From Candidatus Buchananbacteria bacterium (lineage in GTDB: Bacteria > Patescibacteriota > Patescibacteriia > 2-01-FULL-39-33), in the NCBI GenBank assembly GCA_903863425.1, contig CAIPBY010000012.1:1-38539 (forward strand): 38,539 nt of DNA, read 5' to 3'. Under the pieces are notes generated by a model. That model saw only the letters and a program-made list of their open reading frames with translations, searched no databases and had not been told where the DNA came from. Position numbers and translations under genes: made by a program. Shown here piece by piece: positions 1 through 38,539 of this stretch (position 1 is the first letter of the stretch; every line of letters begins with the position of its first letter).

Positions 1-32
1 TAATAAATCAAATATTAAAATCAAGAAAATTA

Positions 33-122
33 AAACATAAAAGCTCCACCAATGAAGGTGGAGCTTGGTAGGGGGTCGGCTTAAAGACAAAACATTAAGT
101 CGGCTGATCCCATCGTGATACA
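33..122 (-). ncRNA. candidate small RNA with its own promoter and intrinsic terminator
   Basis: Minus strand: TTGACA (complement of 152-157), 17-nt spacer, TAATAT (complement of 129-134), then ~55 nt, then a perfect 10-bp hairpin AAGCTCCACC/GGTGGAGCTT (41-66) followed by TTTATGTTTT. No convincing ORF. Confidence 0.4.
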
Positions 123-202
123 ATTATTATATTACACTAATTAAACTATTTTGTCAATAGTAAAGTTATCCACATAACTTAAAATTAAAATAACTCTAAA
201 AT

Positions 203-1099
203 ATGTTTGAAAATGTAACCCCACCGCAACCTCAACAGCCGAATAATCCTCAATACGGTCAACCGCCAATGGGCAATGCCGGCCGTCCTCCAGTGGCACC
301 ACCTCAGCCTCCGCCTCCACCGCAATTCCAGTCACAACCCAGGCCTCAACCGAGCTACGGTCAACCAATTCCGAATTATTCCCAGCCTCAACCAGTACCC
401 AAGGCGGGCGGAGTAGAAGATATGTTTGCCACCACGGATAACCCTTATGGTCCGCCCAGATACGGCCAACCGCATCCTTATGGCAAAAATATGGGTATGC
501 CAAAAAATTTGAGATATGGCGGAGGATTCAGCTTTGGTAAGTTGCTTATCCCGATTTTAGTTTTGGTAGTGGTAGTTCTTCTTGGCGTAGCCGGATATTT
601 AGCGTATAATTATTTATATGCAGGAGGATCTCTCGGGTTGAATAGTATTAATTTGAATTTGAATAAGTCGGCAGTAACTCCTTCGACCAGTCCGGCGATA
701 GCAGTGCCAAATGATTTTCCTACGACAATCGCACCGGCTCAAAGTCCAGCCACTTCCGCACCTCTGGTCGCTCCGCCCGGTGTGCCTATCCCGGTTATCG
801 GTTCTGGAAATAATTCTGTCGGCAATCCGGTGATTGAGACCTCATCACTATCATCATCAGCTTTGGATAGCGATGGTGATGACTTAACTGATGTAGAAGA
901 AAGATCTTTGGGTACTGATCCTTTGAATCCAGATACAGATAATGATGGCTTGACTGATTATGCGGAAGTGAAAATTTATTATTCTCTTCCTAATAATCCG
1001 GATACGGATGGCGACGGCTTCCAGGACGGCGCCGAAGTCATTAACGGCTTTGATCCGACCAGAATCGGAGGCGCCAGGTTGTCCACGACAACAAATTAA
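203..1099 (+). CDS. Pro/Gln-rich single-pass membrane protein with TSP3-like Ca-binding repeats
   Basis: Pro/Gln-rich N-terminus, one TM helix (LLIPILVLVVVVLLGVAGYLAY), repeats DSDGDDLTDVEERSLGTDPLNPDTDNDGLTDYAEV. Confidence 0.8.
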   Translation: MFENVTPPQPQQPNNPQYGQPPMGNAGRPPVAPPQPPPPPQFQSQPRPQPSYGQPIPNYSQPQPVPKAGGVEDMFATTDNPYGPPRYGQPHPYGKNMGMPKNLRYGGGFSFGKLLIPILVLVVVVLLGVAGYLAYNYLYAGGSLGLNSINLNLNKSAVTPSTSPAIAVPNDFPTTIAPAQSPATSAPLVAPPGVPIPVIGSGNNSVGNPVIETSSLSSSALDSDGDDLTDVEERSLGTDPLNPDTDNDGLTDYAEVKIYYSLPNNPDTDGDGFQDGAEVINGFDPTRIGGARLSTTTN

Positions 1100-1109
1100 C
1101 AATATTAAT

Positions 1110-2234
1110 ATGTTTAATCAATCAGATCAGCAATTATCTTTGGCGCAAAGCGCGGAGACGGCCGTTCCGCCACCTATGAAACCGCCAGTCGCCGATAGTA
1201 TTTATGTTATGCCCGAAAAATTCCATCCTCGGAAGCAAAGTTCGGGCGCCGGCCGTACGCTTATTATTGTTTTAATAATTTTAATCGTGGTTGCTATTGT
1301 TACGGGTAGTTATTTCGCTTATGACTATTTACAGAAAAAACAAGCCTCTTCGATTGTCAAAGTGGAGAATAGTAGTCCGGTTGTTGTCCCAGTCCAGGAT
1401 AACAATATTCTTGTTGTGCCCACTTCGACCGAGGCAACTACCACCGAAGCCACTTCCACGGCTTCGACCACCGAGGCGACTACCACCGATAATTCAATCA
1501 GCTCCAGCACTAGTCCGACTGTGCCTAGTTCTACGGTCGTGTCCATGACGCCGGCGCCTTGGAGCGTGGATACGGACAATGATAATTTGACTGACTTGGA
1601 AGAGAATTTGATTGGCACTTCGCCGGTTAATCCGGATACGGACAACGACGAATTTAAAGATGGAGATGAGATTGATAGCGGATATAGTCCGCTAATTGCC
1701 GGTGGAGCAGTCAAGGCCAAATTGGAAAATGCGCCTTTTGTGAAATTATTGGCCACTGACTTTGCAACTGATAATTTTTCGACTTTGATTCCCAAGAAGT
1801 GGCAGGCCAGCACTTTCAAATCCACAGAGCAGGCGATTATTACCGCAGATACTGGAGAAGTGATTAAGATTTCTGTCAAAGGCAATACAGATAGGATCTC
1901 GGCTTTGGATTGGTATATGAAGAATAACCCCGGCGTTCCGGCCATCTCGCTTCGGCAGATGGATTATGGCAATATTTCGGGAATTATGAGTCCGGACGGG
2001 CTTAGCGTCTATATGACGGATTCACTCAAGAGTAAATTGTATGTTTTTGAATATATCATGGATAACGGATTGCAAATGCGCTACCCGAATATGCTCAAGA
2101 TGATGATTAAGAATATGAAGCTTATTTCCGGTCCGGTCATTTCTTCTTCGACTCTCTCTAGCACTTCCTCTGGCGCTTCTTCCTCTTCTTCGACGGTTCC
2201 GGTTTCTACGACCAGCCCTTCCATAGATATATAG
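1110..2234 (+). CDS. membrane protein with TSP3-like repeats and PsbP-like C-terminal region
   Basis: In-frame ATG at 1110 is preferred to the ORF-track start at 1008, which overlaps the upstream gene. TM segment, Thr/Ser linker, DTDNDNLTDLEENLIGTSPVNPDTDNDEFKDGDE. Confidence 0.75.
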   Translation: MFNQSDQQLSLAQSAETAVPPPMKPPVADSIYVMPEKFHPRKQSSGAGRTLIIVLIILIVVAIVTGSYFAYDYLQKKQASSIVKVENSSPVVVPVQDNNILVVPTSTEATTTEATSTASTTEATTTDNSISSSTSPTVPSSTVVSMTPAPWSVDTDNDNLTDLEENLIGTSPVNPDTDNDEFKDGDEIDSGYSPLIAGGAVKAKLENAPFVKLLATDFATDNFSTLIPKKWQASTFKSTEQAIITADTGEVIKISVKGNTDRISALDWYMKNNPGVPAISLRQMDYGNISGIMSPDGLSVYMTDSLKSKLYVFEYIMDNGLQMRYPNMLKMMIKNMKLISGPVISSSTLSSTSSGASSSSSTVPVSTTSPSIDI

Positions 2235-2240
2235 TCCAGA

Positions 2241-2681
2241 ATGATTAATTGGGAAATAAATAATTCAACCAAATCCAAGCCAAACCGCCGATTGATAGAG
2301 AAAGCGGTTTTGGCTTTTACGTCTGTCTCCAAGATTAGGCAAGCTTATTTCTCTTTGGCTTTCGTAGGAGATAGTGAGATGAGCAATCTTAATCGTGATT
2401 ATCGAGGTCAAGATAAGGTAACTGATGTGCTTAGCTTCGCCGAGGAGAAAGATAATTTTATCGCGCCTAGTGAGCAAAGATATTTGGGAGAGATAATTAT
2501 TTGCTTGGCGCAAGCCAAACGGCAGGCTCAAGAGTATGATTGGACGCTGAACAAAGAAATTGTTCGATTGTTAGTCCACGGTTTGGCGCATTTAATAGGG
2601 TATGATCATGAAGGAGTCAGTCGGAAAGAAGCAGAAAAGATGCAGGGATTTGAGGAGAAGGTAATGACTAGAATAAGGTAA
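2241..2681 (+). CDS. ybeY: endoribonuclease / rRNA maturation factor YbeY
   Basis: Motif HGLAHLIGYDHEG (H-x3-H-x5-H) and LNRDYRGQDKVTDVLSF. Confidence 0.93.
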   Translation: MINWEINNSTKSKPNRRLIEKAVLAFTSVSKIRQAYFSLAFVGDSEMSNLNRDYRGQDKVTDVLSFAEEKDNFIAPSEQRYLGEIIICLAQAKRQAQEYDWTLNKEIVRLLVHGLAHLIGYDHEGVSRKEAEKMQGFEEKVMTRIR

Positions 2682-2708
2682 TGAATAAAATTTGTGTTCA
2701 AGGTTAGA

Positions 2709-2737
2709 TTGCCAAAAATAAGCTTACTTGTTATAAT
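2709..2737 (+). promoter_or_regulatory. putative sigma70-type promoter for ftsA
   Basis: TTGCCA, 17-nt spacer, TATAAT with TGT immediately upstream (extended -10). Confidence 0.6.
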
Positions 2738-2762
2738 CTAAAATAGAAATAAAGTTAGTTCC

Positions 2763-4007
2763 ATGCCCAAAGACAATCTCATAACAGGATTGGATATCGG
2801 ATCGAGTACGATCAGAGTTGTTGTTGGCCAGAAATCTAGAAATGATGATAAATTGAAGATAATCGGAGCCGCTCAAGCGCCTGCCCATGGCATTAGTAAA
2901 GGCGTGGTGGTGAGTGTGGAAGATGCCGTGTCTTCTATCTCTTCGGCTTTGGAGAAAGCCGAGAGGATGATCGGCCAACCCATAGATCACGCCTGGGTGG
3001 GAATTAGTGGCAGTCATATTGTCGCTCAAGAGAGTAAGGGCGTGGTGGCAGTATCGAAGACCGACGGCGAGATACGCGCTGAAGATGTAGAGCGCGCTAT
3101 TGAAGCGGCCAGAGCGCTCGCCACTCCTCCTAATTATGAAATCTTGCACGTGATTCCCAAGAGCTTCACGGTGGACTCTCAGACCGGCATCAAGGATCCC
3201 ATTGGCATGACTGGCATCAGATTGGAAGCGCATGTCCAAATCATCCAGGGGCTTTCTTCGCAGATCAAGAATTTGACCAAATGTGTTTATCGGACGGGTA
3301 TTGATATTGACGATCTCGTTCTTTCTATCTTGGCTTGTTCGGAGAGCGTTTTAACTGCCAGGCAGAAAGAATTAGGCGTGGCTGTGATTAATTTGGGAGG
3401 CGCCACCGCTAGCGTAGCTGTGTTTGAGGAAAATGATGTGCTTCACAGTGCCGTGTTGCCAGTCGGGTCCGAATATATTACCAGTGACATTGCTATCGGT
3501 CTTCGAGTGTCCATTGATACGGCCGAGAAGATAAAGATCAGGCAGGGAAGTTGTTTGCCTCAGGAGTTCAAGAAGCAAGATGAAGTCAAATACAGCGACA
3601 TCGGAGCTTCCGAGGAAGGCAGTTTCTCCAAGAAAGAAGTGGCTGAGATAATCGAGGCTAGAGTTGAGGAAATTTTGGAAAAGGTGGACAAAGAATTCCG
3701 CAAGATCGGTAAGTCCAGCATGTTGCCGGCCGGAGTTATTCTGACCGGAAGCGGAGTCAAGCTTGACGGCATAGTTGATGTGGCCAAGAAAACCCTTCGT
3801 TTGCCGGCTTCTTTGGGCTATCCGCAGGAATTAGTCACCAGTATTGATAAAATCGGCGATTTGTCCTATACGACGGCAGTCGGCTTGGTGCTTTGGGGAA
3901 GCGAGATGCAAAGGAAGGGCCGTTCACTCAGATTGCCGTCCAATTTCAAGAGTGTAGACAAGGCGGTAAGTCAGATAAAAAAACTTTTTAAATCATTTTT
4001 GCCTTAA
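2763..4007 (+). CDS. ftsA: cell division protein FtsA
   Basis: Actin-fold motifs TGLDIGSSTIRVVVG and VINLGGATASVAVF, C-terminal amphipathic tail; close to ftsZ. Confidence 0.93.
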   Translation: MPKDNLITGLDIGSSTIRVVVGQKSRNDDKLKIIGAAQAPAHGISKGVVVSVEDAVSSISSALEKAERMIGQPIDHAWVGISGSHIVAQESKGVVAVSKTDGEIRAEDVERAIEAARALATPPNYEILHVIPKSFTVDSQTGIKDPIGMTGIRLEAHVQIIQGLSSQIKNLTKCVYRTGIDIDDLVLSILACSESVLTARQKELGVAVINLGGATASVAVFEENDVLHSAVLPVGSEYITSDIAIGLRVSIDTAEKIKIRQGSCLPQEFKKQDEVKYSDIGASEEGSFSKKEVAEIIEARVEEILEKVDKEFRKIGKSSMLPAGVILTGSGVKLDGIVDVAKKTLRLPASLGYPQELVTSIDKIGDLSYTTAVGLVLWGSEMQRKGRSLRLPSNFKSVDKAVSQIKKLFKSFLP

Positions 4008-4011
4008 ATTT

Positions 4012-5157
4012 ATGCCAGTTAATAATTCTCTTTCTAAAAAACCCAATTCCATCAAGAAATATGGACACTGCAAGCCCGCTTCCGGAAAAGGAGGCAAAGG
4101 ACTTCTAATTTTGGTTGTTATTCTGATTTTAATTCTTCTGGGCATTTTGGCTTTTATTTATATCTTGCCTCCGAAGGCTAGCGACAAAGAGAATATAGCT
4201 TCCAATATTGATAATTATACTGTTCCTATGAATGTGGATCTTGGCGCTTCGCAGACACCGCAAGATCCGACTGCCAATTGGCTGACTTATGATCATGCCA
4301 GTACGACTTATATTTTTAAGTATCCGACTATTTGGACTCTTCGAGAACAACCGCAGAACATAGTTTTGACCATATTCTCGGCTTCCAGTTCTGAAATTAC
4401 TTTTAGTGTTTCTACCACTTCCAAGTCATTGACTGATTATTTGGCGGAAATGGACAAGGTTAATGCCACTTCGTACGAGGGCCAGCCCTCGGTGCAAGTC
4501 CAGTCTTCCACGCCGTTTGCTTCCGGAGATATCAAAGGAGTGCAGAGAAAGCAAACTCTTTTGGCGGCCGGACTGGAACAGGATGTTATTTATTTGAGTT
4601 ATAATAATAAATTATTTACCGTTGCCCTCAATAGTCCCAAGATTACCGCTGAATTAGAAAGCGCTTTCGGTTTATTTCTTTCTACTTTGAAATTAGTTCC
4701 CGCGGTAAGTACAAGCACTCAGGCGGTTAATTCCTCTTCCAGCTCTTCGACTTTGCCAACTTCTACTCCATCAGTTCAATCCAAGACGACCAGTTATTCC
4801 AATGCTAAATTTAAATTCCAGCTGGATAATCCCTCTGGCTTGGCTTCCGCACAGAATGCGGATGGTATATCTTTTACCAGCGGTAAATATAAGTTAAACA
4901 TAACCGGAGTAAAAGGCGCAGTTCCTTCTTTGATTAAATATCAGCCCAATGGCGCAAAAATATCGGGAAGTGTAAGTATTGCCGGTCGTGATGCGGTTAA
5001 ACTGCTTGCTTCAAAACCGGCAAATTCCGATAGTCCATATATTCAATATATTCTACTTATAGATGATAAGAATTGGATTAAGATTGAATACAATGGCAAG
5101 GATGAGGTAGCGCAGAGTTTTGAGCAAATAATATCCAGCCTTAGATTTGTTAAATAA
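4012..5157 (+). CDS. single-pass membrane protein with two PsbP/Mog1-like domains
   Basis: TM helix GLLILVVILILILLGILAFIYIL; two similar halves (YIFKYPTIWTL...FLSTLKLV and FKFQLDNPSG...IISSLRFV). Between ftsA and ftsZ. Confidence 0.6.
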   Translation: MPVNNSLSKKPNSIKKYGHCKPASGKGGKGLLILVVILILILLGILAFIYILPPKASDKENIASNIDNYTVPMNVDLGASQTPQDPTANWLTYDHASTTYIFKYPTIWTLREQPQNIVLTIFSASSSEITFSVSTTSKSLTDYLAEMDKVNATSYEGQPSVQVQSSTPFASGDIKGVQRKQTLLAAGLEQDVIYLSYNNKLFTVALNSPKITAELESAFGLFLSTLKLVPAVSTSTQAVNSSSSSSTLPTSTPSVQSKTTSYSNAKFKFQLDNPSGLASAQNADGISFTSGKYKLNITGVKGAVPSLIKYQPNGAKISGSVSIAGRDAVKLLASKPANSDSPYIQYILLIDDKNWIKIEYNGKDEVAQSFEQIISSLRFVK

Positions 5158-5208
5158 TGTTTTTTTTACTTTATAACTTTTAACTTTTTAACTTTATAAC
5201 TAAACCAT

Positions 5209-6450
5209 ATGCCAGAAATAAAACCGGACATAGAGACTATTGCCAAAATAAAAGTCATCGGCGTAGGTGGTGCCGGAGGCTCAGCTATCAATCGCATGAT
5301 TGCTTCCAAGATAAAGGGAGTAGAATTTATTGCGATTAATACCGATATTCAGGCCTTGCATCAGAATGAGGCCAAGAAAAAATTACATATCGGCCAGAAG
5401 ACGACCCGAGGCTTGGGCGCTGGCATGAATCCGGAAGCCGGTTTGCAAGCCGCGCAGGAAAACATCAATGACATTAGGGAACTGCTTAAGGGCGCAGATA
5501 TGGTTTTTGTCACTTGCGGACTTGGCGGGGGCACTGGCACCGGAGCGTCTCCTGTGGTGGCTCAAATTGCCAAGGAGATGGGAGCGCTTACTGTGGCCGT
5601 TGTCACCAAGCCATTTTCATTTGAAGGCTCTCAGAGAGCCGCTGTGGCCGATAGAGGATTCAATGAATTGAAAGACAGAGTGGATACTATCATTACCATA
5701 CCCAACGATCGAGTGCTTCAGAATATAGACAAAAAAACTCCGCTTTTGGAAGCGTTTAAGGCTGTTGATGATATTTTGCGCCAAGGAGTCCAAGGCATTT
5801 CGGAATTAATTACTATGCCAGGATTAGTTAATGTGGATTTCGCTGATGTTAGAGCTATTATGCAAGATACGGGCTCGGCTTTGATGGGCATAGGAGAGGC
5901 CAGCGGGGAAAACAGAGGCATAACGGCGGCCAAGATGGCCATCTCCTCTCCGCTTTTGGACATTTCCATTGATGGCGCCAGAGGCATCTTATTTATAATC
6001 GTGGGCGGTCCCAGCTTGGCCATGAGCGAAGTGCATGAAGCGGCCAATATCATCTCGGCCAACGCCGATGAAAATGCCAAAATCATCTTCGGTTCAGTAA
6101 TCGATGAGAGTATGAAGGATAAGATTAGGATAACAGTCGTGGCCACCGGATTCGGCGAGACGGACAATATCAAGAAGCCTTCCAAGGCCAATGCCTACAC
6201 TCCTAACCCGGCATTTATCCACAAGAGCATCAATAATAATTTTAATTTGGAGTCAGAAGATTCTAGAAATAATGAATACGGCCCTATTTCCAACATTAAG
6301 ATTGAGAGAAACGAAGAGGAAGATGAACAAAGAGAGACTTATAGCCGGCCTCCGGTGCCCTCCCCATCCCCGATGCGAGCCCAAATGAAGATAATCCCTG
6401 AAGAGGATGACTTGGAAATTCCCGCATTTATTAGGAAAAAAATGAAATAA
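5209..6450 (+). CDS. ftsZ: cell division protein FtsZ
   Basis: Tubulin signature [15 protein letters not shown] start [18 protein letters not shown]-terminal [15 protein letters not shown]. Confidence 0.97.
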
Positions 6451-6480
6451 TTGACAGCCTGCTAGCACAAAAGTTATAAT
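6451..6480 (+). promoter_or_regulatory. strong sigma70-type promoter upstream of nrdD
   Basis: TTGACA, 18-nt spacer, TATAAT. Confidence 0.65.
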
Positions 6481-6669
6481 GGAATGGAGCAGGCTAAGGA
6501 TCTAGCGGAAGCTTGAATGTTAAAATTTTAATTTTCAACCCTAGGTCTTTTTTGTTCCCTTTTTTCAGATTTTTGAGCGTTAAAAATAAGTTGCTTAATT
6601 GCCAGAGTTATCGGAAAATTATTCTGCCTTCGGCATTGACAAACAAAGATAAAAATTATTTTGACCATA

Positions 6670-9600
6670 ATGGAACCGAATCAAATCAATCAAATTAAGA
6701 AGCGAAATGGAGATATTGCGGATTTTGATCAGAGCAAGATAACTCTAGCAGTGTATAAGGCCATGAAGGCTGTGGGACGCGATGATGAGAAACTGGCGGA
6801 GGAGCTTTCCGAGAAGGTAATCCGGATGATCAATACTAAATTCCATCCCCGGTCTATACCGGCCATTGAAGAAGTTCAAGATGCGGTCGAAGAAGTGCTG
6901 ATCAAGGAGAATTTCGTCAAAGCGGCCAAGGCTTATATTATTTATCGCGAACAGCATTCTCGGCTGAGAGATATGAAGAAATTGCTCGATTCCAATGATA
7001 TTATCGAGGGCTATCTCAAGCAATTAGACTGGAGAGTCAAGGAAAATGCCAACATGGCTTATTCTCTTCAGGGGCTCAATAATCACGTAGCCTCGGCGGT
7101 TAGTTCTCATTATTGGCTCAATAAGATTTATCCGCCAGAAATTAGGCAGGCGCATGTTGATGGCGTAATTCATTTACATGATTTACAACTTTTGGCTGTG
7201 TATTGCTGTGGTTGGGATTTGCAAGCTTTGCTTCGATTAGGTTTTGGCGGCGTGCCAGGCAAAGTCAGCAGTAAGCCGGCCAAGCATTTGAGGGTGGCTC
7301 TGGGTCAGGCCGTGAATTTCTTCTATACTCTTCAGGGCGAGGCGGCCGGAGCGCAGGCTTTTGCTAATTTTGATACTCTGATGGCGCCGTTTATCCGATA
7401 TGACAAGATGGATGAGAAAGAAGTGAAGCAAGCCATGCAGGAATTTATTTTCGGTATGAGCGTGCCGACAAGAGTAGGATTTCAATGCTTGTCTCAAGAT
7501 ACAGAAATTTTAACCAAAGACGGATGGTGTGATTATAAAGGAATAAAAGAAAAGGACATTATTGCTACTTTTAATATTGAGCAAGGGATTATAGAATATT
7601 TGCCGGTTAAGCGTGTTTTTGCCAAAAAGTATAAAGGTAAAATGTATAATTTAACCAATCGCATCAGCGATCAGCTGATTTCTCCTGGTCATCGAGTGGT
7701 GCGTCGCCAGTTCAATGGAGGCGGTTATGTTTTGGAGCCCATAGAAAAGGTGTTAAAATTAAAATCCCCGTTTATTGTGCCTGTTGGCTCTGGCGGTAAT
7801 ATTTATGGCAAAAGTGATTTAAGCGATGCTTGGGTAAAAATGTTGGCCTGGGTGGTGGCTGAAGGCACCTTGGATAAAGGGGAGAGAGGCGCTGGACGCA
7901 TAAGTATTTATCAATCAAAAGATAAGAATGCGGATGATTATGAAGAAATAGTCGCCCTGTGTCAAGAACTGGGTCTTAAATATGCCGAAAGGATACAGAG
8001 TGGTTTGGGTGCCCAGTGTCAGGTTTTAAGATTTGACTCCATCGGAACCCAAAAAATTCTTAAATTTTTTGGTGGTAATAAATCTAAGGGCATTAAATTT
8101 ATTCCTCAAGAAATTTTAACTGCTGATGTGGAGACTGCTAGATTATTTTTGGAGACATATATTAAGGGTGATGGTCATGAAGAATGTAAAATTACAACAG
8201 TACATGAAAAAATCAAAGATGGACTAATGATGCTTTCGGCTAATGCCGGTTATGGTGCGACTGTTTATGTCCGCAAGCCGGAAGGCATATCTCGAAAAGA
8301 TAGATATATTATTCGGCTTATCAAGCATGTCGACACTTATATTAATGAAGTCAAAGAAGTTGATTATGATGGTGTTATTTGGTGTCCCAATACCGATAAT
8401 GAGACGGTTATTGCCAGGAGAAATGGCAAAATTTTTATTACCGGCAATACTCCATTTACTAACTTGACCTTTGATTTAATTTGTCCTTCGACTTTGGCCA
8501 GTGAAAGAGTTATAATAGGTGGCATACCCCAGAGCGAGACTTATGGTGAGTTCCAGAAGGAGATGGATATCATCAACAAGACCTTTGCCGAAGTGATGAT
8601 GGAAGGCGATGCCCATGGGCGCGTGTTTACCTTTCCTATTCCGACTTATAATATTACTCCTGAATTTGATTGGGATAATAAAGTCTTGGATTCCATTTGG
8701 GAGATGACGGCTAAGTATGGCATTCCTTATTTTGCCAACTTCGTCAATAGCGACATGAAGGCCGAGGACGCCAGGAGCATGTGCTGTCGTCTGCGTTTGG
8801 ATAATCGCGAGCTCCGCAAGCGTGGAGGCGGGATGTTTGCGGCTAATCCTCTGACCGGTTCTATCGGAGTAGTTACCATCAATTTGCCACGAATTGGATA
8901 TTTATCCAAAAATAACAAAGAAGCTTATTTGAATCGGCTCGGTCAAGCCATGGATTTAGCCAGGCAGAGCTTGACGCTTAAGCGGGAGATTCTGGAGAAT
9001 TTTACGGTCATGGGGCTTTATCCATACAGTAAATTTTATTTATCAGATATTAGGGAACGTTTCGGTGAGTATTGGAAGAATCATTTCAATACTATTGGCA
9101 TTAATGGCATGAATGAGTCTTTGATTAATTTTATGGGCAAGTCCATCAGCGATCCCGAGGCCTATGAATTTGCAGTCAAGATAATGGATTTTATGTTGGC
9201 TCGTATGGCTAATTATCAGGAAGAAGATAATCAATTATATAATTTGGAAGCCACGCCGGCCGAGGGAGTGACATATCGTTTCGCCAAGAAAGACAAAGAG
9301 CTTTATCCGGATATAATTGTAGCCAATGAAGACGCTTACCGAGACAAGGGAGCTGCTCCGTACTACACTAACTCCACCCACTTGCCGGTTAACTTCTCTA
9401 GTGATATATTTGAAGTGTTGGAGAAGCAAGACGGCTTGCAGACTAAGTATACCGGAGGTACAGTGGTTCATGGATTTATCGGAGAGAAAATGCCGGACAT
9501 CGAAAGTACCAAGCAGTTGGTCAAAAAGATTGCAGAAAGTTTCCATTTGCCGTATTATACACTTACACCTACATTTTCTATTTGTCCCAAGCACGGGTAT

Positions 9601-9684
9601 CTCTCTGGTGAGCATAGGTTCTGTCCGATCTGTGATGAGGAAATCGGTTTTGTGAGAGAGCAAGAGGATAAATTGGCTCTATAA
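6670..9684 (+). CDS. nrdD: anaerobic (class III) ribonucleoside-triphosphate reductase, large part, intein-containing and lacking the C-terminal glycyl-radical segment
   Basis: ATP-cone N-terminus, RVGFQ/TPFTNLTFDL, zinc-binding CPKHGYLSGEHRFCPICD. ATG at 6670 is in frame with the ORF-track TTG at 6661. Ends just after the zinc motif. Confidence 0.93.
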   Translation: MEPNQINQIKKRNGDIADFDQSKITLAVYKAMKAVGRDDEKLAEELSEKVIRMINTKFHPRSIPAIEEVQDAVEEVLIKENFVKAAKAYIIYREQHSRLRDMKKLLDSNDIIEGYLKQLDWRVKENANMAYSLQGLNNHVASAVSSHYWLNKIYPPEIRQAHVDGVIHLHDLQLLAVYCCGWDLQALLRLGFGGVPGKVSSKPAKHLRVALGQAVNFFYTLQGEAAGAQAFANFDTLMAPFIRYDKMDEKEVKQAMQEFIFGMSVPTRVGFQCLSQDTEILTKDGWCDYKGIKEKDIIATFNIEQGIIEYLPVKRVFAKKYKGKMYNLTNRISDQLISPGHRVVRRQFNGGGYVLEPIEKVLKLKSPFIVPVGSGGNIYGKSDLSDAWVKMLAWVVAEGTLDKGERGAGRISIYQSKDKNADDYEEIVALCQELGLKYAERIQSGLGAQCQVLRFDSIGTQKILKFFGGNKSKGIKFIPQEILTADVETARLFLETYIKGDGHEECKITTVHEKIKDGLMMLSANAGYGATVYVRKPEGISRKDRYIIRLIKHVDTYINEVKEVDYDGVIWCPNTDNETVIARRNGKIFITGNTPFTNLTFDLICPSTLASERVIIGGIPQSETYGEFQKEMDIINKTFAEVMMEGDAHGRVFTFPIPTYNITPEFDWDNKVLDSIWEMTAKYGIPYFANFVNSDMKAEDARSMCCRLRLDNRELRKRGGGMFAANPLTGSIGVVTINLPRIGYLSKNNKEAYLNRLGQAMDLARQSLTLKREILENFTVMGLYPYSKFYLSDIRERFGEYWKNHFNTIGINGMNESLINFMGKSISDPEAYEFAVKIMDFMLARMANYQEEDNQLYNLEATPAEGVTYRFAKKDKELYPDIIVANEDAYRDKGAAPYYTNSTHLPVNFSSDIFEVLEKQDGLQTKYTGGTVVHGFIGEKMPDIESTKQLVKKIAESFHLPYYTLTPTFSICPKHGYLSGEHRFCPICDEEIGFVREQEDKLAL
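7486..8448 (+). other. intein within NrdD (321 codons) with degenerate LAGLIDADG-type endonuclease region
   Basis: N-terminal CLSQDTEILTKDGWCDYKGI, block B-like QLISPGHRVVRR, LAGLIDADG-like LAWVVAEGTL and FLETYIKGDGH, C-terminal YDGVIWCPNTDNETVIARRNGKIFITGN followed by Thr. Removal restores RVGFQ|TPFTNLTFDL. Confidence 0.95.
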
Positions 9685-9845
9685 GTTATAAAGTTAAAAG
9701 TTATAAAGTTCATAAAGTTTTAGATAAAAGATATTGACTTTATTTAACTTATAATAATTAAATTATTTACTGATAGGGCGTCATAATGAAATAGATTTCT
9801 TTGAATTTACTTTATAACTTTATAACTTTTAACTTTATAAACTAA
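9683..9845. repeat. family A inverted repeat (AAGTTATAA/TTATAACTT iterated arms)
   Basis: Left arm TAAGTTATAAAGTTAAAAGTTATAAAGTTCATAAAGTTT; right arm ACTTTATAACTTTATAACTTTTAACTTTATAAACT. Confidence 0.85.
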
Positions 9846-9855
9846 ATATAACCAT

Positions 9856-10011
9856 ATGGAAGGTGAAAACAGACAGCAAAGGCAGGCGTGCGAAGTTTAT
9901 TCCCGCATCGTCGGCTACATTAGGCCCGTGGATCAATGGAATCCAGGCAAGCAATCAGAATTCGGGGACAGAACAACTTTCCAAGTCGGGGATTGCGGAT
10001 GCGGTAATTAA
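9856..10011 (+). CDS. stand-alone glycyl-radical domain of NrdD (51 aa)
   Basis: Translation MEGENRQQRQACEVYSRIVGYIRPVDQWNPGKQSEFGDRTTFQVGDCGCGN contains the class III RNR glycyl-radical motif RIVGYxRPVxxWNPGKxxEF. Not in the ORF track, probably because of length. Confidence 0.88.
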   Translation: MEGENRQQRQACEVYSRIVGYIRPVDQWNPGKQSEFGDRTTFQVGDCGCGN

Positions 10012-10017
10012 TAAAGT

Positions 10018-10713
10018 ATGAAGATCGGGGGATTGCAACCAGTTACTATTTTGGATTATCCGCAAAAAGTGGCAGCGATTTTATTCACCGCAGGGTGCAA
10101 TATGCGCTGTCCTTTTTGTCATAATCCGGATTTGGTAATTCCGGAAAATATAGAGAAGTCCCATCTTTTGGATGAGAGTGAGCTTCTGACGTATTTGCAA
10201 AAAAGAAAGAAATATCTTGACGGCTTAGTTATAACCGGAGGAGAGCCAACTATGCAACCGGATATTATTGATTTTTGCCGGAAGGTGCATGAGATGGGTT
10301 ATGCCATTAAGCTGGATACTAACGGCCTGATGCCCGAAGTGCTAGAGAAATTATTGGAAGAAAAATTATTGGATTATCTGGCCATGGATCTTAAAGGCCC
10401 TGTGGATAAGTATGAGAAATTTTGCGGTATCAAGGCGGATTGTGATAAAATAAATAAAAGCATTAAGATCGTTAAGGACAGCGGTTTGCCATATGAGTTT
10501 CGCAGTACCCTGGTCAAGGGCTTGCATGACAAAGGTGATGTAGCGGAGATGGCTAAGGCAATCAAGGGAGCGAAATTGTATTATTTGCAGAATTTTAATT
10601 TTCAAGATAGGCTAGTTGATAGCGGTTTTTCGGGAAAGAGTTTTTTAGTCAAGGAGATTGAAAATTTGGCTAAGATAGTCCAAGAATTCATTAAAAATTG
10701 TAAAATAAGATAA
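10018..10713 (+). CDS. nrdG: anaerobic RNR activating protein, radical SAM
   Basis: CNMRCPFCHNPDLV (CxxxCxxC), TGGEPTMQPD; adjacent to nrdD. Confidence 0.92.
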   Translation: MKIGGLQPVTILDYPQKVAAILFTAGCNMRCPFCHNPDLVIPENIEKSHLLDESELLTYLQKRKKYLDGLVITGGEPTMQPDIIDFCRKVHEMGYAIKLDTNGLMPEVLEKLLEEKLLDYLAMDLKGPVDKYEKFCGIKADCDKINKSIKIVKDSGLPYEFRSTLVKGLHDKGDVAEMAKAIKGAKLYYLQNFNFQDRLVDSGFSGKSFLVKEIENLAKIVQEFIKNCKIR

Positions 10714-10717
10714 AATT

Positions 10718-11041
10718 ATGGAAATCAAGCCTCAAAATAGCCCTGCGGAGCCTCTAGAAAAAGGGGAGAGCCGAAATATGGCAAGCGCTCAAAAAGAGGA
10801 AAAAAGCGAATTAATCAGATTGGCCAAGGAGAATTTGGATTATACAAAATTAATTTATGAAGATACACAGAAAATCAGAAGGTTTATGTTTTGGCGTTTG
10901 ATTATAAATATATTCTGGATTATTTTAGTCATAGCTCCGATTATTGTGTCTTTAATCTGGTTGCCATCATTACTCAAGAATTATTCCCAAATGTTTACGG
11001 GCGGACAAAGCATGGATGAAATTTTTAAAATGTTAAAATAA
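10718..11041 (+). CDS. small membrane protein, unknown function
   Basis: One hydrophobic segment LIINIFWIILVIAPIIVSLIWLP; compact intergenic spacing. Confidence 0.6.
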   Translation: MEIKPQNSPAEPLEKGESRNMASAQKEEKSELIRLAKENLDYTKLIYEDTQKIRRFMFWRLIINIFWIILVIAPIIVSLIWLPSLLKNYSQMFTGGQSMDEIFKMLK

Positions 11042-11042
11042 A

Positions 11043-12138
11043 ATGGAAAATTTAATCGAAAAAATTAAAGATCTGCAAGATCAAGTCTCTAGAGTCTGGG
11101 GGTTACTTTGACTTGGATTCTATAAAAATTTCTGTCGCTGAATTGGAAGGGGAAATGGCTAAGGGTGATTTTTGGTCTGATCAAGAACATGCCAAGGCAG
11201 TTTCCCAGAAATACGAAAATTTTAAGTCAGAATTGAGTGAGTGGCAGAATCTTCAGAGCGAAGTCACTGAGTTAGGGAATTTGGCGTCAATTTCCGATGA
11301 TGATGGAGAGATGCAAGAAGAAATCAGCTCAAAGTTGATTAAGCAAGAAGCGCAATTCCGTAAGATGGAATTCGCTGTTTTGTTTTCCGGCAATCACGAT
11401 CGAGGTGATGCTATTATCGCTATCCATGCCGGTACCGGAGGCGTCGATGCGCAAGACTGGGCGCAAATTTTGATGCGCATGTACTTAAGATTTTGTGAAC
11501 GGCACAAATTAAAAACCAAAATTATTGATGAAACTCCGGGCGCGGAAGCGGGACTTAAAAGCGTGGTTATAGAAATAACTGGACCATTCGCTTATGGCTG
11601 GTTAAGATCAGAAAACGGCGTGCATCGATTGGTGCGCATCTCGCCCTTCGACGGAGAGAAAATGCGACATACATCTTTTGCGTTGGTGGAGGTGCTTCCA
11701 GCCATGGAAGAGGCGAAGGTGGTTGAACTCAAAGATGATGATTTAAAAATTGATGTGATGCGAGCCGGCGGACATGGCGGGCAGAGTGTTAATACTACAG
11801 ATTCAGCCGTGCGGGTTACTCATTTGCCGACTGGAATCGTGGTCAAGTGCCAGAACGAGAGATCGCAATTGCAGAACAAGCAGAATGCCATTAAAATTAT
11901 TAAAGCTAAGTTGCTTAAACTTCACGAGGAGCAAGAAGGGGAAAAGTTGCAAGAGATAAAAGGCGAATATCTCAAGGCGCAGTGGAGTAATCAATCGAGG
12001 TCATATGTGATGCAACCGTATAAATTAGTCAAAGACCATAGGACTGACTATGAGACGCAGGAAATTGATCGCGTGTTGGAGGGAGAATTTGATGATTTTG
12101 TGGAAAGTTATTTGAGAGAGAAAATTGATAAGAAGTAA
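11043..12138 (+). CDS. prfB: peptide chain release factor 2, with programmed +1 frameshift
   Basis: ATG at 11043 reads MENLIEKIKDLQDQVSRVWGLL then TGA (11109-11111) in TGGGGGTTACTTTGAC; +1 shift continues DLDSIKIS... Has SPF and GGQ (RAGGHGGQSVNTTDSAVRVTH). Confidence 0.95.
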
Positions 12139-12146
12139 TAAATTAA

Positions 12147-13796
12147 ATGAATTTCAGGAGGGAATTCAATTTACATAAGTCACAGATTTTTGGCATAGCC
12201 ATGATTTGCGTCCTTTTGGGCACGGCTCTTGGCAATTTCGTAAGCATCAATCCATTTATAATATTTTGTTTGCTATTAATTTCAGCTCTTGGGCTGATTT
12301 TTTTTATTTCCCCTCCTTTCCAAGGAGGGGTTAGGCCTGCCCGCATTGCTATGCAAAGCATTGCAGGCGGGGGTGGTTTGCCGTTGTTTTCAGAAATCTC
12401 CGGCAACCCCCTCTCCGCTTCGCTACGCTCCCCCTTGGAAAGGGGGAGAAAAATACTTAAATTCTTTTTCCTCCTTTCCTTTTGTTTTCTCCTCGGCCTT
12501 TTTCGTTATCAAATCAGTTTACCGAACTACAGTGATGCCAATAAAATTTACTATTATAATAATGAAAAAGTGAATTTTGTTGGCGTGGTCACCAAAGTGG
12601 ATAAGCGGATTAGTTATCAAAAATTAACCATTAACTCTCAGGAATTAATTCTGGGTAAAAAATCGCAAGATGTCAGTGGTAAAGTATTAATGAATCAAAA
12701 ATTATATCCGGTTTATAATTACGGAGATAAATTGGAGATTTACTGCACGCTGGCCAAGCCGGAAAAGATTGAGGATTTTGATTATGATAAGTATCTGGCG
12801 CGCTACAATATCTATTCGCTTTGTCCTTTTGGAGATATCGGGATAGTCGGTCGTAATGAGGGTAATTGGTTCATGGCTCAAATTTTAAATTTGAAAAAGA
12901 AAATGTCGCAAGGTCTTAATTTGTCGATCAATGAGCCCGAAGCGTCTTTGATGCAAGGTATGATTCTGGGAGACACGGGATCTATTTCTGCAGATTGGAG
13001 TCAAAAGTTTTCTGATCTGGGGATAACTCATATTATTGCGGTTTCCGGTTCGCATATGGTGGTTATCTCAGCCATGTTTATGTTTGTGGCTATTGCTTTG
13101 GGTCTTGGACGTAAACGAGCTTTTTGGTTTGCGAGTATTGGTATCGCGATTTATACTATCATGATTGGCATGCCATCTTCGGCCGTGAGATCGGCTATTA
13201 TGGGCATTATGTTTCTTTATGCTCAGAAAATAGGCCGTCCTGGTTCGGCCGGTAATTTGATTCTGCTCTCTGCGGTAGTTATGGTACTGGTTAATCCCAA
13301 AGTATTATTGTTTGATGCGGGATTCCAATTATCGTTTATGGCGGTGGTGGGCTTGGTATATTTTTTGCCTATATTAGAAAAATATCTTCGCAGAATTCCG
13401 AATGCGGGGCAGTTGAAAGAGATGGCACTTACAACTGTGGCGGCCGAGTTGGCGACTTTACCTTTGCTTATTTATTATTTTCAAAAAATTTCCCTGATTT
13501 CTATCTTGGCCAATATGCTGATTCTCCCCATTATTCCGGCACTGATGATTTTGGGTTTTGTTAATGCGGTAGTTAGTCTTTTATTTTTACCCTTAGCCAG
13601 AGTAGTTGGTTTGGTTAATTGGCTTTTGGCGCTTTATTGGCTCAAAGTTACGGATATTTTGCATGCCTTACCCTATGGATTTTTTAATGTGAAGATAAAT
13701 ATTTGGGGATTATTAATTATGTATTTAGTAATTTTTGCTTTGAGATTTTGGTTTAGCCGTAAGCGTAATTCCTTGACAGAGAAAAATGTGGTATAA
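12147..13796 (+). CDS. comEC: ComEC/Rec2 family DNA-uptake channel, membrane (competence) domain
   Basis: MQGMILGDTGSIS...LGITHIIAVSGSHMVVIS, many TM helices; lacks the metallo-beta-lactamase domain. Confidence 0.88.
   Translation: MNFRREFNLHKSQIFGIAMICVLLGTALGNFVSINPFIIFCLLLISALGLIFFISPPFQGGVRPARIAMQSIAGGGGLPLFSEISGNPLSASLRSPLERGRKILKFFFLLSFCFLLGLFRYQISLPNYSDANKIYYYNNEKVNFVGVVTKVDKRISYQKLTINSQELILGKKSQDVSGKVLMNQKLYPVYNYGDKLEIYCTLAKPEKIEDFDYDKYLARYNIYSLCPFGDIGIVGRNEGNWFMAQILNLKKKMSQGLNLSINEPEASLMQGMILGDTGSISADWSQKFSDLGITHIIAVSGSHMVVISAMFMFVAIALGLGRKRAFWFASIGIAIYTIMIGMPSSAVRSAIMGIMFLYAQKIGRPGSAGNLILLSAVVMVLVNPKVLLFDAGFQLSFMAVVGLVYFLPILEKYLRRIPNAGQLKEMALTTVAAELATLPLLIYYFQKISLISILANMLILPIIPALMILGFVNAVVSLLFLPLARVVGLVNWLLALYWLKVTDILHALPYGFFNVKINIWGLLIMYLVIFALRFWFSRKRNSLTEKNVV
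12310..12448. repeat. GC-rich palindromic repeat element inside comEC reading frame
   Basis: Hairpin CCCCTCCTT-TCC-AAGGAGGGG (12310-12330) and mirrored hairpin CTCCCCCTT-GGA-AAGGGGGAG (12428-12448) around an imperfect central palindrome. Confidence 0.75.
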
Positions 13797-13824
13797 TAAT
13801 AATTAAGAATTTAAATTAAAAAAT

Positions 13825-14892
13825 ATGAGAAAAATATTTTTGGGGTTGGCATTCATGGCTCTATGTCTTTTGGCAGTTCATACCGCTCAAGCGGTCTATG
13901 TTCCTATGTCCGGGGATATTATTAAATTAGCCAATAGGCCGGCTTTGTATTATATTGACGATTATAATGCCAGGCATCTTTTCCCGAATTCTGCTACTTT
14001 TTGGACTTGGTATATCGGAATCTGGAAAGATCAGAAGATAAAAGTCGTTCCTCAAGTCGATTTTGATAATCTTGATGTCGGTAAAAATGTTACCGCCAGA
14101 CCTGGAACAGGTCTTGTCCAATTTGATAATGCCAATAAGGTTTATGCCCTGACTCCCGGAGCTGTCTTGTGCGAAGTCAGAGCACTTTATGGCGACAATT
14201 GGCAATCGTATGTTATCCCTATCCAAGATTCATTTGAAAGCGATTATTTCAAGAATTCCGCTTGCAATATTATCTCCACCTCCAAATATCCCGATGGCAG
14301 TATCATCCAATATGCGGGCGCCAAAGACATTTGGTATATTAGCGGAGGCAAGAAAAGGCAATTCACCGGCAATAGCTTCATAGCCAATAATTTTAAGGAT
14401 AGTTATGTAATCAAGAATGTTCCTGCTACCATCTCGTATTCTGCTGGTACCAGTATTTCCGGATCAGAAGCGGGATTTACGGTTGGTCCGACAGTTAATA
14501 TTTCCTCGAATCCCAATAATAGTTCTGCTTCTAGTAGCGTGGATTTGGCCGTAATGGATATTATTACGCCTACAAGCAAGATTTATAAAGGAAACGTTAT
14601 TGATGTTCAGGTGGTGGTCAAGAACTTGGGAGCGAATCTGACCAGTGGCAAGGGATTAGATGGGGCGGTTTTGACGGCTACGGACTGGGTGACAGATAAT
14701 ATTTCCCATGCTGATTTTCCTTCGACAGTTAGTCCATTTAAGACCGGTCAATTGTTTACCATCGATTATCGAGGCAGATTTCTTAATATAGGTGATAAGA
14801 CTATAACCGTCAAGATGGATACTGGAGGAGAGCTTGTAGAATCCAATGAGAATAATAATACTTTTTCCAAGAAGATTACGGTGAGCAATTAA
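13825..14892 (+). CDS. secreted protein with C-terminal CARDB-like domain
   Basis: Signal peptide MRKIFLGLAFMALCLLAVHTAQA; C-terminal VDVQVVVKNLG...GDKTITVKMDTGGELVESNENNNTFSKKITV type pattern. Confidence 0.65.
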   Translation: MRKIFLGLAFMALCLLAVHTAQAVYVPMSGDIIKLANRPALYYIDDYNARHLFPNSATFWTWYIGIWKDQKIKVVPQVDFDNLDVGKNVTARPGTGLVQFDNANKVYALTPGAVLCEVRALYGDNWQSYVIPIQDSFESDYFKNSACNIISTSKYPDGSIIQYAGAKDIWYISGGKKRQFTGNSFIANNFKDSYVIKNVPATISYSAGTSISGSEAGFTVGPTVNISSNPNNSSASSSVDLAVMDIITPTSKIYKGNVIDVQVVVKNLGANLTSGKGLDGAVLTATDWVTDNISHADFPSTVSPFKTGQLFTIDYRGRFLNIGDKTITVKMDTGGELVESNENNNTFSKKITVSN

Positions 14893-14901
14893 AAATTTTT
14901 A

Positions 14902-15020
14902 CTCCTACAAATTACGAATCTGTTACAAATATATAAATTTTTGCTTTCAGGTTAATTTTTGGCTGGAATGTTTTTTGCAAATATTTGTATATTTGTTATT
15001 TTATTTGTAATTTGTAGGAG
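14902..15020. repeat. family C inverted repeat (TTACAAAT-type arms)
   Basis: Perfect 14-bp ends CTCCTACAAATTAC (14902-14915) / GTAATTTGTAGGAG (15007-15020) with further TACAAAT/ATTTGTA units inside. Confidence 0.75.
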
Positions 15021-15032
15021 CATAATTAATCC

Positions 15033-15941
15033 ATGTCCAAAAATAAATTTTCAAAATATTTTCTTTTTGTCTTGCTGGGAGCGGTTTGTTTGTCTGTGGT
15101 TGCCATAATCCAAACCAACACCGGCTCAATCGGCAAAGTGAAAGGGGATTTTGCAGTTGGAGACGCTGGAAAACTGAAAGTGATATTTTTTGATGTGGGC
15201 CAAGGTGATGCCAGCTTGATAATCACGCCAGGAGGAGAAAAGATTTTGACTGATGGCGGACCTGACAATACCGTAATTCGCAAATTAGGTGAATATTTGC
15301 CTTATTATGACAAAAAAATTGATTATATTATTCTAAGTCACCCCCACGCCGATCACGTCACAGGATTGGATGAGGTTTTGCGTAGATATCAAGTGGGAAA
15401 AGTGATAACGACTGGAATTTTGCATACAGCTCCGGATTATTTGGAATTTTTGGACTTAATCAAGCAGAAGAATATTCCCGTGGAAATTATTGATAGTCGC
15501 GAAGGTATAGAGCTGGACTCGGGAGCGAGAATAGATTTTCTGTATCCGGATAAAAGTTTTGCTGGGACAAAAATGGAGAATTTAAATAATGGCTCCATTG
15601 CTTATAAATTATCTTATGCGAGTACAACTTACTTATTTATGGGAGATTTGGAAAATGAGGAGTATTTATCTTCAACAACTCCCTTAATTCTCAAGTCTGA
15701 TGTGCTCAAAGTCGGACACCACGGATCGGCTAATGCCAATGATAAGGAGTTTTTGAAATTAGTCAGTCCTAATTTTGCCATCATATCAGTCGGAGCAAGT
15801 AATACTTATGGTTTGCCCGGCTTTCGGACACTTCATGAGTTGGGGCAGGATGGAGCCCAAATATTTCGAACTGATGAAGGTGGCGATATTGAATGTGTAA
15901 GCGATGGTATGCGCGCAAATTGCACGAAGCTTGCCAAATAA
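15033..15941 (+). CDS. ComEC-type metallo-beta-lactamase fold hydrolase
   Basis: FFDVGQGDASLI, LSHPHADHVTGLDEV, LKVGHHGSANAND; N-terminal hydrophobic anchor. Confidence 0.88.
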   Translation: MSKNKFSKYFLFVLLGAVCLSVVAIIQTNTGSIGKVKGDFAVGDAGKLKVIFFDVGQGDASLIITPGGEKILTDGGPDNTVIRKLGEYLPYYDKKIDYIILSHPHADHVTGLDEVLRRYQVGKVITTGILHTAPDYLEFLDLIKQKNIPVEIIDSREGIELDSGARIDFLYPDKSFAGTKMENLNNGSIAYKLSYASTTYLFMGDLENEEYLSSTTPLILKSDVLKVGHHGSANANDKEFLKLVSPNFAIISVGASNTYGLPGFRTLHELGQDGAQIFRTDEGGDIECVSDGMRANCTKLAK

Positions 15942-16015
15942 CAGTTAATTTGCTAAACTTTATTCAAGTTGAGAACATAAGAAATCTCATTTTATTTTTC
16001 TAATAATTTATAATT

Positions 16016-16393
16016 ATGAGCGATAAAAAACGCAAAATTTTGCTAGTTGAGGATGACAGCATGATTGTGGAAATGTATAAATTACGTTTTGAGGAGGAAG
16101 GATTTGAGGTGACAGTGACTGACAAGGGAAGCGAGGCCATAAAATTAGCAGAAAGTTTGAAGCCAGACATTATTCTGCTCGATATAATTCTGCCGGAAGT
16201 CGATGGGTTCAATATTTTGCAGACCCTGAAATCAGATGCCAACACCAAGGACTTGCCGATTTTACTACTAACTAATTTAGCTCAGGAATCTGACAAGGAA
16301 AGGGCTATGGCTATGGGAGCAAATGATTATTTTGTGAAGTCACAGCATACTCCCTCAGATGTTTTGCAAAAAGTAATGGAATTAATAAAATAA
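16016..16393 (+). CDS. stand-alone response regulator receiver domain protein
   Basis: KILLVEDDSMIVEMY, DIILLDIILPEVDG, LLLTNLAQ..., NDYFVKSQ. Confidence 0.9.
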   Translation: MSDKKRKILLVEDDSMIVEMYKLRFEEEGFEVTVTDKGSEAIKLAESLKPDIILLDIILPEVDGFNILQTLKSDANTKDLPILLLTNLAQESDKERAMAMGANDYFVKSQHTPSDVLQKVMELIK

Positions 16394-16398
16394 AAGAC

Positions 16399-17472
16399 AT
16401 GGAAACCAACATTGACTATTTTTTGATGAAGACAAAGGTGGAAGGATTGGATAAGAAATTTGATCTTTCCGATATTGATTCTCGAAAGGAGTATTTCGAG
16501 GCCAAAGCCGGTGACGAGATCAAGAAGTTAAAGGAATTTTTTGAAACCAACACCTTTATTGCCTATTTGCTCGGCAAGAAGAATTCCGGCAAAGGAACTT
16601 ACACTAAGTTGCTTGCGGAAATTTTTGGCAAGGACAAAATCGGCCACATCTCGGTGGGAGATATTGTCCGAGCTATTCACGCCGATATGGAAGACCCGAT
16701 CAAAAAGCAGGAGTTGCTTGATTATTTGAAAGCCAATTATCGAGGCTATATGTCGTTTGATGATGCGGTTAATGCGCTTCTTGGGCGTGATACCAAAACC
16801 TTGCTTCCCTCGGAATTCATTCTGGCTTTGCTTCAGAAAGAAATTGATAAAAGGCCGAAATCATCACTATTTATCGATGGTTTTCCTCGAGATTTGGATC
16901 AGATTTCTTATTCCCTTTTTTTCCGCAATTTGATTAATTACAGACAGGATCCAGATGTGTTTGTAGCCATTAACATCCCTGAAGCGGTTATTGATGAGAG
17001 AATGAAGAACAGGGTAGTCTGTCCGATTTGCAAAACTCCAAGAAGTTTGAAATTGTTAGCGACCAAGGAAGTGGGATTTGACCAGGAGAAAAAGGAATAT
17101 TATTTGAAATGCGATAATCCAGAATGTAATGGCGTCAAAATGGTAGGCAAAGAAGGTGATAGCATGGGCATTGAATCCATCAGAGATAGATTAGAATTAG
17201 ATCAGAAATTAATTGATAAGATCATGGAACTCCATGGCGTGCCCAAGATTTTGCTTCGCAATGCGCTTCCAGTGGCTATGGCTCATGATTTGATTGATGA
17301 TTATGAAATCACCCCAGAGTATAGCTATGAATTAGCCGAGGATGGTAAAGTGCTCACGCACGAAAAACCATGGGCTACCAAGGATGATGAAGGTAATGAG
17401 GCTTATAGTTTGATGGCACCGGCGGTGGTTGTTTCTTGGTTGAAGCAGTTGGTGAAGGCGTTTGAATTATAA
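16399..17472 (+). CDS. divergent adenylate kinase-like nucleoside monophosphate kinase
   Basis: Walker A GKKNSGKGT, GHISVGDIVRA, IDGFPRDLDQ, zinc LID-like CPICKTPRS...LKCDNPECNG. Confidence 0.75.
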   Translation: METNIDYFLMKTKVEGLDKKFDLSDIDSRKEYFEAKAGDEIKKLKEFFETNTFIAYLLGKKNSGKGTYTKLLAEIFGKDKIGHISVGDIVRAIHADMEDPIKKQELLDYLKANYRGYMSFDDAVNALLGRDTKTLLPSEFILALLQKEIDKRPKSSLFIDGFPRDLDQISYSLFFRNLINYRQDPDVFVAINIPEAVIDERMKNRVVCPICKTPRSLKLLATKEVGFDQEKKEYYLKCDNPECNGVKMVGKEGDSMGIESIRDRLELDQKLIDKIMELHGVPKILLRNALPVAMAHDLIDDYEITPEYSYELAEDGKVLTHEKPWATKDDEGNEAYSLMAPAVVVSWLKQLVKAFEL

Positions 17473-17493
17473 AATATTTTTCTTTATCTCAAA

Positions 17494-17515
17494 CCCACCT
17501 TTTTAAAAAGGTGGG
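17494..17515. repeat. perfect 22-bp palindrome
   Basis: CCCACCTTTTTAAAAAGGTGGG. Confidence 0.85.
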
Positions 17516-17523
17516 GCCAAAAC

Positions 17524-17653
17524 GCAAGCGTACAAAATCATGGCCAAATTTTCCCTGCGCTCACTAAGCCACATGCGCCTCTGCTGAGGCTATATGCTGG
17601 CTATACACGCTCGCGCTTAGGGAAAATTGGCAACAATATTTTGTAATGCTTGC
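17524..17653. repeat. large nested intergenic palindromic element
   Basis: Outer GCAAGCGTACAAAAT / ATTTTGTAATGCTTGC, inner CCAAATTTTCCCT / AGGGAAAATTGG, central AGCCACATGCGCCTC-TGCT-GAGGCTATATGCTGGCT. Confidence 0.75.
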
Positions 17654-17697
17654 AAGGGTGCGGGTACAAATACAAATTTAAATTTAATAAAAAAAAT

Positions 17698-17725
17698 AAT
17701 GCCCGGAACCTCACTCGCGGGCATT
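17698..17725 (-). terminator. intrinsic terminator for the minus-strand gene at 17759
   Basis: AATGCCCG...CGGGCATT stem; minus strand continues ATTTTTTTTATT. Confidence 0.7.
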
Positions 17726-17758
17726 TTTGGTTGTGTTGATTGAATCGCAATCCCTTTT

Positions 17759-18277
17759 TTAAGGCGTGGGTTCGGTGGACGCTATTTCGTCCGGCCAGAC
17801 CCAGAAATCGCGGTCATCGGTGAACCACTTGAAGAATCGTTTCAGCTCGTCAATTCTTCTGCCGTAGCCGTTTTTACGCCCAAGCCGACATTCGTGTCTG
17901 GCATATTCGCCTGGAAAGCGATCCACCGTTCCAGCAAGAACGACGGCTGGTCCGCCAGGCATTGTATTGCTGGCGAAATGTTTTCCGATTGCTCGGATTC
18001 TCTTTTTCGCCTCTTGGCATAAGGGATCCTGGCAGATTTCCACATGTGCAGTGAATTTCGCTGCCAGTTCATTGGTGAAGCCGAATTTATTCGCGTGGTT
18101 GGCTTCAAGCCACTTTTTGGTTATGCGAAGCTCGAGGTCTTCTCCATCTGCGTTTTCGCCAATCAGAATCACGACCGTGTTCCAAAAGATATTGTGAAAC
18201 AAGTCAGCAAAGAGCCATCCTGCCGCACGCTTCATTCCCTTGGATATCTCTTCACAGGTATACTCACGTTCAGCCAT
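17759..18277 (-). CDS. hypothetical protein (172 aa)
   Basis: Own SD (GGAGG) upstream of ATG, upstream promoter-like and downstream terminator sequences; locally GC-richer than neighbours. Confidence 0.65.
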   Translation of the reverse strand: MAEREYTCEEISKGMKRAAGWLFADLFHNIFWNTVVILIGENADGEDLELRITKKWLEANHANKFGFTNELAAKFTAHVEICQDPLCQEAKKRIRAIGKHFASNTMPGGPAVVLAGTVDRFPGEYARHECRLGRKNGYGRRIDELKRFFKWFTDDRDFWVWPDEIASTEPTP

Positions 18278-18336
18278 TGGATTAATCCTCCATTGTTGTG
18301 GCCTCTTGTCAATAACTCCAAAATGAACATAAATAG

Positions 18337-18365
18337 AGAGTACTTAAAATTACATATTTTGTCAA
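18337..18365 (-). promoter_or_regulatory. putative promoter for the minus-strand gene ending at 17759
   Basis: Minus strand TTGACA, 17-nt spacer, TACTCT. Confidence 0.4.
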
Positions 18366-18405
18366 TATTTTTTAATCCAAATTACATAATAACTTAGCGG
18401 ATTGG

Positions 18406-18545
18406 GGTTTGGGGGGAGCACCTTTCGCCAAAGCGCGAGTTGTAAGCCGAACCTCAGCCAGCAGGATGAGGTGAGCGAAACGAAGCGCGAATTAGCAAGG
18501 TATAAATCCCACCGAGCATAAGGCGAAATTGCGTACCCCAAAACC
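18406..18545. repeat. structured intergenic palindromic element
   Basis: Outer GGTTTGGGG.../...CCCCAAAACC, TTTCGCC (18423-18429)/GGCGAAA (18522-18528), inner ACCTCA...TGAGGT. Confidence 0.5.
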
Positions 18546-18610
18546 TTTGGTTCTTTCAGTTATGAAAGAACATGAGAAATAGCTGAGAAATAATATAAAA
18601 GATAATAAAA

Positions 18611-18645
18611 AACAAAAAACACCTTATTAGTAGGTGTTTTTTGTT
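18611..18645 (-). terminator. intrinsic terminator downstream of rpmB
   Basis: Perfect 14-bp stem AACAAAAAACACCT / AGGTGTTTTTTGTT, 7-nt loop. Confidence 0.8.
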
Positions 18646-18656
18646 TTTTGAGATTT

Positions 18657-18830
18657 TTACTTCCCCTTATTCACAGTTTTGATGCATCTGGCGCAGATTT
18701 TGGTCTTGACGCCATCAAGTTTTTTGGATTGAAGATTTATTTTCTGTTTTCTTTTGGTCTTTACTTTGGAATGGCTGACATTAAATGAGGTGTTGGTGCC
18801 TCTGCCACAGACTTCGCATGATTTAGACAT
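18657..18830 (-). CDS. rpmB: 50S ribosomal protein L28
   Basis: Reverse-strand translation MSKSCEVCGRGTNTSFNVSHSKVKTKRKQKINLQSKKLDGVKTKICARCIKTVNKGK (57 aa; not in ORF track). CEVCGRG...NVSHS.KTKR is an L28 signature. Confidence 0.93.
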   Translation of the reverse strand: MSKSCEVCGRGTNTSFNVSHSKVKTKRKQKINLQSKKLDGVKTKICARCIKTVNKGK

Positions 18831-18839
18831 GATATTTAG

Positions 18840-18921
18840 TTAAAAGTTTATAAAGTTATCAAGTTATAAAGTAAGTCCAAAGAAACTTTATGAACTTTCA
18901 ACTTTATAACTTTATAACTGA
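18840..18921. repeat. family A inverted repeat
   Basis: AGTTAAAAGTTTATAAAGTTATCAAGTTATAAAGT ... ACTTTATGAACTTTCAACTTTATAACTTTATAACT. Confidence 0.8.
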
Positions 18922-18934
18922 AATCATAACAAAT

Positions 18935-18963
18935 TTGTGCAAATAAGTCAATTATGTTATATT
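18935..18963 (+). promoter_or_regulatory. putative promoter for M50 protease gene
   Basis: TTGTGC, 17-nt spacer, TATATT with TGT immediately upstream. Confidence 0.5.
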
Positions 18964-18995
18964 AATAAGGAAAATAATAATCATAGTATGATTTT

Positions 18996-19631
18996 ATGCC
19001 CATAACTTGGATTCTTTCCCAACCTTTATTTTTTGTGGCCTGGATTGTTGCCATTGTGGTCACTTTGACTATCCATGAATTTTCTCATGCCCTAGCTGCC
19101 AATTATTTTGGTGATGATACGGCCAAGCAATCAGGCCGTTTGAGCCTTAATCCCTTAGTCCATGTAGATCCTATTGGTTTCCTGATGATGCTTCTAATTG
19201 GTTTCGGCTGGGCCAAGCCGGTGCCAGTAAATTCATATAATTTACGTCGTCCCAGATTAGCCATGGCCGTAATTTCTCTCGCCGGACCAGGCGCTAACTT
19301 AATCGGATTTATCGTTTTTGGCATAGTTTTGAAGATTTTGGCGCCATTTTTGGGCCCTGCCAATTTACTTACAAATTTCCTATTTTTACTTGTTTTGATT
19401 AATGTATCGTTGATGCTTTTCAATCTTATTCCTATTCCACCGTTAGACGGTTCCAAGGTGCTTTTTAGCATATTGCCCGATAAATATGCTGATTTTAAGG
19501 ATAAATTATCGCATTATGGGCCATTTGTTTTGCTAATTTTAGTGTTTGCCGACTCATTTTTGGGTTTCGATCTCTTTGGCAAGGCTTTTGGCTTAATTTT
19601 CAGCAATTTGTCAATATTTTTTAATTTTTAA
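18996..19631 (+). CDS. site-2 protease family (M50) membrane metalloprotease
   Basis: HEFSHALAANYFGD (HExxH), NPLVHVDPIGFLMMLLIGFGWAKPVPVN, NLIPIPPLDGSKV. Confidence 0.92.
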   Translation: MPITWILSQPLFFVAWIVAIVVTLTIHEFSHALAANYFGDDTAKQSGRLSLNPLVHVDPIGFLMMLLIGFGWAKPVPVNSYNLRRPRLAMAVISLAGPGANLIGFIVFGIVLKILAPFLGPANLLTNFLFLLVLINVSLMLFNLIPIPPLDGSKVLFSILPDKYADFKDKLSHYGPFVLLILVFADSFLGFDLFGKAFGLIFSNLSIFFNF

Positions 19632-19650
19632 GCTGGTTTAGTATTCCGTC

Positions 19651-19679
19651 TTGACTTTTGCCCGGTAATTGTTTAAAAT
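19651..19679 (+). promoter_or_regulatory. putative promoter for rpsL-rpsG
   Basis: TTGACT, 17-nt spacer, TAAAAT. Confidence 0.5.
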
Positions 19680-19756
19680 ATTTATGTATTAAAAAGTAAT
19701 TAACAAGAAATTCCTAGAAATATAAGTATAACCAAAGGACAGCTTATAACTCTCGG

Positions 19757-19779
19757 AATTCCCATCTCGGGAATTTTTT
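19757..19779 (+). terminator. terminator-like hairpin in the rpsL leader
   Basis: AATTCCC-ATCTC-GGGAATT followed by TTTT, 12 nt before the rpsL ATG. Confidence 0.5.
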
Positions 19780-19791
19780 AAACTATAAATT

Positions 19792-20220
19792 ATGCCAACC
19801 ATTAATCAATTGCTCAAAAAACCAAGAGTAATCAAAAAAGCCAAGTCCAAAACACCTGATTTACAGATAACTTTGGATTCTTTGCATCGTAAGAAAAGAA
19901 CCATGCCCAAGGGTTGTTCCTTTAAGCGTGGCGTGTGCGTCCAAGTTAGAACTACTACTCCGAAGAAACCAAACTCCGCTCTACGAAAAATTGCTAGAGT
20001 TAGGCTTAGCAACGGCCAAGAAGTTACTGCTTATATCCCGGGAATTGGCCATAATTTGCAAGAGCACTCAATCGTTATGGTTCGTGGTGGCAGGGTAAAA
20101 GATTTGCCTGGTGTCAGATATCATATTGTTCGCGGTGTTTACGATAGTGCTGGCGTGGCCAACAGGAAGAAGGGTCGCAGTTTGTACGGTATGAAGAAAG
20201 AGAAGAAAGCCACGAAATAG
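19792..20220 (+). CDS. rpsL: 30S ribosomal protein S12
   Basis: [12 protein letters not shown]..., [35 protein letters not shown]. Confidence 0.98.
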
Positions 20221-20333
20221 TTGAAAGTTCATAAAGTTTATAAAGTTATAAAGTAGGACTCTATAAACTAGAATGAACTTTAAAATAGTATTTAACTTTA
20301 TAACTTGATAACTTTTAACTTTATAACTTAAAT
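20221..20333. repeat. family A inverted repeat
   Basis: GAAAGTTCATAAAGTTTATAAAGTTATAAAGT ... ACTTTATAACTTGATAACTTTTAACTTTATAACTT. Confidence 0.8.
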
Positions 20334-20335
20334 TT

Positions 20336-20803
20336 ATGCGAGGTAAACCAGCAACAAAAAGAAAAATAAAACCAGATAGCAAATTCAATCAAGAAAATAT
20401 TGCTAAATTCATTAATTATATAATGGAAAGAGGCAAGAAGGCCACGGCCGAGAAGATTGTTTATGAAGCCATGGATTTGATTTCCCAGAAGACCAAGCTA
20501 GATCCTTTGGATGTGTTCAATACTGCGATGCAAAACATTTCTCCATCTGTAGAAATCAAAGGTAAAAGAGTTGGTGGCGCTAACTATCAAGTTCCAGTCG
20601 CCGTACGATCGGAGAGAAGTTTGACTTTGGGAAGCAGATGGTTGATTGCAGCTGCCAAAGCCAGAAAAGGCAAGAAGATGGCTGAAAAATTAGCTGATGA
20701 AGTTATTAATGCTTACAACAATGAAGGTACAGCGATCAAGAAGAAGCAGGATACTTATAGAATGGCTGAAGCCAATCGTGCTTTTGCGCATTTTTCTAGA
20801 TAA
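20336..20803 (+). CDS. rpsG: 30S ribosomal protein S7
   Basis: NYIMERGKKATAEKIVYEAMDLI, RVGGANYQVPVAVRSERSLTLGSRWLI. Confidence 0.97.
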   Translation: MRGKPATKRKIKPDSKFNQENIAKFINYIMERGKKATAEKIVYEAMDLISQKTKLDPLDVFNTAMQNISPSVEIKGKRVGGANYQVPVAVRSERSLTLGSRWLIAAAKARKGKKMAEKLADEVINAYNNEGTAIKKKQDTYRMAEANRAFAHFSR

Positions 20804-20817
20804 ATAAATTTTTTAAT

Positions 20818-21477
20818 ATGGCCGCCGAATTACTAGACATTTATTCTTTTGAAGGTGAGCTAGTTGGTCAGATGGAAAAGAAAGAATTTCATGAGACGAT
20901 AAGGCAAGAGTACAAAGAAAAGGGCTCAACCTCAATTAGACATAAGCATGTCCGTTTATTCCTTATGACTTCCAAGGGAAGAATAATTTTACAAAGAAGA
21001 TCTAAGTGGAAGGGCGATAATGCTGGAATGTGGGACAAGACAATCGGTGGGCATATTACCAGTGGAGATACTTTTGAATTAACCATGCTGAAGGAATGTG
21101 CGGAAGAATTAGGAATACCAGCAACAATCGTTAAGCCAGAAGATTTTGATAAGGTATCTTCTACCACAGATTTACATGTTTTGGCCATATTGAAACCATT
21201 AATTCTTTTGGATAATTATCAATCTCATAGAATGCATGGCGGAGAGAAATGGACGGAAAGTAGTATTACTCAATTTTTCTTTGGTTATTATGATGGAGCC
21301 ATTAGATTTATTGATAGCGAGTCATGTGGCGTACAAGTTTTTACCCGAGAAGAGCTAGAAGAAGAGGCTAAGGCCAGCCCTGAAAATTTTACTGACGACA
21401 TAAGATATATGATTAATAAATTTGGGACACTGATTAAGCCAGCTGAAAAGAAAATAGAGCATGTTTTGAATATTTAG
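20818..21477 (+). CDS. NUDIX hydrolase
   Basis: Nudix-box-like GGHITSGDTFELTMLKECAEELGI. Confidence 0.8.
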   Translation: MAAELLDIYSFEGELVGQMEKKEFHETIRQEYKEKGSTSIRHKHVRLFLMTSKGRIILQRRSKWKGDNAGMWDKTIGGHITSGDTFELTMLKECAEELGIPATIVKPEDFDKVSSTTDLHVLAILKPLILLDNYQSHRMHGGEKWTESSITQFFFGYYDGAIRFIDSESCGVQVFTREELEEEAKASPENFTDDIRYMINKFGTLIKPAEKKIEHVLNI

Positions 21478-21487
21478 AAATTATTTA

Positions 21488-21545
21488 AAAATTCCAAAAT
21501 TGAAAATTGTTTGAAAATTATAAATTAAAAATTGAAAATTATAAA
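21488..21545. repeat. family B repeat half-site (GAAAATTG/AAAATT units)
   Basis: AAATTGAAAATTGTTTGAAAATTATAAATTAAAAATTGAAAATT upstream of fusA. Confidence 0.6.
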
Positions 21546-21550
21546 AATGT

Positions 21551-23683
21551 ATGCCCCGTAAAATTCCTATTGAAAAAATCAGAAATATCGGTATTATCGC
21601 CCATATCGACGCTGGAAAGACAACTGTCTCCGAGCGTATTTTGTTCTACACCGGCAAGAAGCACAAAATCGGCGAAGTTCATGAAGGTGAAGCTACGATG
21701 GATTGGATGGAACAAGAGCAAGAAAGAGGTATTACCATCACTTCTGCGGCCACGACTTGTTTCTGGCCGAATGCGCAGTGGCTGGGAGGCGGGGATATCC
21801 AAATCAATATCATTGATACTCCCGGACATGTGGATTTCACAGCTGAAGTGGAGAGATCTCTTCGCGTGCTTGATGGCGGTGTCATTGTCTTCGATGGCGT
21901 GGCCGGCGTAGAGCCTCAATCAGAAACTGTTTGGCGACAATCAGAGAAATATCATGTGCCAAAAATCGGATTTGTAAACAAAATGGATCGGATGGGCGCC
22001 AATTTCTACAATGACATGAATTCCATTCATGAGAGACTCACCGCTAATGCTCATCCAATACAACTGCCAATCGGCGCCGCTGATACTTTTACCGGCATCA
22101 TTGATTTGTTTGAGATGAAAGCTGAAGTTTACCAAGATGAGTTGGGTACTAAATGGGAAGTAACCGATGTGCCCGCTGATGAGCTGGAGCGAGCCAAGGA
22201 ATTCAGAGCCAAGTTGGTTGAAGCCATTGTAGAAAATGATGAAAAATTAATGGAGAGATATTTGGCCGGAGAAGAAATTTCTATTCCAGATTTGAAAAAA
22301 ACCTTACGACGTGCAGTTATTGATAATAAAATTGTGCCGATTCTTTGCGGTTCTGCTTTGAAGAACAAGGGTGTGCAATTTTTGCTTAATGCCATTGATG
22401 AATATTTGCCATCGCCAATGGATGTTTCGGCACCGCTGGGAACTGATGTCGATGACGAAGAGAAGAAAGTGGAAGTGAAAGTTTCTGACGATGCTCCGAT
22501 GGCTGGGTTAGCATTTAAGATCGCCACTGATCCTTTTGTTGGTAAATTAGTATTTTTCAGAGTATATAGTGGAGTTATGAAATCAGGATCATATCTAGTA
22601 AATAATTCCAATGGCAACAAAGAGAGAATCGGCCGAATACTTAGAATGCATGCCAATTCCCGAGAAGAAATTGATGAAGTGTATGCCGGAGAAATTGCCG
22701 CCATTGTCGGTATCAGACAAGTTACGACTGGTGATACTTTGTCAGATCCAAGTTTCCCAGTGCACTTAGAAAATATTACTTTCCCTGAACCGGTTATTGA
22801 TATTGCGGTTGAGCCCAAGACCAAAGTTGATCAAGAAAAAATGGGATTTGCTTTGGCCAAGCTGGCTGAAGAGGATCCGACTTTCCGCGTGCACACTGAT
22901 GAAGAAACCATGCAGACGATTATTTCTGGCATGGGAGAGTTGCATTTGGATATTATCGTGGATCGTATGAAAAGAGAATTCAAGGTTGAAGCCAATATCG
23001 GCGCTCCTCAAGTCGCCTATCGTGAAACCATCAAAGGCAAAGCCGAAGCTGAAGGCAAATATATCAGGCAATCTGGTGGACGCGGACAATATGGTCATTG
23101 CTGGATCAGGATTGAACCGTCAGAAGCCAACAAAGGATTTGAATTTTTTGATGAAACAAAAGGCGGTGCTATTCCCAAGGAATATATTAAGCCAATTGAA
23201 AAAGGCATTAAGGAAGCCATGGCCAGAGGAATCCTTGCTGGTTATCCTGCGATTGATATCAAGGCGACAGTATATGATGGATCATTTCACGAAGTTGACT
23301 CTTCAGAAGCAGCTTTTAAAATCGCTGGATCACTTGCTTTCCAGGAAGCTTCCAAGCGCGCCACTCCGATTATCCTTGAGCCAGTTATGAAAATCGAGGT
23401 TGTTACTCCAGAGCAATTCATGGGAGATATTATTGGTGATCTTAATTCCAGACGCGCGATTATTCTTTCCATGGCTGATAGAGGAGCAGGCGCGACGGCT
23501 CTGAAAATTATTACGGCTAATGTTCCGTTGTCTGAAATGTTTGGTTATACTACGACTCTAAGGTCAATGTCACAAGGCAGAGCCTCATCTTCTATGGAAT
23601 TTTTCCAATACTGTGAAGTGCCGAAGAATGTAGAAATGAAGATCGTAGAAGGCAGGAAGGGAACAGGAGAGAAGAGAATATAA
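21551..23683 (+). CDS. fusA: elongation factor G
   Basis: [53 protein letters not shown]. Confidence 0.98.
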
Positions 23684-23714
23684 AAATTGTAATTTAAAAT
23701 AAAAGCGCCCCGGA

Positions 23715-23765
23715 CAGTGAAACGAACGCGTTCGAATGCGTTGCTCAAAGTCGCGGGGGCGAGGC
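23715..23765 (-). terminator. possible terminator of the minus-strand gene at 23782
   Basis: Minus strand GCCCCCGCG...CCGGGGCGC followed by TTTTATTTT. Confidence 0.45.
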
Positions 23766-23781
23766 GAGGCGGATATTCCCA

Positions 23782-24099
23782 TCAATCCTCCTTTCTGTTC
23801 TGGATGGGAAATATGAAAATATTTGTTAGAGGCGGAGGCGTCGCCTTGGCGGGTTTATCCATGTAGTGGCAGTAGATGGCAAAGATGACTACTGGGGTAG
23901 CGCCTATGACAATCGGTAGCATGCCTACACAAAGAAACGCCGTTACTTTGGAAATATAGTGCATCTTCTCTAAGTATTCCAACAGCGCATTACTACCAGC
24001 CACGAATGCAATTAAAGCAACGGCGACGATCTCTATGAGGAGAACAATTCCCGCGCCTATCGCATTATCCTTTATTGCCTTTTTCGTTTTTTGTTGCAT
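23782..24099 (-). CDS. small two-TM membrane protein, unknown function
   Basis: Two hydrophobic segments; SD GAAGGAG; consensus promoter upstream. Confidence 0.65.
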   Translation of the reverse strand: MQQKTKKAIKDNAIGAGIVLLIEIVAVALIAFVAGSNALLEYLEKMHYISKVTAFLCVGMLPIVIGATPVVIFAIYCHYMDKPAKATPPPLTNIFIFPIQNRKED

Positions 24100-24156
24100 T
24101 TTTTAGGCTCCTTCTTAAGCTTGAGGTGAAATGAACTTACTCTATCTTCAATTTCA

Positions 24157-24185
24157 ATTATAGCATACTATCCAATTCCTGTCAA
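24157..24185 (-). promoter_or_regulatory. consensus promoter for 23782..24099
   Basis: Minus strand TTGACA, 17-nt spacer, TATAAT with TGC immediately upstream. Confidence 0.75.
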
Positions 24186-24206
24186 TAGCTAATTAAATAT
24201 TTTATC

Positions 24207-24297
24207 TAAATCCAGCACTAATTTTAGCCAATTTTCAATATAATTTAAATAATCAACGATTTGACCCAGTCATTAATTAAAATTAGTGCTGGATAAA
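24207..24297. mobile_element. MITE-like element with TIRs and candidate TAAA target duplication
   Basis: TCCAGCACTAATTTTA (24211-24226) / TAAAATTAGTGCTGGA (24278-24293), flanked on both sides by TAAA. Confidence 0.5.
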
Positions 24298-24311
24298 TTA
24301 CCCACAATCAT

Positions 24312-24695
24312 ATGTCAAACCTTCAAAAAGTAGTGGATTTGATCAATAAAACTGGGGATAAAGCCATAGTTTTGGATCAAAATGGCGATCCTAACTATGT
24401 TTTGATGGCTTTCAGTGACTATGAACAGCTAATTGTGGGTAAATCAGAGGTTCGTGGCTTGACAGAAGCTGAACTTTTAGATAAGATTAACCGTGATATC
24501 GCAGTCTGGAAAGAAGGTCAAAAATCGCAAGATTTAGACCATGAAGGTCACGATATTCCCAGAGATTTATCTAATTTTAGAAGCTTTGAAGAGGCATTTG
24601 ACGCTGACATAGATCAGCTCAAAGAAGAAGAGGATTTTGATAATGAAGATGAGGAAAAAGACGAGGATAGGTTCTATTTTGAAACAGTAGAATAA
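24312..24695 (+). CDS. Phd/YefM antitoxin-like protein without an adjacent toxin gene
   Basis: N-terminus LQKVVDLINKTGDKAIVLDQNGDPNYVLMAFSDYEQL resembles the Phd/YefM fold; acidic C-terminus. Confidence 0.5.
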   Translation: MSNLQKVVDLINKTGDKAIVLDQNGDPNYVLMAFSDYEQLIVGKSEVRGLTEAELLDKINRDIAVWKEGQKSQDLDHEGHDIPRDLSNFRSFEEAFDADIDQLKEEEDFDNEDEEKDEDRFYFETVE

Positions 24696-24712
24696 TTGCC
24701 TATATTTACCTC

Positions 24713-24740
24713 TTGTAAAATTAATTAATTGTGTTATAAT
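24713..24740 (+). promoter_or_regulatory. putative tuf promoter
   Basis: TTGTAA, 16-nt spacer, TATAAT with TGT immediately upstream (extended -10). Confidence 0.6.
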
Positions 24741-24771
24741 AATTAAGCATTTAAAAATACTAATAAACCTG

Positions 24772-24860
24772 TTAGGTCTGGGTAAAACCTTGTAATCAAT
24801 CCGCCCCGTGTCTGCCTCTGGCAGATGGTGCGGACGAACCAGGGGACCTAATTGACAAGG
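24772..24860 (+). promoter_or_regulatory. candidate pseudoknotted 5' leader RNA of tuf overlapping the SD
   Basis: TTAGGT+CTGG (24772-24781) pairs CCAG+ACCTAA (24839-24851); CCTTGT+CAAT (24788-24800) pairs ATTG+ACAAGG (24851-24860); internal TCCGC/GCGGA and TCTGCC/GGCAGA. Confidence 0.5.
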
Positions 24861-24870
24861 AATAATCACC

Positions 24871-26058
24871 ATGGCAGAACAATTTAACAGATCCAAGCCA
24901 CATGTAAATGTGGGAACAATCGGTCACGTTGACCACGGAAAGACTACTTTAACAGCAGCCATTCTTAACACTTTAAGTGATCGAGGATTTACTGCTCAGC
25001 ACAAATCTGTTGATCAGATTGATGCCGCTCCAGAAGAAAAGGCTCGTGGTATTACTATTGCTACTGCTCACGTTGAGTATGAGACAGAGAAAAGACATTA
25101 TGCTCACGTCGATTGCCCAGGACATGCTGACTATATTAAAAACATGATTACTGGTGCCGCTCAGATGGATGGCGCAATTTTGGTTGTAGCCGCTACTGAC
25201 GGACCTATGCCTCAGACTAGAGAGCATATTCTTTTGGCTAATCAGGTTGGTGTTCCTCATATTATTGTTTTCATCAATAAGGTTGATCAGGTAGATGATG
25301 AATCATTAGTTGATTTAGTTGAAGAAGAAATTAGAGATTTACTTAAGAAATATCAATTCGACGGAGATAATGCTCCAGTTATTCGAGGTTCTGCCTTGAA
25401 AGCTTTGCAAGATCCAAAGGGTCCCGATGGCGATGCTATTATGAAACTTATGGATGCTTTGGATTCTTATATCCCTGAACCTCAGAGAGCAACTGACCAG
25501 CCATTCTTGATGCCTATTGAAGATGTCTTCTCTATTGAAGGCAGAGGAACTGTAGTAACCGGAAGAATTGAAAGAGGTATTGTCAAGATAAATGAAGAAG
25601 TTGAATTAGTTGGTTTAGCTGATACCAAGAAGACTGTTGTTACTGGAATTGAAATGTTTAACAAGAATCTTGACGAAGGCAGAGCCGGTGATAATGCTGG
25701 CGTTTTGCTTCGTGGCATTAAGAAAGATGAAGTTGAAAGAGGACAGGTGCTTTGCAAACCAGGATCAATTACTCCACATAGCGAATTTGAAGCTGAAGTT
25801 TATGTCTTATCCAAAGAAGAAGGTGGAAGACATAAGCCATTTTTCAAAGGATACAAGCCACAGTTTTATATTAGAACTACTGATGTAACTGGAGAAGTTG
25901 AATTACCAGAAGGCAAAGAAATGGTTATGCCTGGCGATACTGTCAATTTGAAAATCAAATTGGGTAAGACCGTGGCCATGGAAGAAAAGATGAAATTTGC
26001 TATCAGAGAAGGCGGACACACTGTTGGAGCTGGCGTGGTGACCAAAATAATCAAATAA
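24871..26058 (+). CDS. tuf: elongation factor Tu
   Basis: [56 protein letters not shown] upstream. Confidence 0.98.
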
Positions 26059-26070
26059 ATATTTTCACAA

Positions 26071-26096
26071 CAGAGACGTCTTTCGGGGCGTCTCTG
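26071..26096 (+). other. hairpin between tuf and rpsJ (no U-tract)
   Basis: CAGAGACGTC / GGCGTCTCTG stem; following sequence TATCGTG is not U-rich. Confidence 0.5.
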
Positions 26097-26104
26097 TATC
26101 GTGA

Positions 26105-26482
26105 ATGTTTAAATACACTGATAATTACAAAAAAATGGCGTTAAAAACTACTTCTGCTACACCTGAAAATGATAAGCCACATCAGAGAATCAGGATCAAA
26201 ATCAAAGCTTACGATCACAAGATAATCGATAATTCTGCCAAAAAGATTATTGATACTTGCCAAAGATTCGGAGCTAGAGTTGTTGGTCCGGTACCGCTTC
26301 CTACAGAAAAGAAGAAATACACAGTCAATAAATCGACTTTTGTACACAAGGATAGTAGGGATCAATTTGAGATGAGGGTTCATAAGAGATTGCTTGATAT
26401 ATTCGATCCAAATTCTCAGACTATTGATGCTCTTATGAGTTTGAACTTGCCAGCAGGAGTAAATGTAGAAATAAAAATGTAA
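26105..26482 (+). CDS. rpsJ: 30S ribosomal protein S10 (in-frame alternative ATG at 26135)
   Basis: [63 protein letters not shown]. Confidence 0.95.
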
Positions 26483-26660
26483 ATTAAATATTTCGTTTTT
26501 TGAAAAGACGGATTTATAAAGAAAATGGAGAAAGATCCGAGGACTCAGGAAGCCTTTAGCGGAAAACCTCCATCGTCAATATGAATCTCGTGAGAGGAAA
26601 ATAATTAAAATATCCAAAATTTAGATAGGTCCCATTACTCAAGATTTCTGAGGGGGAATG

Positions 26661-26692
26661 ATCTGGTTTTTGAGATATGACCAGATTTTTTT
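26661..26692 (+). terminator. intrinsic terminator in the rpsJ-rplC leader, 19 nt before rplC
   Basis: ATCTGGT (26661-26667) / ACCAGAT (26680-26686) followed by TTTTTT. Confidence 0.7.
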
Positions 26693-26710
26693 GTTTATAA
26701 ACCATTCAAT

Positions 26711-27535
26711 ATGAAATTCATTTTAGGAAAAAAATTAGAAATGAGCCAGATTTTCAAGGAAGACGGTACCGTTATTCCCGTTACTGCTGTCGTGGCCACT
26801 GATAATGTTATTGCCCAGATTAAAACCAAAGACAAAGATGGCTATATTGCTGTCCAGGTTGGATATGGAGTGGGCAAGCACAATAACAAGGCCAAAGTGG
26901 GACATTTGAAGGGTTTGGATGCTGTGGGCTCGCTCAAAGAATTTAGAATGAAAGAAGATGAATTATCTGAAGTGAAGCGTGGAGACAAGATAGGCGTAGA
27001 AGCATTTTCCGCTGGAGATGGCGTGGATGTGATTGGTTTTTCCAAGGGAAAAGGATTTCAGGGTGTAGTCAAAAGACATGGTTTTCATGGTCAGAAGGCT
27101 TCTCATGGACACAAAGATCAAGAGAGAATGCCTGGATCTATTGGTGCTGGTGGCGTGCAAAGAGTTTTCCGAGGAGTAAGAATGGCTGGAAGAATGGGTG
27201 GAGATCAAGTGACAGTTAAGGGTTTGGAGATTATTTCCGTTGATCCAGAGAAGAACATTCTTTATATCAAAGGAGCTTTGCCAGGAGCCAGAAATGGTTT
27301 GGTTATTGTAAGTGGTGAAGGAAAGTTAGAAGTAAAACCCGCCTCCGCTGAAGCTATTTCGGGCAAGAAAGATTCTACTCCAGTAATTGAAGCCAAAGAA
27401 GGAATCAGGACAGAGGAGGCTGTTGTAGAAGAAGTTGTTAATCCAATTGAAGAAGTTAAGGTTGAAGCTCCAACTGAAGAGGTTATGGCCGAAGAAGCTG
27501 TTGTGGCAGATGAAATTCCAGAGAAAAATAATTAA
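26711..27535 (+). CDS. rplC: 50S ribosomal protein L3 with acidic C-terminal extension
   Basis: MKFILGKKLEMSQIF, KGFQGVVKRHGFHGQKASHGHKDQERMPGSIGAG. Confidence 0.96.
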   Translation: MKFILGKKLEMSQIFKEDGTVIPVTAVVATDNVIAQIKTKDKDGYIAVQVGYGVGKHNNKAKVGHLKGLDAVGSLKEFRMKEDELSEVKRGDKIGVEAFSAGDGVDVIGFSKGKGFQGVVKRHGFHGQKASHGHKDQERMPGSIGAGGVQRVFRGVRMAGRMGGDQVTVKGLEIISVDPEKNILYIKGALPGARNGLVIVSGEGKLEVKPASAEAISGKKDSTPVIEAKEGIRTEEAVVEEVVNPIEEVKVEAPTEEVMAEEAVVADEIPEKNN

Positions 27536-27562
27536 ATTATCAGTTATTAGTTATATATTAAT

Positions 27563-28246
27563 ATGAAATTACCAGTCTACAATTTAGCGGGAGAAAAGAC
27601 CAAGGAAATAGAATTAAGTTCTAGAATATTTGGCGTGAAAGTAAAACCCGAAGTTGTTCATCAGGTGGTGATAGCCCAACAAGCAAATTCCAGACAGGTT
27701 CTGGCTCATACCAAAGATAAGAGCGAAGTTCGTGGTGGCGGTAAGAAGCCATGGAAGCAAAAAGGTACTGGACGCGCTAGACACGGATCATCCAGGTCTC
27801 CAATTTGGAAAGGTGGAGGCGTTACTTTCGGTCCTACCAAAGACAGAAATTACACTTTGGGAGTCAATACCAAGCAAAAGCAATTGGCTATGGCCATGTG
27901 TTTATCTGATAAAGTAGCAAATAATTTATTTGTAGTATTCGAAAAATTGGAATTACCCAAGGGCAAGACCAAGGAATTGACTTCATGGGTTAAAGAGATT
28001 AAGTCCAAAGTTGTTGAATTAGGAAAAACCAAGAAAATATTATTTGTTTTGGATAATAATGATGAGAAATTTATTAGATCAGCATATAACTTAGATAATG
28101 CCAATACTATTACTGCTGATTCTCTTAATTGTGTTGAATTACTTAAATATGATGCAGTTTTGGCATCATCTGAGGCCGTGGATATGATAGAAAAGCATTA
28201 CAAAAAGGTATCGCAGAAAACAGTAAATAAAGAAGAAACTAAATAA
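27563..28246 (+). CDS. rplD: 50S ribosomal protein L4
   Basis: RGGGKKPWKQKGTGRARHGSSRSPIWKGGGVTFGP. Confidence 0.96.
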   Translation: MKLPVYNLAGEKTKEIELSSRIFGVKVKPEVVHQVVIAQQANSRQVLAHTKDKSEVRGGGKKPWKQKGTGRARHGSSRSPIWKGGGVTFGPTKDRNYTLGVNTKQKQLAMAMCLSDKVANNLFVVFEKLELPKGKTKELTSWVKEIKSKVVELGKTKKILFVLDNNDEKFIRSAYNLDNANTITADSLNCVELLKYDAVLASSEAVDMIEKHYKKVSQKTVNKEETK

Positions 28247-28250
28247 AGAT

Positions 28251-28724
28251 ATGGGAATTTTCGATAAATTCAAAAATAAGAAAGATGATGATTCAACTGA
28301 TGACAAGAAGTCAGCAGTAGTTTCAAAGCCCGTCAAAGAAGAAACTAAGGCCAAAATTGAGCCTAAGATTAAGTCTGAGAATAAAGTAGAAGATGTTGTG
28401 GCTCATGAGACTGAGACTGTTTCCAAGACTGGCGCCAAAGAAAATCTATTCGGAGTTTTGGTCAGACCTATAGTTACAGAAAAATCTTCCATGCTAGGAG
28501 CGCTTAATCAATATGCTTTCTTGGTCTCCGCTGATGCTAATAAAATTCAGGTAGCTCGAGCCGTAAAGGAAAAGTATGGCGTTACTCCAAGCAGAGTGAA
28601 TATTTTGAATAAAAGCGGAAGAAAGGTGAGATATGGCAAGACTTATGGCCGAACCAGCGACACCAGAAAGGCTATCGTGTTTTTGCCAGAAGGAAAATCA
28701 ATAACTATTTACGAAGGAATATAA
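28251..28724 (+). CDS. rplW: 50S ribosomal protein L23 with charged N-terminal extension
   Basis: VLVRPIVTEKSSMLGALNQYAFLVSADANKIQVARAVKEKYGV after ~65 charged residues. Confidence 0.93.
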   Translation: MGIFDKFKNKKDDDSTDDKKSAVVSKPVKEETKAKIEPKIKSENKVEDVVAHETETVSKTGAKENLFGVLVRPIVTEKSSMLGALNQYAFLVSADANKIQVARAVKEKYGVTPSRVNILNKSGRKVRYGKTYGRTSDTRKAIVFLPEGKSITIYEGI

Positions 28725-28731
28725 TTAATAT

Positions 28732-29577
28732 ATGGCAATAAGAATTTATAAACCAACATCTCCAGCCAGGCGCCAAACATCAGTTTTGGTAACTGATACT
28801 GGTGCCAATAAGCCACTCAAGAAATTGATTCTTAGCGGTAAGAATTTTGCTGGCAGAAATAATCAAGGCAAGATTACGGTTAGGCATCAAGGTGGCGGTT
28901 ATAACAAGAAAATCAGAATTATTGATTTCAAAAGAGATAAGTTTGATATTCCTGCTGTTGTGGCTTCACTTGAATATGATCCAGGTAGAAATGCCAAGAT
29001 TGCCTTGCTTCATTATGCTGATGGCGAAAAAAGATATATAATAGCTTCAGACGGTTTGAAAGTTGGCGAGAAGTTACTTAGTTCTTCAAAACTGATTGAG
29101 ATTAAAGAAGGCAATCATATGCCTTTGGAAGTTATTCCTCCGGGAATGTTCGTCCACAGCGTAGAGCTTTGTCCAGGTAAAGGCGCTCAGATTGCTCGAG
29201 GCGCAGGAAGCAATGTTTATTTGATGGGTATTGATAATGGCAAAGCACAACTCAAGATGCCTTCAGGAGAAGTGAGATTAGTTTCTGAAAAATGTTTAGC
29301 TACTATTGGCACAGTTAGCAATTCAGAATTCAAGAATATTCGTTGGGGTAAGGCAGGAAGAATGCGACATAGAGGAATCAGGCCAACTGTCCGAGGAAAA
29401 GTTATGAATCCAGTTGATCATCCTCATGGTGGTGGTGAAGGCCATAATCCAATTGGTATGAAGCATCCGAAGACTCCTTGGGGCAAACCAGCTCTCGGAG
29501 TGAAGACCAGAAAACCGAATAAGAAATCACAGAAATTGATTTTGAAAAGAAGACCATCCAGGAAGAAAAGCAAATAA
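28732..29577 (+). CDS. rplB: 50S ribosomal protein L2
   Basis: [50 protein letters not shown]. Confidence 0.98.
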
Positions 29578-29602
29578 ATAAAAAGAGACTAAATTATAAT
29601 AT

Positions 29603-29890
29603 ATGCCAAGAAGTTTAAAGAAAGGCCCATACGTAGATCAAAGATTGATGGCCAAATTAGCTAAGTTGAAAATCGGCGAAAAAACCGTTATTAAGACTTG
29701 GGCTAGAAATTCCACAATTACTCCAGAAATGGTAGGGTTTACTTTTGGTGTGCATAATGGCAAAGAGCATATAGCAGTGTTGGTCTCAGAAAACATGGTT
29801 GGACACAAGCTAGGCGAATTTTCTCCAACCAAGAAGTTTATTAGACATGGAGGAAAGATTCAAAAGGCGATAGAGCAATCTAAGAAGTAA
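29603..29890 (+). CDS. rpsS: 30S ribosomal protein S19
   Basis: [34 protein letters not shown]. Confidence 0.97.
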
Positions 29891-29897
29891 TAAATTT

Positions 29898-30437
29898 ATG
29901 GAAACCAAAGCTAAAGCAAAATTTCTCAAGATTTCACCCAGAAAAGTCAGACTCGTTGCAGATCTGATCAGGGGTTTGAATGTGGAAGAAGCCATGGTTC
30001 AATTGCAATTCACTAGAAAAGCATCTTGCGATCCATTGAAGAAGCTTCTTAAATCCGCTATAGCCAATGCTGAAGAAAATGATGATTTGAAAAGAAGTAA
30101 TTTATTTATTTCCGAAATCAGGGTTGATGAGGCTCCTACCACCTATCGTTGGATGCCAAGAGCTATGGGTAGAGCTACTCCAATTAGAAAGAGGGCATCT
30201 CATGTCAGTTTGATTCTTGATGAAAGGATTCCTACAACGGAGAAGAAGGCCAAAGAGAAAAAAGATAGTAAAGATGATATAGTTAAGATAGAAGATTTTG
30301 ATCAATTGAAAGCCGTAGAGAAGGAAAAGAGTAAAGATGAGAAGATTACTGACGGCAAAGGAAAAGGCGGATCAACTGCCAAACCGCAAAAAGGTTTTGC
30401 TAATAAACTATTTAATAGAAGATCAGGCGAAAGATAA
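29898..30437 (+). CDS. rplV: 50S ribosomal protein L22 with charged C-terminal extension
   Basis: AKFLKISPRKVRLVADLIRG, RWMPRAMGRATPIRKRASHVSLIL. Confidence 0.96.
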   Translation: METKAKAKFLKISPRKVRLVADLIRGLNVEEAMVQLQFTRKASCDPLKKLLKSAIANAEENDDLKRSNLFISEIRVDEAPTTYRWMPRAMGRATPIRKRASHVSLILDERIPTTEKKAKEKKDSKDDIVKIEDFDQLKAVEKEKSKDEKITDGKGKGGSTAKPQKGFANKLFNRRSGER

Positions 30438-30442
30438 AATAT

Positions 30443-31162
30443 ATGGGACAAAAAGTTCATCCAAAAAGTTTCAGACTGAAAATAAATAAGACTTGGGATT
30501 CCAAGTGGTATGCCGACAAAAAGGATTTTGCAGATCTTCTTCGGCAGGATGTTTTGGTTCGAAAATTTATTATGAAGAAGTTGAAGAATGCCATGGTAGC
30601 CAGAGTGGATATCGAGCGCACATCCAATGCTTTAAACATAAATATTTTTTCAGCTAAGCCGGGTGTTATTATCGGACGTGGAGGATCTGGAGCTGAAGAT
30701 TTGAAGAAAGAAATCCACAATTCATATCTTAAGGATGCTTTCAGCAGGAAAAGAGGACTCAAGAGTATTAACGTCAATATTTTGGAAGTTGAAAGGCCAG
30801 GATTAGAAGCCTCTTTGATTGGCCAAGTTATCGCCGCTGATTTAGAAAGACGTATTCCATTTAGAAGATCAATCAAGCAAGCCATTGGCAGAGTAGAAAA
30901 AGCCGGAGCTAAGGGTGTTAAGGTTATCGTTTCAGGAAGACTTGATGGAGCTGAAATTGCTAGACGCGAAACTTTATTTTCTGGCAAGATTCCTCTTCAT
31001 ACTTTGCGAGCAGACATTGATTATTCCAGAATTGCAGCTCAGACTATTTACGGAAAAGTAGGAGTAAAGGTTTGGGTGTACAAGGGAGAAGTTTTCGGAG
31101 AGCAGAAAGATAAGGAAGAAGGCAAAAATAAAGAAAATAGAGAAAGAAAATCAAATAATTAA
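30443..31162 (+). CDS. rpsC: 30S ribosomal protein S3
   Basis: [48 protein letters not shown]. Confidence 0.97.
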
Positions 31163-31167
31163 ATATT

Positions 31168-31575
31168 ATGTTGGCACCAAAGAAGTTAAAAAGAAGAAAA
31201 CAACATCGTCCAGATGTTCGAGGCGTGGCTACCGCTTGCAACACCGTTGCTTTTGGTAAATTCGCCTTGAAAGCAATTACTGGAGGTTGGATTGATGCCA
31301 AGCAAATCGAAGCATCGAGGCGGGTAATGACTAGATTCGTGAAGCGTGGCGGAAAGATTTGGATCAGAATATTCCCACATAGACCTATTACCAATAAGGG
31401 TAGTCAATCCACTATGGGTGGAGGAAAAGGTGTGCCGGAATATTATGTAGCTATTGTGAAGCCAGGAACAGTCATATTTGAAATGGACGGAGTGACAGAG
31501 GCTCAAGCCACCGAAGCCATGACTTTGGCTGGACATAAATTACCAGTAAAAACTAGAGTTGTAATCAAAGATTAA
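31168..31575 (+). CDS. rplP: 50S ribosomal protein L16
   Basis: [47 protein letters not shown]. Confidence 0.97.
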
Positions 31576-31579
31576 TTAT

Positions 31580-31765
31580 ATGGAAATTAAAGAATTAAGA
31601 TTAAAACCGATTGGAGAGTTGGATTCTATATTGCATGACTTACGCAAGAAAAGAGAGGATTTAGAATTCAAATCCAAGCAGAATCAATTGAAAAAGGTTC
31701 GAGATCTTCGGGTTGTAAAGAAAGATATTGCTCAAGTTTTAACTGTTTTAAAAGAAAAAAAATAA
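31580..31765 (+). CDS. rpmC: 50S ribosomal protein L29
   Basis: MEIKELRLKPIGELDSILHDLRKKREDLEFKSKQNQLKKVRDLRVVKKDIAQVLTVL. Confidence 0.93.
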   Translation: MEIKELRLKPIGELDSILHDLRKKREDLEFKSKQNQLKKVRDLRVVKKDIAQVLTVLKEKK

Positions 31766-31769
31766 AAAT

Positions 31770-32018
31770 ATGAGTGAAGAAAAAAAAGTAACTAGCAGGA
31801 AGTTTAAGGGTGAGGTTGTTTCTAATAAAATGACTAAGACTATTGTGGTTAAAGTTGAGTCCTTTAAATTGCATCCTAAATATAAGAAGAGATACAAGGT
31901 AAGTAGCAAATATAAGGTTCATGACGAATTAGGAATATGCAAAGTCGGGGATAAAATTGAATTTATGGAATGCCGACCAATGAGCAAAGATAAGCGATGG
32001 ACAGTAATAAATAAATAG
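31770..32018 (+). CDS. rpsQ: 30S ribosomal protein S17
   Basis: FKGEVVSNKMTKTIVVKVESFKLHPKYKKRYKVSSKYKVHDE. Confidence 0.95.
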   Translation: MSEEKKVTSRKFKGEVVSNKMTKTIVVKVESFKLHPKYKKRYKVSSKYKVHDELGICKVGDKIEFMECRPMSKDKRWTVINK

Positions 32019-32122
32019 TTCATAAAGTTATAAAGTTCATAAAGTTAAAAGAAATGCAAAAACATCAAAACAATTATTAATTGACTTTATAAACTTTACT
32101 AACTTTATAAACTTTCAACTAA
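32017..32122. repeat. family A inverted repeat
   Basis: AGTTCATAAAGTTATAAAGTTCATAAAGTTAAAAG ... GACTTTATAAACTTTACTAACTTTATAAACTTTCAACT. Confidence 0.8.
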
Positions 32123-32127
32123 AATAT

Positions 32128-32499
32128 ATGGTACAAATGCAATCAATATTAAAGTCTGCCGATAATACTGGAGCCAAAAAGCTCTATGTGATTAAGGCGC
32201 TTGGAGGATATCAAAGAAGATACGCTAGACTTGGCGATATTGTAACTGCTTCAGTCAAGGAAGCTACACCTCATAGCATGGTCAAAAAAGGCGATGTGGT
32301 TCAGGCAGTACTCGTTCGTACTAGAAAAGAAGTGAGACGCCCAGATGGTTCATATATCAGGTTCGATGATAATGCGGCAGTAATTATTGATATGAAGAAT
32401 AAAGAAATGAAAGGAACTAGAATTTTTGGACCAGTGGCTAGAGAGCTTAGAAATTTAGGATTCCAAAAGATTATTTCTTTGGCTCCAGAAGTATTGTAA
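32128..32499 (+). CDS. rplN: 50S ribosomal protein L14
   Basis: [40 protein letters not shown]. Confidence 0.97.
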
Positions 32500-32526
32500 A
32501 TATATAAATTATTAAATATCAAAGAT

Positions 32527-32838
32527 ATGAAGATAAAAGTCGGTGATAAAATAAAGATTTTGTCAGGCAAAGACAAAGGCAAATCCGGAAAGGTATTGCA
32601 GGTTTTTGTAGCTGAAGAAAGAGTAGTGGTTGAAGGTTTGAATTTAATGATCAAGAATCAAAAAGGCAAAAAACAAGGAGAAAAAGGACAGAGAATTCAA
32701 TTTCCTTGCCCAATTAATATTTCCAATTTAGCTCTTATCTGCCCAAGATGCGGAGCGGCTGCTAGAGTCGGATACAAAATGCTTGAAGACGGCTCCAAGA
32801 AGAGCAGAATGTGCAAGAAATGCCAAGAAGCAATATAA
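32527..32838 (+). CDS. rplX: 50S ribosomal protein L24 with C-terminal CxxC pairs
   Basis: KIKVGDKIKILSGKDKGKSGKVLQVF, CPRCGAAARVGYK...CKKC. Confidence 0.95.
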   Translation: MKIKVGDKIKILSGKDKGKSGKVLQVFVAEERVVVEGLNLMIKNQKGKKQGEKGQRIQFPCPINISNLALICPRCGAAARVGYKMLEDGSKKSRMCKKCQEAI

Positions 32839-32848
32839 GACAAAAAAT

Positions 32849-33394
32849 ATGAAATCAATATTATATAAAAAATATCAAGAAGAAGTGAAGCCGGCTTTGA
32901 AGGAAAAATTTGGCATTAAAAACCAAATGGCTATTCCTAAAATTATCAAGGTTAGTATTAATAGTGGCATAAATGCTAGAAATACTGATAGTCATTTTGT
33001 GGAATTGGTAGATAATACTTTAACTAGAATTACCGGACAGAAGCCAATTAAGACCAAAGCCAAGAAAGCTATTTCTGCTTTCAAAGTTAGAGAGAATATG
33101 GTAGTGGGAGTTACGGTCACTTTGCGAGGCCAGAAAATGTATGATTTTCTTGATAAATTAATTAATATTTCTATTCCTAGAATTAGGGATTTTAGAGGAT
33201 TATCAGAGAAGAATGTTGATAAACAGGGCAATTTAAATTTGGGCTTCAAGGAACATAATGTTTTTCCGGAAATAAGAAGCGACGAAGTCGAAAGAATTCA
33301 TGGACTCCAGATTTCTATTTCTACTACGGCCGAGAAATATGACCGAGGATTAGAGTTGTTTAAACTCCTAGGATTCCCTTTTCAAAAGAAATAA
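32849..33394 (+). CDS. rplE: 50S ribosomal protein L5
   Basis: In-frame ATG at 32849; GIKNQMAIPKIIKVSINSGI, RDFRGLSEKNVDKQGNLNLGFKEHNVFPEI. Confidence 0.96.
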   Translation: MKSILYKKYQEEVKPALKEKFGIKNQMAIPKIIKVSINSGINARNTDSHFVELVDNTLTRITGQKPIKTKAKKAISAFKVRENMVVGVTVTLRGQKMYDFLDKLINISIPRIRDFRGLSEKNVDKQGNLNLGFKEHNVFPEIRSDEVERIHGLQISISTTAEKYDRGLELFKLLGFPFQKK

Positions 33395-33406
33395 GATTTA
33401 TAATAT

Positions 33407-33592
33407 ATGGCAACAGAAGCACAGATCGCAAAATCCAAAAAGACACCTAAGTTTTCTTCTCGTAAAGTGAATAGATGTTGGAAATGCGGTAGAAGACATG
33501 GTTATCTTAGAGATTTCAAGTTGTGTAGAATTTGTTTCAGGGAGTTAGCCAATAACGGCCAAATTCCTGGAGTTACAAAATCTTCATGGTAA
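33407..33592 (+). CDS. rpsZ: 30S ribosomal protein S14, zinc-binding (type Z)
   Basis: [40 protein letters not shown]. Confidence 0.96.
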
Positions 33593-33617
33593 TTAATATT
33601 TAATTATTTATTTTAAT

Positions 33618-34016
33618 ATGACAGATCCAATTGCAGACATGCTTACTCGAATCAGAAATGCTTCCAGAGTCAAGAAGGCGGAGGTTTTTATTCCATTTTC
33701 CAAAATAAAATTGGCTATTATTAAAATTATGAAATCTCATGGTCTTATTGAAGGATATAGCGAGATTAAGCCAGGAGAAGACAATAAATTCGGCGGTATA
33801 ATGATAAATCTTAAATATGAAGATGGCAAACCAGCCATATCCAGCCTGAAGAGAATTTCTAAGCCAGGAAGAAGGGTTTATGTAGCCAAAGATGAAATGC
33901 CTAATGTTTTGAATAATTTCGGATTGGCCATAGTTTCCACTTCACAAGGATTATTCACCAACAAAGAGGCCAAAAAGATGGGTCTTGGCGGAGAAGTGAT
34001 TTGCGAAATATACTAA
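33618..34016 (+). CDS. rpsH: 30S ribosomal protein S8
   Basis: MTDPIADMLTRIRNASRVKK, GLAIVSTSQGLFTNKEAKKMGLGGEVICEIY. Confidence 0.97.
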   Translation: MTDPIADMLTRIRNASRVKKAEVFIPFSKIKLAIIKIMKSHGLIEGYSEIKPGEDNKFGGIMINLKYEDGKPAISSLKRISKPGRRVYVAKDEMPNVLNNFGLAIVSTSQGLFTNKEAKKMGLGGEVICEIY

Positions 34017-34018
34017 TT

Positions 34019-34114
34019 AAGTTAAAAGTTATAAAGTTTATCAAGTTCATAAAGATAATGCAAATACTAATTAAAAATTTAACTTTCTAACTTTATAAAC
34101 TTTACGAACTAAAC
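34019..34114. repeat. family A inverted repeat
   Basis: AAGTTAAAAGTTATAAAGTTTATCAAGTTCATAAAG ... AACTTTCTAACTTTATAAACTTTACGAACT. Confidence 0.8.
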
Positions 34115-34117
34115 TAT

Positions 34118-34663
34118 ATGAGCAGAATAGGAAAACAATTAATAAGCATTCCCAGCGAAGTTGATTTCAAGATTGACGATGGCTTTGTAGTTATCAAAGG
34201 ACCAAAAGGAGAACTCAAGCAATTTATCCATCCCCAGGTGATAGTTGAATCCAAAGATGGAGTTATTACTGTCAAAGTGCAGGATGAAAATGACAAAAGT
34301 CAAAGAGCTCTTTGGGGTTTGTACGGTAGTTTGGTTAAGAATATGGTAACTGGAGTAACTGTTGGTTTCGTAGAAAAATTAGAAATCAATGGAGTCGGCA
34401 TGAAAGCCGCAGTAGCTGGTAATAAGTTGATTTTAAATGTTGGTTTTTCTCATCCAGTAGAATATAATATACCTGTTGGGATGCAAATAACCGTAGAAGG
34501 CAATATCATTTCCATTGGTGGTATAGACAAACAGGTTGTCGGTGAAATTGCTGCTCAAATCAGAAAGATTAAGAAAGTTGAGCCATACAAAGGCAAAGGC
34601 ATTAAGTATGTCGGCGAGCAAGTTCGTCGCAAGGCTGGTAAAGCTGCCGCAAAAGCTAAATAG
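34118..34663 (+). CDS. rplF: 50S ribosomal protein L6
   Basis: MSRIGKQLISIPSEVDF, KVEPYKGKGIKYVGEQVRRKAGKAA. Confidence 0.97.
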   Translation: MSRIGKQLISIPSEVDFKIDDGFVVIKGPKGELKQFIHPQVIVESKDGVITVKVQDENDKSQRALWGLYGSLVKNMVTGVTVGFVEKLEINGVGMKAAVAGNKLILNVGFSHPVEYNIPVGMQITVEGNIISIGGIDKQVVGEIAAQIRKIKKVEPYKGKGIKYVGEQVRRKAGKAAAKAK

Positions 34664-34672
34664 TAAAAATAT

Positions 34673-35026
34673 ATGAATAAAGTAAGATCAAAAATACAAA
34701 CAAAAGTTAGAAGGCAGGCCAGAACCAGAGCCAAAATTTCTGGCACGGCAACTCGTCCTAGGATTTCTGTTGCCCGCAGTTTGAGCCATATTTATGTTCA
34801 GATGATTGATGATGCTAGTGGAAAGACTATTTTATCTGTCAAAGACGGTGAAGTGTCTGCTGGTAAGAATAAGGTTGAAACAGCTTCTGCCGTGGGCAAG
34901 CTTTTGGGAGAAAAGGCAATGGAGAAGAAAATTACAGAAGCCGTTTTTGATAAGGGCATGAATAAGTATCATGGCCGGGTTAAGGCAGTCGCTGATGGCG
35001 CCAGAGAAGCAGGATTAAAAATATAA
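34673..35026 (+). CDS. rplR: 50S ribosomal protein L18
   Basis: RPRISVARSLSHIYVQMIDDASGKTILS, YHGRVKAVADGAREAGLKI. Confidence 0.95.
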   Translation: MNKVRSKIQTKVRRQARTRAKISGTATRPRISVARSLSHIYVQMIDDASGKTILSVKDGEVSAGKNKVETASAVGKLLGEKAMEKKITEAVFDKGMNKYHGRVKAVADGAREAGLKI

Positions 35027-35030
35027 AAAT

Positions 35031-35555
35031 ATGAATACAAAAGACAGCAGAAGAAAAAATCCTAGACTAAAAAAGGAAGAACCTGAATACCAACAGCAAA
35101 TTGTTGATATTGCTAGAGTTACTCGTGTTATGGCTGGTGGCAAAAGAATGAGCTTTCGAGCTTGCGTAGTTATCGGCGACAAAAAGGGAAAAGTGGGAAT
35201 GGGACTAGCCAAAGCCAAAGATGTTCCCATGGCCGTGCAAAAAGGCGTAAGACAAGCTGAGAAAAATCTTATCAAAGTAAATACTGTAAATGGTACTATA
35301 CCTCATGAAGTTTATGTCAAACTTGGCGCAGCCAAAGTGCTTTTGAAACCAGCTCCTCTTGGTACTGGTATTATTTCTGGAGGCGCAGCGAGATTGGTTC
35401 TTGAATTGGCTGGAATTGAAAATATTGTTTCCAAGATTTTGGGTACCAATAATAAAGTCAATAATGTTAGAGCGACTCTTAGGGCTTTGGAGATGCTTAA
35501 GAAGAAAAAAAAGAAGAATGAGAATATAGAAGATAAAGAGAAGGAAATAAAATAA
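35031..35555 (+). CDS. rpsE: 30S ribosomal protein S5
   Basis: DIARVTRVMAGGKRMSFRACVVIGDKKGKVGMGLAKAKDVP, GTGIISGGAARLVLELAGI. Confidence 0.97.
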   Translation: MNTKDSRRKNPRLKKEEPEYQQQIVDIARVTRVMAGGKRMSFRACVVIGDKKGKVGMGLAKAKDVPMAVQKGVRQAEKNLIKVNTVNGTIPHEVYVKLGAAKVLLKPAPLGTGIISGGAARLVLELAGIENIVSKILGTNNKVNNVRATLRALEMLKKKKKKNENIEDKEKEIK

Positions 35556-35655
35556 GTTCATAAAGTTATAAAGTTCATAAAGTTATAAAGTAAATACAAA
35601 AAATAATTAAGAATTAAACTTTATAACTTTCAACTTTATAAACTTAATAACTAAA
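35554..35655. repeat. family A inverted repeat between rpsE and rplO
   Basis: AAGTTCATAAAGTTATAAAGTTCATAAAGTTATAAAGT ... ACTTTATAACTTTCAACTTTATAAACTTAATAACT. Confidence 0.85.
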
Positions 35656-35659
35656 TTAT

Positions 35660-36109
35660 ATGTCATTAAACTTATCAAATTTAAAGCCAGCCAAAGGCTC
35701 GACCAAAAAGAAAAAGAGAATTGGTCGTGGAGGCAAAAGAGGCGCTTACTCTGGCAAGGGTATGAAAGGCCAAAAGGCTAGAAGCGGTGTTTCCGGTTTG
35801 AAGGCCTTGGGTTTCAGACAAACACTACTGCGAACTCCAAAGAGCAGAGGATTTCGAAGTATCAAGCCAAAGATGCCAGTCGTTGATATTGTCAGATTAG
35901 AGAAGAAAGTAGAAGATGGCGCTACTATCGACCTGAAAAAAATGAAAAGACTCAGTCTGGTTGAATCCAATATTAAATCAGTCAAAGTTATTGGTAAAGG
36001 AGAATTAACCAAGAAGTTAACTGTTATCGCCGACGGATATTCTGCAGGAGCCAAAGAATCAATTGAAAAAGCTGGCGGAAAGGCAGAGATTAAAGTAAAA
36101 AGTTCATAA
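35660..36109 (+). CDS. rplO: 50S ribosomal protein L15
   Basis: KKRIGRGGKRGAYSGKGMKGQKARSG, FRSIKPKMPVVDI. Confidence 0.95.
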   Translation: MSLNLSNLKPAKGSTKKKKRIGRGGKRGAYSGKGMKGQKARSGVSGLKALGFRQTLLRTPKSRGFRSIKPKMPVVDIVRLEKKVEDGATIDLKKMKRLSLVESNIKSVKVIGKGELTKKLTVIADGYSAGAKESIEKAGGKAEIKVKSS

Positions 36110-36186
36110 AGTTTATAAAGTTCATAAAGTTGGGGAAGAAATCCATAACTTTATAACTTTCAACTTTATAACTTTATAAACTAAAG
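36101..36186. repeat. family A inverted repeat overlapping the rplO stop codon
   Basis: AAGTTCATAAAGTTTATAAAGTTCATAAAGTT ... AACTTTATAACTTTCAACTTTATAACTTTATAAACT; AGT TCA TAA are the last rplO codons. Confidence 0.8.
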
Positions 36187-36191
36187 TTTAT

Positions 36192-37466
36192 ATGTTAAAA
36201 AAGTTAGCACAGATTTGGAAGATAAAGGATTTGCGCAGAAGTTTGCTTTTTGTTGGTGCTATGCTTATTTTATTTCGCATAACTGCTCAAATTCCTATTC
36301 CAGGAGTTGATGTGATTGCTTTGAAGAAATTATTCGCGGGCAATCAGCTTTTAGGATTGATGGACGTGTTCTCTGGAGGCGGTATGTCTTCTTTCTCGGT
36401 TACTATGTTGGGCGTCGCTCCCTATATTACCTCTTCAATTATTTTCCAGCTTTTGGCTATGGTTGTTCCTAAGTTGGAAGAATTATCCAAAGAAGGTGAG
36501 TATGGTAGGAACAAGATTAATCAATGGACTCGTTGGTTAAGTGTGCCTTTGGCCATACTTCAATCATTCGGTATGATTACCATACTTCGAAATTCATCCG
36601 CTCATGTCATAGGTAATTTTTCTCCAGCACAGTTAGTTGTAGCAGTTTTGACCATTACAGCCGGTACGGTTTTCTTAATGTGGATTGGAGAACTTATCAC
36701 TGAGAAGCAAATCGGCAATGGTATTTCTTTGATAATTTTTGCCGGTATTATCTCTCGTTTGCCTAGCGCTATTAGCAAGAATGCCGCTACCATGGATACC
36801 AGCACCATAATCAATATGGTTATTTTTGCTATTATTGCTCTTATTACCATTATTGGTGTGGTTATTGTGACAGAAGGACAGAGAAATATACCAGTTTCTT
36901 ATGCCAGGAGAGTACGTGGCAATAAGATGTTTGGCGGAACCAATACTCATTTGCCTATTCGTGTCAACCAAGCTGGTGTAATTCCTATTATTTTTGCTAT
37001 TTCTATTATTTTGTTTCCGCCCATGATAGCAGGATTTTTCGTCAATGCCAAGACGGTTATGATTGTAAATGTGGCTCAGTGGGTTATAATGCTGTTTCAA
37101 AATCAGCTTTTCTACGGAATATTGTATTTCGTAATGGTAGTGGCCTTCACTTATTTCTATACTGCAGTTATCTTTCATCCAGATCAGATATCAGAGAATT
37201 TGCAGAAACAAGGAGGGTTTATTCCTGGAATCAGACCTGGTAAAAGTACGACCGAGTTTTTGCAAAAGATTGTGACCAGAATTGTTTTCTCTGGAGCCTT
37301 GTTCTTGGGTATTATCGCGGTCTTGCCACTCATTACAGCTCAGATTACCGGAACCAAGGCCTTGGTTGTCGGCGGTACTAGCTTGCTCATCGTGGTATCT
37401 GTAGTCATTGAAACTGTAAATCAGATCAATGCTCAACTCTCTATGAGGGATTATGAGGAAATATAA
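36192..37466 (+). CDS. secY: preprotein translocase subunit SecY
   Basis: FRITAQIPIPGVD, GVAPYITSSIIFQLL, GNGISLIIFAGIISRLP, multiple TM helices. Confidence 0.97.
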   Translation: MLKKLAQIWKIKDLRRSLLFVGAMLILFRITAQIPIPGVDVIALKKLFAGNQLLGLMDVFSGGGMSSFSVTMLGVAPYITSSIIFQLLAMVVPKLEELSKEGEYGRNKINQWTRWLSVPLAILQSFGMITILRNSSAHVIGNFSPAQLVVAVLTITAGTVFLMWIGELITEKQIGNGISLIIFAGIISRLPSAISKNAATMDTSTIINMVIFAIIALITIIGVVIVTEGQRNIPVSYARRVRGNKMFGGTNTHLPIRVNQAGVIPIIFAISIILFPPMIAGFFVNAKTVMIVNVAQWVIMLFQNQLFYGILYFVMVVAFTYFYTAVIFHPDQISENLQKQGGFIPGIRPGKSTTEFLQKIVTRIVFSGALFLGIIAVLPLITAQITGTKALVVGGTSLLIVVSVVIETVNQINAQLSMRDYEEI

Positions 37467-37490
37467 TTAAAAGCCCGTAAGGGCTTTTAA
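37467..37490 (+). terminator. terminator-like hairpin after secY
   Basis: TTAAAAGCCC-GTAA-GGGCTTTTAA followed by AATTTTC. Confidence 0.7.
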
Positions 37491-37612
37491 AATTTTCAAT
37501 TTATAATTTTCAATTTTCAAACAATGATTAAATTTTCAATTATCAATTTTTAAATCTTGAAAATTGATTCATTGAAAATTGTTTGATAATTGGAAATTGA
37601 AAATTTGTAAAT
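37490..37612. repeat. family B inverted repeat (AATTTTCAAT/ATTGAAAATT)
   Basis: AATTTTCAATTTATAATTTTCAATTTTCAAACAAT ... ATTGAAAATTGTTTGATAATTGGAAATTGAAAATT. Confidence 0.8.
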
Positions 37613-37623
37613 TAATTACTATT

Positions 37624-38301
37624 ATGAATAAGAACGAAAAACCATTTGAGATTATTGTGCTCGGACCGCCTCTCTCTGGCAAAGGAACTCAGACAGAGCT
37701 AGTTGCCAAGACTTTTGATATACCACATATTTCCACTGGACCAATACTTCACACCATTAAATCCGACGTTTCTAATCCACTATCCTCCGAGGTTATGGGG
37801 TATATGGATAAGGGTCAATTAGTGCCTACTGAATTAGTAAATCGTCTAGTGGCTGATAGAATTAAGCAGGCAGATTGTAAGTTTGGCTATGCTATGGACG
37901 GCTTTCCTCGAACCTTGGAACAAGCTCAGTTTATGGATGTCAGTGCTGATGTGGATTATGTTTTCTCGATAAAAATTTCCGACACCACTATTATTGAGAG
38001 AATGTCCGGACGACGGGTTTGCAAAAATGGCCATACTTGGCACATGAAATATTCCCCACCGAAGGTTGAGGGAATTTGCGATGATTGCGGAGAACAATTA
38101 TTCCAAAGAGATGATGACAAGGAAGAGACTGTAAAAGCTAGATTGGAGATTTATCATCGTGAGACGGATGCTATTATTAAATTTTATACAGATAAAGGAA
38201 TGCTAATTGAAATAGATGGTGAGACTCACATTGAGGGAGTGTTTCAGCAGATAGTGAAGAAAATGGTGGTTGATTTGAGAGGGAAGATTGGGTGGAAGTA
38301 G
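37624..38301 (+). CDS. adk: adenylate kinase
   Basis: IVLGPPLSGKGTQTELV, PHISTGPILH, MDGFPRTLEQAQFM, zinc LID C...CDDCG. Confidence 0.93.
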   Translation: MNKNEKPFEIIVLGPPLSGKGTQTELVAKTFDIPHISTGPILHTIKSDVSNPLSSEVMGYMDKGQLVPTELVNRLVADRIKQADCKFGYAMDGFPRTLEQAQFMDVSADVDYVFSIKISDTTIIERMSGRRVCKNGHTWHMKYSPPKVEGICDDCGEQLFQRDDDKEETVKARLEIYHRETDAIIKFYTDKGMLIEIDGETHIEGVFQQIVKKMVVDLRGKIGWK

Positions 38302-38310
38302 AAATTATAA

Positions 38311-38347
38311 GAGCGTCGCGATGTAATATCGCGACGTTCTTTTTTTC
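38311..38347 (+). terminator. intrinsic terminator after adk
   Basis: GAGCGTCGCGAT / ATCGCGACGTTC stem followed by TTTTTTTT. Confidence 0.85.
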
Positions 38348-38377
38348 CGTCATCCCGGGCTTGACCCAGGATCCAGG
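38348..38377. repeat. REP-like sequence
   Basis: CGTCATCCCGGGCTTGACCCAGGATCCAGGT, resembling widespread bacterial intergenic repeats of the GTCATCCCGGGCTTGACCCGGGATCCA type. Confidence 0.55.
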
Positions 38378-38401
38378 TTCTTTATTATTAATTTGTTTTT
38401 A

Positions 38402-38539
38402 CCTTTTCTTTTTCTAGGAAAAGAAAAAGCTAACAAAAAGAAAAAGTCGCTCGCTGTCAAAAATCATGGCTAGATTTTATGCTTCACTCCCGAAAATTTT
38501 ACTTACGCATGATCGTAAAATTTTCTGGTCGTTCTCGCA
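38402..38539. repeat. intergenic palindrome-rich element running off the window edge
   Basis: CTTTTTCTAGGAAAAG..., AAAATCATGGC shared with the element at 17524, GAAAATTTTAC (38492-38502) / GTAAAATTTTC (38515-38525). Confidence 0.5.

Follow-up and report, generated by a model that had tools for sequence, protein, structure and literature searches.

A conserved structured leader RNA of tuf in one class of Patescibacteria and its likeness to the T-box discriminator

Comparison with described systems

The T-box discriminator is composed of two helices, A1 and A2, flanking a 7-nt bulge, in which the 5' UGGN pairs with the NCCA end of tRNA and the 3' ACC stabilises the structure (PMC7583486). UGGN is invariably located beside A1 in known T-boxes, since the duplex formed with the tRNA end stacks on A1 (PMC7583486). 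In this study, comparison of upstream sequences indicates that the tuf mRNA of one class of CPR (Patescibacteria) begins with a conserved structured leader RNA, and the evidence for its structure is comparative, not folding energy. The stretch of DNA analysed, called the window below, is a Patescibacteria contig of 38,539 nt carrying the str-S10 cluster, with rpsL, rpsG, fusA, an ORF resembling the Phd/YefM antitoxins, tuf, rpsJ, rplC and so on. The tuf leader shares with the T-box discriminator (RF00230) the two stacked helices, a bulge present on the 5' strand only and a fully paired opposite strand. UGGN constitutes the first four bases of the bulge and adjoins the lower helix in the 58 members found. 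The leader position is also shared, and translational T-boxes likewise act next to the Shine-Dalgarno (SD) sequence.

There are also differences. The T-box bulge is the 7-nt UGGNACC, whereas that of the tuf leader has 9 nt, UGGNUAAAA, without the 3' ACC. Stem I, the specifier and Stem II are absent from the tuf leader, no conserved sequestrator was found, and the purine string of Stem III was not recognised when the region upstream of helix P1 was read by eye. T-boxes precede amino-acid genes, whereas the motif described here precedes tuf. Searching with RF00230 at E<=1 gave no match, either at the leader in the window or at 20 tuf loci that bear the motif. The N of a T-box bulge matches the discriminator base of the cognate tRNA. 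In the 58 tuf leaders this base is A in 24, G in 19, C in 12 and U in 3, and it does not match the majority A73 among the 33 tRNAs recovered from the window's genome (A73 in 19, U73 in 9, G73 in 3 and C73 in 2). A fourth pair would thus appear not to be tuned to most tRNAs, as just 3 leaders have U at this position though A73 is found in 19 of 33 own tRNAs. Since Stem I is lacking and the bulge departs from that of T-boxes, the tuf leader was not filed among them. It is not a member of the T-box family, and by analogy it may work in a T-box-like manner.

Canonical T-boxes are present in the same class. Matches to RF00230 at E<=0.001 were found in 58 of 145 class genomes, six of them above the gathering score, and nearly all that could be aligned display the UGGNACC bulge. 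The window's genome has one before a trpB-like gene (identified from its sequence), and relatives of the family have T-boxes before thrS (L279, L283 and L284), whose UGGA matches the U73 of the tRNA-Thr genes in the window's genome. A stripped-down version for tuf is plausible, given that canonical reading of tRNA ends by UGGN occurs in these genomes. Among the open-access papers searched, none was found to mention T-boxes in Patescibacteria. Canonical T-box leaders on other contigs of the window's genome lie at G000:C23:2671-2875 (L268) and G000:C7:15058-15363 (L269), with further ones in the class (L263-L267).

Three other systems come close in part. Leaders of ribosomal protein operons, such as the L4 leader of the S10 operon and the S15 leaders, are also structured RNAs that immediately precede an operon's first gene, and the operon at hand holds tuf and the S10 cluster; unlike them, the tuf leader is matched by no Rfam leader family and precedes tuf, not rpsJ. 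In the internal loop L15 of RNase P, GGU pairs with the RCCA end of tRNA. The likeness lies in the G-G of an RNA loop being read by tRNA CCA ends and is taken as a lead only, whereas L15 is a two-sided internal loop within a large ribozyme. Among bacterial proteins, EF-Tu is one of the most abundant, and its amount must match the tRNA pool. In E. coli, tufB is autoregulated and the str operon is under the control of S7. Feedback on the EF-Tu level would be the common element, whereas no related leader structure was recognised there and the present motif was seen in just one class of CPR.

The conserved fold and its distribution

The consensus order of the leader is P1, the 9-nt bulge UGGNUAAAA, P2, a variable loop, P2' and P1', and in the 58 members P2' and P1' are contiguous with no unpaired base opposite the bulge. 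Class genomes and then 100 additional tuf upstream regions were sampled, and each was screened for the fold. Membership was defined by a P1 of 4-8 bp, a bulge UGG...AAA, a P2 of 3-8 bp and contiguous P2' and P1'. A total of 58 distinct leaders fit, after removal of two chance fits of the pattern (L029 and L144) and with the doubtful L123 retained. By our tally, with structural variants included, the fold is present in about 60 of 132 leaders examined in the class, roughly 45%. One fold is common to the tuf upstream regions of all ten genomes of the family and to those of distant CPR. The bulge has 9 nt in 45 of the 58 members and ranges from 9 to 11 nt, reaching 12 nt in permuted variants. Its U, G, G and three 3'-most A residues are invariant in the 45 aligned members, and its 3' end is AAAA in most of the 58. 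The distance from the end of P1 to AUG has a median of 17 nt (range 8-25, mostly 15-20; 58 members). The 5' arm of P2 is usually CUC or CCC, resembling an anti-SD. The P2 loop is the most variable part; in relatives its length runs from 3 to about 70 nt and is 3-8 nt in many. The part of the leaders upstream of P1, read by eye, is often rich in A/U.

In the window, all features are on the + strand. A promoter-like element, TTGTAA-16-TATAAT with TG before the second hexamer, is located at 24713..24740 (10 of 12 positions in a consensus scan, a consensus match only), and TATAAT is similarly placed in family members. This element would put the start near 24747, about 25 nt before P1, and give a leader of about 125 nt. 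P1 is formed by TTAGGTC (24772..24778) and GACCTAA (24845..24851), and P2 by CCTTG (24788..24792) and CAGGG (24840..24844), with the two 3' strands abutting each other. Between the 5' strands is the one-sided bulge UGGGUAAAA (24779..24787). The 47-nt P2 loop (24793..24839) is not a conserved part; in the minimum-energy fold it contains an extra hairpin of TCCGC (24800-24804) with GCGGA (24830-24834) and TCTGCC (24811-24816) with GGCAGA (24820-24825). The SD sequence AAGGA (24857..24861) is outside P1, which ends 19 nt before the AUG of tuf (EF-Tu, 395 aa; 24871..26058), an ORF with 83-88% identity in nine family relatives. The next gene is rpsJ (ribosomal protein S10; 26105..26482). Folding with the bulge kept unpaired gives -34.7 kcal/mol, which within error is the same as the -34.9 reached without constraint, and this fold is itself the minimum for a slightly longer stretch. 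The folding energy of the window leader is unremarkable (z = -1.31). No intrinsic terminator was found in it.

The pairing is supported by compensatory changes. In 23 leaders aligned as a whole, 94.0% of cells are paired, with 82 double-change cells compared with 25.8 in shuffles (reached in 0 of 500), and the pairing falls to about 52% if the partner is shifted by one base. In 45 cores with loops removed, among them the window, which was placed by aligning the cores and not by the covariance model, 92.0% of cells are paired and 159 double changes were counted against 47.9 in shuffles (0 of 500). The proportion paired is 91.9% in P1 and 92.0% in P2. Changes on both sides occur at 8 of 8 pairs in P1 and 4 of 5 in P2, where the first C-G pair is invariant. 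These alignments were selected to fit the structure, and a scan blind to the bulge sequence was therefore also run. It gave 33 of 142 leaders with a score of at least 26, whereas 0.6 are expected from mononucleotide shuffles. All of these 33 begin the bulge with (U)GG and 30 end it in AAAA; the conservation of UGG and of the A-run is thus no product of the search pattern.

Variants were also found. Several lineages (L098, L113, L178, L182 and L186) have an additional hairpin that separates UGG from the A-run; in L113, L182 and L186, UGG stays at the edge of the helix and the A-run stays before the next one. Such variants fit what is expected of a ligand site. Two leaders (L134 and L155, family f44) apparently carry a permuted motif, in which a bulge UGGNUNACAAAA separates P2' from P1' on the 3' strand, below the hairpin; UGG and the A-run probably keep their places beside the helices there too. 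The permuted form is a reading of the sequence, and the minimum-energy fold of L155 lacks it. In the tuf upstream region L088 (G003:C10), an A/T-rich insert of about 150 nt was observed in the P2 loop, with P1, the bulge and P1' intact.

A covariance model gave matches at E<=0.05 in 77 of 384 class genomes. The checked matches below E 1e-4 all precede tuf, except one in a coding sequence. Among 384 genomes sampled across the phylum, matches at E<=0.001 were confined to genomes of the same class. Wherever the next gene is recognisable beside the motif, tuf is followed by rpsJ. The model misses members owing to strict filters and its penalty on long loops; the window is one of them, probably because of its 47-nt loop. 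A direct DNA search of 58 genomes with the window leader returned the window alone, which indicates conservation in structure and not in overall sequence. Other candidate copies of the motif were rejected: the best non-tuf match of the model (G014, E 9e-5) is in the coding sequence of a DnaA-like protein, and the remaining ones fall in coding sequence or on hairpins without relation to the motif.

The window has no match at gathering score among the 4227 families of Rfam 15, and matches at permissive thresholds, both at the window leader and at motif-bearing tuf loci, are chance matches, none of them credible. No description of a tuf leader RNA was found in the open-access papers searched, and an earlier description in subscription journals is possible. 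The tuf leader is a new RNA family. The original prediction of a novel structured leader belonging to tuf was thus borne out, with no Rfam family, 58 members and strong covariation, and all strings quoted in it are found in place. The first of its two helices corresponds in part to P1. Its 6-bp portion TTAGGT/ACCTAA is the core of P1, with compensatory double changes at every pair, whereas the proposed extension CTGG/CCAG (24778-24781 with 24839-24842) can be drawn but is built from invariant bases of the bulge UGGNUAAAA, and its covariation score in 45 relatives (0.246, against 0.223 in shuffles) was reached by 49 of 500 shuffles. The nested hairpin it described is present in the minimum-energy fold but sits in the most variable part of the leader. 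It did not contain P2 (CCTTG/CAGGG), nor the invariant bulge of 9 nt that separates P1 from P2.

Proposed function and rival explanations

By analogy, the tuf leader is tentatively regarded as a Stem-I-less, T-box-like candidate sensor of tRNA CCA ends, which we consider plausible but short of probable. In the proposed mechanism, UGG of the bulge would pair with the CCA-3' end of free tRNA, that is, tRNA not on EF-Tu or the ribosome. The UGG–CCA duplex would stack on P1, and the A-string would support the complex. Any tRNA would serve as the signal, as Stem I and a specifier are lacking. Occupancy of the bulge would alter the access of 30S to the adjacent tuf start, and EF-Tu synthesis would thereby be coupled to how many free 3' ends of tRNA are available, by activation, as in translational T-boxes, or by repression. 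A distance of about 17 nt before AUG corresponds to the upstream edge of the 30S footprint. P1 ends at this edge, so its occupancy or melting could gate initiation. The fuller proposal, that such a codon-independent RNA responds to the CCA ends of free tRNA and thereby sets the level of EF-Tu, possibly with the whole tuf-S10 operon, is held with more reserve, as a possibility by analogy.

A CCA partner for UGG in the loop or downstream is absent in 42 of 58 leaders, and the partner of UGG is therefore probably in trans. The strong motif matches precede tuf, which encodes the tRNA-carrying factor, and this was counted for the tRNA-end model, as were the covariation of P1 and P2 around an invariant bulge and the outcome of the scan blind to the bulge sequence. 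Counted against it, besides the departures from T-boxes in N, ACC, Stem I and Stem III, were the chance of about 1 in 64 that UGG opens a bulge, and the result that no conserved alternative fold acting as a sequestrator was found.

The main rival is an autogenous protein site, at which EF-Tu or a ribosomal protein of the downstream tuf-S10 operon (S10, L3, L4 ...) in excess would bind the bulged helix, block tuf initiation and act by polarity on the ribosomal protein genes. We consider it somewhat unlikely. The leader heads an operon with tuf and then rpsJ wherever recognisable, and the distance between the end of P1 and AUG is tight, about 17 nt. Bulged helices beside the ribosome site are typical of ribosomal protein leaders, and the tuf leader resembles them in this respect. 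However, the motif adjoins tuf and not rpsJ, its invariant part is a linear UGG...AAA that was not recognised as an rRNA mimic, and the own 23S rRNA region lacks UGGNUAAAA, with 16S missing from the assembly. A riboswitch of a new class for a metabolite, in which the bulge would be the pocket for a small molecule such as a nucleotide signalling translation capacity, would account for a highly conserved bulge between helices that vary and covary, an arrangement common among riboswitches. Most classes of riboswitch, however, control several genes, whereas in the 384 class genomes the motif is associated with tuf alone; this and the very small pocket make the explanation improbable.

The two-state SD switch of the original prediction is more doubtful still. 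Here the 5' arm of P2 would quit P2 and pair with the SD, as a sequestrator or as a pseudoknot with P1. CCUUG of the window can indeed pair with CAAGG of the SD region at -8.2 kcal/mol, L110, L112 and L192 allow similarly strong pairing, and the usual CUC or CCC arm is anti-SD-like. The predicted second helix (CCTTGTaatCAAT with ATTGACAAGG, containing the SD) uses the P2 arm CCTTG and thus competes with P2; it can be drawn in the window, but as a nested alternative it costs about 6.6 kcal/mol (-28.1 vs -34.7). Across members, the P2 arm pairs with its own SD region at -3.70 kcal/mol, no better than with foreign ones at -3.82 (permutation p = 0.73), and of the 9 members that lack an SD-like sequence, 6 still have the CYC arm. 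Covariation thus upholds the P1 core and fails the SD-burying helix, which is not conserved, and the pseudoknot is not supported. The absence of any regulation, with a constitutive stem and A-rich bulge that keep the ribosome site open or stabilise the abundant tuf mRNA, is likewise very improbable. The fold is stable alone and outside the SD, and leaders are often A/U-rich in their 5' part, but this explanation leaves the invariant UGG and the strict one-sided bulge across dozens of genera unaccounted for.

If the leader does sense tRNA ends, their codon-free reading would represent a novel, minimal way of sensing tRNA and bear on how T-boxes arose or get stripped down. It would also mean direct RNA control of the ratio of EF-Tu to tRNA in uncultivated ultra-small bacteria, and add to the few regulatory RNAs described in Patescibacteria. 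Even with a protein ligand, the leader would be a new, well-supported RNA family at the head of the principal operon for translation in a large bacterial class.

Several minor observations concern the locus and its genome. An upstream ORF or leader peptide, with GGN-UAA in the bulge, was considered and rejected: a stop follows GGN in 42 of 58 leaders, 9 of these 42 have an in-frame start, and this is ATG in 2. No 16S rRNA match was found in the assembly of the window's genome (G000), and its 23S match spans 3771 bases against a model of 2925 positions, which suggests an insertion. The gap between tuf and rpsJ contains a perfect 9-bp hairpin ACAGAGACG/CGTCTCTGT without a U-tract (26070-26097), possibly a processing or ribosomal protein site. 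The small ORF between fusA and tuf (24312-24695) has a weak match to the Phd/YefM antitoxins (E 1.1e-5, below the gathering score). Its acidic C-terminus ends in a YFETVE-like motif, which recurs before tuf in relatives.
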